This document shows, piece after piece, positions 1 to 64,000 of a stretch of DNA of 64,000 nucleotides; position 1 is the first letter of the stretch, and every line of letters starts with the position of its first letter. This DNA comes from Rhodobacter calidifons. Its GTDB lineage: Bacteria; Pseudomonadota; Alphaproteobacteria; Rhodobacterales; Rhodobacteraceae. Location: contig NZ_JAANHS010000005.1 in the NCBI RefSeq assembly GCF_011174775.1, positions 1-64,000 of the forward strand. Reading direction: 5' to 3'. The translations under genes and the position numbers were made by a program. Below the pieces are notes generated by a model, which worked only from the letters and a program-made list of their open reading frames with translations, was not told where the DNA came from and did no database searches.

Positions 1-2
1 CC

Positions 3-323
3 GCCGAGGGGCGGGGCCGCCTGGTCGCGCTGGCCGAGCGGCTGGAGGCGGCCCCGGCGGCGCGGTTCGCCCGGGCGCGCGACCGGCTGGAGGCGCTTGA
101 CCGGACCCGGATGACGCTGGGCTACCATGCAACGCTGAAACGGGGCTATGCGGTGGTCCGGGCGGACGGGGCGGTCGTCACCTCGAAGGCAGGGGCCGAA
201 AAGGCGGCCGCGCTGGAGATCGAGTTCGCCGACGGGCGGATGGCGGTCGGGAACCGGCCTGTCCGGCGGGCGAAGGGCGCTGAGGACGGCGGGCCGGACG
301 GCGGGCAGGGCAGCCTGTTCTGA
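3..323 (+). CDS. xseA: Exodeoxyribonuclease VII large subunit, C-terminal part
   Basis: The reading frame is already open at the left edge, so only about the last 106 residues are present. XseA is the catalytic subunit of exonuclease VII, which degrades single-stranded DNA in both directions together with XseB. The visible part has an arginine- and leucine-rich helical stretch followed by the typical C-terminal GYAVVR segment and a hydrophilic tail ending GSLF. The call rests on this tail alone, because the OB-fold and catalytic core lie outside the window. The next gene is convergent, 76 bases further on. Confidence 0.8.
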   Translation, partial: AEGRGRLVALAERLEAAPAARFARARDRLEALDRTRMTLGYHATLKRGYAVVRADGAVVTSKAGAEKAAALEIEFADGRMAVGNRPVRRAKGAEDGGPDGGQGSLF

Positions 324-399
324 CCGGGCCGATTCCGGCGGGACGGTGTGGCCTGGGCCGTCCCTCCCTGCCGGCAAGGGACGCGGGACTTCGGCGGCC

Positions 400-807
400 T
401 CAGACCCCGAAATAGCCCTCGCAGGTCACGATCTCTGGCGAGGGATACAGCAGGATCGGCGGGTTGGCCCGGTCGCCGTCCAGCCAGGCCATCAGCCAGT
501 CGCCGCGGTCGTGGTAGGTCCAGCAATAGGGCTGCGGCTCGCCGGGGTAGTCGAAGCAGATCAGCGCGCCCTGCGGGCGCCAGCGACCTTCGAGGCAACG
601 TTCGGCATCGCGCCAGATCGCGCGGCGGCCGGGCAGGAAGGTTTCCACCCCGTAGCGGCCGGTCTGGTCATGGGTGTCGAAGGTGCGACCCTGCACGAAG
701 GTCTCGAAGGCCTCGGCCGAAAGCGGCGGGTCGGTCTCGGCATGGACCGCGAACCCGCAGGCCAGGGCGGCGGCCAGAAGCGCCGGGCCGCGCATCGCGG
801 GCATCAT
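400..807 (-). CDS. Small exported four-Cys protein, tandem paralogue 6 (last of array)
   Basis: I do not recognise a named family. It is about 135 residues: an N-terminal signal peptide ending near VHA-E, then an AEAF segment, GVETFLPGRR, a cysteine followed by EGRW, the ICFDY motif, YCW and a C-terminal C-EGYFGV. It is the most divergent of six tandem copies: the usual terminal GPDVGV is reduced to GYFGV, although all four conserved cysteines remain. The ATG at 807 overlaps the upstream stop as ATGA, suggesting translational coupling; ATG 795 (MRG) would match the other copies better and is an alternative start. The signal peptide and paired cysteines suggest a disulfide-bonded periplasmic protein, which is inference. 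Confidence 0.75.
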   Translation of the reverse strand: MMPAMRGPALLAAALACGFAVHAETDPPLSAEAFETFVQGRTFDTHDQTGRYGVETFLPGRRAIWRDAERCLEGRWRPQGALICFDYPGEPQPYCWTYHDRGDWLMAWLDGDRANPPILLYPSPEIVTCEGYFGV

Positions 808-1199
808 GCGCCGATTCCGGGGCCAGGACAGGCCGGGGGATCGGGCGTCTCGGCGATGGTGACCGGCGGCGTTCCGGGCGGATGCGCGGTGTAGAGCGCA
901 TCGAAACCGTCGGCGGTGCGGGTGATGATCCAGCAGTCGGGCTCGCTGTCGGTTTCGTACTTGAAGCAGATCGCGGGGCCATCGGCATACCAGTGCCCGG
1001 CGGTGCACTCCGCGCCCACCGCCGCCCAGCGGACCCGGCGGCCGGGCAGATATTGCTCGACGCCATAGACTGCGCCGAACTCGGACCAGGTCATGCTGCG
1101 GCCCAGGGTGAGCGCGTCGAATTCCTCGGCCGTAACGGGGTCTTCGGCGCAGACCGGGCCTGCGGCAAGAGCAACGAGCAGGCAAGGCAGTCCGCGCAT
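804..1199 (-). CDS. Small exported four-Cys protein, tandem paralogue 5
   Basis: A 131-residue member of the six-copy array. It has a signal peptide with cleavage likely near VCA-E, then TAEEFDAL, GVEQYLPGRRVRW, C-TAGHWY, AICFKY and DCW, ending C-PGPGIGA, a slightly degraded form of the shared C-terminal motif. There is an extra cysteine in the signal peptide. The start follows the stop of paralogue 4 with only two bases between (TGA-CC-ATG), the same junction as between copies 3 and 4. Function unknown. The reading frame and exported nature are well supported by conservation among the copies. Confidence 0.8.
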   Translation of the reverse strand: MRGLPCLLVALAAGPVCAEDPVTAEEFDALTLGRSMTWSEFGAVYGVEQYLPGRRVRWAAVGAECTAGHWYADGPAICFKYETDSEPDCWIITRTADGFDALYTAHPPGTPPVTIAETPDPPACPGPGIGA

Positions 1200-1201
1200 G
1201 G

Positions 1202-1594
1202 TCAGACCCCCACGTCGGGGCCGGTGCAGGCCAGAGGTGCCGAGGCCTCGGTCACCTGTTGCGGCGGCGTGTCCGGGGCGGCCGACAGGGGCTGCGCCAC
1301 GACCGTCTCGCCCTCGCGCCAGTAGTGCCAGCAATGCACGCCCGCGATGGCCGGATAGACAAAGCAGATCGCCTCGCCATCCGCAAACCAGCTGCCGTCG
1401 ATGCAGGGACCGCCTCTGTCGGCATCGCGCACCCGGCGGCCTGCGAAATAGGTCTCCGAGCCCAAGATCTGCCCATCCACCGCATAATCGAGCGTCTTGC
1501 CCCGCGACCAGTCGTCGAATTCCTCGGCCGTCATCAGGGTCTGCGCTGCAAGGGGCTGAGCCGTGAGAAGCCAGACCAAGATCCCGACGCGCAT
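1202..1594 (-). CDS. Small exported four-Cys protein, tandem paralogue 4
   Basis: A 130-residue member of the array with a signal peptide (cleavage near LAA-Q), TAEEFDDW, GKTLDY, GSETYFAGRRVR, C-IDGSWF, AICFVY, HCW and the C-terminal C-TGPDVGV. It differs from the others in lacking the Trp after the RRVR motif (RRVRDAD) and in the segment between ICFVY and HCW, which lacks the usual D-P residues. The start is two bases after the stop of paralogue 3. No function can be assigned from sequence. Confidence 0.8.
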   Translation of the reverse strand: MRVGILVWLLTAQPLAAQTLMTAEEFDDWSRGKTLDYAVDGQILGSETYFAGRRVRDADRGGPCIDGSWFADGEAICFVYPAIAGVHCWHYWREGETVVAQPLSAAPDTPPQQVTEASAPLACTGPDVGV

Positions 1595-1596
1595 GG

Positions 1597-1989
1597 TCAG
1601 ACCCCCACGTCGGGGCCGGGGCAGGGCAGGGGCGTCGTGTCGGCCGCGGTCTCGTACAATTCCTGACCCGGCGCGGCCTCGGTCGACAGCGCCACCAGCG
1701 CGCCGTCCTTCAGCCAGAAGATCCAGCAGGCGGGCCGCGGGTCGCCGTCATAGACAAAGCAGATGTCCTGTCCCGCAGGATACCAGCTGCCGTACTGGCA
1801 GGTGTCGGCCGTCACGCTCCAGCGGACCTTGCGGTCGGCCATGTACTGCTCGATCCCGAACAGGACGCCGTCCTGCCGGTAGGTGATGGTCTTGCCGGTG
1901 ACATGGGCCTCGAACTCGTCGGCGGTGATCGGGGGCTCGGCGGCGGCGAGCGTCGGCCAGAGCACAAGCAGCAGGGCAGGCAGGCGCAT
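1597..1989 (-). CDS. Small exported four-Cys protein, tandem paralogue 3
   Basis: A 130-residue member of the array: signal peptide (cleavage near LAAA-E), TADEFEAH, GKTITY, GIEQYMADRKVRW, C-QYGSWY, ICFVYDGDP, ACW and C-PGPDVGV at the very end. It is closest to the inferred family consensus. ATG 1989 was chosen because the resulting signal peptide aligns with the other copies; an ATG further upstream would overlap the previous gene. The upstream stop (TAG at 1994-1996) is four bases before this start. Confidence 0.82.
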   Translation of the reverse strand: MRLPALLLVLWPTLAAAEPPITADEFEAHVTGKTITYRQDGVLFGIEQYMADRKVRWSVTADTCQYGSWYPAGQDICFVYDGDPRPACWIFWLKDGALVALSTEAAPGQELYETAADTTPLPCPGPDVGV

Positions 1990-1993
1990 CGGT

Positions 1994-2398
1994 CTAGACC
2001 CCCACATCCGGGCCACGACAGGACAGGGGCGCGGTCGCCACGGTCACGCGGCGGGGGGCGTCGCCGGGCCGGTCGTCGAAGGACCGTGCGGTGACAGCCT
2101 CGCCATCGCGCCAAAGGGTCCAGCAATGCCTGAACGGGTCGCCGTCATAGACGAAGCAGATATGCCCGGACCATTCGTGCCAGGACCCTTCCAGGCACTG
2201 GCCATCGCTGCCGGCCCAGCGGACGCGGCGGCCGGGCAGATATTCCTCGGTGCCGAAGATGCCGCCCTCGTTGGCGAAGTCGAGCGTCCTGCCGGTGGCG
2301 AAGGCGTCGAATTCCTCGGCGCTCATCCGCGTTTCGGCGGCGGCGGAGGCTGCGGCGCACGACAGCAAGAGGGCAAGGCGCAGGGTCGGGCGAAGCAT
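1994..2398 (-). CDS. Small exported four-Cys protein, tandem paralogue 2
   Basis: A 134-residue member of the array with a signal peptide ending near SAAA-E, SAEEFDAF, GRTLDF, GTEEYLPGRRVRW, C-LEGSW, ICFVYDGDP, HCW and the C-terminal C-RGPDVGV. It shares the GTEEYL-GRRVRW block almost exactly with paralogue 1, so these two may derive from the most recent duplication. The start lies three bases beyond the stop of paralogue 1. Function unknown. Confidence 0.82.
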   Translation of the reverse strand: MLRPTLRLALLLSCAAASAAAETRMSAEEFDAFATGRTLDFANEGGIFGTEEYLPGRRVRWAGSDGQCLEGSWHEWSGHICFVYDGDPFRHCWTLWRDGEAVTARSFDDRPGDAPRRVTVATAPLSCRGPDVGV

Positions 2399-2401
2399 CG
2401 G

Positions 2402-2794
2402 TCAGACGCCCAGATCCGGCCCGGGGCAGGGCAGGGGGCCGCCCCCGCGTGAGGATTCCAGGATCTCCCAGCCGCCGCCCTCGCCCATGTAGCGGCCGCG
2501 GATCCTGCCATCCTCAAGGAAATACAGCCAGCAGGCCGGGGTCGGGTCGTTTTCGTAGTCGAAGCAGATCTGGTCCCCCTTCTGATACCAGACGCCATAG
2601 ATGCACAAGTCGCCCTCGAAGGCCCAGCGGACCCGGCGCCCTTCAAGATATTCCTCTGTCCCGAACAGCCCGCCGCCGTAGTCGTAGGTGATCGTGTCGC
2701 CCCGGGTGGCCGCGTCGAAGGCCTCGGCGTCCAGCGGGGTTTCGGCAAGCGCCGGCGTGGCGGCAAGGATCAGGGCAAGGCGGAAGGCACGCAT
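2402..2794 (-). CDS. Small exported four-Cys protein, tandem paralogue 1 (first of array)
   Basis: The promoter-proximal copy, 130 residues: signal peptide (cleavage near ALA-E), DAEAFDAA, GDTITY, GTEEYLEGRRVRW, C-IYGVWY, QICFDYENDP, ACW and the terminal C-PGPDLGV. ATG 2794 is preferred over an in-frame ATG at 2806 because a GGAG Shine-Dalgarno sequence lies six bases before it. The stop of the AlkB-type monooxygenase gene is 55 bases upstream on the same strand, so the monooxygenase and all six copies may form one transcript. Confidence 0.82.
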   Translation of the reverse strand: MRAFRLALILAATPALAETPLDAEAFDAATRGDTITYDYGGGLFGTEEYLEGRRVRWAFEGDLCIYGVWYQKGDQICFDYENDPTPACWLYFLEDGRIRGRYMGEGGGWEILESSRGGGPLPCPGPDLGV

Positions 2795-2849
2795 GTCGGG
2801 CTCCATCAGATCTGGCGCGAGAGTGCCAGAGGCGGGGCGGGTTGGCCAG

Positions 2850-3923
2850 TCAAGCCGCCGTGTCCGCGGGTGCTGCCGCAGGTCGGGTTTCCCGCCATCG
2901 GGCCAGGTGAGGCGCGATGGCGCGCCGCCATGTGCGCGGGGCAAGCGCCAGGGCACAGGCCAGGGGCAGGGGCCAGGGCAGACGGGGGGCCTCGTCCGCC
3001 GGCGGCAGGATGAGGGCGGGGAAGGCGCGGCCGGGGTGGACATGGTGGTCGGAATGGCGCGGGGCGTTCAGCATCATCGCCGAGGAGAACCAGTGCGCAG
3101 TGTTCCAGCTGTGGGCGGGGCCGACGGGTTCCGGTTTCCCGTCCGGCCGCCGGGTTCGGGTCAGGCCGTAGTGCTGGACGTAGTCGGACAGCAGGATCTG
3201 GCTTTGCGCATGCAGCGCAAGGCAGACCCAGGCGAGAAGGCCGGGCAGGCCGGCGATCAGGAAAGCAAGTGCGAGGGCGGCCAGGCCGATCGCCAGATAG
3301 GCGGCGTAGGGGTGCAGGCCGCGCCCGGCCACCCCCTTGCGCAGCGCCGTTTCCGCCTTGGCGCCTTCGCGGAAGCTGCCGATCCAGGCGCGGGGGGCGA
3401 AACGGTAGAAACTCTCGCCCGCCCGGGCGGTGTTCGGATCGTCGCGGCTGGCGACGTGGCAGTGGTGGACCAGCCGGTGGGCGCTGGCGTGCTGGCCGAA
3501 GAGCAGGGCGGAATAGACCGTGGCCCCCAGGCGGAACAGGGCGCGGCGCGGGCGGTGGATCAGCTCGTGCGCGGCCGGATGCGCGACCTGGCCCAGCCAG
3601 AAGCCCGCCGCGAAGAACAGAAGCACCCGCTGGCCCCCGGTCAGGCCCGAGGCTCCGGCAATGCCCCAGGTGGCCAGGGGCAGAAGGACCAGCGCGCCGC
3701 ATCCTGCCGCCACCAGCAGCGCGTCGGCAGCCGGAAACTCGCCGTCCTCGGCCGGTGCGGCGGTCAGGGGGATCAGCTGGTCAAGGACCAATGTCAGCAC
3801 CGCCATGTAGAGAAATCCCGCCCAGAGCCAGCCGCCGCCAAGCGCCAGCCCGGCCGCGATCAGTGCCAGCGGGCCAAGCGCGGCCAGCGCAAAAAGGGGA
3901 AGGGGCAGGGGGCGTGCTTGCAT
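2850..3923 (-). CDS. AlkB-type membrane di-iron monooxygenase (alkane hydroxylase / desaturase superfamily)
   Basis: A 357-residue integral membrane protein. It shows the histidine boxes of the membrane fatty-acid desaturase/alkane hydroxylase superfamily: HELIH at about 119-123, HRLVHH at about 149-154 and HSDHH near residue 290, plus the AlkB-like signature DYVQHYGL near 245 (known AlkB proteins carry N-Y-x-E-H-Y-G). Hydrophobic segments precede and separate the boxes. Known members hydroxylate terminal carbons of alkanes or modify lipids using rubredoxin or ferredoxin as electron donor; no rubredoxin gene is seen nearby, so the substrate is open. Six small exported protein genes follow on the same strand. 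Confidence 0.8.
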   Translation of the reverse strand: MQARPLPLPLFALAALGPLALIAAGLALGGGWLWAGFLYMAVLTLVLDQLIPLTAAPAEDGEFPAADALLVAAGCGALVLLPLATWGIAGASGLTGGQRVLLFFAAGFWLGQVAHPAAHELIHRPRRALFRLGATVYSALLFGQHASAHRLVHHCHVASRDDPNTARAGESFYRFAPRAWIGSFREGAKAETALRKGVAGRGLHPYAAYLAIGLAALALAFLIAGLPGLLAWVCLALHAQSQILLSDYVQHYGLTRTRRPDGKPEPVGPAHSWNTAHWFSSAMMLNAPRHSDHHVHPGRAFPALILPPADEAPRLPWPLPLACALALAPRTWRRAIAPHLARWRETRPAAAPADTAA

Positions 3924-3971
3924 CGGGGGTAATGTGCGGTGAAGTCTGGCGCGGGGAAGGCGGAGGGCAGG

Positions 3972-4682
3972 ATGCCGGACAAGTTGGGCGAAATGCTGGC
4001 GGTTGCAACCGCAATTCCGGCACTGGCGGCGGCGGTCGTCTTCTGGCTGCGCTTTGCGACGCGCGAGGTCAAGGGTCCGGTGGGAGCGGCGGTCAAGACG
4101 GCCTCGACCGGCCTTCTGGCGGTTCTGGGGCTGGCCCTGGCGGTTGCCCTGTCGCCGGGGGGCTGGTTCTGGCTGTTTGCGCTGGGGCTGGCGCTGGGGG
4201 CGCTGGGCGACCTGATGCTGGCGCTGGGCGGCCTGCGGCGGTTTCTGGCCGGTGTGGCGGCCTTCGGCCTGGGACATCTGGCCTATGCGGGCGGTTTCCT
4301 GTGGCAAGGCGCCGCGCTTGGCTTCGACGGCCTCTCGCTGCCCGAGGGGCTGGCGCTGGGTGGGCTTCTCGCCCTTCTGGCCTCGACCGAGGTCTGGCTT
4401 GCCCCGCGCACCGGGGAATTGCGCGCGCCGGTGCGGGGCTATGTCGGGCTGATCGGGCTGATGGGCGCTGCGACGCTGATGCTTCCGGCGCATCCGGGGC
4501 AGGGCATCCTGCGGATCGGGGCGGCGCTGTTTCTTCTCTCGGACCTGCTGCTGGCGCTTCAGCTTTTCGTGGTCAGGGATGCCGGATGGCGGCGGCGTCT
4601 GGCGCTGACGCTCTGGCCCGCCTACTGGGCGGGGCAGGCGCTGATCCTCTGGGGCGCGGTGCAGTTCGCGGGCGTCGGGTGA
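3972..4682 (+). CDS. YhhN family membrane protein (lysoplasmalogenase-like)
   Basis: About 236 residues, almost entirely hydrophobic, with roughly eight predicted membrane segments and the GALGDLMLAL and LLLALQLF segments typical of the YhhN/TMEM86 family. Characterised family members hydrolyse the vinyl-ether bond of lysoplasmalogens; bacterial members may act on related ether lipids. ATG 3972 was chosen because GGAGG lies just upstream. The gene is divergent from the AlkB-type monooxygenase with about 48 bases between starts, so both share one promoter region and could both concern membrane lipids (inference). Confidence 0.75.
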   Translation: MPDKLGEMLAVATAIPALAAAVVFWLRFATREVKGPVGAAVKTASTGLLAVLGLALAVALSPGGWFWLFALGLALGALGDLMLALGGLRRFLAGVAAFGLGHLAYAGGFLWQGAALGFDGLSLPEGLALGGLLALLASTEVWLAPRTGELRAPVRGYVGLIGLMGAATLMLPAHPGQGILRIGAALFLLSDLLLALQLFVVRDAGWRRRLALTLWPAYWAGQALILWGAVQFAGVG

Positions 4683-4714
4683 GGGATCGCTGCCAGCGGG
4701 GCAACGGCGCGACC

Positions 4715-4784
4715 CGTCGTGCGACGGCGTCTTCTCCTCGCAAGCCGGGCGGCGCGCGACGAGGAGCCGCAGGCGAACGAGGAG
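4715..4784 (+). repeat. Dispersed 3'-end inverted repeat, copy 1
   Basis: Two imperfect arms, CGTCGTGCGAC...CTTCTCCTCG on the left and CGACGAGGAG...AACGAGGAG on the right, can pair across a GC-rich loop. It begins 32 bases after the yhhN stop. Similar elements lie after the stops of trkH, glmM, the GntR gene, gpt, trpE and tauR. Confidence 0.6.
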
Positions 4785-4871
4785 CCCGGTTGCCGGGAGG
4801 TCCGGGCCGATGCACTTCCAATGCCGGGCCAAAGCGACTAGGTGAAGGGAAACAGCCCGGGGGTGCCGCCC

Positions 4872-6032
4872 ATGTCGTTCTTCAGAAAGCTCAAGGAGCG
4901 CATGTTCCGCTCTTCGGACCGGATCGGCGAGGGGCTGGAGGCGCTGGTCGCAGAGGGTGCCGAGGCGCCGAAGGATCCGCCGCCGGAGATCCCCGCCCCC
5001 CCGCCGGACCTGCCGGCCCCCGCGCCGCCGGAACTGCCCCAGCCTTCGCATCCCGACCCTGACCCGCCGCCGCCCGAGGATCCCGCCCCTGCTGACCTCG
5101 GCCGCCCGGCGACGGCGGCCGGGACCACGCCCTCGGCCGAGCCCGCAAGGCCCGGGCTTCTGGGGCGGCTCTTCGGCCGGGCCCAGGCCGAAGAGCCGCG
5201 CCGGGTGCTGGATGACGCCATGCTGGAAAGCCTGGAGGAGCTGCTGATCCAGGCCGACATGGGGGTGGACACCGCCGTCCGGGTCACGGCGAACATCGCC
5301 GAAGGCCGGTTTGGCCGGAAGATCTCGACCCGCGAGCTGCGCGGGGCGCTGGCCGAGGAAGTGGCGCGGATCATGGCGCCCGTGGCGCGGCCGCTGCCGC
5401 TTTATCCCCAGAAGCCGCAGGTCGTGCTGGTGGTGGGGGTGAACGGTTCGGGCAAGACGACGACGATCGGCAAGCTTGCCAGCCAGTTCAAGGCGGCCGG
5501 CAAGCAGGTGGTGATCGCGGCGGGCGACACGTTCCGCGCGGCGGCGGTGGAACAGTTGCAGATCTGGGGCAACCGCGCCGGCGTGCCGGTCCTGACGGCT
5601 CCGGAAGGGTCGGACCCGGCCTCGCTGGCCTTCGACGCGCTGACCCGGGCCAGGGCCGAGGGTGCGGATCTTCTGATGATCGACACGGCGGGGCGGTTGC
5701 AGAACCGGGCCGACCTTATGGAGGAACTGGCCAAGATCGTCCGCGTCATCCGCAAGGTGGACCCGACCGCGCCGCACAACACGCTTCTGGTGCTGGATGC
5801 CACCACCGGACAGAATGCGATCACCCAGGTCGAGATCTTCCGCAAGATCGCCGATGTCTCGGGGCTGGTCATGACCAAGCTGGACGGGACGGCCAAGGGC
5901 GGCGTGCTGGTGGCCCTGGCCGACCGCTTCGGGCTGCCGATCCATGCGATCGGCGTGGGCGAGCAGATCGACGATCTGGCGCCCTTCGACCCCGAGGAGT
6001 TCGCCAGGGCCCTGGTCGGGGCCGAGGCATGA
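4872..6032 (+). CDS. ftsY: Signal recognition particle receptor FtsY
   Basis: A 386-residue SRP-family GTPase that docks ribosome-SRP complexes at the inner membrane. After a basic N-terminus there is an acidic, proline-rich A domain (to about residue 95), then the four-helix N domain and the G domain: P-loop GVNGSGKTTT at about 188-197, DTFRAAA, DTAGR, TKLDG and the closing GVGEQIDDLAPF. All GTPase motifs are intact. ATG 4872 fits the usual MSFF-K start; an in-frame ATG 30 bases earlier lacks a clear ribosome site. Its stop overlaps the next start as ATGA. Confidence 0.97.
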   Translation: MSFFRKLKERMFRSSDRIGEGLEALVAEGAEAPKDPPPEIPAPPPDLPAPAPPELPQPSHPDPDPPPPEDPAPADLGRPATAAGTTPSAEPARPGLLGRLFGRAQAEEPRRVLDDAMLESLEELLIQADMGVDTAVRVTANIAEGRFGRKISTRELRGALAEEVARIMAPVARPLPLYPQKPQVVLVVGVNGSGKTTTIGKLASQFKAAGKQVVIAAGDTFRAAAVEQLQIWGNRAGVPVLTAPEGSDPASLAFDALTRARAEGADLLMIDTAGRLQNRADLMEELAKIVRVIRKVDPTAPHNTLLVLDATTGQNAITQVEIFRKIADVSGLVMTKLDGTAKGGVLVALADRFGLPIHAIGVGEQIDDLAPFDPEEFARALVGAEA

Positions 6033-6952
6033 TCCGGCGCGCGGTCCTCGCGCTGTTTCTGGCCATGGCGCCGGGCGGGCCGGCTCTGGCCGAGACCAGC
6101 CTGTGCCGGCACGTCTGGGATCGGGTGTCCGCCACGCTGGGCGCGCTTGGCCGGGTCACGGCAGAGGCCGTGGCACAGGAGGGCGACTGGTGTCTGGTCA
6201 GCCGCCCGGTCCTTGACATCGACGGGCGATATGCGCCGGACTGGCATCTGGATCGGCTGCGGTTTCGCGGCAGCGCGCCGGTCTGGCTGGTGGACGGATC
6301 GGTGCCGCCCGAGTCGCTGGAGGTCGCGGTCGAAGGTCTGCGTCTGGTGGTGCAGACCGGAGATGCCCAGTTCGACTGGCTGTACGCGGCGCAGGCTCGG
6401 GCCAACACCATCGCGGCCGAGGCGTCGCTGGCCTGGGAACCCGCCGCGCGCCTGTTGCGGCTGGAAGGGCTGCGCGTGGATTTCCCCGGCGCCAATGCGC
6501 TGGACCTGCGCGCGGTGGTGGCGGGGGTGGACCTGTCCTCCGCCGGGGCGATGCAGATGTCGGCCACGGGCTTTTCCCTGACCGAGGCGGACCTGCGGAT
6601 CGAGACGCATGGTCTGTTCGAGGCCTATCTGCTGATGCCGCTGGGGGTGAACCTGCTGCCCTCCGAGGGCGACATGCAGGCCGCGGCCGAAACCTTGCGC
6701 GGCGATCTTCTCGACCTCGTCGCCGCCTTGCCCGAGCCTAGCGTTTCCCCCGCCAGCAAGGCGGCGCTGGTGGGCGAATTGCCGAACCCGGCGGGGGTGC
6801 TGACGCTTTCGCTGCGGGCTGAGTCCGGCATCGGGCCGGCACGGCTTGCCGGATATGCCCTGACCGGCATGCCCGCGACGCTGGCCGAGGCAGCGCCGCT
6901 GCTTCGGGGGGTGGTCGTGGATGTCGGGTGGAGCCATGGCGATGCGCCTTAG
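6029..6952 (+). CDS. Exported protein of unknown function, coupled to ftsY
   Basis: A 307-residue protein with a clear signal peptide (cleavage near ALA-E). I do not recognise the family. The mature part is leucine-, alanine- and valine-rich with alternating hydrophobic stretches that suggest beta structure, and cysteines occur only near the N-terminus (SLCRHVW, DWCLVS). Its C-terminal third resembles that of the next gene product (LP...G.LTL.L..E.GIG.A.L...AL and a final VDVGW against LDIDW), so the two are diverged duplicates. The ATGA overlap with ftsY implies co-translation, but no role in protein targeting follows from the sequence. Confidence 0.75.
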   Translation: MIRRAVLALFLAMAPGGPALAETSLCRHVWDRVSATLGALGRVTAEAVAQEGDWCLVSRPVLDIDGRYAPDWHLDRLRFRGSAPVWLVDGSVPPESLEVAVEGLRLVVQTGDAQFDWLYAAQARANTIAAEASLAWEPAARLLRLEGLRVDFPGANALDLRAVVAGVDLSSAGAMQMSATGFSLTEADLRIETHGLFEAYLLMPLGVNLLPSEGDMQAAAETLRGDLLDLVAALPEPSVSPASKAALVGELPNPAGVLTLSLRAESGIGPARLAGYALTGMPATLAEAAPLLRGVVVDVGWSHGDAP

Positions 6953-7820
6953 GCTGGCGCTGATCCTGGCGCTGGCCGCGGGTCCGGGCGCGGCCGAGAC
7001 GGCGGTGGACTGCGCCAGGATGCCGGACCTTCTGCGCGACCTGTCCGGCCTTGCGGTCACCGCCCCGCCTGCGGCAAGTGCGGAGGACTGGTGCGTCCTG
7101 GACGGGGCACGGCTGGGACCCGATGGCGGTCCGCGCATCACGGCGGCGCAGTTGCGGGCCCGCGCGACGGCGGACGGGCCGGAGATCCTGTCGCTTGCGC
7201 TGGAGGCGCGCGGGCTGCGTCTGGCGCCGGATCCCCGGGACCCTGGGATGCCGGACTGGCTGCGCGACCTGTTGCGGTTGCAGTCGGGCGATCTGCGTCT
7301 GATGCTGCGGCGCGAGGTGGAGGCGGACCGGCTGCTTCTGGATCTGGCGCGGCTTGATCTGTCGGGGGGCACCATGCTGGAGCTTTCAGGCGCGCTTGCC
7401 GGGGCAGGGATCGCCCCGCGAACGCTGCCGTCCGGTCGGCTGCGGCAGGTGCGGCTGGTGTGGCGCAGCGACGGAAGCACACTGCGCCCGGTGCTGGCCG
7501 CCTGGGGCGCGCGGCTGAAGCCGGGCCTCGCCGAAGGCGCGGCGGTAGAAGCGGCCCGCGCGGCGCTGCTGGCGCTGGCCGCGGCGGTGCCCGCAGGCGC
7601 GCTTGGCGAGGTGGCGCGGAAAGAGCTGGAGTCGGCGATCCGCGCCCTGCCGCAGGGGCGGGGCAGGCTGACCGTGGACCTGGCTTCGGAAGGCGGGATC
7701 GGCGCGGCGGATCTTGGCCTTCTGGCCCTGTTGCGCGACCCCTCCGGCTCCGATGCGCTGGCGCAGTTCCTGGCGGGCAGCCGGCTGGACATCGACTGGC
7801 AGCCGGGCATCCTGCCCTGA
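6942..7820 (+). CDS. Exported protein of unknown function, paralogue of the preceding gene
   Basis: About 292 residues with a signal peptide (cleavage near GAA-E), an early cysteine pair (DCARMP, DWCVLD) like its neighbour, and a similar C-terminal region ending LDIDW. The start is uncertain: ATG 6942 has GGAG at a good eight-base spacing, while ATG 6936 and 6921 are in frame upstream. The gene overlaps the end of the preceding one by 11 bases. Together with ftsY it forms a tight three-gene run. Confidence 0.75.
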   Translation: MRLRLALILALAAGPGAAETAVDCARMPDLLRDLSGLAVTAPPAASAEDWCVLDGARLGPDGGPRITAAQLRARATADGPEILSLALEARGLRLAPDPRDPGMPDWLRDLLRLQSGDLRLMLRREVEADRLLLDLARLDLSGGTMLELSGALAGAGIAPRTLPSGRLRQVRLVWRSDGSTLRPVLAAWGARLKPGLAEGAAVEAARAALLALAAAVPAGALGEVARKELESAIRALPQGRGRLTVDLASEGGIGAADLGLLALLRDPSGSDALAQFLAGSRLDIDWQPGILP

Positions 7821-7898
7821 ACGCAGGTCCGGTGCGAGGGCCGGGAAAAGGGCACCCCCTGGTGCCGCAGGCAGAGACGACAAGGAGCAGGCAAGGTC

Positions 7899-8507
7899 AT
7901 GGCCGGACGGAAGATCAACCCGATTATCAAGCAGGTGCTGGAACTGGGGCCGACCCTGGTCTTCTTCCTGATCTACATGCGGATCAAGGACGAGACCTAC
8001 ACGCTGGGCGGGACCGACTATTCCGGCTTCATTGTGGCAGCCCTGATCCTGGTTCCGCTGCTTCTTGCCGCAATTTTCGCGCTATGGTTGTTGACGGGCA
8101 CGATCAGCCGGATGCAGATCTTCGTGGCCGTGATGGTCGTGGTCTTCGGCGGGCTGACCGCCTGGTTCAACGACGAGCGCTTCTTCAAGATGAAGACCAC
8201 GATCGTCTATGGCACCTTCGCCCTGATCCTCGGCGCGGGGCTTTTGCGGGGCAAAAGCCTGCTGCAATGGGTGATGTCCGAAGCTTTGCCAATGAAACCA
8301 GAGGGTTGGATGATCCTGACCCGTCGGCTGATGTGGATGTTCGCGGGCCTGGCCGTGGCGAACGAGATCATCTGGCGCACGCAGAGCACCGAGCTCTGGG
8401 TCAAGCTGGAGACTTTCGCCATGCCCGCGGCCCTGTTCCTGTTCCTGATGTTTCAGTTCATGGCGCTGCAACGCTTCATGATCGAGGACCCCGAGGACAA
8501 GTCCTGA
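7899..8507 (+). CDS. yciB: Inner membrane septation protein YciB/IspZ family
   Basis: A 202-residue integral membrane protein with about five or six hydrophobic segments and the family motifs LELGPTLVFF near the N-terminus, DERFFKMKTTIVY in the middle and ANEIIWR in the second half. Family members (formerly intracellular septation protein A) help maintain the cell envelope and division. Length and motif order match the family. A GGAG site precedes the ATG at suitable distance. The gene is 78 bases downstream of the exported paralogue pair. Confidence 0.9.
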   Translation: MAGRKINPIIKQVLELGPTLVFFLIYMRIKDETYTLGGTDYSGFIVAALILVPLLLAAIFALWLLTGTISRMQIFVAVMVVVFGGLTAWFNDERFFKMKTTIVYGTFALILGAGLLRGKSLLQWVMSEALPMKPEGWMILTRRLMWMFAGLAVANEIIWRTQSTELWVKLETFAMPAALFLFLMFQFMALQRFMIEDPEDKS

Positions 8508-8604
8508 CAGGATGCACAGGATTGCCCCGCAAGGGTCCGGGTTCTGCCCCAGCTCTGCCTTGATGCGCCGCTACACCGGAAGGCGAGCAAAAGGGAGACA
8601 CCCC

Positions 8605-9240
8605 ATGCACCGCACACCTTTCGATCTGGTCCGCCTGTTCCTGAGCCTGTTCCAGGATCTGCCGCCCCTGTCCCGATCGCTGTATCTGCCGGGCGCGGTG
8701 CTTCTGGTGGGATATCCGGTCCTGTCAGTCGCCTATGGTCCCGACCATTCCGGCGAAGCCTTCGCCACGGCCTTCATGGCGGCGCTGGCGATGCGGATCG
8801 GGATGGGGTTCGAGGGCATGGTGCGGCGGCTGCTGACCCGCTATTCGGTCGCGCAGGCGGTGGGTTGCGCGCTGGCCTTCGCCGGTCTGCCGCTTCTGGT
8901 GCTGGCGCTGGCGGATGATCCGCTGTGGTGCCAGCGGATGCAGAGCCTGTTCTACGTCGTGATCGGCGGCATCTTCCTTCAGGACGTGCTGAAGGGCAGC
9001 ACGGCGACCGCCGCCAGCTTCTGGCCGGATGCCGAGATGCGCGAATATCTGCCGAACCTGACCCGGATGATGGTGATCTACAACTTCGCCTTCCTGCTGA
9101 TGAACGAGACCATGATCCGGGCCGTCGATCCGTCGCACTGGCTCCTGTTCTGGGCGGTGCTGCCGATCATCGGCCATACGGTCCTGCGCGCCATGGTGCT
9201 GACCGTCATCAATCTCGACGACAACGGCCACCGGGCCTGA
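8605..9240 (+). CDS. Integral membrane protein of unknown function
   Basis: A 211-residue protein with five or six likely membrane helices and two conspicuous hydrophilic segments (around MGFEGMVRRLLTRYS and KGSTATAASFWPDAEMREYLPNL). I do not recognise the family. ATG 8605 is chosen because AAGGGAG lies nine bases upstream; an in-frame ATG at 8512 would add a non-hydrophobic leader. It follows yciB on the same strand and its last helices have a loosely similar pattern, but I cannot claim homology. A strong terminator follows. Confidence 0.7.
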   Translation: MHRTPFDLVRLFLSLFQDLPPLSRSLYLPGAVLLVGYPVLSVAYGPDHSGEAFATAFMAALAMRIGMGFEGMVRRLLTRYSVAQAVGCALAFAGLPLLVLALADDPLWCQRMQSLFYVVIGGIFLQDVLKGSTATAASFWPDAEMREYLPNLTRMMVIYNFAFLLMNETMIRAVDPSHWLLFWAVLPIIGHTVLRAMVLTVINLDDNGHRA

Positions 9241-9294
9241 CCGGCCTGGCGGGCGGCGACTTTCATCAAGCCCTTTGACCCCCAAGTTCCTTTG

Positions 9295-9320
9295 AAAAGG
9301 GCGCCGGAAGGCGCCCTTTT
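9295..9320. terminator. Bidirectional rho-independent terminator
   Basis: A perfect 11-bp inverted repeat, AAAAGGGCGCC and GGCGCCCTTTT, with a GGAA loop. It has a T-run on both strands and lies between convergent genes, so it can serve both. Confidence 0.9.
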
Positions 9321-9336
9321 CTTGCCGCCGGGATAG

Positions 9337-10290
9337 CTAGGCTGCCGGAAGACCCGACCCGAGATCCATGCCGCGCGCGCCCAGGATCAGCCGCGACCAG
9401 CGTCGGCCAGGCCGGTGGACGGGCAGGTTCTGCGCCGAGAGCCGGCCCTCGATCAAGGCGCGGTACAGCGCGATCGTGCCGGGGCGCAGATATGGCGACC
9501 AGTGGCAGATCCGGCGCGGAGGGTCGGGCAGCGCGTGTCCCAGGCTGGCGAGGGCGCTCAGCGTCCGCGGCTGGTCGATCCACAGATCGTGCCAGTTCGG
9601 CCGGCTGCGCCCCAGACCCTGGCCGATCGAGGTGCTCAGCCCCAGATGGATGCCCCATTCGAAACAGGCGTCGAAGAGATCGTTCTCGCGCGTGGTGACG
9701 TTGACCACCTCGACCGTCCGTCCCGCGGGCGTGTCCAGGGCGGCAAGGGCCCGGCCCCGGGTCTCGGCCGCGGCCAGGAGGATGATCCGCTCGATCAGCC
9801 CGGCCGGCAGCAGCGGCAGCGCCGACAGCGAGACGCGGGCGCCCATGGAATGGGCGACGACCTGGACCCTGCGGCCCGACATCTCGTGGACGGTCAGGGC
9901 GATCTCGGCCAGGGCCGGTCCGGTCCGGCCCGCCCGCAGATGCGCGCGCCAGGGATCGCATTTCGCGTTCCAGCCCAGCGCGATGCCAAGGGCCGAGCGC
10001 CCGTCCAGCCCCAGATGCCGGGGCCAGCTGACCGCGCGCCGGTCGTCGGTCGGCGGGTCGAGCGAGAGGATCGAGCCGTGCGGGCAGTCCCTGGCGAAGC
10101 CCGGCGCATAGCGCCAGCCATGGATCATCACCACCACTGGCGCGGTCGCGGGCAGGGCGGCGAGGCGGCGCTCCAGCCGGGCGCGGTCGAGCCTGAGACC
10201 GAAGGCGCCGGCATCGGCGCGGATCGGTCGGGCCTCCTCCATCCGGGAGCCCTGGGTCTGGAGAGCGTCAGTCTGGGGATCGTCGGTCAT
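9337..10290 (-). CDS. Alpha/beta hydrolase (DUF900-like esterase)
   Basis: A 317-residue protein with the alpha/beta hydrolase layout: the oxyanion-loop segment VVVMIHGWRY at about residues 50-60, the nucleophile elbow AHSMG near 150, and a late histidine (NWHDLW or ICHWS) as possible catalytic base. The family contains esterases and lipases of unknown substrate in Rhodobacterales. There is no signal peptide, so it is probably cytoplasmic. ATG 10290 was chosen because an upstream in-frame ATG adds a poorly conserved basic segment. The gene is divergent from metZ. Confidence 0.75.
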   Translation of the reverse strand: MTDDPQTDALQTQGSRMEEARPIRADAGAFGLRLDRARLERRLAALPATAPVVVMIHGWRYAPGFARDCPHGSILSLDPPTDDRRAVSWPRHLGLDGRSALGIALGWNAKCDPWRAHLRAGRTGPALAEIALTVHEMSGRRVQVVAHSMGARVSLSALPLLPAGLIERIILLAAAETRGRALAALDTPAGRTVEVVNVTTRENDLFDACFEWGIHLGLSTSIGQGLGRSRPNWHDLWIDQPRTLSALASLGHALPDPPRRICHWSPYLRPGTIALYRALIEGRLSAQNLPVHRPGRRWSRLILGARGMDLGSGLPAA

Positions 10291-10429
10291 TGCCAGTCGA
10301 CCACTACTGATTGTGTTGCCAACGCCTTTGCCGCAGGCGGGCAACGCTGCGATGACGCGGCCGTGACAGGTCGATGACGCCGCCGCCCTGTGGCCGCTTG
10401 ACCACAGGCTGGCGCGGGCGTATCAGGCG

Positions 10430-10487
10430 CCCCGTGGCGCTTTGTTACCGGATTGCGGGCCACGTTAAACAAGCCGCTAAAGAGGTG
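10430..10487 (+). promoter_or_regulatory. SAM-II riboswitch (metA motif)
   Basis: The segment carries the conserved SAM-II elements in order: P1 left arm GTGGC (10434-10438), the loop GCTTTGTTACCGG, the P1 right arm GCCAC, the nearly invariant GTTAAACAAG, and the pseudoknot strand GCCGCTAAAGAGG, whose purines form a Shine-Dalgarno-like sequence. SAM-II binds S-adenosylmethionine and is typical of alphaproteobacterial metA and metZ leaders, which agrees with the metZ gene downstream. Confidence 0.93.
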
Positions 10488-10493
10488 AAGGGC

Positions 10494-10553
10494 ATGGCCC
10501 CGGCACCTTTGGTTTGCCGGGGCTTTTTCTTTGCCGGAGGGCGCCTGAGATGA
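10494..10553 (+). CDS. Possible 19-codon leader peptide between riboswitch and metZ
   Basis: An ATG seven bases after the riboswitch AGAGG opens a 19-codon frame that spans the terminator hairpin and stops (TGA 10551-10553) overlapping the metZ ATG as ATGA. The peptide is basic at its end and has no recognisable function. Its position would let SAM control of the riboswitch ribosome site be passed to metZ by coupling. It could also be chance, because metZ has its own GGAGG. Confidence 0.3.
   Translation: MAPAPLVCRGFFFAGGRLR
10497..10532 (+). terminator. Intrinsic terminator in the metZ leader
   Basis: Perfect 9-bp arms, GCCCCGGCA and TGCCGGGGC, with a nine-base loop are followed by TTTTTCTTT. 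It lies between the SAM-II riboswitch and metZ, so it probably serves as the switch for transcription attenuation. Confidence 0.85.
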
Positions 10554-11731
10554 CGAAGGACTGGAAGACCCGCACGCAACTCGTGCATGAGGGCAGCCGA
10601 CGCAGCCAGTATGGCGAGATGGCCGAGGCGATCTTCCTGACCCAGGGCTTCGTCTATCCCACGGCCGAGGCCGCCGAGGCGCGGTTCGTCAAGGCGGGCG
10701 CGGACGAGTTCATCTATGCCCGCTATGGCAACCCCACGACGCGGATGTTCGAAGAGCGCATCGCCGCGCTGGAAGGGACCGAGGATGCCTTCGCCACCGC
10801 CAGCGGCATGGCGGCGGTCTCGGGCGCTCTGATGTCCTGCTTGCGCGCGGGGGATCATGTGGTCAGCGCGCGCGCGCTGTTCGGCTCCTGCCTCTATGTG
10901 CTGGAAGAAGTGTTGCAGAAATTCGGCGTGCGCGTGACCTTTGTCGACGGGGCAGATCTCGACCAGTGGCGCGCGGCGGTGACGCCGGGGACGAAGGCGG
11001 TGTTCTTCGAATCGATGTCGAATCCCACGCTGGAACTGGTGGACATCCGCGCCGTCTCCGAGATTGCCCGCAAGGCGGGAGCCCTGGTGATCTGCGACAA
11101 CGTGTTCGCGACGCCGATCTTTTCCCGCGCGGTGGAACAGGGCGCGGATGTGGTGGTCTATTCGACGACCAAGCACATCGACGGCCAGGGCCGGGCGCTG
11201 GGCGGGGTGGTCTGCGGCACGACCGGGTTCATCCGCAAGGTGCTGGAACCCTACATGAAACACACCGGCGGCTCGATGAGCCCCTTCACCGCCTGGATGC
11301 ATCTGAACGGCCTGGCGACGCTGGACCTGCGCTGCCGGGCGATGGCGGACAGTGCACTGACCGTTGCCCGCGCGCTGGCGGCGCATGGGAAGGTGACGAA
11401 GGTGATCCATCCCGGGCTGGAAAGCCACCCGCAGCACGCGCTGGCGATGGCGCAGATGGGCTCGGGCGGGACGCTGGTGACCTTCGAGATCGCCGGCGGC
11501 AAGGAGGCGGCCTTCCGTTTCATGAATGCGCTTCGGATCGTGAAGATCTCCAACAACCTGGGCGATGCCCGGACGATCGCGACGCATCCCGCGACCACCA
11601 CGCACCAGCGCCTGCCGCAGGACCAGAAGGACAGGCTGGGGATCACGCCCGGGTTGATCCGCCTGTCGCTGGGGCTGGAGGATGCGGACGACCTGATCGC
11701 CGACCTGACCCGGGCGCTTTCGGTGGCGTGA
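10550..11731 (+). CDS. metZ: O-succinylhomoserine sulfhydrylase
   Basis: A 393-residue PLP enzyme of the Cys/Met metabolism family, forming homocysteine from O-succinylhomoserine and sulfide. Visible features are the substrate and cofactor segment YARYGNPTT, ASGMAAVSGAL, ICDNVFATP, and the PLP lysine in YSTTKHIDGQGR at about residue 208. The motif context and the upstream SAM-II riboswitch favour MetZ over MetB or MetC. ATG 10550 has GGAGG upstream and starts the conserved MTKDWKTRTQLVHEG region. Expression is expected to fall when SAM is abundant. Confidence 0.92.
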   Translation: MTKDWKTRTQLVHEGSRRSQYGEMAEAIFLTQGFVYPTAEAAEARFVKAGADEFIYARYGNPTTRMFEERIAALEGTEDAFATASGMAAVSGALMSCLRAGDHVVSARALFGSCLYVLEEVLQKFGVRVTFVDGADLDQWRAAVTPGTKAVFFESMSNPTLELVDIRAVSEIARKAGALVICDNVFATPIFSRAVEQGADVVVYSTTKHIDGQGRALGGVVCGTTGFIRKVLEPYMKHTGGSMSPFTAWMHLNGLATLDLRCRAMADSALTVARALAAHGKVTKVIHPGLESHPQHALAMAQMGSGGTLVTFEIAGGKEAAFRFMNALRIVKISNNLGDARTIATHPATTTHQRLPQDQKDRLGITPGLIRLSLGLEDADDLIADLTRALSVA

Positions 11732-11887
11732 CCGTCGCAATCGGTGCTTGCCTTGGGCGGCGGAATGCCTATCTGATGGAGACCTGCCACGGGCCAGGGT
11801 GATCCGGCGGCGGGGCTTGCGCGTAACACTCTCCGGAAATTGACGGCGCCTGCCTGCGGGCCGCGCCCGAACCGAAAGGAACTGCCC

Positions 11888-12973
11888 ATGAATGTCCATA
11901 CTCCTGAAATCGACCGTCTTCCCACCCGGGAAGAGGCCGAGGCGGCGCTGGCCGTCCTGCGCCAGTGGGCAGGCAGGACCTCGGACGAAGAGATCGCCCG
12001 GCTGGATTCCGCCGTGGGCTGGCTGGTGCCGGGGCAGGGCTATCCCGTGCTGTCGCGCAGCTACCCCGAGACATTCCGGCCGGACGCGGGCTATCGGGCC
12101 TCGCTGCCCGACCTGCAAAACGGGCCGGAAAGCCTGATCCGGGGAGCGAAGGCGCGGATCCAGCATGTCGGCATCTCGAATTTCCGCCTGCCGGTGCGCT
12201 TTGCCACCCGCGACGGCGCGCCCATCATGCTGGAAACCAGCGTGACCGGCACGGTCAGCCTGGAGGCCGAGAAGAAGGGCATCAACATGAGCCGCATCAT
12301 GCGGTCCTTCTATGCCCATGCCGAGAAGGAGTTTTCCTTCGGCGTGATCGAGGCGGCGCTTGACGATTACAAGACCGATCTCGGCGCTTTCGACGCGCGC
12401 ATCCAGATGCGGCTGTCCTTCCCGATGCGGATGGTGTCGCTGCGGTCGGACCTGACCGGCTGGCAGTATTACGACATCGCCCTTGAACTGGTCGAGACCG
12501 CCGGGGTGCGCAAGCGCATCGTGCATCTGGACTATGTGTACAGCTCGACCTGCCCGTGCAGCCTGGAACTGTCGGAACATGCCCGCGCCACACGGGGGCA
12601 GCTGGCCACGCCGCATTCGCAGCGCTCGGTCGCGCGGCTGTCGGTGGAGCTGACCGGCGAGATGGCGATCGAGGATCTGGTGGACCTCGCGCGGGGGGCG
12701 GTGGTCACCGAGACGCAGGTCATGGTCAAGCGCGAGGACGAGCAGGCCTTCGCCGAACTGAACGCGGCGAACCCGATCTTCGTCGAGGACGCGGCGCGGC
12801 TGTTCTGCGATGCGCTGCGGGCCGATCCGCGGGTGGGCGATTTCCGGGTGGTGGCCAGCCATCAGGAAAGCCTGCACAGCCACGACGCCATCAGCCTTCT
12901 GACCGAGGGCGAGACCTTCGCGGCCGAAAGCCTGGACCCGCATCTGTTCCGCACGCTCATCCACGCGCGCTGA
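11888..12973 (+). CDS. folE2: GTP cyclohydrolase FolE2 (type IB)
   Basis: A 361-residue enzyme that converts GTP to 7,8-dihydroneopterin triphosphate, the first step of folate synthesis. It shows the FolE2 signature with the metal-binding and catalytic cysteine in YSSTCPCSLELSEH (Cys near 222), the NFRLPV segment, and the late SHQESLHSHDA histidine motif. FolE2 can use metals other than zinc, unlike FolE. ATG 11888 follows AAAGGAACT. Three other folate or PLP genes (folB, folP, pdxH) lie further along the window but are not linked in an operon. Confidence 0.95.
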   Translation: MNVHTPEIDRLPTREEAEAALAVLRQWAGRTSDEEIARLDSAVGWLVPGQGYPVLSRSYPETFRPDAGYRASLPDLQNGPESLIRGAKARIQHVGISNFRLPVRFATRDGAPIMLETSVTGTVSLEAEKKGINMSRIMRSFYAHAEKEFSFGVIEAALDDYKTDLGAFDARIQMRLSFPMRMVSLRSDLTGWQYYDIALELVETAGVRKRIVHLDYVYSSTCPCSLELSEHARATRGQLATPHSQRSVARLSVELTGEMAIEDLVDLARGAVVTETQVMVKREDEQAFAELNAANPIFVEDAARLFCDALRADPRVGDFRVVASHQESLHSHDAISLLTEGETFAAESLDPHLFRTLIHAR

Positions 12974-13019
12974 GCGATGGATTGACCAAAGGCGCGGGGC
13001 GGCGTAGCCATGCCCGACC

Positions 13020-14468
13020 ATGGTTGACTTCCGCCCCGTCGCCTATGTGATCGGTCGCATCCTGATCGTGCTTGCGATCCTGATGCTGGCGCCAGCCATC
13101 CTGGACTGGCGCGCGGGGCTTGCGAACGGGCATGCCTATCTGGCCTCGGCGGCGCTGACCGGGGTCACGGGGGCGGCGCTGACGCTTTCGACGGCCAATG
13201 CGTTGGGCCAGGCGCTGGACACGCGCCAGGCCTATCTCCTGACCGCCTGCATCTGGTTCCTGGTGCCCTTCTTCGGCGCCCTGCCGTTCTGGATCGGAGC
13301 GCCGCAGCTGTCCTTGCTGAACGCCTATTTCGAGGCGGTCTCGGGGATCACGACCACCGGGGCCTCGGTGATTTCCGGGCTGAAGGAGCTGCCGCAGAGC
13401 GTGAACCTCTGGCGCGGCATGCTGAACTGGCTGGGGGGCCTGGGGATCGCGTTCATCGCGATGATCTTCCTGCCCCTGATGCGGATCGGGGGGATGCAGT
13501 TCTTCCGTACCGAGGGCTTCGACACTTTCGGAAAGATCCTGCCGCGCGCCACCGACATCGCCAAGCAGCTTCTGATCGTCTATCTGTCGCTGACGGTCAT
13601 GACGATGACGGTCTATGCCATGCTGGGCATGCCCGCCTTCGAGGCGGTGGTCCATGGCATGACCACCGTGGCGACGGGCGGCTTTTCCACGAACGACGAT
13701 TCCTTCTCCGGCTATCCGCCGCCGATCCACTATGCCGGCGCCTTGTTCATGTTTCTCGCCAGCCTGCCCTATATCCGCTATGTGCAGCTGCTGAACGGCT
13801 CGCCCCTGCCGCTGTGGCAGGACGCACAGGTGCGCGCCTATGTGCGCTGGCTGGGGTTTGCGGTGCTTTCGGTCTGCCTCTGGCGGGCCTGGACCGCGAA
13901 TATCGGTTTCGAGCAGGCCTTCCGGGAAAGCCTGTTCAACCTGGTCTCGATCATGTCCTCGACCGGCTACGGCGCCGGCAGTTTTGCCGGCTGGGGCGGG
14001 TTCATGCTGATCGTGGCCTTCGTGATCGGCGTGATCGGCGCCTGTTCCGGATCTTCGGCTGCGGGTCTTTCGATCTTCCGCGTGCAACTGGTGATCGCGG
14101 TGCTGCGGCGCGACCTGCGGCAGATCGGCAGCCCCTCCAGCGTCGATCCGATCCGCTACCAGGGCCGCGCGGTCGAGGATGACGTGCTGAACGCGCTGAT
14201 CCTGTTCGTTTCAAGCTTCATCCTGATCCTGGGCGTGGCGAGCGTGGGCATCACGCTGATGGGGGTCGACAGCGTCTCGGCCCTGTTCGGGGTCTGGACG
14301 ACCCTTGGCAACGTGGGCTACGGCTTCGGTCCCCTTGTCGAACGTACCGGCACCTTCATCGACTATCCGCCGGGCGCCATCGCGATCATGACGCTGTGCA
14401 TGATCCTGGGGCGGCTGGGCCTTCTGGCGATCTTGGTGCTGGTGCTGCCCAGTTTCTGGCGGCGCTAG
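13020..14468 (+). CDS. trkH: Trk-type potassium uptake membrane protein TrkH
   Basis: A 482-residue membrane protein of the TrkH/KtrB family, which forms the K+ pore of Trk systems with cytoplasmic TrkA. The four pore-loop repeats are visible as [31 protein letters not shown] and [10 protein letters not shown], each with the glycine of the selectivity filter. About ten membrane segments alternate with these. No trkA gene is in the window. A dispersed inverted repeat follows the stop. Confidence 0.93.
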
Positions 14469-14499
14469 CCGCGCGGGACCGCGCGCCTCGCCACAACCC

Positions 14500-14560
14500 G
14501 CCTCGTGCGCCTTCGGCTTCTCGTCGGTGGGTCAGCGACGAGGGACGCAGTCCCGAGGAG
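14500..14560 (+). repeat. Dispersed 3'-end inverted repeat, copy 2
   Basis: Left arm CCTCGTGCGC...CTTCTCGTCG and right arm GCGACGAGG...CCCGAGGAG pair imperfectly. It lies between the convergent trkH and the protease-like gene, 31 bases after the trkH stop. Confidence 0.6.
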
Positions 14561-14575
14561 CCGGAGGGCGCCGTT

Positions 14576-16360
14576 TCACTCCCAGCACGAGACCAGCGCC
14601 GCCACGTCCGTTGCGGTTTCGGACAGGGCCGCCGGGGTCAGCGGCCCCGTCCGGTTGGCAGAGGCCGGCACGATGCCGGCCGGGGCCAGCAGCCGGGTGA
14701 TCTCTTCCGCCGACAGCGCGAAGGCCACGCCGTCCGGCATCTGCCTGCCGCCCTGCGGGCTTGCGGGCAGCAGCATCCCCAGCACATTGCCCGCGCCGTC
14801 CAGAACCGGCCCCCCGGCATCGCCGGGCAGGGATTGCAGCGCCAGACGGCGCAGCGCGGTCTCGCCGTTCAGGCCGGTCAGATCCTCCAGCGTGCCGAAA
14901 GTGATGACCGGGGCGGGCAGGCGGTCCTCGTAGGAATAGCCCGGAACCGCGACTTCGGCCCCGGGCCGGGGCGCGGCGTCGGCAAAACCGGCGACGGCCC
15001 GCGGCGACAGCGGGGTCCTTGGGGTCAGGACCGCCAGACCGCTTGCGGCATCGGCCAGGGTGACGCGGGCCTCGGTCGCGCGGTCGATGGTGACGCGGGC
15101 GCAACCCTCGACGGCCTCGGTCGTGGTCAGCACCGCGCCCTCGGGCGTGACGAAGAATCCGGTGCGGCTGAGCCTCGGCTTGCGGACCTCGAGTCCGGCC
15201 AGAAGGCCGGCCCGCGTCTCGGCCGCCATCGCCATCATGCCGGGGTCCAGCACCGACGCGCCATCGGGCGAGAAGCTGTCCTCGATCGCCTTGACGATTC
15301 GCGCATCGCGCGCCGAGTTGCCGGGGGTGGAGATCAGCATCCAGCCCTTGATCCGCCCGCCCTTCAGCTGGGCCGAAACCGTGGTATCGGCCTTTGCCGA
15401 GGTGCCACGGATGCGGAAGCTGCGCTCTCCCCGTTCGCGCGGGCCGTCAAGCGGCACCGAATCCAGCGTCTGCAACACGTCATACAGGCCGTAAAGCGCC
15501 GCCTGATCGCCCGGTTGCGAGATCAGCACGATCCGCGGGCCGTCCGGCGTCTTGGGGCGGTAATGGACGAAGGGCGGCTCGTAGCGGTCGAACTCGACCA
15601 GGCCCAGGGGCAGGGTGACGGTGATCCCGGATTCGGCCTCGACGACCTCGGTGAAGCCGAAGGCCGCGATGTCCCCCTGCCAGGCGTCCAGAAGCGCCCG
15701 GCGCTGGCGGGTGGTCAGGATCCCCGTCGCCTCGACGCCCTGCGCCTCCTGCCAGGCCGCCATGGCATTGCGCGTGCCGGGGCCGAAGGCGCCGTCGATG
15801 GCGCCGGGATAGAAGCCGAACCATCGCAGCGCGCTTTGCAAGGCGCGCCGCTCCTCTGGGGTCAGCAGGATCTCGCTGTCGCGGGCTTCGGCACGGGTCT
15901 CGTCGGGCAGCAGCACCGGATCGGGCGCGGCGACCGCTTCGGCCGGCGCGGCCTCGGGCCCGGGCTCGGGCAGGGGCTCGGGCTCGGCCGCGGCAAGCGT
16001 CTCGGCAAGAGCCGCCGCCGCGCCATCCTCGGGGTAGAACTGCGCGCCATAGCGGGCACCATCGGCCACGAAACTGTCCGAGGGCACGCGGCCCTCGCGC
16101 TTCAGCAGGCCAAGGCGGATCGGCGCCTCGTCGGCGGGGTAGGGGCCAAGCGCGATGCCGTACCAGCCCGAGCCCAGCCGGAAGCCCGCGGTTTCGGGAA
16201 ACTCGGCCGCATAGGCGCGGGCGCGGTTGCGCGCGGTTTCAAGGTCGGGATGCGCCTCGATCTGGACCCAGGCCCGGCCCTCCTGCGCGGCAGAGCGCGT
16301 TGCGGGCACAAGGCTCAGCACGACAAGAAGCAGGGCAAGAAACGCAAAGGGTCTGAACAT
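14576..16360 (-). CDS. SPOR and peptidoglycan-binding protein with inactive trypsin-like domain
   Basis: A 594-residue exported protein. In order: signal peptide; SPOR-like domain (about 30-110); Glu/Pro/Ala linker (about 115-150); peptidoglycan-binding domain (about 165-235, with [22 protein letters not shown]); a middle region; and a trypsin-like domain (about 385-570). In the last domain the nucleophile motif reads GDAGGP where active proteases have GDSGGP or GNSGGP, and the histidine box reads TTTEAVEGC instead of TAAHC. It is therefore probably a non-catalytic, murein-associated protein. ATG 16360 gives the signal peptide. Confidence 0.75.
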
Positions 16361-16534
16361 GAACGGGTCCCGGGGCCGGTAGAGGATCGGGCCGACATTA
16401 GCCATGGCGCGCGCCGCGGCAAGGGCGAACAGGGGCGCATCGGGTCACGATTGCGCCGGTCCTTTCCGGAATTGACCCTTCCGTGCCCGCCGGATAGGGA
16501 AGGCGCGAGTTTCGCCGCTGCCCGGGGGCCGCCC

Positions 16535-17464
16535 ATGTCCGACGCCACCACCACCACGCCCAGAAGCTTTCAGGAAATCATCCTGCGGCTTCAGACCTAC
16601 TGGGCCGCGCGGGGCTGCGCGGTGCTGCAACCCTATGACATGGAGGTCGGCGCCGGCACCTTCCATCCAGCGACCACGCTGCGGTCGCTGGGCACCCGGC
16701 CCTGGGCGGCTGCCTATGTCCAGCCCTCGCGCCGCCCGACCGACGGGCGCTATGGCGAGAACCCGAACCGGTTGCAGCACTATTACCAGTATCAGGTCAT
16801 CATCAAGCCCAGCCCGCCCGACTTGCAGGACCTCTATCTCGGCAGCCTCGCGGCCATCGGCATCGACCTTGCGCTGCACGACATCCGCTTTGTCGAGGAT
16901 GACTGGGAAAGTCCCACCCTTGGCGCCTGGGGCCTGGGCTGGGAGGTCTGGTGCGACGGGATGGAGGTCAGCCAGTTCACCTATTTCCAGCAGGTCGGCG
17001 GGCATGACTGCAAGCCGGTCTCGGGCGAGCTGACCTATGGGCTGGAACGGCTGGCGATGTATGTGATGGGCATCGATCATGTGATGGAAATGCCCTTCAA
17101 CGACCCCGACAGCCCGATCCCGCTGACCTACGGCGACATCTTCCGCCAGACCGAAGAGGAATACAGCCGCCACAACTTCGACGGCGCCTCGACCGAGATG
17201 CTGTTTCAGCATTTCAAGGACGCCGAGGCCGAATGCGAACGCCTGCTCGCTTTCGACGCCGACGATCCGAAGTCGGGCAAGCGGATCGTCATGGCGCATC
17301 CCGCCTATGACCAGACGATCAAGGCCAGCCACCTGTTCAACCTGCTGGACGCGCGCGGCGTGATCTCGGTCACCGAACGCCAGGCCTATATCGGCCGGGT
17401 CCGGGCCCTGGCGAAGAAATGCGCCGATGCCTTCCGGTTGACCGAGGCGGGGGCGGACCTGTGA
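16535..17464 (+). CDS. glyQ: Glycyl-tRNA synthetase alpha subunit
   Basis: A 309-residue class II synthetase subunit that activates glycine; it works as an alpha2-beta2 enzyme with GlyS. The sequence is highly typical: [48 protein letters not shown], and QVGGHDC. ATG 16535 starts the usual short N-terminus. The gene is the first of a glyQ - small membrane protein - glyS operon; its stop overlaps the next start as GTGA. Confidence 0.97.
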
Positions 17465-17937
17465 ATGCGGGCAAACTCATCGTGGCGGCCATCGTGATCG
17501 TCGCTGCCGTCGCGGGCGCGTTTCTTTGGTACACGGCCGAGCGCGCCTTCTATGAACCCGTGGCCTTCACCCCGGGCGCAGAGATCCGTCTGGTGCCGCT
17601 GACCTCCGACCAGCCCGAGCCGATCCTTGTCGATGCGATCGAGGGGATCGACGCGGCTTCATCGCCCATCAAGTTCCGGGCCTGCTTCACCACGCCCCTG
17701 TCGCTGGCCATGCTGACCGAGACCTACCGCCCCTACGAGGGCGCGGTGCCGCTGGTCGCGCCCTCGAACTTCCCATGTTTCGACGCCATGGCCATCGGCC
17801 GGGCGCTGGAGACCGGCGAGGCGCTGGCCTTCCTGTCCGAGCCCGAGATCCGCCCCGGCGTGGACCGGGTGGTCGCCGTCTTCGGCGACGGCCGCGCCTA
17901 TGCCTGGCAGCAGACCAACAGCAGTCTGAAGGACTGA
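17461..17937 (+). CDS. Small membrane-anchored protein between glyQ and glyS (DUF6446-like)
   Basis: A 158-residue protein starting with GTG at 17461, overlapping glyQ by GTGA. One N-terminal membrane anchor ([18 protein letters not shown]) is followed by a probably periplasmic domain with two cysteines (FRACF, NFPCFD). Rhodobacterales genomes commonly carry such a gene between glyQ and glyS; I believe it is the DUF6446 family, from memory. Its role is unknown, and its constant place may reflect shared transcription only. It ends three bases before glyS. Confidence 0.75.
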
Positions 17938-17940
17938 CCC

Positions 17941-20112
17941 ATGCCCGATTTGCTGATCGAACTTTTCTCCGAGGAAATCCCGGCGCGGATGCAGGCCCGC
18001 GCCCGCGAGGACCTGCGGAAACTGGTGACCGACGGTCTGGTCGAGGCCGGGCTGACCTATGCCTCTGCCGGCGCCTTTTCCACGCCGCGGCGGCTGGTCC
18101 TGTCGGTCGAGGGGCTGACGGCGGAAAGCCGACCGCTGCGCGAGGAAAGGAAAGGGCCGTCCACAAGTGCGCCGCAACAGGCGATCGATGGGTTCCTGCG
18201 CTCGACCGGCCTGAGGCTCGACCAGCTGGAACGCCGGGCGGACAGGAAGGGCGAGACCTTCTATGCCGTGATCGAAAAGCCGGGGCGCAAGGCGGGCGAG
18301 ATCGTGGCCGAGGTGCTGGAGACCACGATCCGCACTTTCCCCTGGCCGAAGTCGATGCGCTGGGGCTCGGGCAGCTTGCGTTGGGTGCGGCCGTTGCAGT
18401 CGATCCTCTGCATCCTGTCGGACGAGACCGGCGCGCATGTGGTGCCCGTGTCGGTGGACGGGATCGCGGCGGGCAACACGACCGAGGGCCACCGCTTCAT
18501 GGGGATCGGGCGGTTCACCGTGACGGGCTTCGACGATTATGTGGTGAAGCTGAAGCGCGCGAAAGTGGTGCTGGACAGCGCCGAACGCGAGGCCGCGATC
18601 TGGCAGAGCGCGCACAACCTGGCCTTTGCCGCCGGGATGGAGGTCGTGCCCGACCCCGGCCTTCTGACCGAGGTCGCGGGGCTGGTGGAATGGCCGGTGC
18701 CGCTGATGGGCCGGATCGCTGACGATTTCCTCGACCTGCCGCCCGAGGTGTTGCAGACCTCGATGAAGGAACACCAGAAGTTCTTTTCCGTGAAGAACCC
18801 CCGGACGGGCCGGATCGAGGGCTTCGTGACCGTCGCCAACATCGAGGCGGCGGATGGTGGCGCGGTGATCCTGAAGGGCAACCGGAAGGTGCTGGCCGCC
18901 CGGCTGTCGGACGCGAAATTCTTCTGGGAGAACGATCTGCGCGTCGCCCGCGCCGGGATGGGCGAGTGGGCCGAGGGGCTGAAGGCCGTGACCTTCCACG
19001 CCAAGCTGGGGTCGCAGGCGGAACGGGTGGAGCGGATCGCGGCGCTGGCGCGCGAGATTGCCCCGCTGGTCGGGGCGGATCCCGACGACGCCGAATGGGC
19101 GGCACGGCTGGCGAAGCTGGACCTGCGCTCCGCGATGGTGGGGGAATTCCCGGAGTTGCAGGGCGTGATGGGCCGCTATTATGTGCTGGAGGCTTTGCAG
19201 ACAAACCCCGCCCCGGACTTGATCCGGGAGCCCGCCCCGGACTTGATCCGGGGCCTCGGGGAGGCAAGCGGAGGCCCCGGGTCAAGCCCGGGGCGGGCAT
19301 CCGCGATTGCCGACGCCGCGCGCGACCACTGGCGGCCGAAGGGGGAGAATGACTCCGTTCCCACCGAGCCGGTGTCGGTCGCCGTGGCGCTGGCCGACAG
19401 GATCGACATGCTGACCGGGTTCTGGGCGATTGACGAGAAGCCTACCGGGTCGAAGGACCCGTTTGCGCTGCGGCGGGCGGCGTTGGGGGTGATCCGGTTG
19501 GTGCTGGGGAATGGGGTGAGGGCACCACTGCTTGGCTGGCTGCGCCGGGCCATGGGCAGGCATGTCTCCGATACGCTGGAGGCGGGCCAAGACCTCCTCT
19601 CCTTCTTCCACGACCGCCTCAAGGTCTACCTCAAGGACCAGGGCATCCGGCACGACATCATTGATGCCTGCCTTGCCATGCCGGGGAATGACGACCTGAC
19701 GCTTCTGGTGAAACGGGCCGAGGCGCTGGCGGCGGTGATGAAGACCGAGGACGGGTCGAACCTGATCCAGGGCTTCAAGCGCGCCGCCAACATCCTGGCG
19801 CAGGCCGAGGCGAAGGACGGCGTCGAATATTCCTTCGGTGCGGACCCGAAATTCGCCGAGACCGACGAGGAACGCGCGTTGTTCGCTGCTCTGGACAGGG
19901 CCGAGGCCGAGATCGCCCCCGCGATGCAGGCCGAGGATTTCCCGCGCGCCATGGCCGCGATGGCCGCCCTCCGCGCCCCCATCGACGCCTTCTTCACCGC
20001 CGTCCAGGTGAACAGCGACAACGAGATCATCCGCCGCAACCGGCTGAACCTTCTGCACCGCATCCGGGCCGTCTGTTCCGGTGTGGCGGATCTCGGCCGG
20101 ATCGAGGGCTGA
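17941..20112 (+). CDS. glyS: Glycyl-tRNA synthetase beta subunit, with palindromic-repeat insertion
   Basis: A 723-residue beta subunit, with the N-terminal PDLLIELFSEEIPARMQ, LRWVRPLQSI, and MKEHQKFF motifs and the KDPFALRRAALGVIR region. The beta subunit carries the tRNA-binding and HD-like parts. It is about 34 residues longer than the familiar E. coli protein (689), and this equals the length of an in-frame insertion at about residues 423-453 that is encoded by a GC-rich inverted repeat. The reading frame stays open through it, so the protein is probably functional with a surface loop. Confidence 0.95.
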   Translation: MPDLLIELFSEEIPARMQARAREDLRKLVTDGLVEAGLTYASAGAFSTPRRLVLSVEGLTAESRPLREERKGPSTSAPQQAIDGFLRSTGLRLDQLERRADRKGETFYAVIEKPGRKAGEIVAEVLETTIRTFPWPKSMRWGSGSLRWVRPLQSILCILSDETGAHVVPVSVDGIAAGNTTEGHRFMGIGRFTVTGFDDYVVKLKRAKVVLDSAEREAAIWQSAHNLAFAAGMEVVPDPGLLTEVAGLVEWPVPLMGRIADDFLDLPPEVLQTSMKEHQKFFSVKNPRTGRIEGFVTVANIEAADGGAVILKGNRKVLAARLSDAKFFWENDLRVARAGMGEWAEGLKAVTFHAKLGSQAERVERIAALAREIAPLVGADPDDAEWAARLAKLDLRSAMVGEFPELQGVMGRYYVLEALQTNPAPDLIREPAPDLIRGLGEASGGPGSSPGRASAIADAARDHWRPKGENDSVPTEPVSVAVALADRIDMLTGFWAIDEKPTGSKDPFALRRAALGVIRLVLGNGVRAPLLGWLRRAMGRHVSDTLEAGQDLLSFFHDRLKVYLKDQGIRHDIIDACLAMPGNDDLTLLVKRAEALAAVMKTEDGSNLIQGFKRAANILAQAEAKDGVEYSFGADPKFAETDEERALFAALDRAEAEIAPAMQAEDFPRAMAAMAALRAPIDAFFTAVQVNSDNEIIRRNRLNLLHRIRAVCSGVADLGRIEG
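19208..19299 (+). repeat. GC-rich palindromic element inserted in frame within glyS
   Basis: Two arms of about 28 bases (19230-19257 and 19271-19298) are reverse complements with two mismatches, each itself containing a smaller palindrome around CCCCGGACTTGATCCGGGG. A partial extra copy lies at 19208-19229. It encodes repeats of PAPDLIR and GSSPGRA. Another copy follows glyS. Confidence 0.85.
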
Positions 20113-20115
20113 CCC

Positions 20116-20148
20116 CGCGCCCCGGACTTGATCCGGGGCGGGTTTTCG
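20116..20148 (+). terminator. Hairpin from the same GC-rich palindrome after glyS, probable terminator
   Basis: CGCCCCGGA and TCCGGGGCG pair across CTTGA and are followed by GGTTTT, four bases after the glyS stop. It is the same palindromic sequence as inside glyS. Confidence 0.6.
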
Positions 20149-20238
20149 CGGCGCCCGAAGATTCGTCACAGTGCTGACATGTCACGCTTGCGCGACGGGT
20201 CTTTCGGCGTATGTTGCATCTGAACATCGGGTGCCGCA

Positions 20239-22794
20239 GTGCAGAAACACGATCCCATTGCTGAATTCGCCCGGATCACGCCCTCGGCGCAGATCGCGAC
20301 GGCGACGCATGGCTGGCGGGCGAAATGCCTGCAACGGCTGGTGCGGCTGGACCTGCCGGTGCCGAAATCGGTCGCCCTGCCGGCCTCGACCGTGCGGGCG
20401 ATTGCGGCGGGGCACGGGGTGGAGGTGCAGGGCATCCTCGACCATTTCGGCGACGGGCCGCTCATCAGCGTGCGGCCAAGCCCGGCAAACCCGGACTGGG
20501 GCGGTCCTGCGACGATCCTGAACATCGGGATGAACGCGAAACGCCATGCCCGCCTGGCCGAAACCCATGGCGAGGCGGCGGCGGATGCGCTCTACCTGCG
20601 CTTTGTGCAGGCCTATGCGATCCATGTCGCGCGGCTGGATCCCGACGTGTTCGACGGGCTGAAGCCGGGACCCGGCGCGCTGAAGGAGGCGCTGCGCGAC
20701 TACGAGGTCGAGACCGACGAACCCTTCCCGCAGGACCCCGCGCGGCAGCTGGCCGAGGTCCTGCGCTCGATGGCGCGGGCCTGGGAGGGCACCTCGGCGC
20801 GCCTTCTCCGCCAGGCCAAGGGCGCGCCGGACGAGGCGGCGCTGGGTCTTGTCGTGCAGGAAATGGCGCAGGGCATCGGGCAGGGGATCAGCGGATCGGG
20901 GGTGATCCAGTTCGTCGATCCGGTCACCGGCCAGCCGCAGATCACCGGGCGCTATCTGGGCCAGAGCCAGGGCCGCGACGCGCTGAAGACGACCGAAGCA
21001 CTCTATCTGACCCACGACCCGCGCGGCCCCTCGCTGGAGGATGTCGCGCCCGATCTCTTCGCGACGCTCGTCGAATACGGCGCCACCTGCCGCACCCGCC
21101 TGCGCGAGGAGATGCAGATCGAGTTCACCATCGAGGACGGACGGCTTGCGGTGCTGGATGCGGTGAAGGTGCCGCGCTCGGCCCGGGCGGGGCTGCGGAT
21201 TGCCGTCGCGCTGGCCGAGGACGGGATCATCCCGAAGGATGAGGCTGTGCTGCGGGTCGAACCGCGTGCGCTGTCGGAGCTTCTGCACCACCAGGTCGAT
21301 CCGCGCGGACCGCGCGACGTGATCGCCAGGGGCATCGCCGCCTCGCCGGGGGCGGCGACGGGGATTCTGGTGTTCTCCTCGGCGGCGGCGCAGGCGGCGG
21401 CGGCGCGCGGCGAGGCCTGCATTCTGGTCCGCCGCGAAACCGCGCCCGAGGACATCCGCGGCATGCATTCGGCAGCGGCGGTGCTTACCGAACGCGGGGG
21501 CATGACCAGCCATGCAGCGGTGATCGCGCGCGGGCTGGGGCTGCCCTGTGTGGTTGGGGCCTCGGACCTGCGGCTTGACGCGCGCGACCGCAAGCTGACC
21601 GCACCGGACGGGCGGGTCTTCCGCGAAGGCGACGTGGTGACGCTGGACGGATCAAAGGGCGAGGCGCTGGCGGGTGCGGCCGAAATGCTGCCCCCGGCGC
21701 TGGACGACAGTTTCCGCAGGCTTCTCGCCTGGGCCGACGAGGTGCGCGACATCGGCGTCAGGGCCAATGCCGACACGCCTGCGGATGCCGAGACCGCCCG
21801 CAAGTTCGAGGCCGAGGGCATCGGCCTCTGCCGCACCGAACACATGTTCTTCGACGAGGACCGCCTTGTCGTCATGCGTGAGATGATCTTTGCCGATGCG
21901 CCGGGCGACCGGGCGGCGGCGTTGGCCCGGCTGTTGCCGATGCAGCGGGCGGACTTCGTGCAGCTCTTTGAAATCATGCAGGGACTGCCGGTCTGCATCC
22001 GCCTGTTCGACCCGCCCCTGCACGAATTCCTGCCTCAGACCCGCGAAGGTCTGCGCGAACTGGCCGAGGCGCTGGACCGGCCGCTCTCCGAAGTCACCCG
22101 CCGCGCCGAGGCGCTGACCGAGGTCAATCCGATGCTGGGGATGCGCGGCGTCCGGCTGGGGGTGGTGCTGCCGGAAATCTATGACATGCAGGCCCAGGCG
22201 ATCTTCGAGGCGACGCTCGAATCCGCCCGCCGCGGCGCCCCCGTGGTGCCCGAGATCATGATCCCCCTCGTCAGCGCCCGGCGCGAGGTGGAGCTGGTCA
22301 AGACCCGCATCGACGCGCTGGCCGCCATGGTGCGCACCAGGGCCGGCGCGGGCTTCGACTACAAGCTGGGCGTGATGGTGGAAACGCCCCGCGCGGCGCT
22401 GCGGGCCGGAGAGATCGCCCAGCACGCGGCCTTCCTGTCCTTTGGCACCAATGACCTGACGCAGATGACCTACGGCCTGTCGCGCGACGACGCGGGGCGC
22501 TTCATGAACACCTATGTCCGGCAGGGCGTCTTTCCCGAGGACCCGTTCCACATGCTGGACGTGGACGGGGTGGGCGAACTGCTGCTGATCGGGGCCGAAC
22601 GCGGCCGCAGGACGCGGAAAGACCTCACACTTTCCATCTGCGGCGAGCATGGCGGCAACCCGGAATCCATCGACTTCTGCCGCCGCGCCGGCTTCGACTA
22701 TGTGTCCTGCTCGCCCTATCGGGTGCCGATGGCGCGGCTTGCGGCGGCGCACCTGGCGCTGCTCGATCGGAAAAAACCGTTTAGAAACAATTAA
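20239..22794 (+). CDS. Pyruvate phosphate dikinase-like PEP-utilising protein
   Basis: An 851-residue protein starting with GTG. The swivelling phosphohistidine domain is intact (GGMTSHAAVIARG, His near 425), as is the C-terminal PEP/pyruvate barrel (RTEHMFF, the long SCSPYRVPMARL end, and CGEHGGN with the general-acid Cys near 801). The N-terminal ATP-binding region is unlike normal PPDK: the GGKGANL start is absent and the usual VRSGA...MPGMMDT segment reads VRPSPANPDWGG. It may transfer phosphate from a different donor or be regulatory. It sits alone after glyS. Confidence 0.75.
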   Translation: MQKHDPIAEFARITPSAQIATATHGWRAKCLQRLVRLDLPVPKSVALPASTVRAIAAGHGVEVQGILDHFGDGPLISVRPSPANPDWGGPATILNIGMNAKRHARLAETHGEAAADALYLRFVQAYAIHVARLDPDVFDGLKPGPGALKEALRDYEVETDEPFPQDPARQLAEVLRSMARAWEGTSARLLRQAKGAPDEAALGLVVQEMAQGIGQGISGSGVIQFVDPVTGQPQITGRYLGQSQGRDALKTTEALYLTHDPRGPSLEDVAPDLFATLVEYGATCRTRLREEMQIEFTIEDGRLAVLDAVKVPRSARAGLRIAVALAEDGIIPKDEAVLRVEPRALSELLHHQVDPRGPRDVIARGIAASPGAATGILVFSSAAAQAAAARGEACILVRRETAPEDIRGMHSAAAVLTERGGMTSHAAVIARGLGLPCVVGASDLRLDARDRKLTAPDGRVFREGDVVTLDGSKGEALAGAAEMLPPALDDSFRRLLAWADEVRDIGVRANADTPADAETARKFEAEGIGLCRTEHMFFDEDRLVVMREMIFADAPGDRAAALARLLPMQRADFVQLFEIMQGLPVCIRLFDPPLHEFLPQTREGLRELAEALDRPLSEVTRRAEALTEVNPMLGMRGVRLGVVLPEIYDMQAQAIFEATLESARRGAPVVPEIMIPLVSARREVELVKTRIDALAAMVRTRAGAGFDYKLGVMVETPRAALRAGEIAQHAAFLSFGTNDLTQMTYGLSRDDAGRFMNTYVRQGVFPEDPFHMLDVDGVGELLLIGAERGRRTRKDLTLSICGEHGGNPESIDFCRRAGFDYVSCSPYRVPMARLAAAHLALLDRKKPFRNN

Positions 22795-22844
22795 TTGTAA
22801 CGAAATCTTCAGGGTTTTCGGCGGTATTTCGCTTATGCAGCATT

Positions 22845-22861
22845 GATTTGCGTTGCAAATC
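22845..22861. promoter_or_regulatory. Perfect inverted repeat upstream of the SleB-type hydrolase gene
   Basis: GATTTGC-GTT-GCAAATC lies in an unusually AT-rich stretch (22785-22865), about 100 bases before the start. It could be an operator near a promoter. No regulator is identified. Confidence 0.35.
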
Positions 22862-22960
22862 TGCAACAGCGGTGGACCCCGGCCGCCGGTTCGCCTAACT
22901 GCCCCGCTGCTTGTCAAGGCGGGGAAACTTCCGCCGGGAAACCAAAGACGGAAGAGCAGA

Positions 22961-23584
22961 ATGAAACGCATCATCGCGACGCTGACGCTGGCCCTTGGCC
23001 TGGCGGGAGGCTCGGCCATGGCGGAATCGGGCTGGAAATCCAGTCTTTTCGGCCTGGCGCCGACCGCGGCCGCCTACAGCACCGAGCTGAAGCGGCTGCC
23101 GCCGCCGGATCTGGACGCGCCTTTGCCGGCCCATGCCCTGACCGAGGGCATCACCGAGGACTGGCTGATGTCACGGCCCGAGCCTGAAGGCGATGCCGAA
23201 TGGCAATGCCTGACCGAGGCGCTGTATTTCGAGGCCCGGGGTGAAAGCCTGGAAGGGCAGATCGCCGTGGCCGAGGTGATTCTGAACCGGGTGGAGAGCC
23301 CGCTTTATCCCCGCACGGTCTGCGGCGTGGTCAGGCAGCGGGTCGGGGGCTCGTGCCAGTTCTCCTATGTCTGCAACGGCAGGACCCGGATGCGCGAACC
23401 GGCGGCGGCCGATCTGGCCGGGCGCATCGCCCGTGCCATGCTGGACGGGGCGCCGCGCCTTCTGACCGAGGGCGCCACGCATTTCCATGGCCGGGGCGTG
23501 AAACCCGATTGGTCCAGGCGCTTTCCGCGCACCGCGGCCATCGGGGCGCATGTCTTCTACCGCCAGCCCGGTTCGCGCGGGTGA
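22961..23584 (+). CDS. Exported cell wall hydrolase, SleB family
   Basis: A 207-residue protein with a signal peptide (cleavage near AMA-E) and a C-terminal SleB/hydrolase-2 domain from about residue 75: CLTEALYFEARGE with the catalytic glutamate, AVAEVILNRV, CQFSYVC and ATHFH. Family members cleave the glycan of peptidoglycan. ATG 22961 has GGAAGAG upstream; a longer in-frame start would mask the signal peptide. In non-sporulating alphaproteobacteria the role is wall remodelling (inference). Confidence 0.88.
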   Translation: MKRIIATLTLALGLAGGSAMAESGWKSSLFGLAPTAAAYSTELKRLPPPDLDAPLPAHALTEGITEDWLMSRPEPEGDAEWQCLTEALYFEARGESLEGQIAVAEVILNRVESPLYPRTVCGVVRQRVGGSCQFSYVCNGRTRMREPAAADLAGRIARAMLDGAPRLLTEGATHFHGRGVKPDWSRRFPRTAAIGAHVFYRQPGSRG

Positions 23585-23671
23585 TGTCGCCAATCGCGGT
23601 TTCTCCGACGCCTTCCCGCTTGGCCCGCGCGCAGCCCGTGGTATGACGGGCCGAACGGCGGAGGTGCCCCG

Positions 23672-24574
23672 ATGAGCGACATAGAACTGGCTTTCGCCCA
23701 TCCCGAGGATCGGGCCGAGGCATCCGCCGGGGCCGCCCCACGCGACCGGATCAGCTTGCGCGACCATGTGGTCGAGGCCGAGATCGGCGCCTTCCAGAAG
23801 GAACGCGGCCACAAGCAGCGCCTGCGTTTCAACGTGGTGGTCGAGGTGCGCCCGGTGACCGAGCCGCTGGAGGATGACGTGGACCGCATCCTGTCCTACG
23901 ACCGGATCACCGAAGCCATCGCGGCGGAACTGGCGGCCGAGCGGTTGAACCTGCTGGAAACGCTGGCCGAGCGGGTGGCAGAACGCATCCTGTCCGAACC
24001 CGCCGCGATGCGTGTCTTCATCCGCATCGAAAAGCTGGACATCGGCCCCTATGCGCTTGGGGTGGAAATCGCCCGCTCGCGTGCCGAACGCCCCGTGCAG
24101 CGGGCGGGGCTGGAGGGGATGGAGGCGGTGCATCCCCTGGTCGTCTTCCTGGACAATGCCACGATCCGCGCGCCGGACCTGTCGGCGCGTCTGGACAGGT
24201 TGCAGGCCGAGGGGTTGCCGATGATCCTGACCGTGGGTCTGCCCGACCTGCCGCGTCCCCTGACCGGGCACAAGCCGACCCAGCGCCGGGTCGATCTTCT
24301 GGCCATCGAGCAGAACGCCTGGACCCTGGCCGCCCGCGATCCGCGCTGCGTGGTGGTGGCGACGCGGACCGAGATCGACTGGGCGATGAAGCGCGGGCAA
24401 TCGGTGGTCTGGGCGCCGTCGAAACTGGTGCTCGACGCGGTGGACGGGCCGAAGGGCACCGATCCGGTGGGCCTGGCGCTCTGGCTGGCGGAAACCATGT
24501 CCGCCGCGGCGATGGTCGTTCACGGCGAAGTTGCAGTTCCGGCAGGAAGCCGCGTTCCGGTAAGGCGCGTCTGA
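23672..24574 (+). CDS. folB: Dihydroneopterin aldolase with C-terminal extension
   Basis: A 300-residue protein. Residues about 25-140 form a FolB domain (RISLRDHVVEAEIGAFQKER, the middle YDRI segment, LLETLAERVAERIL and RIEKLDI), which converts dihydroneopterin to hydroxymethyl-dihydropterin. Typical FolB is about 120 residues, so the last 160 residues are an added domain, hydrophobic in part (VHPLVVFLDNATIRAP) and without a motif I know. A GGAGGT site precedes ATG 23672. folP follows 46 bases later. Confidence 0.85.
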   Translation: MSDIELAFAHPEDRAEASAGAAPRDRISLRDHVVEAEIGAFQKERGHKQRLRFNVVVEVRPVTEPLEDDVDRILSYDRITEAIAAELAAERLNLLETLAERVAERILSEPAAMRVFIRIEKLDIGPYALGVEIARSRAERPVQRAGLEGMEAVHPLVVFLDNATIRAPDLSARLDRLQAEGLPMILTVGLPDLPRPLTGHKPTQRRVDLLAIEQNAWTLAARDPRCVVVATRTEIDWAMKRGQSVVWAPSKLVLDAVDGPKGTDPVGLALWLAETMSAAAMVVHGEVAVPAGSRVPVRRV

Positions 24575-24620
24575 CGCTTCCCCCTTGAAATGCCCGTTTT
24601 CTTCGGTCACTCCGAAGGCC

Positions 24621-25640
24621 ATGGAGTATTTCCGTCCCATTGCGATGACCGACGCGGCCCGTCCGGCCGGGGCCTTTGTCCTTGCCGGGGGCTGGTGCTG
24701 GTTCGACCGGGTCGAGGTCCTGTCCCGGGCGGCGCGCGGGCGGCTCATCCCGGCATCAAAGGTGCCTCCGGCGGTCCTGCACCGCCTGACCGCCCCGCGC
24801 CCCGCCTTCGCCGGGCTGACGCTGGACCGCCCGCGCCTGATGGGCATCCTGAACGTGACGCCGGACAGTTTCTCGGACGGGGGCCGCTTTCTGGCGCCCG
24901 AGGCGGCGCAGGCGCAGGCCGAGGCCATGGCGGGCGGGGCCGAGATCATCGACGTGGGCGGCGAAAGCACCCGGCCCGGCGCGCTGGAGGTGCCGCAGGA
25001 CGCAGAGATCGCCCGCACCGTCCCGGTGATCCGCGCCCTGCGCGCGGGCGGGCTGACCATGCCGATCAGCATCGACACCCGCAAGTCCGGGGTGGCTGCG
25101 GCGGCTCTGGAGGCCGGAGCGACCATCGTCAACGACGTTTCGGCCTTCGACTTCGACCCGCTGCTCGGGCCGCTGGTGGCACGGACGGGGGTTCCGGTCG
25201 TGCTGATGCATGCGCAGGGCGTGCCGGCCTCGATGCAGGACGATCCGCGCTATGACGACGTGCTTCTGGATGTCTACGACGCGCTGGCCCAAAGGCTGGC
25301 GCGGGCCGAGGCGCTGGGGATCGGCCGCGACCGGATCGTGCTGGACCCCGGCATCGGCTTCGGCAAGACCCTGGCGCACAACCTGGCGCTTCTGCGCGGG
25401 TTGTCGCTGTTTCATGCCCTGGGCTGCCCCTTGCTGCTGGGCACCTCAAGGAAACGCTTCATCGGCAGCATCGGACGGGCCGAGGCGCCCGAGACGCGCG
25501 CGCCCGGCTCCATCGCCACCGCGCTGGCCGGGGTGGCGCAGGGGGTGCAGATCACCCGTGTGCATGACGTGGCCGAGACGCGGCAGGCGCTGCGGCTGTG
25601 GCAATCCCTGAACACCGACCATCTGGAGGGCGAGGCATGA
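24621..25640 (+). CDS. folP: Dihydropteroate synthase
   Basis: A 339-residue TIM-barrel enzyme joining p-aminobenzoate to hydroxymethyl-dihydropterin diphosphate. Motifs: [52 protein letters not shown] and GTSRKRF. It has about 60 extra N-terminal residues before the first motif, usual in this group. ATG 24621 is chosen as the first plausible start; an ATG at 24585 is also in frame. The stop overlaps glmM by ATGA, so folB, folP and glmM probably form an operon. Confidence 0.95.
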
Positions 25641-26980
25641 CCCGCAAGCTGTTTGGCACCGATGGCGTCCGCGGGCGCGCGAACAGCTGGCCAATGACGG
25701 CCGAGCTTGCGCTTCGGCTGGGCGCGGCGGCGGGGCGGTATTTCCGCCGTGACGGCTCGGGCGCGCACCGGGTGGTGATCGGCAAGGACACGCGGCTGTC
25801 GGGCTACATGCTGGAAAACGCGCTGACCGCGGGGTTCTGTTCGACGGGGATGAACGTGCTGCTGCTCGGCCCGGTGCCGACGCCGGCGGTGGGCTATCTG
25901 ACCCGGTCGATGCGGGCGGATGTGGGCGTGATGATCTCGGCCAGCCACAACCCGCACCAGGACAACGGGATCAAGTTCTTCGGCCCGGACGGGTTCAAGC
26001 TGTCGGATGCCGCCGAGGCCGCGATCGAGGCGCTGGTCGAGGGCGAGATCCAGCCGGCCCGGCCCGAGAACATCGGGCGCGCGAAGCGGATCGAGGACGG
26101 GCGCGGGCGCTATCAGGAATTCGTCAAGACCTCCTTCCCCACCGGCCTGCGGCTGGACGGGCTGAAGGTGGTGATCGACTGCGCCAACGGGGCCGCCTAC
26201 CGCGCCGCGCCCGAGGTGCTGTGGGAACTGGGCGCCGAGGTGATCCCGGTGGGGGTCTCGCCGAACGGGACCAACATCAACGACCGCTGCGGCTCGACCC
26301 ATACCGATACGGCGGCCGAGGCGGTGGTCGCGCATGGGGCGCATGTGGGCCTGGCGCTCGATGGCGATGCCGACCGGATCATGATCCTGGACGAGAAAGG
26401 CCGCGTGGCGGACGGCGACCAGATCATGGCGCTGCTGGCCGCGCGCTGGGCCGAGGAGGGGCGGCTTCAGGGCGGCGCGCTGGTGGCCACGGTGATGTCC
26501 AACCTCGGGCTGGAGCGGTTCCTGGCCGCGCGCGGCCTGCGGCTGGAGCGCACGGCGGTCGGCGACCGCTATGTCGTCGAACGAATGCGCGAGGGCGGCT
26601 TCAACCTGGGGGGCGAGCAGTCGGGGCATATCGTGATGACCGATTACGCCACGACCGGCGACGGGCTGGTGGCAGGGCTGCAATTCCTGGCCGAGATGGT
26701 CCGGACCGGGCGGCCCGCCTCCGAACTGACCCGCAGCTTCGAGACGGTTCCGCAGCTGCTGAAGAACGTCCGGTTCACGGCCGGGGCGCGGCCGCTGGAG
26801 GTCGCTTCGGTCCAGGCGGTGATCCGGGCGTCCGAAGCGCGGATCGAAGGGCGGGGGCGCATCCTGATCCGCAAGTCGGGGACCGAGCCGCTGATCCGGG
26901 TGATGGCGGAATGCGAGGACGAGGCCTTGCTTGCGGCGGTGGTGGACGACATCGTCGGCGCGGTGGAAGCCGCGGTCTGA
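25637..26980 (+). CDS. glmM: Phosphoglucosamine mutase
   Basis: A 447-residue enzyme that converts glucosamine-6-phosphate to glucosamine-1-phosphate for UDP-GlcNAc synthesis. Present are the N-terminal [13 protein letters not shown], the phosphoserine loop [14 protein letters not shown] (Ser near 103), the metal loop DGDADR and the C-terminal [12 protein letters not shown]. It is coupled to folP by an ATGA overlap, a common arrangement in bacteria. Confidence 0.97.
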
Positions 26981-27048
26981 ACCGGCGTTCCGGGCGAGCC
27001 TTGCATTGCCCTTCGGCCCGGCCCCGCGTCGCGGGCGAAACCGGCTGG

Positions 27049-27078
27049 CCTCCTCGTGCGACTTCGTCTTCTCGTCGG
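27049..27078 (+). repeat. Dispersed 3'-end repeat, copy 3 (one arm)
   Basis: CCTCCTCGTGCGACTTCG followed by TCTTCTCGTCG closely matches the left arm of copy 2. The second arm is not clear. It lies 68 bases after glmM, between convergent genes. Confidence 0.5.
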
Positions 27079-27128
27079 CCGGCAGGCCTGCCTTGGCCCC
27101 GCACCCCGCCGCCCCGCCGCCCGCCCGC

Positions 27129-27905
27129 CTAGCCCTGCGGCTTCGGCGCCAGCGCAAAGTCGCCGCGATAGGCCAGCCGGCCGTGATGGGTGATCTGCGC
27201 GTTTTCGTGACACCAGATCTCGCCGCCGCAGCCGCTGATCCAGCGGCGGCAGAAGGACGTGTCCTCGCCATGCATCACCGCCCCGCCGCGCCCGCGCAGA
27301 TGGCTGAAGAAGTCGTGGAAATCCGCCCCCGGATAGCCCGGACCGTTGAACCCCGGCACGGGCAGGGCGACCCCGGCCGCGACCATCCGTTCGGGCACGG
27401 CGCGCCGGATCAGCATGAAGCCGGTGCCCGCGCCGGGCACCTTTCGAAAGCCGTTGCGGACTTCGTGGGGCCAGGCTTCTCCGGCCTCGTAGGCCTCGGC
27501 GATGTTGTAGCGCAGCGATTCGGCCAGCAGGTCGGCGGTCGAGGCGCGTTCGGCCTCGGGTCTTGCGGCCTCGCGTTCGATGGCGGCGCGGAACTGCTGC
27601 CAGCGCATCTGGCGCTGGGGATAGGCGGCAACGGTGAAATCGGCGTCGAACTCCAGCAGGTCGAAGAAGAGCTGCGGCTGATAGCTCATGTCGCTGTCGA
27701 GAAGCAGCGCATGGGTAAACTTCTTGTCGGCCAGAAAGCAGGACATCAGGTAATTGCGCGAGATCACCAGGTCGGACCATTCGTAGGTCTTCAGCGCAAA
27801 GGGGATGCCGCGGCGTTGCAGCGCCTGGGTCAGGCCCAGCAGGCTGTGAACGGCGGGGGTGTCGATCTGCCCGCCGGTCGGCATCAGGATCATCAGGGTG
27901 GTCAT
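27129..27905 (-). CDS. Glycosyltransferase-like protein (GT-A fold)
   Basis: A 258-residue cytoplasmic protein. It has a DxD-like nucleotide-sugar motif, LLLDSDMSY near residue 70, an N-terminal LMILMPTGGQIDTPAVHSL segment, SRNYLMSCFL, and a late HGEDTSFCRRW with an acidic catalytic candidate. This pattern is seen in phage- and prophage-type and alphaproteobacterial glycosyltransferases that act on unknown acceptors. There is no membrane segment. It stands alone on the minus strand, divergent from a small membrane protein gene. Confidence 0.6.
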   Translation of the reverse strand: MTTLMILMPTGGQIDTPAVHSLLGLTQALQRRGIPFALKTYEWSDLVISRNYLMSCFLADKKFTHALLLDSDMSYQPQLFFDLLEFDADFTVAAYPQRQMRWQQFRAAIEREAARPEAERASTADLLAESLRYNIAEAYEAGEAWPHEVRNGFRKVPGAGTGFMLIRRAVPERMVAAGVALPVPGFNGPGYPGADFHDFFSHLRGRGGAVMHGEDTSFCRRWISGCGGEIWCHENAQITHHGRLAYRGDFALAPKPQG

Positions 27906-28036
27906 TCGGGCCCTCGTTCCGGGGTGCCACAGGCTTTGCGGCGCGGGTTGGGCTTGTCAAGTCTGGAACCGGGGCCGCCCCGGGGCCGTTGTCCCGATGA
28001 CGGCGCTGTGGAGCGCCCCAATCAACGGCGGCCAAG

Positions 28037-28264
28037 ATGACCATCGGAGCGATTGTTTCCTTCCTGTCCCTGTTCACCCTTCTGGCCGTTGCCGCGCTGG
28101 CGCTGATCTCGAAAGAACGCACGAAGGCGCGGATGCGTGACCCCAATGCACCGGTCTCGACTTTGGCGCAGGATGGCAAATATGGCGGCGTGGCCTTCCT
28201 GCTGCCCCCCGATGCGCGTCCGCGTCGCGTCGTGATCGAGCCGCGCCCGGCGGTGATGGGTTAA
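28037..28264 (+). CDS. Small single-span membrane protein
   Basis: A 75-residue protein with one N-terminal hydrophobic segment (about residues 3-24) and a basic, then neutral tail containing GKYGGVAFLLPPDARPRRVV. No family recognised. Its TAA stop overlaps the stop of the convergent downstream gene by three bases. Support is the clear membrane segment and open frame; the ribosome site is weak. Confidence 0.5.
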   Translation: MTIGAIVSFLSLFTLLAVAALALISKERTKARMRDPNAPVSTLAQDGKYGGVAFLLPPDARPRRVVIEPRPAVMG

Positions 28265-28572
28265 CGCAGGGGCTGCCAGCCGTCGCTGCACAAAAGGCTA
28301 CGGAACCTCTGCGTGCAGGTGACGGTTGCGCCGTCGGGCAGGGCGAAGCGCAGGCTGAAGCCGAACATGACCCCCTGACCGGCGATACCGCGTGCCTCGC
28401 CATCTCGCGGTGCGCGGCCGCTGGGCTGCACCGGCACCCTGCGCCCGTCGCGCTCCAGCGCGCTGATCGGCCGGGCCGCAAGGTCGCTGACCGCCATGCT
28501 GGCACCGAGATTGGTCAGGACGAACCACAGGACTGCCAGGGCGATGAGAGCGACGGGGATCCATTTGCGCAT
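28261..28572 (-). CDS. Small membrane-anchored protein of unknown function
   Basis: A 103-residue protein with an N-terminal hydrophobic anchor (MRKWIPVALIALAVLWFVL) and an exported tail with two cysteines (VTCTQRF, LLCSDGW) that could pair. GGAAC precedes ATG 28572. It lies 45 bases downstream of ilvC on the same strand and may be on its transcript, but there is no link of function. Confidence 0.55.
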   Translation of the reverse strand: MRKWIPVALIALAVLWFVLTNLGASMAVSDLAARPISALERDGRRVPVQPSGRAPRDGEARGIAGQGVMFGFSLRFALPDGATVTCTQRFRSLLCSDGWQPLR

Positions 28573-28591
28573 GGCGGTTCCCGGAAGCATG

Positions 28592-28611
28592 GGCGCCCCG
28601 AGGGGCGCCCG
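28592..28611 (-). terminator. Strong GC hairpin after ilvC, possible weak terminator
   Basis: Perfect 9-bp arms GGGCGCCCC and GGGGCGCCC with a two-base centre lie seven bases past the ilvC stop. There is no T-run, so it may pause or stabilise RNA instead of ending transcription. Confidence 0.4.
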
Positions 28612-28617
28612 ACGACC

Positions 28618-29749
<1,132 letters not shown>

Positions 29750-29766
29750 GAATCTCTGAGAAATCC

Positions 29767-30225
29767 ATGCAACTGGACGACACCGACCGCCGCATCCTGC
29801 GCCACTGGCTGGCGGAGCCGGGGCAGGACCGCGCCGTGCTGGCCGAGCGCGCCGGGGTGACGCCCGCCACGCTGTGGCGCAGGCTTGACCGGCTGCGCGC
29901 GGGTGGTCTGATCCGGTCCGAGGGCGCGCGGATCGACTGGCGCGCGCTGGGCTATGCGGTGGAGGTGAGCCTCCGCTTCACGCTGGACAAGACCAACCCA
30001 CGCGCCTTCGACGAGTTCATCGCGGCGGCGCGCGAGGTGCCCGAGGTGATCGGGATCGAGACCTTCCTGGGCCGGGTCGATGTGCGGCTGAACGTGATCG
30101 CGCGGGACATGGGCCACTGGACCGGCATCTACCGCGACCGCATCCTGACCCTGCCGCATATCGCCGAGGTGGAGGCGCTGATGCTGGTCGCCACCATCAA
30201 GGAGACGGGGGGGTTGCCGCTGTGA
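29767..30225 (+). CDS. Lrp/AsnC family transcriptional regulator 1
   Basis: A 152-residue regulator: N-terminal winged helix-turn-helix (LDDTDRRILRHWL...VTPATLWRRLDRLRAGGLI, about residues 3-45) and a C-terminal ligand-binding RAM-type domain (about 65-145). Members act as feast/famine regulators binding amino acids as octamers. It is divergent from ilvC and overlaps the next regulator by GTGA, so the two proteins may form hetero-oligomers (inference). Confidence 0.9.
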   Translation: MQLDDTDRRILRHWLAEPGQDRAVLAERAGVTPATLWRRLDRLRAGGLIRSEGARIDWRALGYAVEVSLRFTLDKTNPRAFDEFIAAAREVPEVIGIETFLGRVDVRLNVIARDMGHWTGIYRDRILTLPHIAEVEALMLVATIKETGGLPL

Positions 30226-30704
30226 TCGACCTTGACGACACCGACCGGGCGATCCTGCGGGAGCTGGTGGCGGATGGGACCCTGTCGGCGGGAGAGCTGG
30301 GGCGGCGGCTGGGGCTGAGCCAGCCCGCGGCCTGGCGACGGGTGCGGCGGCTGGAAGAGGCGGGGGTGCTGAAGGGCCTGGCGGTGGAGGTGGACCGCGA
30401 GAAGCTGGGCTTCGGCGTGACGGTGTTCCTGGGGGTGAAGCTGGCCACCAAGGGCCGGGTCAGCCTGGAGGACTTCGAGCGCGCGGTGCAGGCGATCCCC
30501 GAGGTGCAGGTGGTGCAGCATGTGCTGGGGCTGTTCGACTACCGGCTGCGGGTCGTGGCGCGCGACATCGCGGATTTCGAGCGCGTCTTGCGCCGCCGGA
30601 TCATGACGCTGCCGGGGGTGGGCAACGTCGAGGCCAACGTGCTTTTGACCGAGGAACGTCGCCCCGGACCCCTCGGCGTGGCGGAAACGGCCGCGAATCC
30701 GTGA
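30222..30704 (+). CDS. Lrp/AsnC family transcriptional regulator 2
   Basis: A 160-residue regulator starting with GTG at 30222, with helix-turn-helix (LDDTDRAILRELV...LSQPAAWRRVRRLEEAGVL) and C-terminal ligand domain. It resembles regulator 1 in length and motif order but differs in many residues, so the pair is an old duplication. Overlap by GTGA indicates coupled translation. Confidence 0.9.
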   Translation: MIDLDDTDRAILRELVADGTLSAGELGRRLGLSQPAAWRRVRRLEEAGVLKGLAVEVDREKLGFGVTVFLGVKLATKGRVSLEDFERAVQAIPEVQVVQHVLGLFDYRLRVVARDIADFERVLRRRIMTLPGVGNVEANVLLTEERRPGPLGVAETAANP

Positions 30705-30743
30705 TCCGGCGCGGCTAGGGTCGGGGCAAACCGGGAGACCCAG

Positions 30744-31847
30744 ATGAAGATCGCCAGATTGGAAACCTTCGACACACCGTTCGTCTGCTTCGTGAAGGTC
30801 ACCGCGGATACCGGCGATGTGGGCTGGGGTCAGACCTCGACCTATCAGGCCGACATCACGGCGGAAGTCTTCCACCGGCAGGTTGCGCCCCATGCCCTGG
30901 GAACCGAGGTCGCCGACCTCGACGACACGCTGCGCCGCGTCTATGAGCGCGAGCACAAGTTCCCCGGCAGCTATCTGCGCCGGGCGCAGGCGGGGCTGGA
31001 CACGGCGGTCTGGGATCTGCGGGGGAAGGTGGCGGGAAAGCCGGTGGTCAGCCTGCTGGGCGGAACGCCGGGGCGTGTGCGGGCCTATGCCAGTTCGATG
31101 AAGCGCGACATCACGCCCGAGGACGAGGCAGCGCGGTTCCTGCGTCTGCGCGATGCACATGGCTTCGACGCCTTCAAGTGGCGCGTCGGCGCCGAAGTCG
31201 GGCGCGACCGGGACGAATGGCCGGGGCGGACGGAAGCGGTTATCCCCATTGTTTCCAAGGCTCTCGGCGACAAGGTTGAGAAACTGGTTGATGGCAATTC
31301 CTGCTATTCCCCGGCGAAGGCCATCGAGGTCGGGCGGATGCTGGAAGATCACGGCATCGGCCATTTCGAGGAGCCGTGCCCTTACTGGGAGGTCGATCAG
31401 ACAGCCGAGGTCCGCGCGGCTTTGAACATCGACGTGGCGGGGGGCGAGCAGGATTGCGAGTTCACAGCCTGGCAACTGGCCATCGAGCACAAGGCGGTGG
31501 ACATCCTGCAACCGGATATCCTGTATCTGGGCGGCCTCTGCCGGACGCTGGAGGTCTGCCGGATGGGGCAGGCGGCGGGCCTGCCGATCACGCCCCATGC
31601 GGCAAACCTCGGTCTGGTGACGATGTGCACGATGCACCTGCTGCGGGCGATCCCGAACCCGGGGAAATATCTGGAGTTTTCCATCGAGGGCCCGGATTAC
31701 TATCCCTGGCAGGAGGGCCTGTTCCGGAACGACCCCTACCGGATCGAGGACGGCCATGCCACAGTGACGGATGCGCCCGGCTGGGGCGTCGAGATCAACC
31801 CCGACTGGCTGGCCCGCGCCCGCCATCGCGTTTCGGAGAGGAGCTGA
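30744..31847 (+). CDS. Mandelate racemase / enolase superfamily protein, probable acid-sugar dehydratase
   Basis: A 367-residue protein with an N-terminal capping domain and a barrel. Metal ligands are visible as VDGNSCYS (Asp), HFEEPCPYWE (Glu) and AGGEQD (Glu). The base candidates are Lys in FKWRVG after strand 2 and a His-Asp pair (ITPHAANLG, QPDILYLGG), which places it in the mandelate racemase subgroup, where many members dehydrate aldonic or aldaric acids. The substrate is unknown. The next gene, an aminotransferase, starts one base after its stop. Confidence 0.8.
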   Translation: MKIARLETFDTPFVCFVKVTADTGDVGWGQTSTYQADITAEVFHRQVAPHALGTEVADLDDTLRRVYEREHKFPGSYLRRAQAGLDTAVWDLRGKVAGKPVVSLLGGTPGRVRAYASSMKRDITPEDEAARFLRLRDAHGFDAFKWRVGAEVGRDRDEWPGRTEAVIPIVSKALGDKVEKLVDGNSCYSPAKAIEVGRMLEDHGIGHFEEPCPYWEVDQTAEVRAALNIDVAGGEQDCEFTAWQLAIEHKAVDILQPDILYLGGLCRTLEVCRMGQAAGLPITPHAANLGLVTMCTMHLLRAIPNPGKYLEFSIEGPDYYPWQEGLFRNDPYRIEDGHATVTDAPGWGVEINPDWLARARHRVSERS

Positions 31848-31848
31848 G

Positions 31849-32973
31849 ATGCCAGGACTGCACGCCCATATCGACCCGGAAGGGCTGGAGGAATTCTCGG
31901 TCGTCTTCACCGACCGCAGCCTCAACCACATGTCGGCGCGGTTCCAGCAGGTGATGCGCGACGTGTCGGGGATGCTGAAGGAGGTTTACAAGGGCTCGGC
32001 CGTGGCTCTGGTCCCCGGCGGCGGGTCCTATGCGATGGAGGCCGTCGCGCGGCAGTTCGGGAAGGGCCGGGTGCTGATCGTCCGCAATGGCTGGTTCAGC
32101 TATCGCTGGACGCAGATCTTCGAAGCCGGCGGGTTTGCGGCCGAGACGACGGTGGTGATGGCCCGCCAGACCGGGAACAGCGCGACGGCGCCCTATGCCC
32201 CGCCGCCGATCGAGGAGGTGGTGGCGAAGATCCGCGCGGCCCGCCCCGAGGCCGTGTTCGCGCCGCATGTCGAGACCAGCGCCGGGATCATCCTGCCCGA
32301 CGACTATATCGCGCAGATGGCGGCGGCGGCGCATGAGGTCGGCGCGCTGATGGTGCTGGACTGCATCGCCTCGGGGTGCATCTGGGTGGATATGGCCGCG
32401 ACCGGGGTCGATGTGCTGATCTCGGCGCCGCAGAAGGGCTGGTCGGCCTCGCCTTCGGCGGGCGTCGTGGTCCTGTCCCCGGCGGGCGAGGCGCGGCTGG
32501 CCGAGACCACGTCGAACAGTTTTGCGCTGGACCTGAAGAAGTGGCGCGCGATCATGGAGGCCTATGAGAAGGGCGGCCATGCCTATCACGCGACGATGCC
32601 GACCGATGCGATTGTCGGCTTCCGCGACGCGATGGTCGAGACGCAGGCGATGGGGTTCGAGGCCGCCAAGGCCGCGCAATGGGCGCTGGGGCGCGCGGTG
32701 CGGGGGATGCTGGCCGAGAAGGGCGTGCCCTCGGTTGCAGCCGAGGGCTTCCAGGCGCCGGGGGTGGTGGTCAGCTATACCGCGGACCCGGATATCCAGA
32801 ACGGCGCGAAGTTCCGGGCCGAGGGGTTGCAGATTGCGGCGGGCGTGCCCCTGCAGGTTGGCGAGGGGCCGGACTTCCGCACCTTCCGCATCGGGCTGTT
32901 CGGGCTGGACAAGCTGAAGGACGTGGAGGCGACCGTCGCACGTCTGCGGCGGGCGGTCGAGGCGGTGCTTTAG
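31849..32973 (+). CDS. Class V aminotransferase (alanine/serine-glyoxylate type)
   Basis: A 374-residue PLP enzyme. It shows PGGGSYAMEAVARQF near the N-terminus, PHVETSAGIILP, VLDCIASG, and the PLP lysine in SAPQKGWSASP. The family includes serine- and aspartate-glyoxylate aminotransferases. GAGGAG precedes ATG 31849. Tight coupling with the dehydratase gene suggests a two-step route (dehydration to an oxo acid, then amination or the reverse), which is inference. A hairpin follows. Confidence 0.82.
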   Translation: MPGLHAHIDPEGLEEFSVVFTDRSLNHMSARFQQVMRDVSGMLKEVYKGSAVALVPGGGSYAMEAVARQFGKGRVLIVRNGWFSYRWTQIFEAGGFAAETTVVMARQTGNSATAPYAPPPIEEVVAKIRAARPEAVFAPHVETSAGIILPDDYIAQMAAAAHEVGALMVLDCIASGCIWVDMAATGVDVLISAPQKGWSASPSAGVVVLSPAGEARLAETTSNSFALDLKKWRAIMEAYEKGGHAYHATMPTDAIVGFRDAMVETQAMGFEAAKAAQWALGRAVRGMLAEKGVPSVAAEGFQAPGVVVSYTADPDIQNGAKFRAEGLQIAAGVPLQVGEGPDFRTFRIGLFGLDKLKDVEATVARLRRAVEAVL

Positions 32974-32976
32974 GCA

Positions 32977-33013
32977 CACAGGCCGGAGGAGAGCGTCTCC
33001 GACCTGTGCGTTT
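32977..33013. terminator. Hairpin between convergent genes, probable terminator
   Basis: CACAGGCCGGAG (32977-32988) pairs with CTCCGACCTGTG (32997-33008) with one mismatch and is followed by CGTTT. It lies between the aminotransferase stop and the convergent small gene. Confidence 0.55.
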
Positions 33014-33031
33014 CGGCAGTCAGCGCGCCGA

Positions 33032-33280
33032 TCACTGGGCCGTCAGGATCGCCTTGACGGCACCGGCCGGGTCCTCGCCTGCGCCCAGGTTGTCCGAATT
33101 CGCGAAGAGCGAGACGATCTGGGCATATTGCGAGTTGGTCAGGTCGGACAGGTCGGTACCCGGAAGCCAGGCCAGGATCTGCGACTGGATGGCCGAGGAC
33201 AGCTGCACCGGAGCCTGCTGGGCAAAGGCGCCCGTGGCGGTCGCGGCAACCATAGCGGTGACAAGAGCGAAGCTTTTCAT
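33032..33280 (-). CDS. Small exported protein of unknown function
   Basis: An 82-residue protein with a signal peptide (cleavage near AFA-Q) and a short mature chain with no cysteine, rich in Ser, Leu and Asn (ILAWLPGTDLSDLTNSQYAQIVSLF). No named family recognised. GAAGGATTACAAA before ATG 33280 is a good ribosome site. About 260 bases upstream hold no recognisable gene or motif. Confidence 0.65.
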   Translation of the reverse strand: MKSFALVTAMVAATATGAFAQQAPVQLSSAIQSQILAWLPGTDLSDLTNSQYAQIVSLFANSDNLGAGEDPAGAVKAILTAQ

Positions 33281-33539
33281 TTTGTAATCCTTCGGTTTTC
33301 TGTGTGGTCCGCCTGTCTTGTGGCGGTGACCCAGAGATGGGGTATGCCGGGCGGATAGGGAAATCACGGCTTCATCGCCGCACCTCGCCCATCTGTGATG
33401 CGGCGTGCATCTTGCGCCAGGAAAGCTGCGGAAAAGCCAAGGTTTGCTGACCTCGGGCGCAAGCCGTTGTTCACGGGCCTTGCCGATCTCACGGCTCTGC
33501 GACTCCGTGCGACAGGCCTGTGCAAAAATGCACGAAACT

Positions 33540-34763
33540 TCAGGGCTCTTGCGGCGTAACCGGCGTTCGGCCGACCCGGAGCCCGGCGCGCATCAGCATC
33601 CGGCGCACGGGCCGGGCGGAATACAGTGCGTCCAGCGCCTTGGCGCGCAGGTCGCGCAGAACCGGCGCCCCGGCCATCGAGGCGCGGTTCAGCAGGTCGA
33701 TCCCCGTCACCCGGGCGCGCACTTCCAGGTGGCGCTGGCGGTGGTAGGCCGTGGTGACAGCGGCCTGGCCGGGGTCGTCGCGGTGCGCCTCGGCCAGGGC
33801 CAGCAGGGCCGCCAGATCGGCCAGACTCATGTTCAGACCCTGCGCGCCGATGGGCGGCACGACATGGGCGGCCTCGGCGATCAGCACGGCCCGGGGGCCG
33901 GACAGGCGCTCGGCGATCTGGCTGATGATCGGCCAGACCGACCGGCGCGACAGCAGCGTCAGCGGGCCCAGCACATGGGCCGAGCGTAGGCTCATCTCGG
34001 CCTCGAAGGCGGGAACCGGCAGGGCGGCCAGACGGGCGATCTCGGGGCCTCGGTCCATCCAGACCACGGCCGAGGCCGGGCGGCCGTCGCGGTCGGGCAG
34101 GGGGACCAGCGTGAAGGGGCCGCCGGTGCGGTGCACCTCGGTCGAGACGTTCCGGTGCGGCAAGTCATGCGCCACGGCGAAGGCCAGCGCCTTCTGGCCG
34201 TAGCGAACGGTCTGCGCAGCAATCCCAAGGGCTTCGCGGACTGGCGAGCCGCGACCGTCCGCGCCGACCACCAGCCGGGCCGAGACCCGGGCGCCGTCGC
34301 TCAGCGTGACCAGTGCCTCGGTTTCGCGGGGCAGCATCCGGGCAAAGCCGATCCCGGGGCGGAAATCGACATTCGGCGACTCGGCCAGCCGCGCCACCAT
34401 TTCGCGCCGCAGAAGCCAATTGGGCAGGTTCCAGCCGAAGGGGGCATCCGAGATGTCGGCGGCATCGAAGTCACGGGTCAGCCGCGCCTCGGGCTCGGGG
34501 CCGCCCGCGTCGATGATGCGCATCACCTGCAAGGCCGCGGCATGTGGTTCAAGACGCGACCACAGCCCGGCAGCCTGCAACACCGGGATCGAGGGTTGCA
34601 GGAAGGCCGTCGTGCGCAGATCGGCGCCGTCCGCATCGCCTGCCGTGACGGGCGGGGCGGGATCGACGCAGATCACACGGAATCCGGCCGCGCCGAAGGC
34701 ACAGGCCGCCGTCAGCCCGGCGACGCCGCCGCCGGAAATCAGGATGTCACAGGTTTCGCGCAT
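33540..34763 (-). CDS. UbiH/UbiF-type FAD-dependent monooxygenase
   Basis: A 407-residue flavoprotein of the ubiquinone hydroxylase family: GGGVAGLTAA for the ADP of FAD near residue 11, a VVGADGRGSPVR motif near 165 and AEAAHVVPPIGAQGLNMSLAD near 290. Members hydroxylate the ring of ubiquinone precursors. The exact position cannot be set from sequence, so I give no symbol. The start has the standard MRETCDILISGGG. It is a single gene on the minus strand followed by a small membrane protein gene. Confidence 0.88.
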   Translation of the reverse strand: MRETCDILISGGGVAGLTAACAFGAAGFRVICVDPAPPVTAGDADGADLRTTAFLQPSIPVLQAAGLWSRLEPHAAALQVMRIIDAGGPEPEARLTRDFDAADISDAPFGWNLPNWLLRREMVARLAESPNVDFRPGIGFARMLPRETEALVTLSDGARVSARLVVGADGRGSPVREALGIAAQTVRYGQKALAFAVAHDLPHRNVSTEVHRTGGPFTLVPLPDRDGRPASAVVWMDRGPEIARLAALPVPAFEAEMSLRSAHVLGPLTLLSRRSVWPIISQIAERLSGPRAVLIAEAAHVVPPIGAQGLNMSLADLAALLALAEAHRDDPGQAAVTTAYHRQRHLEVRARVTGIDLLNRASMAGAPVLRDLRAKALDALYSARPVRRMLMRAGLRVGRTPVTPQEP

Positions 34764-34826
34764 GTTGGGCCCCTTCCACCGTCAGCATAGGTCAGTGCAG
34801 TCGGGCGGGCCAGTGGACAGCTCGTC

Positions 34827-35075
34827 TCAGGGGCGCGCCAGGATGACGAGGATGACGAACATCACCGGCACCAGCCCGACCGCCGTCAGCACCAGCGCGG
34901 GCAGGCCCCAAGTCTGGACCGCCATCACCACTGCGGTCAGCACGATGACCAGAAGGTAGTAGATCGTATCGACTTCGCGCTCGATGTCGCGGATCACGCG
35001 GCCGACGACCGGCAGGCTGCGGGCGATGCGGCCCGGCAGCGCGGTCAGGGAAAGCGGGGCGCTGGTAGCGGTCAT
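34827..35075 (-). CDS. Small membrane protein of unknown function
   Basis: An 82-residue protein: a hydrophilic N-terminus with REVDTIYYL, then two hydrophobic stretches (LLVIVLTAVVMAV and LVPVMFVILVILA). Unknown family. ATG 35075 is preceded by ACAGGA inside a 19-bp tandem duplication. An in-frame ATG at 35102 inside the duplication is an alternative start that would add nine residues. Confidence 0.6.
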   Translation of the reverse strand: MTATSAPLSLTALPGRIARSLPVVGRVIRDIEREVDTIYYLLVIVLTAVVMAVQTWGLPALVLTAVGLVPVMFVILVILARP

Positions 35076-35078
35076 TTC

Positions 35079-35116
35079 GGCATCCTGTCTTGTACTCGGC
35101 ATCCTGTCTTGTACTC
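35079..35116 (+). repeat. Two tandem copies of a 19-bp sequence at a translation start
   Basis: GGCATCCTGTCTTGTACTC is repeated exactly, end to end (35079-35097 and 35098-35116), just upstream of the small membrane protein start on the minus strand. It covers the ribosome site. Confidence 0.9.
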
Positions 35117-35163
35117 GCTCCGTTATGTAACGAGCCGGGACGGCAAGGGGATGTGACCGGATG

Positions 35164-35811
35164 TCACTCCACCAGGCGGGCCAGGAAACCGGCGAGATCC
35201 GGGGTGTGGTGGTGGATGTGATCGGCCGGATCCGGGCTGGGGGCGACATGGACCGTCCGCATGCCCAGCCGGTGGGGGACGGCAAGGTTGCGGCTGTCGT
35301 CCTCGAACATCGCGCCGCGCGTCGGGTCCAGACCGTCGCGGGCAAAGACTGTGGCAAAGGCGGCTGCATCGGGCTTGGGGTGGAAATCGGCGTGCTCGAC
35401 CCCGTAGATCGCGTCGAACAGTCCGGCAAGTCCGCGCGCGGCAAGGACTTTCTCGGCATAGGGTGCGCAGGCGTTGGTGTAGATGATCCGCCGGCCCGGC
35501 AGGCGCGCCAGGCTGCGCGCCAGCGCTGGATCGGGCGACAGCACCGAGAAGTCGATGTCATGCACCTCGGTCAGGTAGGGGCCGGGGTCCACGTCATGTT
35601 CCCGCATCAGGCCCGCAAGCGTGGTGCCGTAGGTCTGCCAGTAATGAGCCCGCAGATGGTCGGCCCGGGCGCGATCGACCTTCAGCGCCCGCATCACCCA
35701 GTCGGTCATGCGCAGCTCGATCTGGTCGAAAAGCCGCACCTCGGGCGGATAGAGCGTGTTGTCCAGGTCGAAGACCCAGGTGGTGACGTGGGCGAAATCC
35801 TGTTCCGGCAT
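35164..35811 (-). CDS. HAD-type pyrimidine 5'-nucleotidase
   Basis: A 215-residue HAD hydrolase with motif I VFDLDNTLYPP, motif II IIYTNA, a lysine in HPKPDAAAF and motif IV FEDDSRNL. The DLDNTLYP and late EDS pattern is that of the SDT1/pyrimidine 5'-nucleotidase group, which dephosphorylates nucleotides or small phosphates. ATG 35811 gives the usual short start. It diverges from a GntR regulator with 96 bases between, so regulation by it is possible. Confidence 0.85.
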   Translation of the reverse strand: MPEQDFAHVTTWVFDLDNTLYPPEVRLFDQIELRMTDWVMRALKVDRARADHLRAHYWQTYGTTLAGLMREHDVDPGPYLTEVHDIDFSVLSPDPALARSLARLPGRRIIYTNACAPYAEKVLAARGLAGLFDAIYGVEHADFHPKPDAAAFATVFARDGLDPTRGAMFEDDSRNLAVPHRLGMRTVHVAPSPDPADHIHHHTPDLAGFLARLVE

Positions 35812-35907
35812 GTGACAGGGTGTAGTGTCGCGCTGCGGCATTGGGAAGGGTTGATCGCAGGGGGATGCGCGGCTTATGGTCCGGACCGCGCAAGGGGGAC
35901 GGAGCAG

Positions 35908-36543
35908 GTGCAGAAAGACGCCTACACGCTGATCATGGAAGCGATCGAGGCCGGGGTCTACAAGCCCGGCGACCGGCTGGTCGAAAGCGAACTGGCCGAA
36001 AGGCTGGGGGTCAGCCGGACCCCGGTGCGCGAGGCGCTGCAACGGCTGGAGACCCAGGCGATGCTGACCCGCGACGGGCGCAGCCTGATCGTGGCCAGCC
36101 TCGATCACAACCAGCTGGCCGAGCTTTACACCGTGCGGACCGAGCTCGAGGGGCTGGCCGCGCGGCTGGCCGCACGCCACGCGACGCCCGAGGAGGTGCG
36201 CGTGCTGAAAAGCATGGTCGCCGAGGATCGCGCGCTTCTGGGCGGCGACCCGAAGGCGCTGTCGCGCGCCAACAAACGGTTTCACAAGCAGATCCACCTG
36301 GCCAGCCACAACCGCTTCCTGGTGCAGCAGCTGGATCTGGTGCACCGCAGCATGGCGCTGATGGCCAACACCTCCTTCGCCGCCGAGGGGCGCGACGAGG
36401 TGGCCCTGGCCGAACATGCCCAGATCGTCGCCGCGATCGAGGCGGGCGATGGCGAGGCCGCCTATCTCGCGCTGAAGTCGCATATCAGCCAGGCCTTCGA
36501 GACCCGGCTTCGGATCGACGCGGGCGAATTGCGGATGCGCTGA
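35908..36543 (+). CDS. GntR family regulator, FCD type
   Basis: A 211-residue regulator starting with GTG. The N-terminal winged helix has AYTLIMEAIEAGVYKPGDRLVESELAERLGVSRTPVREAL split over about residues 5-45, followed by an FCD ligand domain with the metal histidines in FHKQIHLASHN and the late KSHI. FCD regulators respond to small organic acids. GGGACGGAGCAG supports the start. The target is unknown; the divergent nucleotidase gene is the nearest candidate. Confidence 0.9.
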   Translation: MQKDAYTLIMEAIEAGVYKPGDRLVESELAERLGVSRTPVREALQRLETQAMLTRDGRSLIVASLDHNQLAELYTVRTELEGLAARLAARHATPEEVRVLKSMVAEDRALLGGDPKALSRANKRFHKQIHLASHNRFLVQQLDLVHRSMALMANTSFAAEGRDEVALAEHAQIVAAIEAGDGEAAYLALKSHISQAFETRLRIDAGELRMR

Positions 36544-36555
36544 GCGGCGCGACGG

Positions 36556-36600
36556 GTGCGGCTCGTCGACGGACGGCGTCCTCTCCTCGCTGACGACGCC
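36556..36600 (+). repeat. Dispersed 3'-end repeat, copy 4
   Basis: GCGGCTCGTCGAC...GGCGTCCTCTCCTCGCTGACGACGCC resembles the arms of copies 1 and 2. It lies 13 bases after the GntR stop, between convergent genes. Confidence 0.5.
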
Positions 36601-36627
36601 GGCCACCCCCAAAGCGGAGCAGTTGCG

Positions 36628-38034
36628 TCAGGTGCCGCAGAAGGTGACGTAGGGGCCAAGGCCGGCAGGGGCGGGAAGCATGTAGGGCTCGGCCCCAGCA
36701 AAGGGCTGGCGGACGGCAGCGAGCAGGGCGTGGAAGGGGGCCATGTCCCCCTCGGTCGCCGCGGCCAGTGCCTCTTCGACCTTGTGGTTGCGCGGGATCA
36801 CCGCCGGGTTGGCCCCGGCCAGACGCTCTGCCGCGCCTTCCCCGGCACGGGCACGCCAGCGGGGAAGCCAGGCCTGCATCCGGGTGAAGTCGTGAAACAG
36901 CGGGCGCAGGGCGGCCTCGTCGCCCAGGCGGCGGAAGGTGAGCGTCCAGTCCGCCCCCTCCATCGCGGCCATCAGGTCGTCGGCCAGCTCCCCGTCGCCC
37001 GCGTCTTCCCCGGGCAGGCCAAGCTTGCGCCGCATCACAGCCAGCCATTCTGCCCGGAAGCGCGGGGCGATGCCAGCCAGCCGGTCGTTGGCCAGCTCGA
37101 CCGCCCGGTCCGATGACGGGTCGAAAAGCGGCAGCAGCGTTTCGGCAAGCCGGGCGAGGTTCCAGCCCAGGATCAGCGGCTGGTTGGCATAGGCATAGCG
37201 GCCCTGGTGGTCGATCGAGGAAAACACCGTGCCGGGAGCATAGGCTTCCATGAAGGCGCAGGGGCCGTAGTCGATGGTCTCGCCCGAGATCGCCATGTTG
37301 TCGGTGTTCATCACGCCATGGATGAAGCCCAGGCCCATCCATGCCGCGACAAGGCGCGCCTGGGCGGCGATGACGGCGTCAAGCAGGGCAAGATAGGGCT
37401 GATCGGCCGCGGCCAGGTCCGGGTAGTGCCGGGCAATGGCATGGTCGGCCAGCGCCTTGACCGTCTGGCCGTCGCCGCGGGCGGCAAAGAACTGGAAGGT
37501 CCCGACGCGCAGATGGCTGGCCGCGACGCGGGCAAGGACGGCGCCGGGAAGTTTCGTCTCGCGCCAGATCTGCTCGCCCGTCGCCACCACGGCCAGCGCG
37601 CGGGTGGTGGGCACGCCCATCGCCGCCATGAACTCGGAGATCAGGTATTCGCGCAGCATCGGGCCCACGGCCGCCTTGCCGTCGCCGCCGCGCGAGAAGG
37701 GCGTCGGGCCCGAGCCCTTGAGCTGGAGGTCGAAGCGGCGTCCGTCGGGGGCCAGGATTTCGCCCAGCAGATGCGCCCGACCATCGCCAAGCTGGGGCGA
37801 GAAACCGCCGAACTGGTGGCCGGCATAGGCTTGCGCGATGGGGTCGGCGCCGGGCGGCAATTCGGCGCCCGAAAACCAGCGGGCGGCCTCTGCCTCGGTC
37901 AGGGTCAGGCCAAGCTCGGCTGCAAGCGGATGATTCAGGGCCAGAAGCCGCGGTGCCGGTGCGCGGTCCGGCACGACGCGCAGGAAGGTGCCCGGCAGAT
38001 CGCGGACCCAGGAATGGTCGAAGGCGATGGTCAT
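36628..38034 (-). CDS. selO: SelO family protein adenylyltransferase (YdiU)
   Basis: A 468-residue pseudokinase-like enzyme that AMPylates proteins. Typical motifs are [47 protein letters not shown] and [12 protein letters not shown], with the metal-binding DYGPCAFM. The C-terminus reads YVTFCGT with a cysteine, in place of the selenocysteine or CxxS of some members. ATG 38034 starts the conserved MTIAFDHSW. Length is near the family norm. Confidence 0.94.
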
Positions 38035-38164
38035 GCCGCAGATATGCGGCGGCAGACCGCCCGAGGCAACCGGCGCGACGCCGATTTCCGTCCGGAAATC
38101 GGTCCGAATTCCGCAGGGAATTCGGCCACGGGGGCGAACCGGGGGGGCGAAAGGGTGTTGCGGA

Positions 38165-38241
38165 TGGTCGGGGCGGCGGGATTCGAACTCGCGACCTACG
38201 GTACCCAAAACCGTCGCGCTACCAGGCTGCGCTACGCCCCG
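38165..38241 (-). tRNA. tRNA-Pro (anticodon TGG)
   Basis: The minus strand folds as a 77-base tRNA: acceptor CGGGGCG with CGCCCCG, discriminator A, encoded CCA, D arm GCGCAG..., anticodon loop TTTGGGT (TGG) and T arm GTTCGAATC. Confidence 0.95.
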
Positions 38242-38282
38242 ACTGCGCCACCCTTAGCGGCATCGCGGAGGAATGAAAAGGC

Positions 38283-38759
38283 TCAGCCGTCGCAGGGCCA
38301 TGCCGCAAGGTCCGCGGGGATGGACGGATGGCGCAGGGTCGCACCCGGACCGATGCCCAGCCGCGCGGCCAGGCCGCCGTTGATCTCCAGCACGAACATC
38401 ACGCCCGGGCCGCCATCGATCGCGGTCAGATCGCCGGGAACGGCATCGGCATGGACGCGCGTCACCGTTCCGGTCCGGTCGGCGAAGATCATGTCCAGCG
38501 CGATCAGCGTGTTCTTCATCCAGAACGCGGGCCGCCCCGGGGTTTCGTAGACGAACAGCATGCCCTGCGACAGGGGCAGGCTTTCGCGGAACATCAGGCC
38601 CTGCGCCCGTTCCGCCGGATCGTCGGCCACTTCCACGGCAAAGCTTTCGCGGCCCCCCGCTCCGCGGATGTCAAGCCGGTCGGGGGCGCAGGCGGCCTCG
38701 GCCCAGGCGCTGCCCGGCAGGGCCGCCAGGAAGACCGCCAGCAGCCGCCGGCCGGCCAT
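38283..38759 (-). CDS. DUF192 family exported protein
   Basis: A 158-residue protein with a signal peptide (cleavage near AWA-E) and a DUF192 domain: ERAQGLMFRESLPLSQGMLFVY, WMKNTLIALDMIFAD, and VLEINGGLAARLGI. DUF192 proteins are common small exported proteins of unknown biochemical function. Its ATG overlaps the stop of the cold-shock gene (TGATG), so the two are co-translated. Confidence 0.88.
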   Translation of the reverse strand: MAGRRLLAVFLAALPGSAWAEAACAPDRLDIRGAGGRESFAVEVADDPAERAQGLMFRESLPLSQGMLFVYETPGRPAFWMKNTLIALDMIFADRTGTVTRVHADAVPGDLTAIDGGPGVMFVLEINGGLAARLGIGPGATLRHPSIPADLAAWPCDG

Positions 38760-39292
38760 CACGATTTCCCGCGGCTTGCGGCTTCCCAGGAAACGACCTG
38801 AACCGCCATCCGCCCGCGCCGGCCTTCGATCACGCGCAAGGCCACCGCCTCGCCGGCGCTGAGATCCGCAAAGCCCGAGACGCGCAGCACCTCGGCATGG
38901 ATGAAGATGTCCTCCGGCCGCCCGAAGACATTGGCAAAACCGAAGCCCTTGCCCTTGTCGAACCACTTCACCCGCGCCGGTTCCAGGTCCAGTGCCAGGA
39001 TGTCGGCGCCCAGCATCTGGGCCGCATCCTCGCCCAAGGGCAGGGCGAGTCCCTCGGGCGGATCGATGCGCTTGACCTCGACAGCCTGCACCCCGCGCTG
39101 CGTCCGCTGGATGCGCACCTCGATCCCGGCCCCATCCGCAACCGAGCCCTGACCGTAGTTCCTCAGTACGTTTGCGTGCAGCAGGATATCCGAATCCGTC
39201 TGGTCGGATACGATGAACCCGAATCCTTTGGATGGATCAAACCACTTCACGCGACCATGCACGACCTGCACGGTCTCATCTTCTTCCGTCAT
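38759..39292 (-). CDS. Two-domain cold-shock protein
   Basis: A 177-residue protein with two cold-shock domains, at about residues 8-70 (KWFDPSKGFGFIV, ILLHANVL) and 110-175 (KWFDKGKGFGFAN, IFIHAEVL), joined by a Pro/Leu-rich linker. Such domains bind single-stranded RNA or DNA. The second domain lacks part of the usual RNP2 spacing but keeps KGFGF and FIH. ATG 39292 gives the MTEEDE start. The 116-base upstream region is AT-rich, as for many cold-shock leaders. Confidence 0.92.
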   Translation of the reverse strand: MTEEDETVQVVHGRVKWFDPSKGFGFIVSDQTDSDILLHANVLRNYGQGSVADGAGIEVRIQRTQRGVQAVEVKRIDPPEGLALPLGEDAAQMLGADILALDLEPARVKWFDKGKGFGFANVFGRPEDIFIHAEVLRVSGFADLSAGEAVALRVIEGRRGRMAVQVVSWEAASRGKS

Positions 39293-39408
39293 AAGCAGAG
39301 CCTTCTCCCCAGAATGAGCCCTAGGTCGCACTGATGGCGGAATTGGCCGGCCGGGATCAAGGGCAATTCATCAATTGGCCAACTATTTTTGCGCGGTCTG
39401 GAATCAAA

Positions 39409-40011
39409 CTACGGGTTCAGTCGGGCGATTTCCCAGCCAGACCTTGCGTCAATCCTGCGCCAGCGAAAGCGGTCGTGCAACCGGAATGCGCCATCCGCCC
39501 AGAATTCGATCTCGACGGGGGTGATGCGGAAACCGCCCCAGAAGGGGGGGCGGGGCGGATTGGGGCCCTTGGCGACGGCCACGCGCGCAGCCTCGGCCAT
39601 CAGCGCCTCGCGCGAGGACAGCGGCTGCGACTGCCGGCTGGCCCAGGCCCCGATGCGCGACTTCAGGCTGCGGCTGGCGAAATAGGCATCGGCCTTCGGC
39701 CCGTCCTCGCGGGTGACGGTTCCGCGCACCCGGATCTGACGGCGCAGCGATTTCCAGTGCAGGACAAAGGCCGCCTTGCCCGAGGCCGCGATCTCCTGCC
39801 CCTTGGCCGAGCCGTAGTTGGTGTAGAAGACGAAGGCCTCAGGCTCGATCTCCTTCAGCAGCACCATGCGGACATTCGGCATGCCCTCGGCATCCACCGT
39901 GGCCAATGCGATGGCGTTGGGATCGTTCGGCTCGACCGCCTCGGCTTCGGTCAGCCAGGCCCGCGCGATTGCGAAAGGGTCGTCGCCTGCGAAGATGCCG
40001 CTGCGGTCCAT
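39409..40011 (-). CDS. pdxH: Pyridoxamine 5'-phosphate oxidase
   Basis: A 200-residue FMN enzyme forming pyridoxal 5'-phosphate. It shows [62 protein letters not shown] and the C-terminal RLHDRFRW...WEIARLNP, all typical. ATG 40011 matches the usual length. The gene diverges from fabI with 95 bases between starts. Confidence 0.96.
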
Positions 40012-40106
40012 GAATGCTCCTTGCCACGCCCTGCGGACCTGCCTTGAAGGAAGGACCCGCTTCGCCTACACGTCAGTGTCACCGAAAAATGGGCGAGGGG
40101 CCGGGA

Positions 40107-40937
40107 ATGTCAACGGGACTGATGCAGGGCAAGCGCGGGCTGATCATGGGCCTGGCCAATGACAAGTCGATTGCCTGGGGCATCGCGCAGGCGGTGGCGG
40201 CGCAGGGGGCGGAGCTGGCGTTCTCCTATCAGGGCGAGCAGTTGAAGAAACGGGTTGCACCCCTGGCGGAAAGCCTGGGCGTGCCGAAGCTCTTCGAATG
40301 CGACGTGGCCAGCGACGCCAGCATCGACGCGCTCTTCGCCGCGCTGAAGGCCGAATGGGGGACGCTGGATTTCCTGGTCCATGCCATCGGTTTCGCCGAC
40401 AAGAACGAGCTTCGCGGCCGCTATGTGGACACCTCGCGCGCGGGTTTCGCGCTGGCCATGGACATTTCGGTCTATTCCTTCACCGCCGTCTGCCAGCGCG
40501 CCTCGGCGATGATGGGGCCGGGGGGCAGCCTGCTGACGCTGACCTATTATGGTGCGGAAAAGGTCATGCCGCATTACAACGTGATGGGCGTGGCCAAGGC
40601 GGGGCTCGAGGCGTCGGTCAAGTATCTGGCCGAGGATCTGGGCAAGGACGGCATCCGGGTGAACGCGATTTCTGCCGGGCCGATCAAGACGCTGGCCGCC
40701 TCGGGCATCGGCGATTTCCGCTATATCATGAAGTGGAACGAGCTGAACTCGCCCCTGCGGCGCAACGTGACGCAGGAAGAGGTCGGCAAGGCCGCGCTTT
40801 TCCTTCTGTCGGACCTCGGCTCCGGCACGACGGGCGAGAACCTGCACGTCGATTGCGGCTACCATGTCGTCGGCATGAAGGCGATCGAGGCACCGGACAT
40901 CGACCTGCTGTCCGCCAGGAAAGAGGGCGGACAGTGA
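40107..40937 (+). CDS. fabI: Enoyl-ACP reductase (NADH)
   Basis: A 276-residue short-chain reductase completing each fatty-acid elongation cycle. Motifs: GLIMGLANDKSIAWGIA for the cofactor, SYQGE, the catalytic tyrosine-lysine in TYYGAEKVMPHYNVMGVAK (shown in two parts: YYGAEKV and MGVAKAGLE) and SAGPIKTLAASGI. ATG 40107 with GGGG upstream gives the usual start. It overlaps the next gene by GTGA. Confidence 0.95.
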   Translation: MSTGLMQGKRGLIMGLANDKSIAWGIAQAVAAQGAELAFSYQGEQLKKRVAPLAESLGVPKLFECDVASDASIDALFAALKAEWGTLDFLVHAIGFADKNELRGRYVDTSRAGFALAMDISVYSFTAVCQRASAMMGPGGSLLTLTYYGAEKVMPHYNVMGVAKAGLEASVKYLAEDLGKDGIRVNAISAGPIKTLAASGIGDFRYIMKWNELNSPLRRNVTQEEVGKAALFLLSDLGSGTTGENLHVDCGYHVVGMKAIEAPDIDLLSARKEGGQ

Positions 40938-41548
40938 CGCCGACCGCCTTCTCGGTCTTTGTCGGGCTGGTGATCCTGGCCGCGATTTCGCCCGGCCCGG
41001 CGGTGCTGATGTCGGTGCGGACCGGACTGACCGAGGGCCTGCGCACGGGCTTCATGCTGGCGCTGGGGATCGGGGCCGGGGCGGTGGTCTGGGCCTCGGC
41101 GGCGATGTTCGGGCTGACCCTCGTCCTTGCGGCCGCCCCCGCGCTCCTCTGGGCGCTGAAGCTGGGCGGTGCGGCCTATCTGGTCTGGATGGGCTGGCGG
41201 CTCTGGCACGAGGCGAAAACACCTTTCATCGCAAATGACGACCGCCCGGTGCCGCGCAGCGCCGCCTCGGCCTTCCGGCTGGGGCTGTTTACCCAGCTGG
41301 CCAACCCCAAGCCGGCGGTCATGTTCTCGGCCATATTCCTGGGCACCGTGCCGCCGGGGACCGCGCCCTGGGTCTATGCCGCGCTTCTGGTCATCATCTT
41401 CTCGGCCGAGACGCTGTGGAACACAGCGGTTGCCCGCATCTTCTCGCTTCAGCGCACCCGCGCCGGATACATCAGCCTGAAGACGGTCATCGACCGCAGC
41501 TTCGGGGGCCTTCTGGCCCTGCTCGGGATCAAGATCGCTGCCACCTGA
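40934..41548 (+). CDS. LysE/RhtB family exporter
   Basis: A 204-residue membrane protein starting with GTG at 40934, with about six membrane segments and the family features [10 protein letters not shown] near residue 18, [13 protein letters not shown] and [16 protein letters not shown]. Members export amino acids such as threonine or homoserine lactone. The GTGA overlap with fabI indicates coupling only, not a shared pathway. Confidence 0.9.
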
Positions 41549-41559
41549 CGGAGGACACC

Positions 41560-42084
41560 ATGTCGCCTGACCGCCTGCCGCATGAAAAGGGATTTCACGT
41601 CAGCTGGGACCAGATCCACCGCGACGCGCGCGCGCTGGCCTGGCGGCTGGACGGCAAGGGTCCGGGCGAGGGCGGGACCTGGAAGGCCGTGGTCGGCATC
41701 ACCCGCGGCGGGCTGGTGCCGGCGATGATCGTCAGCCGAGAACTCGACATCCGGGTCGTGGATTCGATCAGCGTCAAGTCCTACCATTCCGGAGGCGGCA
41801 AGGCCGACCAGCGGCGCGAGGCCCAGGTCATCAAGGCGCCGAACCCCGAGGTGATGGGGGACGGGTCGGGCGTGCTGATCGTCGATGACCTGGTGGACAG
41901 CGGCAAGACGCTGGAACTGATCCGCAGCCTGTATCCCAAGGCGCATTTCGCCTGCGTCTATGCCAAGCCCGAGGGCGAGAAACAGGCCGACACCTACATC
42001 ACCTCCGTCAGCCAGGACACCTGGATCTTCTTCCCCTGGGACATGGCGCTGCAATATGTCCAGCCCTTCCGCGGCGCGGACTGA
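41560..42084 (+). CDS. gpt: Xanthine/guanine phosphoribosyltransferase
   Basis: A 174-residue purine salvage enzyme. It has [28 protein letters not shown] and the PRPP-binding [16 protein letters not shown]. Length and motif spacing fit Gpt of gammaproteobacteria and Rhodobacterales. GGAGGACACC precedes ATG 41560. A dispersed repeat begins three bases after its stop. Confidence 0.93.
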
Positions 42085-42086
42085 CC

Positions 42087-42159
42087 GCTCCTCGCCTCAT
42101 GGCATGCGCTCGTCGCTGACGGGCCGCGCCCCACGACGAGAAGCGCAGCGCACGAGGAG
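42087..42159 (+). repeat. Dispersed 3'-end inverted repeat, copy 5
   Basis: GCTCCTCGCC...GCGCTCGTCG and CGACGAGAAGCGCAGCGCACG with a final AGGAG form imperfect arms. The final GAGGAG also sits at ribosome-site distance from the next gene's TTG start. Confidence 0.65.
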
Positions 42160-42165
42160 TTTGCC

Positions 42166-43344
42166 TTGCCCCTTCCCCTGAACCCCGCCTTCGCCGCGAC
42201 CGACCCGCCTCCCGTGATGGAGGCCCGGCGCTGGATCGAGGGCGTCCGCTTTCCCGCCGACCGCCCGCTGATCAACGTCAGCCAGGCCGCGCCGGTGGAC
42301 AGCCCGCCCCTGGCCCTGCGCCAGGCGCTTGCCGAGGCCGCGTTGCACGACCCCCAGGCACATCTCTATGGCCCCGTCCTCGGCCTGCCTGCGCTGCGCG
42401 AGGAAATCGCGGCGCAATGGTCGGCGGCCTATGGCGGCGCGGTCACGCCTGACCAGGTCGCGATCACCCAGGGCTGCAACCAGGCCTTCTGCACCGTCCT
42501 CGCCACCCTGGCCGGGCCGGGGGACGAGGTGATCCTGCCCACGCCCTGGTATTTCAATCACAAGATGTGGCTTGACATGGCCGGCGTCCGCACCGTGCCG
42601 CTGGACACCGGTCCCACGCTCATCCCCTCGGCCGATGCGGCCGCGGCGCTGATCACCGACCGCACCCGCGCCATCGTGCTGGTCAGTCCGAACAACCCCG
42701 GCGGCGTGGAATATCCGGCCGAGACGCTGGCGGCCTTCCGCGATCTGGCCCGCGCCAGGGGCCTTGCCCTGATTGTGGACGAGACCTACCGCGACTTCGA
42801 CAGCCGCAGCGCGGCGCCGCATGATCTGTTCGCCGCCCCCGGCTGGCCGGAGACGCTGATCCAGCTTTACAGCTTTTCCAAGGCCTACCGGCTGACCGGC
42901 CACCGCGTCGGCGCCATCGTCGCCAGCGCCGCGCGGCTGGCCGAGGCCGAGAAGTTCCTCGACACCGTGGCCATCTGTCCCAGCCAGCTGGGCCAGATCG
43001 GCGCGCTCTGGGGGATGCGGAACCTCCGGCAATGGGTCGCGGGCGAACGCGACGAGATCCTCGCCCGCCGCGCCGCGATGGTGGCGGGCTTCGCGGCGCT
43101 GCCCGGCTGGAAGCTTCTGGGCTGCGGCGCCTATTTCGCCTATGTCGAGCATCCCTTCGACATCCCCTCCGACCAGCTCTGCAAGCGCCTGGTGACCGAG
43201 GCCTCGCTGCTGATGCTGCCGGGCACGATGTTCCAGCCCGAAGGCTCGCCGGCCGGCCAACGCCAGATCCGCATCGCCTTTGCCAATGTCGATGTGGCGG
43301 GCATCGCCGAGGTGATCCGGCGTCTCGCGGCCTTCCGCCCCTGA
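42166..43344 (+). CDS. Class I/II aminotransferase
   Basis: A 392-residue fold-type I PLP enzyme: YGPVLGLPALREE, the PNNPGGVEYP motif, VDETYRDF and the PLP lysine in SFSKAYRLTGHRVG (Lys near 243), with a C-terminal RIAFANVD arginine for the substrate carboxylate. The substrate is not evident. The start is likely TTG 42166, as the conserved N-terminal region (NPAFAATDPPPVMEARRW) lies before the first ATG and the repeat supplies GAGGAG. ppiD and trpE follow. Confidence 0.85.
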   Translation: MPLPLNPAFAATDPPPVMEARRWIEGVRFPADRPLINVSQAAPVDSPPLALRQALAEAALHDPQAHLYGPVLGLPALREEIAAQWSAAYGGAVTPDQVAITQGCNQAFCTVLATLAGPGDEVILPTPWYFNHKMWLDMAGVRTVPLDTGPTLIPSADAAAALITDRTRAIVLVSPNNPGGVEYPAETLAAFRDLARARGLALIVDETYRDFDSRSAAPHDLFAAPGWPETLIQLYSFSKAYRLTGHRVGAIVASAARLAEAEKFLDTVAICPSQLGQIGALWGMRNLRQWVAGERDEILARRAAMVAGFAALPGWKLLGCGAYFAYVEHPFDIPSDQLCKRLVTEASLLMLPGTMFQPEGSPAGQRQIRIAFANVDVAGIAEVIRRLAAFRP

Positions 43345-43441
43345 CGGGCCCGTGACCGACCGCGCGCCGGGGCGATCTTGACCTTGCCCCCCGGGGGGCT
43401 TCCGACTATTCACCTCGAACGAAGCAGACGAAGGCGGACCC

Positions 43442-45313
43442 ATGGCCAAGACCCCGACCGAAGACGGCAAACGCCCGCGCGGCAAGGTGCAGGAAGTGGC
43501 GGTCTGGACCCTGATGGGAATGCTGATCCTGGGGCTCGGCGGCTTCGGCATCACCAGCTTTTCCGGCGGTGTGACCAGGGTCGGCAGCGTCGGCAGGATC
43601 GACATCACCCCCGACGACTATGCCCGCGCGCTCCAGTCCCAGGTGAACGCCTTCTCCCAGCAGATCGGCCAGAGGATTTCCGTGCAGGAGGCCCTGGCCT
43701 TCGGCATCGACCGGCAGGTCATCCAGGGCCTGATCGCACGCGCCGCGCTGGACAACGAGGCCCAGCGGATCGGCCTGTCGGTCGGCGACGCGGTCGTGGC
43801 CTCGGAACTGATGCAGATCAACGCCTTCAAGGGGGCTTCCGGCGGCTTCGACCGTGCGGCCTATCGCTATACGCTTGACCGCCAGAACCTGACCGAGGCC
43901 CAGTTCGAGGCCAACCTGCGCCGGGACATCGCCCGCGACCTGTTGCAGGGCGCCATCGCCGGCGGCTTCGTGGCGCCCGCCGCGCTGACCGACACGCTCT
44001 ATGCCTGGGCCGGGGAACGGCGCGGCTTTTCCATGCTGCGCCTGGCCGAGGCCGACCTGCCCGCCCCCCTGGCCGAACCGACCGAGGCCGAATTGCAGGC
44101 GCATTACCAGGCGCATCTCGACCGCTTCACCCGGCCCGAGGCCAAGCGCATCACCTATGCCGCCCTCTTGCCCGAGGCGATCGCCAAGGATCAGCCGGTC
44201 GATGACGCGATGCTGCGCAAGCTCTACCAGGACCGGATCGCCGAATTCGTGACGCCCGAGCGACGGATCGTCGAGCGGCTGGTCTATCCCGACCAGGCCG
44301 CCGCCGAGGCGGCGATGGAAAGACTTGCGGCCGGGTCCTCCTTCGAGGATCTGGTTGCCGAACGCGGCCTCACGCTTTCGGCCGTCGATCTGGGCGATGT
44401 CGAGGAGGACGAGCTGAACGGCGCCGGTCCGGCGGTCTTTGCCGCCGCCGAAGGCGAGGTGGTCGGACCTCTCGACAGCAGCCTCGGGCCGGCGCTCTTC
44501 CGGGTCGTAACCGTGCTTTCCGCCGAGGAAACCAGCTTCGAGGAAGCCCGCGACACGCTGGCCGTCGAGTTCCAGACCGATGCCGCCCGCCGCCTGATCG
44601 CCGACCGGGTGGAAGAGATCGACGATCTGCTCGCCGGCGGCGCGACGCTGGAGGATCTGGCCCGCGAGGCCGGGCTGACGCTTGCGACGCTGGACTATGT
44701 TCCGGGCCAGCCGGGCGATGCGGCGATCGAGGGCTACCCTGCCTTCCGCGCGGCGGCCGAGGCGGTGAAGGCAGAGGATTTCCCGCAGGCCATCCTGCTG
44801 GAGGACGGCGGTCTGGTGGCCCTGCGGCTGGACGAGATCGTGCCGGCCGCCCCGATCCCGCTGGACGAGGCAGCCGAGCGGGTCGCCGAGGACTGGCGCA
44901 AGGACGCGCTCGCCGCCGCCCTGGGCGCCCGGGCGACCGAGATCAAGGCGGCGCTGGAAGGCGGCGCCTCCATCGGCAGCTTGGGCATCGTCGACGTGAC
45001 ACCCGAGATCGACCGCAACGGCTTTGTGGCCGATGCGCCCGACAGCCTTCTGACCGAGGTGTTCCGGATGTCCGAAGGCGAGATCAGGGTGATCGAGGCC
45101 CCCGGCTTCGTCGCCGTGGTCAAGCTTGACCGCATCCTGCCTGCCACGACCGAGGGCGAGGAGGCCGAGGCGACCAGGGCCGCGCTTGCGGCTCAGGCGC
45201 AACGCGCCATCGCCAGCGACGCCTTCGCCGCCTTCACCGCCGCCCTGACCGCCGAGGCGGGGATCACGCTGGATCAGGCCGCGATCAACGCCGTGCACGT
45301 GAGCCTGCCCTGA
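43442..45313 (+). CDS. ppiD: Periplasmic SurA/PpiD-type peptidyl-prolyl isomerase
   Basis: A 623-residue chaperone with one N-terminal membrane anchor (about residues 22-40), a SurA-like N domain, and a parvulin-like domain in the middle (ERLVYPDQAAAEAAMERLAAGSSFEDL, about 280-360), followed by a long charged C-terminal part. It assists folding of exported proteins at the inner membrane. Active-site residues of the parvulin domain are hard to see, so it may act mainly as chaperone. The stop overlaps trpE by TGATG. Confidence 0.88.
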   Translation: MAKTPTEDGKRPRGKVQEVAVWTLMGMLILGLGGFGITSFSGGVTRVGSVGRIDITPDDYARALQSQVNAFSQQIGQRISVQEALAFGIDRQVIQGLIARAALDNEAQRIGLSVGDAVVASELMQINAFKGASGGFDRAAYRYTLDRQNLTEAQFEANLRRDIARDLLQGAIAGGFVAPAALTDTLYAWAGERRGFSMLRLAEADLPAPLAEPTEAELQAHYQAHLDRFTRPEAKRITYAALLPEAIAKDQPVDDAMLRKLYQDRIAEFVTPERRIVERLVYPDQAAAEAAMERLAAGSSFEDLVAERGLTLSAVDLGDVEEDELNGAGPAVFAAAEGEVVGPLDSSLGPALFRVVTVLSAEETSFEEARDTLAVEFQTDAARRLIADRVEEIDDLLAGGATLEDLAREAGLTLATLDYVPGQPGDAAIEGYPAFRAAAEAVKAEDFPQAILLEDGGLVALRLDEIVPAAPIPLDEAAERVAEDWRKDALAAALGARATEIKAALEGGASIGSLGIVDVTPEIDRNGFVADAPDSLLTEVFRMSEGEIRVIEAPGFVAVVKLDRILPATTEGEEAEATRAALAAQAQRAIASDAFAAFTAALTAEAGITLDQAAINAVHVSLP

Positions 45314-46821
45314 TGCAGCTGTCGCCGGATTTTGCCGCGTTCGAGGCGGGCTGGAACGCCGGGAAGAACCAGATCGTCTGGGCGCGGCTGGCGGCCGATC
45401 TGGACACGCCGGTCAGCCTGATGCTGAAGCTGGGCGATGCGCGCGCCGACACGTTCATGCTGGAATCGGTGACCGGCGGCGAGGTGCGCGGGCGCTATTC
45501 CATCGTCGGCATGAAGCCCGATCTCGTCTGGCAATGCCGCGGCACGCGGGCCTTCATCAACCGCGAGGCGCGGTTCGACCGTCAGGCCTTCACCGACCTT
45601 CCCGGCCACCCCTTGCAGACCCTGCGCGACCTGCTGGCCGAATGCCGGATCGAGATGCCCGAAGGCATGCCCGCCGTCGCGGCGGGGCTGTTCGGCTATC
45701 TCGGCTATGACATGATCCGGCTGGTCGAACATCTGCCGGACGTGAACCCCGACCCCCTGGGCCTGCCCGATGCCGAACTGATCCGGCCCTCGGTGGTGGC
45801 GGTGCTGGATGGCGTGAAGGGCGAGGTGACGGTGGTCGCGCCTGCGTGGGTCGCCTCGGGCCTCTCTGCCCGCGCGGCCTATGCGCAGGCCGCCGAACGG
45901 GTGATGGATGCGCTGCGCGATCTGGACCGCGCCCCTTCCGCCGCACGCGACCTGGGCGAAAGCGCGCCGGTGGGTCCCGCGACGTCGAACTTCACGCACG
46001 AAGGCTACAAGGCCGCGGTCGAGAAGGCCAAGGAGTATATCCGCGCGGGCGACATCTTCCAGGTCGTGCCCTCGCAACGCTGGGCGCAGAAGTTCACCCT
46101 GCCGCCCTTCGCCCTTTATCGCTCGCTGCGGCGCACCAATCCGTCGCCCTTCATGTTCTTCTTCAACTTCGGCGGCTTTCAGGTGATCGGCGCCTCGCCC
46201 GAGATCCTCGTCCGCCTGCGCGACGGTGAAGTCACCGTCCGCCCCATCGCCGGCACCCGCAAGCGCGGCGCCACGCCCGAGGAGGATCGCGCGCTGGAGG
46301 CGGACCTTCTGGCCGATCCCAAGGAACGGGCCGAGCATCTGATGCTTCTCGACCTCGGCCGCAACGACGTGGGCCGGGTGGCGAAGGTCGGCACCGTGCG
46401 CCCGACGGAAACCTTCGTCATCGAACGCTACAGCCATGTGATGCACATCGTGTCGAATGTGGTGGGCGAGATCGCGGAGGGCGAGGATGCCCTGTCGGCC
46501 CTTCTTGCGGGCCTGCCCGCCGGCACCGTGTCAGGCGCGCCGAAAGTGCGGGCGATGGAGATCATCGACGAGCTGGAGCCCGAAAAACGCGGCGTCTATG
46601 GCGGCGGGGTCGGCTATTTCGCGGCAAATGGCGAGATGGACTTCTGCATCGCCTTGCGCACGGCGGTACTGAAGGACGAGACACTCTATATCCAGGCGGG
46701 CGGGGGCGTGGTCTTCGACAGCGACCCCGAGGCGGAATATCAGGAAACCGTCAACAAATCCAACGCCTTGCGCCGCGCGGCCGAGGATGCGGGCCGCTTT
46801 GCCGGGCGCGGGAACGGCTGA
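45313..46821 (+). CDS. trpE: Anthranilate synthase component I
   Basis: A 502-residue enzyme for the first step of tryptophan synthesis, converting chorismate with glutamine-derived ammonia (TrpG) to anthranilate. Motifs: LESVTGGEVRGRYS with the tryptophan feedback site, DIFQVVPSQRW, ASPEILVRL, RPIAGTRKRG, LDLGRNDVGRV, ISGAPKVRAMEI-like VSGAPKVRAMEI, and GGGVVFDSDPEAEYQE. ATG 45313 overlaps the ppiD stop. trpG is not in the window. Confidence 0.96.
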   Translation: MQLSPDFAAFEAGWNAGKNQIVWARLAADLDTPVSLMLKLGDARADTFMLESVTGGEVRGRYSIVGMKPDLVWQCRGTRAFINREARFDRQAFTDLPGHPLQTLRDLLAECRIEMPEGMPAVAAGLFGYLGYDMIRLVEHLPDVNPDPLGLPDAELIRPSVVAVLDGVKGEVTVVAPAWVASGLSARAAYAQAAERVMDALRDLDRAPSAARDLGESAPVGPATSNFTHEGYKAAVEKAKEYIRAGDIFQVVPSQRWAQKFTLPPFALYRSLRRTNPSPFMFFFNFGGFQVIGASPEILVRLRDGEVTVRPIAGTRKRGATPEEDRALEADLLADPKERAEHLMLLDLGRNDVGRVAKVGTVRPTETFVIERYSHVMHIVSNVVGEIAEGEDALSALLAGLPAGTVSGAPKVRAMEIIDELEPEKRGVYGGGVGYFAANGEMDFCIALRTAVLKDETLYIQAGGGVVFDSDPEAEYQETVNKSNALRRAAEDAGRFAGRGNG

Positions 46822-46825
46822 CCGG

Positions 46826-46876
46826 GCCTGCTCGTTCGCCTTCGGCTCCGCCTCGGCAGGCGGTCAGCAAGGAGGC
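46826..46876 (+). repeat. Dispersed 3'-end repeat, copy 6
   Basis: GGCCTGCTCGTTCGCCTTCG and GCTCCGCCTCGGCAGGC start four bases after the trpE stop; a trailing CAGCAAGGAGGC could pair with the start. It lies between convergent genes. Confidence 0.5.
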
Positions 46877-46900
46877 ACCAAGTCCGACGACGCGCGGGTC

Positions 46901-48730
46901 TCAGTCGATCTTCATCACCGCCGTCACCGGCGCCAGGGCCACCGTCGCGGCCTTGCCCTCGACCGTCCATTCCAGCAGCGCCGCCACCGTTTCCGGCGTG
47001 GCGGTGCCGACAACGCTGACCCGGCCATCCCGCCCGGCCTTGAACACCGCCCGGTCCAGCAGCCGGCGCAACGCCACCTTGTCGCCCCCGGCGGTGTCGA
47101 GGTCGCGGAACAGCACCGCAGCCTCCAGATCCTCGCGCCGGGCGACCTGATCGGCGGCATTCAGCCCTTCGTCGCGGGTCAGAAGGCCCCGGCCCTGTGC
47201 CTTCAGGATCGGCACCACGACGCTTGCCAGCCCGCGGTTGTTCTGGAAGGCCGGATCGGCCAGATCCATCGCCGCCACGGCTTCGGGCAGACCCTGTGCC
47301 ATCGACTGGAAGGCCACTTCGACATCGGCAGGCTTGGCGCCATCGGCGATGCCGGTGACCAGCATCACCACCTCGTGCCCCGCGGCCCGGTAGATCGCCG
47401 CGTGCTCTGGCGTGGCGGGGTCCAGCGGGTCAAGCGCAAAGCTGACCGGGAAGGGCAGGGCGGCAAGGGCGGCGCGGTCAAGCTCGGGACTGCCCGGGTC
47501 GATCAGGATGATGGCCAGGGGCGGCTTGGTCCCGGCGTTCTCCCAGACTGCCGCGAACTGCGCGATCGGGCGCGGATCGGCAGGGAGGTCGGCAGGGACA
47601 TCGGCGGGGGCGGCCTCGGCCGCGGGGGGCGGCGCGGCGTTGCTGCCGCGCCGGACGACCACGCCCTGATCCTTGCCGATCAGGCCGGGCGCCGGGGCGA
47701 AGGTCGATCCCTTGCCCGCTTCGCCCGTCGCGTCGGACCTGGCCGCATCGTCGGTTCCAGGCATGCCCTCGACAACGGTGCCTGGCAGGTCCGTGTCGTC
47801 GCCCCCGGCCTCGGGTGTCGCCGGCGCGGGCGCCGTCTCGGCGGCGGGCGCTTCGGGTTCGGGCAGGGGCTCCGCCTGCGGTTGCGGTGCGGGCAGGACA
47901 GAGACCTCTGCGCCAGCTTCGGCGGCAGGGTCCGTGGCAGCCTCCGGGGCGGGCCGTTCCGCCTCCGGGCCCGGCTCTGCCGCCGGATCCTGTGCCGCTT
48001 CGCGCGCCGCCTCTGGCGCTGCGGGCAAGGCCGGCGCCTCGGCGGTGGGCGGCTTGGCCACGGCCGGTGCGGCCTCGGTCAGGGCGGACGCCGCTTCTGC
48101 GAGCGCTGTCTCCGCCGGTTCTGCCGAAGGCGCGGCGGGTGCGGGCGCGACGGCCGCCGTGTCCGGCAGCGCGGCTTCGGTCTCGATTTCCCCCGTCGCG
48201 GCAAGCCCGCCTTCGGGAGGGGCGACCGGCTCTGGCGCGACAGCCGGAGCGTCGCTGGCCGTCTCGGCCAGGGGGCCGGGCGCGGCGGCCGCGGCGGGCG
48301 GGGGAACCTCGGCCGGGACAGGGGCCGCAGCTTCGGCGACCTCGGCCGCCGGGGGTTCGGGGGCCGCCGGGGCCATCTCGGCTGCGGCAATCCCGGGCTG
48401 GATGGCGCCGGCCGGTTCGGCCACAGGCTCGGGCTCGGGTGCGGGTTCGGGCACCGGTTCAGGTGCCGGTTCGGGCGCGGGTTCCGGTTGCGCCGCGACG
48501 GCAGGCGCAGGGTCGGCCCCGGCCACGGTTGCCGTTTCCCCCGTCACGGCCGCTTCGGCATCGGCTTCGGTCGGCCCGGCTGCGGCGATCGCGCCGTCGG
48601 CTGCGACCGTGACCGGGGCGCGTGCATTGTCATTGGCGGGCGTCAGCGGCGCGACCACCGATCCGATCACCAGACCGCCCGCAACCAGAAGGCCGCCTGA
48701 AGCCATGCCGAGTAGGAATTTGCCGACCAC
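46901..48730 (-). CDS. Divergent polysaccharide deacetylase family protein with long low-complexity linker
   Basis: A 609-residue protein starting with GTG 48730, which has AGGAGG upstream. One membrane segment (about residues 8-25) is followed by some 370 residues very rich in Ala, Pro and Glu, and then a divergent polysaccharide deacetylase domain (about 400-609) with PPLAIILIDPGSPELD, FPVSFALDP, HEVVMLVTGI and RGLLTRDEGLN. The catalytic acids of classic NodB enzymes are not all apparent. The linker would span the periplasm or wall. Confidence 0.82.
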   Translation of the reverse strand: MVGKFLLGMASGGLLVAGGLVIGSVVAPLTPANDNARAPVTVAADGAIAAAGPTEADAEAAVTGETATVAGADPAPAVAAQPEPAPEPAPEPVPEPAPEPEPVAEPAGAIQPGIAAAEMAPAAPEPPAAEVAEAAAPVPAEVPPPAAAAAPGPLAETASDAPAVAPEPVAPPEGGLAATGEIETEAALPDTAAVAPAPAAPSAEPAETALAEAASALTEAAPAVAKPPTAEAPALPAAPEAAREAAQDPAAEPGPEAERPAPEAATDPAAEAGAEVSVLPAPQPQAEPLPEPEAPAAETAPAPATPEAGGDDTDLPGTVVEGMPGTDDAARSDATGEAGKGSTFAPAPGLIGKDQGVVVRRGSNAAPPPAAEAAPADVPADLPADPRPIAQFAAVWENAGTKPPLAIILIDPGSPELDRAALAALPFPVSFALDPLDPATPEHAAIYRAAGHEVVMLVTGIADGAKPADVEVAFQSMAQGLPEAVAAMDLADPAFQNNRGLASVVVPILKAQGRGLLTRDEGLNAADQVARREDLEAAVLFRDLDTAGGDKVALRRLLDRAVFKAGRDGRVSVVGTATPETVAALLEWTVEGKAATVALAPVTAVMKID

Positions 48731-48965
48731 CTCTGCCTCCTGCTCCCGCCCCTGGGCGCGGACCGGACAGGGCCATCGTTTCGCGCCTGCCCGACCCCGC
48801 CCGCCGGTTCGCCCGGCGTCCTGTCCCTGATCTGCGGGCAGTATAGCCTGCGGTTGCGCAGCCTTCACCCCTTTTTGTCCTGCCGTCAATATCTTGCGCG
48901 GCATCTGCGGCCCGGCTGCATGATCGACGCAAGCGGCGGGGGCCAACAGGCGAGGGCAGGGGAAG

Positions 48966-49039
48966 TGGAGGCGGGTACCGGAATCGAACCGGTCTACACG
49001 GATTTGCAATCCGCTGCGTAACCTCTCCGCCAACCCGCC
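48966..49039 (-). tRNA. tRNA-Cys (anticodon GCA)
   Basis: The minus strand gives a 74-base tRNA: acceptor GGCGGGT with ACCCGCC, discriminator T as usual for tRNA-Cys, encoded CCA, anticodon loop TTGCAAA (GCA), and T arm GGTTCGATTCC. Confidence 0.95.
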
Positions 49040-49173
49040 GCGAAGCTGGGGACGGGATAGCCGAAGCCACCGGGCTCTGCAAGGGCAATGGCGGGGCAAT
49101 CCGCCCCGGGCGGGCTTGACTTGCACCGGGTCGGCGCGGATTGTCCGGCGCAAGCGCGCAGGGAAGGGCTTTC

Positions 49174-50187
49174 GTGCAGAGGATCCTCATCACCGGGACG
49201 GCCGGCTTCATCGGCTTCCACCTCGCGCGGCATCTTCTGGCGGCCGGCCACCGGGTGCACGGCTATGACGGCATGACCCCCTATTACGACGTGACGCTGA
49301 AACAGCGGCGCCACGCGATCCTGCGCGATCTGCCCGGTTTTTCCGCGACCGAAGCGATGCTGGAGGACATGGCGACGCTGACCCGCGTGGCCGGGGATTT
49401 CGCCCCGGATGCCATCATCCACCTCGCCGCACAGGCCGGGGTCCGCTACAGCCTGACCCATCCCCGCTCCTACATCGAGACCAATTTCACCGGCAGTTTC
49501 AACGTGCTGGAGATCGCGAAGGAACAGCAGGTCAGGCACCTGATGATCGCCTCCACCTCCTCGGTCTACGGCGCCAGCCCCGAAATGCCGTTTCGTGAAA
49601 CCGACCGCACCGATCATCCGCTGACGGTCTATGCCGCAACCAAGAAGGCGGTCGAGGCGCTGTCGCATTCCTACGCCCATCTCTGGGGCCTGCCGGTCAC
49701 GCTCTTCCGCTTCTTCACCGTTTACGGCGCCTGGGGGCGGCCCGACCTGGCCTATTTCAAGTTCACCAGGGCCATCCTCGAAGGCAAGCCCATCGACGTC
49801 TACAACCATGGCGAGCTCTGGCGCGACTTCACCGCCGTCGAGGACCTGGTCGAGGGCGTCACCCGCCTTCTGTCCCTTGCGCCGCCACTGCCGGAGGCAC
49901 GCGGCATCCCGGTCGAGGGCGACAGCCTCAGCCCGGTCGCGCCGCACCGGATCGTCAACATCGGCAATTCGGACAGGATCCACCTGCTGGACTTCATCCG
50001 CACGCTGGAAACCCTGCTCGACCGGAAGGCGACCTGCAATTTCCTGCCGATGCAGCCCGGAGATGTCCCCGCGACCTGGGCGGATTGCTCGCTTTTGCAG
50101 CGACTGACCGGTTTCCGTCCCGCAACCGATCTTTCAGTCGGCCTCAAGCCCTTTGTGGACTGGTATCGCAGCTACTACCGGGTGTAA
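49174..50187 (+). CDS. UDP-glucuronate 4-epimerase-like NAD-dependent epimerase
   Basis: A 337-residue short-chain epimerase: GTAGFIGFHLA for NAD near residue 9, LAAQAGVRYSL, STSSVYG and the catalytic YAATKKA (Tyr and Lys), with FFTVYGAWGRPDLA typical of UDP-glucuronate epimerases making UDP-galacturonate for surface polysaccharide. GTG 49174 has GGGAAGGG upstream. It is followed 3 bases later by TauR-like sites but belongs to a different pathway. Confidence 0.88.
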   Translation: MQRILITGTAGFIGFHLARHLLAAGHRVHGYDGMTPYYDVTLKQRRHAILRDLPGFSATEAMLEDMATLTRVAGDFAPDAIIHLAAQAGVRYSLTHPRSYIETNFTGSFNVLEIAKEQQVRHLMIASTSSVYGASPEMPFRETDRTDHPLTVYAATKKAVEALSHSYAHLWGLPVTLFRFFTVYGAWGRPDLAYFKFTRAILEGKPIDVYNHGELWRDFTAVEDLVEGVTRLLSLAPPLPEARGIPVEGDSLSPVAPHRIVNIGNSDRIHLLDFIRTLETLLDRKATCNFLPMQPGDVPATWADCSLLQRLTGFRPATDLSVGLKPFVDWYRSYYRV

Positions 50188-50190
50188 GGT

Positions 50191-50223
50191 CTGGCCATAA
50201 CGGCGGCATGGGTCTGGTCCTAA
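50191..50223 (+). promoter_or_regulatory. Probable TauR operator before tpa
   Basis: Two direct repeats, CTGGCCATAA (50191-50200) and CTGGTCCTAA (50214-50223), start 23 bases apart. They match the CTGGACYTAA sites reported, as I recall, for the R. capsulatus TauR activator. The place, about 60-90 bases before the tpa start, suits an activator. Confidence 0.7.
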
Positions 50224-50282
50224 CGAAGACTGGCAAGATGCGGGATCATGCCGCGCAGATCGAACCGAAAGGATGTCCTCCC

Positions 50283-51662
50283 GTGGAAGACTATGCAGGC
50301 CTGAACGACATCGGCGCCGTGGTCGAGGCCGACCGCGCGCATGTCTGGCACCATCTGTCGCAGCACAAGCAGTACGAAACCGTCGATCCCCGCGTCATCG
50401 TCGAGGGCAAGGGGATGCGGGTCTGGGATGCCAGGGGCAAGGAGCACATCGACGCGGTCTCCGGCGGGGTCTGGACCGTGAACGTGGGCTACGGCCGCGA
50501 ACGGATCGCCAATGCCGTCCGCGACCAGCTTTTGAAGCTGAACTATTTCGCCGGCTCCGCGGGGTCGATCCCCGGGGCCATGTTCTCCAAGGCCTTGACC
50601 GAGAAGATGCCGGGCCTGACCCGCGTCTACTATAACAACTCGGGCTCCGAAGCGAACGAGAAGGTGTACAAGATGGTGCGCCAGATCGCGCATCGTCACC
50701 ATGGCGGCAGGAAGTGGAAGATCCTCTACCGCGACCGCGACTACCACGGCACCACCATCGCCGCGCTTGCCACCTCGGGCCAGGACCAGCGCGCGATGCA
50801 GTACGGGCCCTTCCCCGATGGCTTCGTCCGCGTGCCGCATTGCCTGGAATACCGCAAGCAGTGGGACGTGGAGAACTACGGCCAGCGCGCCGCTGACGCG
50901 ATCGAGGAAGTCATCCTGCGCGAAGGCCCCGACACGGTCGGCTGCCTGATCCTGGAACCCGTGACCGCCGGCGGCGGCGTCATCGTCCCGCCCCAGGGCT
51001 ATTGGGAGCGGGTGCAGGACATCTGCAAGAAATACAACATCCTCCTGGCCATCGACGAGGTCGTCTGCGGCGTGGGCCGCACCGGCACCTGGTTCGGCTA
51101 TCAGCACTACGGGATCAAACCGGACTTCGTGACCATGGCCAAGGGGGTGGCCTCGGGCTACGCCGCGATTTCCTGCACCGTGACCACCGAGGCCGTGTTC
51201 GAGATGTTCAAGGACGACGCCTCGGATCCGCTCAGCTATTTCCGTGACATCTCCACCTTCGGCGGCTGCACCGCGGGCCCGGCGGCAGCCTTGGAGAACA
51301 TGAAGATCATCGAGGAAGAGGGCCTGTTGCAGAACACGCTCGCCATGGGCGACTACTGCCTCGACCGCTTGCGCGCGCTCATGGACAAGCACAAGGTCAT
51401 CGGCGACGTCCGCGGCAAGGGCCTGTTCCTCGGGGCGGAACTGGTGGCGGATCGCACCACCAAGGAGCCGATGGACGAGAAGAGGGTCCAGGCCGTCGTC
51501 GCCGACTGCATGGCGCAGGGGGTGATCATCGGCGCCACGAACCGCTCGTTGCCGGGGATGAACAACACCCTCTGCCTGTCGCCCGCGCTGATCGCGACGA
51601 AGGACGACATCGACGAGATCACCACCGCGATCGACGGCGCGCTGACGCGGGTGTTCGGGTAG
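50283..51662 (+). CDS. tpa: Taurine--pyruvate aminotransferase
   Basis: A 459-residue class III PLP enzyme that converts taurine and pyruvate to sulfoacetaldehyde and alanine. It has DAVSGGVWTVNVGYGRE, NNSGSEANEKVYKM, YHGTTIAALA, LAIDEVVCGVGRTGTWF and the PLP lysine in TMAKGVASGYAA (Lys near 291). Naming rests on motif pattern plus linkage to tauR and xsc. GTG 50283 is preferred to ATG 50238 because AAAGGA precedes it and the TauR sites leave room for a promoter. Confidence 0.9.
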   Translation: MEDYAGLNDIGAVVEADRAHVWHHLSQHKQYETVDPRVIVEGKGMRVWDARGKEHIDAVSGGVWTVNVGYGRERIANAVRDQLLKLNYFAGSAGSIPGAMFSKALTEKMPGLTRVYYNNSGSEANEKVYKMVRQIAHRHHGGRKWKILYRDRDYHGTTIAALATSGQDQRAMQYGPFPDGFVRVPHCLEYRKQWDVENYGQRAADAIEEVILREGPDTVGCLILEPVTAGGGVIVPPQGYWERVQDICKKYNILLAIDEVVCGVGRTGTWFGYQHYGIKPDFVTMAKGVASGYAAISCTVTTEAVFEMFKDDASDPLSYFRDISTFGGCTAGPAAALENMKIIEEEGLLQNTLAMGDYCLDRLRALMDKHKVIGDVRGKGLFLGAELVADRTTKEPMDEKRVQAVVADCMAQGVIIGATNRSLPGMNNTLCLSPALIATKDDIDEITTAIDGALTRVFG

Positions 51663-51810
51663 GGACTTAGGCCCATTGCGGGCGGCGAGGGTGTCCGGGA
51701 ACGGGCACCCCCGCCCAGTCCTGCCGCGTAGGGTGCGCTACAGCGCGCCGGCCCTCGCGATTCGCCAGTCATGGTTAACCCCGCGAATGCCCGACAGGGT
51801 GCCATACGCT

Positions 51811-51842
51811 TGCCAGACGCATGGCAGACAGATGCCAGACGC
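51811..51842 (+). repeat. Direct repeat in the region upstream of tauR
   Basis: TGCCAGACGC occurs at 51811-51820 and 51833-51842, 22 bases apart, within the 294-base gap between tpa and tauR. Read on the other strand it contains CTGGCA. The rest of the gap has a weak hairpin near 51687-51712 and no gene I can support. Confidence 0.5.
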
Positions 51843-51956
51843 TGCCTTGTCCGATGGCGGACCCGATCAACAGCGCGTTCTGAAGGGGATACCCGCGGGG
51901 TTTCGACGTGACCTTTGGCTTGACTTCCCTTCCCGACCGGCCCCCAAACTGGACTC

Positions 51957-53411
51957 ATGCCCGCCATCCCCGTCGAAGCCTTCTACCTGACCCCCGGAGC
52001 CTCCGGTTCCCTGCAACAGCAGATCAGGACCATGGTCACGCAAGGCATCCTCTCCGGCCGCTTCAGGCCCGGCAGCCGGATGCCCTCGTCGCGCGGCTTG
52101 GCCGAACACCTCGGCGTCAGCCGGATCACCGTGACGCTCGCCTATGCCGATCTCGTCTCCTCCGACTACCTCACCTCGGCGGGGCGGTCGGGCTATTTCG
52201 TCTCGGACACCGCCCCCCTCGCGCCCGAATTCCCCGAAGGGCCGCCCCGGGCCGAGGCCATCGATTTCAAGGCCCTGACCGGCGGCCGCTTCACGCGCAC
52301 CCCGCGCGTCGAACGGCCCGAGGACTGGGACCGCTACCCCTTTCCCTTCATCTACGGCCAGGCCGACCCGACGCTCTTCGACCACCAGAACTGGCGGCAA
52401 TGCGCCCTGCGCGCGCTCGGCAAACGCGACTTTGCGGCGCTGACCACCGACTATTACGACCGCGACGACCCCCTGCTGATCCAGGAGCTTCTGCGCACCA
52501 TCCTCCCCCGCCGCGGCATCGCCGCCCGCGAGGATGAGGTCCTTCTGACCCTCGGCGCCCAGAACGCGCTGTGGATCGCCGCCACCACGCTGCTCGGCCC
52601 CGGTCGCCGCGCCGTGGTGGAAAACCCCGGCTACCCCGCCTGGCGCGCCATCGTCGCGGCAACGGGGGCCACGGCGATCCCGGTGGATGTCGATGCCCAG
52701 GGCCTGCCCGTGCAAACCATTGATGCAGATGTGATTTTCACCACCCCTTCGCATCAGTGCCCGACCAACGCCACCATGCCGGTGGACCGACGCGTGGCGC
52801 TTCTGGGGGCCGCAGAGGCGCAAGGCGCAATCCTCATCGAAGACGACTACGAATTCGAGATGTCCTTCCTGAAGCCCGTCGCCCCGGCGCTGAAGTCGCT
52901 CGACCGGAACGGCAGGGTGATCTATGCCGGGTCCTTCTCGAAATCCGTCTTTCCCGGCCTGCGGCTCGGCTACCTCGTCGGCCCCCCCGGCTTAATCGCC
53001 GAGGCGCGGGCGCTGCGGGGCCTGATGCTGAAACACCCGCCCGGCCATATCCAGCGGACCGTGGCCTATTTTCTCGGCCTCGGCCACTACGATGCCCTCG
53101 TCAACCGGATGAAGAACGCCTACCGCCGCCGCCGCCAGATGATGTCCGAGGCCATCGCCGCCGAGGGTCTCACCGTGGCAGGTCAGGGCGGCTTCGGCGG
53201 ATCGAGCTTCTGGATGCGTGCGCCCGAGGGTCTGGATACCGAACAACTGGCCCTGGCCTTGCGCGGCGAAGGCGTCCTGATCGAACCGGGCCGCGCCTTC
53301 TTTGCCGGGGACGGCCCGCGCAATTTCTTCCGGCTGGCCTATTCCTCCATCGCCCCGCAACGCATCCCCGAGGGCATCGCACGGATCGCCCGGGCGGTAG
53401 CGCGTCGATGA
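51957..53411 (+). CDS. tauR: MocR-type regulator of taurine utilisation
   Basis: A 484-residue protein: N-terminal GntR-like winged helix (GSLQQQIRTMVTQGILSGRF...PSSRGLAEHLGVSRITVTLAY, about residues 15-70) fused to a fold-type I aminotransferase domain (about 115-484) with IIFTTPSHQCP-like VIFTTPSHQCPTNATMP, EDDYEFE and the PLP lysine in GSFSKSVFPGLRLGY. In R. capsulatus TauR activates tpa and related genes. The internal position between tpa and xsc fits that role. ATG 51957 overlaps a CTGGACTCAT. Confidence 0.92.
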   Translation: MPAIPVEAFYLTPGASGSLQQQIRTMVTQGILSGRFRPGSRMPSSRGLAEHLGVSRITVTLAYADLVSSDYLTSAGRSGYFVSDTAPLAPEFPEGPPRAEAIDFKALTGGRFTRTPRVERPEDWDRYPFPFIYGQADPTLFDHQNWRQCALRALGKRDFAALTTDYYDRDDPLLIQELLRTILPRRGIAAREDEVLLTLGAQNALWIAATTLLGPGRRAVVENPGYPAWRAIVAATGATAIPVDVDAQGLPVQTIDADVIFTTPSHQCPTNATMPVDRRVALLGAAEAQGAILIEDDYEFEMSFLKPVAPALKSLDRNGRVIYAGSFSKSVFPGLRLGYLVGPPGLIAEARALRGLMLKHPPGHIQRTVAYFLGLGHYDALVNRMKNAYRRRRQMMSEAIAAEGLTVAGQGGFGGSSFWMRAPEGLDTEQLALALRGEGVLIEPGRAFFAGDGPRNFFRLAYSSIAPQRIPEGIARIARAVARR

Positions 53412-53419
53412 CGTCCTGA

Positions 53420-53461
53420 CGCCCCGCTGGCGACGCGAAGCCGAAGGCGCGAAGCAGGGGC
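53420..53461 (+). repeat. Dispersed 3'-end repeat, copy 7 (one arm, opposite orientation)
   Basis: GCCCCGCTGGCGACGCGAAG and CCGAAGGCGCGAAGCAGGGGC lie eight bases after the tauR stop. It resembles the revcomp of the left arm of copies 2 and 3, and has GCCCC...GGGGC ends that can pair. Confidence 0.5.
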
Positions 53462-53466
53462 GGTCG

Positions 53467-53499
53467 CTGGCCATACCGGGGCGCATGAACTGGCCCTAA
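53467..53499 (+). promoter_or_regulatory. Probable TauR operator before xsc
   Basis: CTGGCCATAC (53467-53476) and CTGGCCCTAA (53490-53499) are direct repeats 23 bases apart, the same spacing as before tpa. A third, weaker copy CTGGCCTTAT lies at 53534-53543. They lie 73-105 bases before the xsc start. Confidence 0.68.
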
Positions 53500-53571
53500 G
53501 CTCGGTCTCGGCGCCGCTGTAGGCTGCGAGTGACTGGCCTTATCGGGCCGATCGGGACATGGAGAAGTGCG

Positions 53572-55347
53572 ATGAAGATGACGACAGAGGAAGCCTTTGT
53601 TAAGGTTCTTCAGCTACATGGCATCGAACACGCCTTCGGCATCATCGGCAGTGCCTTCATGCCGATCTCTGACCTGTTTCCCAAGGCCGGGATCACCTTC
53701 TGGGACTGCGCCCACGAAGGGTCCGGGGGCATGATGGCCGACGGGTTCACCCGCGCCTCGGGCAGGATGTGCATGATGATTGCCCAGAACGGGCCGGGCA
53801 TCACCAACTTCGTGACGGCGGTCAAGACGGCCTACTGGAACCACACGCCGCTGCTGCTGGTCACCCCGCAGGCCGCGAACAAGACGATCGGGATGGGCGG
53901 CTTTCAGGAAGTGGAGCAGATGGCGCTGTTCCGCGACATGGTCTGCTATCAGGAGGAGGTCCGCGATCCCTCCCGCATGGCCGAGGTGTTGAACCGCGTG
54001 ATCCTGCAAGCCAAGCGTCAATCGGCCCCGGCACAGATCAACGTGCCGCGGGATTTCTGGACGCAGGTCATCGACATCGCCCTGCCCGCGGTGGTGGAGT
54101 TCGAGCGCCCCTCGGGCGGTGAGGAGGCCATCGCCCGGGCGGCGCAGCTTTTGTCCGGCGCGAAGTTCCCGGTGATCCTGAACGGCGCGGGCGTGGTGAT
54201 CGGGGGGGCGATCCCGGCCTCGATGGCCCTTGCCGAACGCCTGACCGCCCCGGTCTGCGTCGGCTATCAGCACAACGACGCCTTCCCCGGCTCGCACCCC
54301 CTGTTCGCGGGGCCGCTCGGCTATAACGGGTCGAAGGCGGCGATGGAACTGATCGCGCAGGCGGATGTGGTGCTGGCGCTCGGGACGCGGCTCAACCCCT
54401 TCTCGACCCTGCCGGGCTATGGCATCGACTACTGGCCGAAGGGCGCGAAGGTGATCCAGGTGGACATCAACCCGAACCGGATCGGCCTGACCAAACCCGT
54501 GACGGTGGGGATCGTGGGCGATGCGAAGAAGGTGGCCGAGGGGATCCTCGCGCGCCTCTCCAAGACCGCGGGCGATGCGGGGCGAGAGGAGCGCAAGGCC
54601 TTGATCGCGCAGAAGAAATCGGCCTGGGCGCAGGAACTGGCCTCGATGGACCATGAACAGGACGATCCCGGAACCACCTGGAACGAACGCGCCCGCAAGG
54701 CCAAACCCGACTGGATGAGCCCCCGGATGGCCTGGCGCGCGATCCAGGCGGCGCTGCCGCGCGAGGCGATCATCTCCTCCGACATCGGCAACAACTGCGC
54801 CATCGGCAACGCCTATCCCAGCTTCGAGGCGGGGCGGAAATACCTCGCCCCCGGCCTTTTCGGCCCCTGCGGCTATGGCCTGCCCGCCATCGTGGGCGCC
54901 AAGATCGCCTGCCCCGACACGCCCGTGGTGGGCTTTGCCGGGGACGGAGCCTTCGGCATCGCGGTGACGGAACTCACCGCCATCGGCCGCCCGGAATGGC
55001 CCGCGATCACCATGGTCGTCTTCCGCAACTACCAGTGGGGGGCGGAAAAGCGGAACTCGACGCTGTGGTATGACGACAATTTCGTCGGGACCGAGCTGAA
55101 CGAGCAGGTGTCCTATGCCGGGATCGCGCGCGCCTGCGGTCTTCAGGGCGTGGTCGCGCGGACGATGGAGGAGCTGACGGCGGCGCTGCGGCAAGCCATC
55201 GAGGACCAGATGAGCCACGGCAAGACGACCCTGATCGAGGCGCTCATCAACCAGGAACTGGGCGAGCCCTTCCGCCGCGACGCGATGAAGAAGCCGGTCG
55301 AGGTCGCGGGGATCTCGAAAGCCGACATGCGGCCGCAGGTCGTCTGA
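53572..55347 (+). CDS. xsc: Sulfoacetaldehyde acetyltransferase
   Basis: A 591-residue thiamine diphosphate enzyme that cleaves sulfoacetaldehyde with phosphate to acetyl phosphate and sulfite. It has the ThDP-activating glutamate in AHEGSGGMMADGF (near residue 51), GFQEVEQMALFRDMV, and the ThDP and Mg motif GDGAFGIAVTELTA...VVFRNYQWGAEK (about 456-485), with the sulfonate-specific NYQWGAEKRN pattern. GGAGAAG precedes ATG 53572. It overlaps the TSUP gene by TGATG. Confidence 0.95.
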   Translation: MKMTTEEAFVKVLQLHGIEHAFGIIGSAFMPISDLFPKAGITFWDCAHEGSGGMMADGFTRASGRMCMMIAQNGPGITNFVTAVKTAYWNHTPLLLVTPQAANKTIGMGGFQEVEQMALFRDMVCYQEEVRDPSRMAEVLNRVILQAKRQSAPAQINVPRDFWTQVIDIALPAVVEFERPSGGEEAIARAAQLLSGAKFPVILNGAGVVIGGAIPASMALAERLTAPVCVGYQHNDAFPGSHPLFAGPLGYNGSKAAMELIAQADVVLALGTRLNPFSTLPGYGIDYWPKGAKVIQVDINPNRIGLTKPVTVGIVGDAKKVAEGILARLSKTAGDAGREERKALIAQKKSAWAQELASMDHEQDDPGTTWNERARKAKPDWMSPRMAWRAIQAALPREAIISSDIGNNCAIGNAYPSFEAGRKYLAPGLFGPCGYGLPAIVGAKIACPDTPVVGFAGDGAFGIAVTELTAIGRPEWPAITMVVFRNYQWGAEKRNSTLWYDDNFVGTELNEQVSYAGIARACGLQGVVARTMEELTAALRQAIEDQMSHGKTTLIEALINQELGEPFRRDAMKKPVEVAGISKADMRPQVV

Positions 55348-56087
55348 TGCCCTATGACCTTGGCCCCGGCGCGCTGGTCTGGCTCGCCGTGGCCTGTCTG
55401 GTGGCCGGGTTCGTGCGGGGCTATTCGGGGTTCGGCTTCTCGGCCCTGCTGATCGCGGCATCAAGTCTTGTTACCAATCCGCTGAACTTCGTGGCCGTTG
55501 TGGTCATTCTGGAAACGGTAATGTCCCTCCAACATGCCAAAGGGGCGGGGCCGGATGTGGACTGGCGTCGGGTCGGCTGGCTTCTGGGCGGGGCGGCGGT
55601 CGGATTGCCGCTGGGCCTCTGGGTCCTGACCGGGGTCAGCGAGAACACCGGGCGGGCGGTTGTGTCGGGCTATGTCCTGCTGATGTGCGTCGTGCTGCTG
55701 GCGGGGTGGCGGCTTGCGGCCGAGGTCAAGGGGGCGGGAAACGGGCTGGCGGGGGTCATCTCGGGCCTGGCCAATGCGCCCGGCATGGGGGGGCTGCCGG
55801 TGGCGGCCTTCTTCGCCGCGCAGCCGATGCCCGCATCGGTGTTCCGGGCCACGCTGATCGCCTATTTCCCGCTTCTCGACCTCTACTCGGCGCCGCTCTA
55901 CTGGCTGGCCGGGCTGGTGACCTGGGACACGCTCTGGGCCGCGCTCATCGCGCTGCCCGTGACGCTGTTCGGCAACTGGCTCGGGGGGCGGCACTTCTTC
56001 GGCACCGACCCGCAGGAGTTCCGCCGCTTTGCCATCGTCCTGCTTGCCGGGCTGGCCGCACTCGGGCTGGGAAAGGCGCTGCTCTGA
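55347..56087 (+). CDS. TauE/SafE (TSUP) family permease
   Basis: A 246-residue membrane protein with about seven or eight membrane helices and the family start FVRGYSGFGFSALLIAA. TauE-type proteins are thought to export sulfite, sulfate or sulfoacetate during sulfonate use. The one-base overlap with xsc (TGATG) and the two-base overlap with ackA place it in the sulfonate operon, so sulfite or sulfate export is the likely job (inference). Confidence 0.85.
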   Translation: MPYDLGPGALVWLAVACLVAGFVRGYSGFGFSALLIAASSLVTNPLNFVAVVVILETVMSLQHAKGAGPDVDWRRVGWLLGGAAVGLPLGLWVLTGVSENTGRAVVSGYVLLMCVVLLAGWRLAAEVKGAGNGLAGVISGLANAPGMGGLPVAAFFAAQPMPASVFRATLIAYFPLLDLYSAPLYWLAGLVTWDTLWAALIALPVTLFGNWLGGRHFFGTDPQEFRRFAIVLLAGLAALGLGKALL

Positions 56088-57163
56088 TGTGGCTGATTGT
56101 GAACGCAGGTTCGTCTTCGCTGAAGCTGAAACTCTTCGAAGGCGAACAAGAGGTCGGAAATATCAGGCTGACCGAGATCGGCCCGGATGGTCACGCGGCG
56201 GCGCTGGCCGCAGGGCTGGCGCGGGCGGGCATCTCTCCGCGTCGGCTGACGGCAGCGGCGCATCGGGTGGTGCATGGCGGGGCGGGGCTGACCCGGACCT
56301 GCCGGGTGACGCCCGAGGTCCTGCGCGAAATCGCGGCCTGCATCCCGCTCGCCCCCCTGCATAACCCGGCGAATCTGGCGGGGATGCAGGCGCTTGCCGC
56401 CTTTGCGCCCGACCTGCCGCAATATGCGGCCTTCGACACCGCCTTTCACGCCACGAACCCCGAGGTGGCGACGACCTATGCCCTGCCGAAGGCGGAGCGT
56501 GACCGGGGCCTGCGCCGCTATGGCTTTCACGGGATCAGCTATGCCGCGCTGGTGCGCATCCTGCGGGGCAGGGGAGAACTTCCCGAACGCCTGCTCGCCT
56601 GTCATCTGGGCAATGGCTGTTCGATGGCGGCGATTGTGAACGGTCGTTCGGTTGCGACGACGATGGGCTATTCGCCGCTGGACGGGCTGACGATGGGCAC
56701 ACGGTCCGGGTCGATCGACGGGAACGCGGTGCTGCGGCTGGCCGAACTCCACGGGGTGGAACGTACGGGCCGCATCCTCAACCGCGAAAGCGGGCTGCTT
56801 GGCCTGGCCGGTCACAGCGACCTGCGCGCGCTGCATGCGGCAGGCACGTCCGAGGCGCGCTTTGCGCTGGAGCATTTCGCCTATTGGGCGGTGCGCCACG
56901 CCGGGTCGATGGTGGCCGCGATGGGGGGGCTCGATGCCGTGGTCTTCACCGGGGGCATCGGCGAAAACGATCCCTGGATGCGGAAGGAAATCCTGTCCGG
57001 CCTCGGGTTTCTGGGAGTATCTCCCGACCTTGCCGCGAATGCCCGGAACGAAACGCGCCTGCATGATACGACATCCCGTGTCGTTATCCTTGTTGTGCCA
57101 GCCGACGAGGAACGCCAGATTGCCCTTGAAGCGCAGGCCGTCAGGGCCGGGGAGGGCGCGTGA
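56087..57163 (+). CDS. ackA: Acetate kinase
   Basis: A 358-residue kinase, slightly short of the usual 390-400: VNAGSSSLKLKLF at the start, HRVVHGG, FDTAFHAT, RYGFHGISY, HLGNGCSM and FTGGIGEND are intact. It converts acetyl phosphate and ADP to acetate and ATP. Placed after xsc, it can consume the acetyl phosphate released there. Most related clusters instead carry phosphate acetyltransferase, which is absent here. Both ends overlap the neighbours. Confidence 0.92.
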   Translation: MWLIVNAGSSSLKLKLFEGEQEVGNIRLTEIGPDGHAAALAAGLARAGISPRRLTAAAHRVVHGGAGLTRTCRVTPEVLREIAACIPLAPLHNPANLAGMQALAAFAPDLPQYAAFDTAFHATNPEVATTYALPKAERDRGLRRYGFHGISYAALVRILRGRGELPERLLACHLGNGCSMAAIVNGRSVATTMGYSPLDGLTMGTRSGSIDGNAVLRLAELHGVERTGRILNRESGLLGLAGHSDLRALHAAGTSEARFALEHFAYWAVRHAGSMVAAMGGLDAVVFTGGIGENDPWMRKEILSGLGFLGVSPDLAANARNETRLHDTTSRVVILVVPADEERQIALEAQAVRAGEGA

Positions 57164-60015
57164 ATCAGCCGAGGGTGGACACGCAACGCAAGGTCGGCGA
57201 CGAGGTCCGCCAGACAACCTGCTACATGTGCGCCTGCCGCTGCGGGATCAACGTGCATCTGAAATCGGGCAAGGTGGCCTATATCGAGGGCAACCGGGAC
57301 CATCCGGTCAACAGGGGCGTCCTCTGTGCCAAGGGCGCCTCCGGGATCATGCAGGTCACCGCGCCGTCGCGCCTTCGCGCGCCCCTGCGACGCGTAGGCC
57401 CCCGGGGATCGGGGGCCTTCGAGGAGATCACCTGGGAAGAGGCGCTGCAAACCGCCGTTTCCTGGATGAAGCCCCTGCGCGAGACGGCCCCCGAGAAGCT
57501 CGCCTTCTTCACCGGCCGCGACCAGAGCCAGAGCCTCACCGGCTGGTGGGCGCAACAGTTCGGGACGCCGAACTATGCGGCCCACGGCGGATTTTGCAGC
57601 GTCAACATGGCGGCGGGCGGCATCTACACCATCGGCGGCGCCTTCTGGGAATTCGGCCAGCCGGACTGGGAACGGACGAAGCTGTTCGTCCTGTTCGGGG
57701 TGGCCGAGGACCATGACAGCAATCCGATCAAGATCGGTCTGGCCAGGCTGAAGGCCCGCGGCGCGCGGATCATCAGCGTGAACCCGATCCGCACCGGCTA
57801 TTCGGCGGTGGCCGACGACTGGATCGGGATCACGCCCGGCACGGACGGATTGCTGATCCTGTCGCTGATCCATTGCCTGCTGGAGGCGGGGAAGATCGAC
57901 CTCGACTACCTCGCGCAATGGACCAATGCGCCCTTGCTGGTGAATGGGGCCGAGGGGCCGGAGAAGGGCCTTTTCGTCCGCAACGCCGAAAGCCAGCCCT
58001 TCGTCATCGACCGCCGCACCGGCCATCCGGCGCCCTGGGACGGCAAGGATGTGCAGCCCGATCTCGGCGCGGAATGGCAGGGCAACCGCACGGTCTTCCG
58101 CCACATGGTCGAGGAATACCTCAAGCCCGCCTACGCGCCCGAGGCCGTGGCCGCCCGTTGCGGGGTGACGGCGACGCGCATCCGGCAACTGGCGGCGGAA
58201 CTGGCCGATGTGGCCTTCAACCAGTCGATCACGCTGGACCGGCCCTGGACCGACTTCCGCGGCAAGCAGCACGCCAACATGCCCGGCCGCCCGGTCAGCT
58301 TTCACGCCATGCGGGGCATCTCGGCCCATTCGAACGGCTTCCAGACCGCCCGTGCGCTGCATCTGTTGCAGATCCTGCTGGGCGCGGTGGAAACCCCCGG
58401 CGGCTACCGCCTGAAACCGCCTTACCCGAAGCCCGTCGAGGCGCATCCGACCCCGCATTTCGTGACCTCCCCCGGCAAGCCGCTGACCGGCCCGCATCTG
58501 GGCTATGTCCGCTCGCCCGACGACCTGTGCCTGCTGCCCGACGGCCAACCGGCGCGGATCGACAAGGGCTTTTCCTGGGAAAATCCGTTCTCGGCGCATG
58601 GCCTCATGCACATGGTCATCCCCAACGCCCATGCCGGGGACCCCTACCGCATCGACACGCTGTTTCTCTACATGGCGAACATGTCGTGGAACTCCAGCAT
58701 GAACGCTGCCCGGGTGATGGAGATGCTGACGGAACAGCGGAATGGCGAGTATGTGATCCCCCGGATCATCTACTCCGACGCCTATGCGAGCGAAATGGTG
58801 GCCTATGCCGACCTGATCCTGCCCGACACGACCTATCTCGAACGCCACGACTGCATCAGCCTTCTCGACCGGCCGATCTCCGAACCCGACGCCGCGGGCG
58901 ATGCGATCCGCTGGCCGGTGGTGGAACCCGACCGGGACGTCCGCTGTTTCCAGTCGGTCCTGCTGGAACTGGGCGCGCGGCTCGGCCTTCCGGAGATGGT
59001 GAACGAGGACGGGACGGCGAAATACAAGGACTATGCCGACTATATCGTGAACCACCAGCGCCGGCCCGGTGTCGGGCCGCTGATGGGATTCCGGGGCAAT
59101 GGCGAGGCGGAAGGGCGGGGCGCGCCGAACCCCGACCAGCTGAACCGCTACATCCAGAACGGCGCCTTCTATCAGGCGCATGTGCCCGAGGAAGCCGCCT
59201 TCTACAAACCCTGGAACGCCGCCTATCAGGACTGGGCAGTGCGCCTTGGCCTTTATGAGACGCCGCAGCCCTACCTCTTCAACATCTGGTCCGAACCCAT
59301 GCGCCGCTTCCAGCTGGCCGCCGAGGGCTTTGGCCCCCGCCAGCCCCCCGACCATCTGCGCGCGCGGCTGAAACAGGCGATGCACCCTCTGCCGATCTGG
59401 TATCCGCCCTATGGCGACGCGGACGCGGCCTTCGGCTATCCGGTCCATGCCCTGACGCAACGCCCGATGGACATGTATCACTCCTGGGGCAGCCAGAACG
59501 CCTGGCTGCGGCAGATCAGGGGGCGCAACTACCTGTATCTGCCGACGAAGATCTGGCAGGCGCAGGGGTTCGAGGAGGGCGACTGGGCGCGGGTGTCCTC
59601 GCGTGCCGGGACCATCGTTGTGCCGGTGGCCCACATGGCCGCGCTGAACGAGAAAACCGTCTGGACCTGGAACGCCATCGGCAAGCGCAAGGGCGCCTGG
59701 GCGCTGGACGAGAACGCGCCCGAGGCGACGACGGGCTTCCTTCTGAACCACCTGATCCCGGAACTGCTGCCGGACCGCGAGGGCAGGCGCCTGTCGAACT
59801 CCGATCCGGTGACGGGCCAGGCCGCCTGGTTCGACCAGCGGGTGCGGGTCGAACGGGTCCCGGCCGAGGATCACCCGCGCGGAACGGTAGAGCCGATGCT
59901 TCCGCGCCTCCCCGACCCTCCGCGCACCGGTGGTGGCCGGGCGCAAAATTCTTCGAAGAATTTTGCCAAAAGTTTTCGAAAACTTTTGGCGCCCGGCGGG
60001 GAGGCCGCGCGATGA
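57160..60015 (+). CDS. soeA: Molybdopterin oxidoreductase, sulfite-oxidising SoeA-like
   Basis: A 951-residue molybdopterin enzyme of the DMSO reductase family with an N-terminal [4Fe-4S] site (CYMCACRCG...VLCAKG). It starts with GTG, overlapping ackA by GTGA. There is no twin-arginine signal peptide, so it is cytoplasmic, as for SoeA. SoeABC oxidises sulfite to sulfate at the inner membrane. Identity rests on family, subunit order and the xsc linkage. The last 25 residues are encoded by a palindromic element and are probably not ancestral. Confidence 0.85.
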   Translation: MNQPRVDTQRKVGDEVRQTTCYMCACRCGINVHLKSGKVAYIEGNRDHPVNRGVLCAKGASGIMQVTAPSRLRAPLRRVGPRGSGAFEEITWEEALQTAVSWMKPLRETAPEKLAFFTGRDQSQSLTGWWAQQFGTPNYAAHGGFCSVNMAAGGIYTIGGAFWEFGQPDWERTKLFVLFGVAEDHDSNPIKIGLARLKARGARIISVNPIRTGYSAVADDWIGITPGTDGLLILSLIHCLLEAGKIDLDYLAQWTNAPLLVNGAEGPEKGLFVRNAESQPFVIDRRTGHPAPWDGKDVQPDLGAEWQGNRTVFRHMVEEYLKPAYAPEAVAARCGVTATRIRQLAAELADVAFNQSITLDRPWTDFRGKQHANMPGRPVSFHAMRGISAHSNGFQTARALHLLQILLGAVETPGGYRLKPPYPKPVEAHPTPHFVTSPGKPLTGPHLGYVRSPDDLCLLPDGQPARIDKGFSWENPFSAHGLMHMVIPNAHAGDPYRIDTLFLYMANMSWNSSMNAARVMEMLTEQRNGEYVIPRIIYSDAYASEMVAYADLILPDTTYLERHDCISLLDRPISEPDAAGDAIRWPVVEPDRDVRCFQSVLLELGARLGLPEMVNEDGTAKYKDYADYIVNHQRRPGVGPLMGFRGNGEAEGRGAPNPDQLNRYIQNGAFYQAHVPEEAAFYKPWNAAYQDWAVRLGLYETPQPYLFNIWSEPMRRFQLAAEGFGPRQPPDHLRARLKQAMHPLPIWYPPYGDADAAFGYPVHALTQRPMDMYHSWGSQNAWLRQIRGRNYLYLPTKIWQAQGFEEGDWARVSSRAGTIVVPVAHMAALNEKTVWTWNAIGKRKGAWALDENAPEATTGFLLNHLIPELLPDREGRRLSNSDPVTGQAAWFDQRVRVERVPAEDHPRGTVEPMLPRLPDPPRTGGGRAQNSSKNFAKSFRKLLAPGGEAAR
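59936..59997 (+). repeat. Composite AT-rich palindromic element at the 3' end of soeA
   Basis: Outer 9-bp arms GCCGGGCGC (59936-59944) and GCGCCCGGC (59989-59997) enclose two perfect palindromes, 59945-59964 (AAAATTCTTC centre GAAGAATTTT) and 59966-59989 (centre TTTTCGAAAA). The structure resembles a three-way junction. It is translated in frame as the SoeA tail. Confidence 0.9.
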
Positions 60016-60740
60016 CCGCCCTGCCGCAAACGACCGCAAGGAAACTCGGTCTGGTCATCGACCTTGACACCTGCGTCGGTTGCCAGGCCTGCGTCACCGC
60101 CTGCAAGGGCTGGAACGACGCGGGTATCGGCCTGTCCGACCAGGATCCCTACGGTGCCGATCCCTCGGGGACGTTCCTCAACCGTGTCCATTCGTACGAG
60201 GTCGCCATCCCCGATGCCCCCGCGCAGGTCGTGACCTTCCCGCGCTCCTGCCTGCACTGCGACAACGCGCCCTGCGTCACCGTCTGCCCCACGGGGGCCA
60301 GCTACAAGCGGGCCGAGGACGGGATCGTGCTGGTGAACGAAGACGCCTGCATCGGCTGCGGCCTCTGCGCCTGGGCCTGCCCCTATGGCGCGCGCGAGAT
60401 GGATGCGGACCAGGGCGTGATGAAGAAATGCACGCTCTGCGTCGACCGGATCTACAACGAGACCCTGCCCGAGGAAGACCGCGAGCCCGCCTGCGTCCGC
60501 ACCTGCCCGACCAACGCGCGCCATTTCGGCGATCTCGCCGACCCGGACAGCGCGGTGTCGCGGCTGGTGGCCGAACGCCAAGGCTATGACCTGATGCCCG
60601 ACATGGGCACGAAACCCACCAACAAATACCTGCCGCCGCGCAGGAAGGGTCCGGGCGATGCCAGCCCGCTGGCCCCGCTGCTTGACATCAAGGCCACCGG
60701 GATCGCCGGGTGGCTGGACCGGATGCTGGGGAAGCTATAG
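60012..60740 (+). CDS. soeB: Iron-sulfur subunit, SoeB-like
   Basis: A 242-residue ferredoxin-like electron transfer subunit with four cysteine groups for [4Fe-4S] clusters: CVGCQACVTAC, CLHCDNAPCVTVC, CIGCGLCAWAC and CTLCVDR...CVRTC. It passes electrons from SoeA to the membrane subunit. ATG 60012 overlaps the soeA stop (ATGA), and GGGGAGG is just upstream. Confidence 0.9.
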   Translation: MTALPQTTARKLGLVIDLDTCVGCQACVTACKGWNDAGIGLSDQDPYGADPSGTFLNRVHSYEVAIPDAPAQVVTFPRSCLHCDNAPCVTVCPTGASYKRAEDGIVLVNEDACIGCGLCAWACPYGAREMDADQGVMKKCTLCVDRIYNETLPEEDREPACVRTCPTNARHFGDLADPDSAVSRLVAERQGYDLMPDMGTKPTNKYLPPRRKGPGDASPLAPLLDIKATGIAGWLDRMLGKL

Positions 60741-60741
60741 G

Positions 60742-61614
60742 ATGCATCCCGCGCTGTCCGTGATCCTGTTCTCCACCCTCTCGGGGCTGGGCTTCGGTTT
60801 CCTCGCCTTCCTCGGCTGGGGGGCGCTGATGCCCTCGGGCTGGGCCGCCTTCTTCCTCTGGGCCCTTGGCTACGGGTTGGCCGTCGCGGGGCTTCTGGCC
60901 GCGACCTTCCACCTCGGCAACCCGCGTAACGCCCTGAAAGCCTTCACCCAATGGCGCACGAGCTGGCTGAGCCGCGAAGCCTGGGCTTCGGTCGCCACGC
61001 TTGTGATCCTTGCGCCCGTGGCGCTGTCCGACATCTTCGCCCTCGGCCTGCCGCGCCTGATCGGCCAGATCGGCGGTGCGCTTGCCATCCTGACCGTCTT
61101 CACCACCGCGATGATCTACACCCAGATCCGGGCCGTCCCGCGCTGGCACCACTGGCTGACGCCGGTGATGTTCCTGACCTTCGCGCTTGCTGGCGGGGCG
61201 ATGCTCTCGGGCCGCGCCTGGGCGCCGCTTCTGCTCCTGGCCTTGGGGGCGGTCCTTCTGGCGCTCTGGCGGGTGGGCGACGGGGCCTTTGCCCGCGCGC
61301 GGCAGACTCTGGGGACCGCCACGGGCCTTGACCGGCTGGGTGTGCCGTCTGTCCTCGACCCCGCCCATACGGCGGGAAACTACCTGAAGCGCGAGATGAT
61401 CTTCGTCGTCGGCCGCAAACATGCCGCCAGGCTGCGCAGGATCGCCCTCGCGCTGGCCTCGATCCTGCCCGCGCTGATCCTTCTACTGCCGCTGGGCGTC
61501 TGGGGCATCGCGCTGGCGGCCCTCCTGCACCTGGCCGGAGCCCTTGCCGCGCGCTGGCTGTTCTTTGCCGAGGCCGAGCATGTCGTGGGGCTTTACTACG
61601 GCGCGCGGGGATGA
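60742..61614 (+). CDS. soeC: Membrane anchor subunit, SoeC-like (DmsC family)
   Basis: A 290-residue protein with about eight membrane helices, starting MHPALSVILFSTLSGLG, as in DmsC-type anchors. It would bind quinone and fix the SoeAB complex to the inner membrane. Its ATG is one base after the soeB stop. Lower sequence constraint in the family makes the exact name less sure than the role. Confidence 0.85.
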   Translation: MHPALSVILFSTLSGLGFGFLAFLGWGALMPSGWAAFFLWALGYGLAVAGLLAATFHLGNPRNALKAFTQWRTSWLSREAWASVATLVILAPVALSDIFALGLPRLIGQIGGALAILTVFTTAMIYTQIRAVPRWHHWLTPVMFLTFALAGGAMLSGRAWAPLLLLALGAVLLALWRVGDGAFARARQTLGTATGLDRLGVPSVLDPAHTAGNYLKREMIFVVGRKHAARLRRIALALASILPALILLLPLGVWGIALAALLHLAGALAARWLFFAEAEHVVGLYYGARG

Positions 61615-61626
61615 TCCCTTGCGCGC

Positions 61627-62979
61627 ATGAGCGCCTTCAAGACCTATGACATCCGCGGCCGTCTTGGAACGGACCTGACCGAAGCCATCGCCCACCGGAT
61701 CGCCCGGGCCTTTGCCCTGGTGACCGGGGCGGATGCCGTGGTTCTGGCGCGGGACTGCCGGGAAAGCTCGCCGGCGCTGGCCGATGCCGTGGCGGCGGGG
61801 CTGGTGGCGCAGGGGGTGCGGGTGCTTGACCTGGGGCTTGCGGGAACCGAGGAGATGTATTTCGCCACCGCCCATCTTGGCGCAGGCGGCGGGATCTGTG
61901 TCACCGCCTCGCACAATCCGCGCGAATACAACGGGATGAAGCTGGTCGGCCGCGGCGCGGTGCCGCTGCCGGACGGCGATTTCGCCCGGATCCGCAGTCT
62001 GACCGAGGGGGCGGAGGCCCTGCCCGCCGCCCCGGGCGGGGCGCGCGAGGATCGGTCTTCGACGCGTGCGGCCTATGTCGCCCATGTGGCCGCGCTGGTC
62101 GGGCAGGGGATCGGGCCCTTGCGGCTTGTGGTGAACGCGGGGAACGGCGCGGCGGGGCCGACGCTGGATGCGCTGGCCGAGGGGCTGGCGCAACGGGGGG
62201 CGCGGCTGGACCTTGTGCGGATGCACCATGCGCCCGACGGGACCTTCCCGAACGGCATCCCGAACCCGCTTCTGCCCGAGAACCGCCCGGTGACGGCCCA
62301 AGCGGTCAGGGCAGCCGGGGCCGACATGGGCGTCGCTTTCGACGGCGATTTCGACCGGTGTTTCCTGTTCGATGGGGCCGGGGGCTTTGTCGATGGCGAG
62401 CATGTCGTGGCGCTGCTTGCCGCGGCCCATCTGGCGTCGGAACCGGGAGCCACGATCATCCACGATCCGCGCGTGATCTGGGCGGTGCAGGATGCGGTGC
62501 GGCGCGGTGGCGGGCGGTCGGTGCTGGCGCCCACGGGGCACATCTTCCTCAAGGCCGCAATGCGCCGCGAGGGCGCGGTCTATGGCGGCGAGATGAGCGC
62601 ACACCACTATTTCCGCGGCTTCATGGCCTGCGATTCCGGCATGATCCCCTGGCTGCTGGTGGCCCGCCTTGTCAGCCACTCGGGGCGCAGCCTGACCGAT
62701 CTGGTGGGCGCGATGCGGCGCGACTTCCCCTCTTCGGGCGAGATCAACTTCCGCGTCGCAGAGGTGCCGGCGGTCGTGGCCCGTGTTCAGGCGGCGCTTG
62801 CACCAAAGGCACGGTCGGCCGACCACACGGACGGCCTGAGCCTGGATTTCGGGGACTGGCGGATGAACCTGCGCGCCTCGAACACCGAGCCGCTTCTGCG
62901 GCTGAACGTCGAGGCGCGGGGGGACGCGGGCCTTGTGGCCGCAGGCGTGGCCCGCGTCAGGGCCCTGATCGAGGGCTGA
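61627..62979 (+). CDS. Phosphomannomutase/phosphoglucomutase
   Basis: A 450-residue alpha-D-phosphohexomutase: AFKTYDIRG at the start, the phosphoserine loop VTASHNPREYNGMK (Ser near 99), the metal loop DGDFDR, GEMSAHHYF for sugar binding and the C-terminal RASNTEPLLRLNVE. The GEMSAHHYF motif is that of dual mannose/glucose enzymes (ManB/AlgC), which supply sugars for surface polysaccharide. It follows soeC by 12 bases but belongs to another pathway. Confidence 0.92.
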   Translation: MSAFKTYDIRGRLGTDLTEAIAHRIARAFALVTGADAVVLARDCRESSPALADAVAAGLVAQGVRVLDLGLAGTEEMYFATAHLGAGGGICVTASHNPREYNGMKLVGRGAVPLPDGDFARIRSLTEGAEALPAAPGGAREDRSSTRAAYVAHVAALVGQGIGPLRLVVNAGNGAAGPTLDALAEGLAQRGARLDLVRMHHAPDGTFPNGIPNPLLPENRPVTAQAVRAAGADMGVAFDGDFDRCFLFDGAGGFVDGEHVVALLAAAHLASEPGATIIHDPRVIWAVQDAVRRGGGRSVLAPTGHIFLKAAMRREGAVYGGEMSAHHYFRGFMACDSGMIPWLLVARLVSHSGRSLTDLVGAMRRDFPSSGEINFRVAEVPAVVARVQAALAPKARSADHTDGLSLDFGDWRMNLRASNTEPLLRLNVEARGDAGLVAAGVARVRALIEG

Positions 62980-62984
62980 GCCCC

Positions 62985-63167
62985 TCAGGCCGAAACGGTG
63001 GATGCTGCCGGTTGCTTGCGCAGGATCGGCCAGCCGCGGCGGAAGACCGGTATCCGCGGCAGGTCGTCGGCAAGGCGCTGCAACGAGGCCTCGCGCCGTT
63101 GCAGACGTTCGATCTCGGCGCGGATTTCCAAAAGTTCGTCGGCAAGGGTCAGTCGGGAAGCGGCCAT
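62985..63167 (-). CDS. Small coiled-coil protein
   Basis: A 60-residue protein with a charged helix (LADELLEIRAEIERLQRREA, about residues 8-35) and a basic tail. No family recognised. AAAGGAGG seven bases before ATG 63167 is an excellent ribosome site, which supports a real gene. It converges on the phosphomannomutase gene with five bases between stops. Confidence 0.65.
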   Translation of the reverse strand: MAASRLTLADELLEIRAEIERLQRREASLQRLADDLPRIPVFRRGWPILRKQPAASTVSA

Positions 63168-63316
63168 CTGGTCCTCCTTTGTTCTTCATCGCCAGCATCG
63201 ACTCGAAGTCTGAAGACTTTGCTAAGTGCCGGAACGTTTGCAGTCTGTTTCCAGCCGGGCCGCTTGTCTCGCGGCTGTTCGGCGGGCATCCTGCGGGAAA
63301 AACCGGACCTGCTTGC

Positions 63317-64000
63317 ATGTGGACATTCAGCCTGCTCAAGGCCCTGGCCCTCTGGGTCAGGCTTGCGCCGCTTCTGGCGGTTCGCCTTGCGGTATTTGCA
63401 AGCCTCGCCCTTGGCGCAGGCCTGGCAGCCTGGACGGGTGCCTGGGCCGCCTTCGTCATGGGCCCGGCCCACGGCCAGGGCGGGCTGGCTCTTGACCCGG
63501 TGTCCGGCGCCCTGACCGGCGGGGTGATCGCCGCCGTTGTCCTGGCGATCTGGCAGGCGCGCAGGCTTGCCGTGCAGCAGGCCCTGCTGATCGCGCTGAT
63601 CTCTGACCTGCATGACGGCCTCCGGTTGCCCCTCGGCCCCGGTCAGATCGGCCATGCCCGATCCGCCGTGGCCGCCCGCTTCGGATCGGTTGCGGACCTT
63701 CAGGCGCTGGCACGCCATGTGCGCAGCGTCACGGGTGTCATCCCCGCGCTGGCCGAGGGGGGCGGACTGCTTGCGCTGCCTTTTCTGGGTCGCCTTGCAC
63801 AGGGCGGGCTTGTGGATCGGGTCGTGCTGGCCCATGCCTATCGCGCCCGCCCGGAAAACGCCTGGGAGGCCGCGCATGACGCTCTGGTGCTGGCGACCCA
63901 GAACGGGCGCGACCTCCTGGCGACCGCCGCAAGGCTGACGGCGGCGGGCTGGGCGGTGACGGCGGCACTGGTCCTTCTGCTGGCGCAGCCGCTGGCAGGA
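63317..64000 (+). CDS. Membrane protein of unknown function, cut by the window end
   Basis: The frame is open for 228 codons to the edge. It has hydrophobic stretches at about 20-45 and 65-85, and a third starting near 208, with a cytosolic or periplasmic part in the middle (DLHDGLRLPLGPGQIG, RPENAWEAAHDALV). No named family recognised. The start ATG 63317 has only a weak ribosome site. The C-terminus is missing. Confidence 0.55.
   Translation, partial: MWTFSLLKALALWVRLAPLLAVRLAVFASLALGAGLAAWTGAWAAFVMGPAHGQGGLALDPVSGALTGGVIAAVVLAIWQARRLAVQQALLIALISDLHDGLRLPLGPGQIGHARSAVAARFGSVADLQALARHVRSVTGVIPALAEGGGLLALPFLGRLAQGGLVDRVVLAHAYRARPENAWEAAHDALVLATQNGRDLLATAARLTAAGWAVTAALVLLLAQPLAG

Follow-up and report, generated by a model that had tools for sequence, protein, structure and literature searches.

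An ordered array of paralogous genes for small, putatively exported four-cysteine proteins with a predicted lipocalin-like fold in the genus Tabrizicola

Why should a genome hold six diverged copies of one small gene, head to tail and all intact? The question is raised by the first 64,000 nucleotides of contig NZ_JAANHS010000005.1 of Rhodobacter calidifons (this whole stretch is hereafter the window). Six intact open reading frames, all on the minus strand, together fill positions 400–2794; transcription order therefore runs from p6 to p1. The array and its neighbours are as follows:

3..323, plus strand: 3′ end of xseA (exonuclease VII large subunit; Pfam Exonuc_VII_L, E 1.9e-12), convergent with the array and bounding it
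400..795, or 400..807 with the alternative ATG at 807, minus strand: copy p1 (group E), last in transcription order
804..1199, minus strand: copy p2 (group D), fifth
1202..1594, minus strand: copy p3 (group C), fourth
1597..1989, minus strand: copy p4 (group B), third
1994..2398, minus strand: copy p5 (divergent, in the F/G slot), second
2402..2794, minus strand: copy p6 (group A), first
2850..3920, minus strand: AlkB-like membrane monooxygenase/desaturase (Pfam FA_desaturase, E 1.8e-24)
3939-4682, plus strand: YhhN-family gene (Pfam), between the AlkB-like gene and ftsY

The encoded proteins are of 130–135 amino acids, the starts are spaced by 396, 409, 395, 395 and 404 bases, and the intergenic gaps in transcription order are 3, 4, 2 and 2 bases, then 8 before p1; with the ATG at 807 the start of p1 overlaps the stop of p2 in a 4-base ATGA. 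The coordinates bear out in full what the original prediction, made from this DNA alone, had described: six head-to-tail genes of 130–135 residues with tiny gaps or an overlap, spaced by about 395–409 bases. It was right about the array and silent on two features of its setting, the minus strand and the AlkB-like gene ending 55 bases upstream (a gene that we take to be AlkB-like from its His motifs).

Past the signal peptide the six copies share 30–50% pairwise identity (mean 38%). Their alignment contains 22 invariant columns, including four cysteines, and the sequence motifs first listed for the family are present in it. A profile made from the six scores each of them at 171–199 bits, so the family resemblance is not due to chance; the same profile found no seventh copy in the genome at E ≤ 1. 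Read by eye, the N termini look like type I signal peptides, in line with the first claim that every copy has a signal peptide, and the proteins are predicted to be exported, to the periplasm or out of the cell. We regard them as an uncharacterised family: neither Pfam nor NCBIfam holds a credible family for any of the six, and the PHROGs and PADLOC models (phage and anti-phage defence families) each gave matches for none of the six at E ≤ 0.01. A characterised family, the outcome that the original prediction had named as fatal to it, did not emerge from these four libraries. Sequences in the PDB gave no credible match; five PDB profile matches (E 0.066–1.6; oligogalacturonate lyase, AcrIIC1 and others) spanned the profile only in part and were treated as chance. 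A Pfam scan of 125 genus members at E ≤ 5 returned 19 scattered families, each in at most 12 members, and the best single E value, 0.00081 for a defensin propeptide in three members, was taken to be a chance match in the signal peptide. Broad-term searches of PMC full text found no description of the family; one source, PMC2241609, gives Rhodobacterales-specific hypothetical proteins by gene names that cannot be mapped to it, and may include a mention.

A profile search of genomes, the check proposed at the outset, provided both copy number and neighbours. Within the genus 31 of the 32 genomes match, its own included; the sole miss is 70% complete, and all 23 good genomes match. The named relatives among them bear Tabrizicola and Rhodobacter names, and the Tabrizicola flagellatus counterpart of p6 shares 90% identity with it. 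Across the Rhodobacteraceae sample about four fifths of genera match (243/295), most with a single match, although few candidates were scored per genome and copy counts there are thus lower bounds; a gene this common in the family lacks a model in the libraries searched. The order sample yielded 126 matching genomes of 149 and overlaps the other samples. Further out, beyond the family, all matches are weak: of 21 matching genomes among the 387 sampled from the class, 16 lie outside the family (E 9.9e-4 to 2.7e-9), and of 19 among the 299 sampled from the phylum, five do (E 9.7e-4 to 8.5e-9). Among the sampled genera the large array is restricted to Tabrizicola, the family being common elsewhere in the Rhodobacteraceae as a single copy. 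A mobile origin of the array was considered and rejected: among 72,556 plasmid records a single one matched, namely a 1.58 Mb replicon from Pseudorhodobacter turbinis, and a viral fold search with the p1 model found no match at E ≤ 1e-3.

Two further observations concern copies in other genera. Adjacent pairs occur in three of them (G722:C1, G787:C1 and G747:C9 in one genus; G104:C31; G766:C1), which suggests that this gene was duplicated in tandem more than once. The family also has a second branch, more distantly related (E about 1e-18 to 1e-22), located away from the tandem position (G081:C1:2874924-2875292, G069:C11:1235485-1235859, G211:C10:1566223-1566606 and others); in G081 this copy lies ~3 kb from the main copy, in others far from it.

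Are the copies of the array the same genes from one genome to the next? A tree was built of 157 copies, drawn from 28 loci in the genus and as many in other genera, four short matches being left out; with 130 columns for 157 rows many of its forks lack resolution, and the bootstrap had also not fully settled. The genus copies split into groups A to G, none of which contains copies from other genera, and gene order fits A-(F)-(G)-B-C-D-E in all 28 genus loci (two with A alone). The window array reads A-?-B-C-D-E, with p5 in the F/G slot. In the free tree p5 stands beside group C (support 99/93), but the AU test does not reject a p5–G clade (p-AU 0.389). We considered whether p5 might be a chimera, and dismissed the idea when sliding identity showed no clean switch between donor groups. 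The most conserved copy is p6, at 68–90% identity across the 27 loci found with it.

The tree groups copies by position across species rather than by genome, which led us to discard concerted evolution and recent duplication; only L073, with two E copies, departs from this. Some of the splits are older than the genus, as judged from three placements (the starred branches): G282, of another genus, contributes one copy next to A and another next to B, the second copy of G296 is placed with group E, and the single copies of L052 and L056 are placed with group D. In the 26 multi-gene genus loci there are from two to seven copies. A and B are present in every one, although the search itself used p6, a group A copy, as its query; each of the remaining groups, C to G, is absent from some arrays, through later losses. 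Gene joints are of 20 bases or less in 85 of 92 cases in the 27 other genus loci, as tight as in an operon, and the array is probably co-transcribed.

Substitution patterns indicate that the copies are distinct, selected paralogues under purifying selection. The dN/dS ratio among copies, a measurement the original prediction had called for, is below 1 in every usable pair, with a maximum of 0.833. Median pairwise values (Nei–Gojobori, signal peptide residues skipped, and for L073 the first E copy only) are 0.152 for A and 0.241–0.512 for the other groups; between the window and T. flagellatus the ratios for A to E are 0.142, 0.146, 0.225, 0.193 and 0.499. Pairs with tiny or saturated dS were dropped (A 35/378, B 13/325, C 47/171, D 5/190, E 12/190, F 5/21, G 0/3). 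Group C (p3) is the fastest evolving among A–E, and F and C are both fast. Nor are the copies near-neutral pseudogenes, the other possibility set against the original prediction: among the matches listed, internal stops occur in two array copies only, one in-frame stop each, both in G020 (whose array lies in L037 and L087). Decay of single copies does, then, occur. The early description of the copies as distinct and selected stands as regards orthologous groups, genus-wide order and dN/dS; its wider interpretation is supported in part.

Structure models of p6 (group A) and p1 (group E), likewise a step suggested at the start, resemble a lipocalin-like barrel, and the predicted fold is one of eight strands. 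Two disulfides would hold the barrel, most likely C77–C88 inside it and C64–C123 tying down the tail (p6 numbering). Conserved residues alternate along strands 2–6 (G45, E47, Y49; R53, V55, W57; G67, W69; I76, F78, Y80; W89) and form one face, which we read as the barrel interior from strand alternation, not from coordinates; it is broken at one site in each of two groups, F at E47 and C at W57. Residues diagnostic of the groups are distributed across several strands. As to the family, the libraries searched bear out the initial claim that no described system looks like this; the predicted fold, on the other hand, is of a familiar kind. What is new is the arrangement and the two-disulfide pattern of an array that is real, old and ordered.

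In kernel lipocalins the first strand opens with a GxW motif. The modelled strand 1 of p6 begins at T34, after G32 and with no W, and the conserved GxW (G67–W69) falls on strand 4, placing the model outside that group. Among the closest known systems are Lipocalin_4 (PF13648) and related small bacterial lipocalin-like domains, including the solved proteins BACOVA_00364 (4gzv) and BACUNI_01346 (4qrl), which we presume to fall under PF13648. The array family differs in its four invariant cysteines and its GRRVRW / GxW / ICFxY / CW signature: PF13648 matched none of the six copies at E ≤ 1 and nothing in the genome at E ≤ 0.01, and is absent from the 19 families found among the 125 members at E ≤ 5. 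The Treponema pallidum protein TP0435 (Tp17; 4u3q) shares 13–18% identity with the array proteins in structural alignments; it is a lipoprotein (PMC4861935), whereas no lipobox was seen by eye in the array proteins. According to PMC5350466, the YceI/bacterial lipocalins BcnA and BcnB of Burkholderia have a lipocalin fold and are encoded by two same-strand genes 63 bp apart that adjoin a predicted cytochrome gene, BcnA being secreted. Theirs is a pair of genes; the array has up to seven copies. No Pfam match to YceI was found among the six copies or the 125 genus members, and we know of no conserved two-disulfide pattern in YceI or BcnA–BcnB.

Distant alphaproteobacterial relatives were also recognised, an alignment of eight of them (A3) giving a profile–profile match over 105 columns with a probability of 98.9. 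Comparisons drew on 13 proteins, covering 13 of the 20 loci L118–L137, and separate analyses took 9, 5 and 8 of these proteins; the eight non-family proteins gave nothing above cut-off in Pfam. Among 21 distant matches C77 and C88, G67 and W69 are each kept in 19 and E47 in 14, whereas C64 occurs in three and R53 in two only; many have GNP-like C-terminal tails. The invariant four-cysteine pattern, set beside mostly two-cysteine relatives, suggests how an exported fold gained a second disulfide.

What, then, might the array do? The reading that we prefer, at somewhat less than an even chance, is that an ancestral gene of an unnamed exported lipocalin-like family was duplicated into ordered paralogues, each with a different binding target: a small molecule of hydrophobic or amphipathic character, or a component of the envelope. 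The ancestral gene, lying downstream of an AlkB-like gene, would have been duplicated partly before the Tabrizicola group arose; the copies would have diverged into up to seven orthologous paralogues in one operon-like unit of fixed order, each acting on its own ligand or component outside the cytoplasmic membrane. Copy A may retain the ancestral role, the others having gained further specificities. The starting points (tandem genes, orthology, order, purifying selection, invariant cysteines) are read from sequence; ligand binding and a division of labour we infer, and the conserved copy order in relatives suggests that each copy has its own job. Divided ligand binding is preferred because the barrel of known bacterial lipocalins serves to bind hydrophobic ligands (PMC5350466). 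Nearly as likely is that the array proteins bind other proteins, as inhibitors of lytic enzymes or proteases or as helpers of envelope machines, the copies having diverged for different partners; against this, they have no sequence relation to any Pfam or NCBIfam inhibitor family. The set of binding or inhibitor proteins suggested at the start would be compatible with the predicted fold.

The surroundings of the gene raise a less probable alternative, that the array is an accessory of the adjoining AlkB-like monooxygenase, for example a periplasmic carrier of its hydrophobic substrate or product. Four neighbours (alkB, yhhN, ftsY and xseA) were tracked in 60 other-genus loci, hand-picked among genera with a match and not random, 58 of which have one copy. 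The AlkB-like gene precedes the four-cysteine gene, in the same orientation, in 42 of these 60 and copy A in 26 of 27 genus loci; the 27th, without it, starts 79 bases before copy A (L091 starts just before copy A). In the other-genus loci ftsY is a divergent upstream neighbour in 53, xseA a convergent downstream one in 39, and the YhhN gene lies upstream in 25; xseA follows the array in 22 of the 27 genus loci, and of the other five L074 and L076 end just past copy A and L075, L083 and L087 have none in the flank examined. Members show the marks by which we define the family (a signal peptide read by eye, four invariant cysteines and the ftsY–xseA locus), the flanks in most loci. That ftsY and xseA hold their places likewise argues that the shared position is largely inherited, and 16 of the 60 loci keep the four-cysteine gene with no AlkB-like match (E ≤ 1e-8, ~14 kb stretch), so the AlkB-like gene is not required. 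The link is suggestive only, and an accessory role unlikely.

That the copies are redundant duplicates, retained for dosage or by drift without separate roles, is very improbable and disfavoured: variable copy number, the sporadic absence of C to G, the G020 stops and the fast evolution of F and C would fit, but at least some groups predate the genus, order and diagnostic residues are kept with dN/dS below 1, and the 50–70% difference among the window copies is at odds with dosage.

Returning to divided ligand binding, the full picture would be of one operon of up to seven ancient paralogues, each holding its position and serving a ligand or partner of its own for as long as the genus has existed, and all derived from a gene mostly single-copy in the Rhodobacteraceae; taken whole, it is less likely than not. 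If true, it would mean that the copies share out a repertoire of binding roles, in the periplasm or beyond the cell. The Tabrizicola array is a natural experiment, in which a single copy of ancestral type can be compared with as many as seven diverged, ordered ones, and with which a division of binding roles among small barrel proteins can be tested directly.

A final observation concerns the DNA after ftsY. Two overlapping, exported-looking genes of ~300 codons and alike layout lie at 6029-6952 and 6921-7820 (plus strand), with no Pfam match; both match the same stretch of L104 and are therefore perhaps paralogues.
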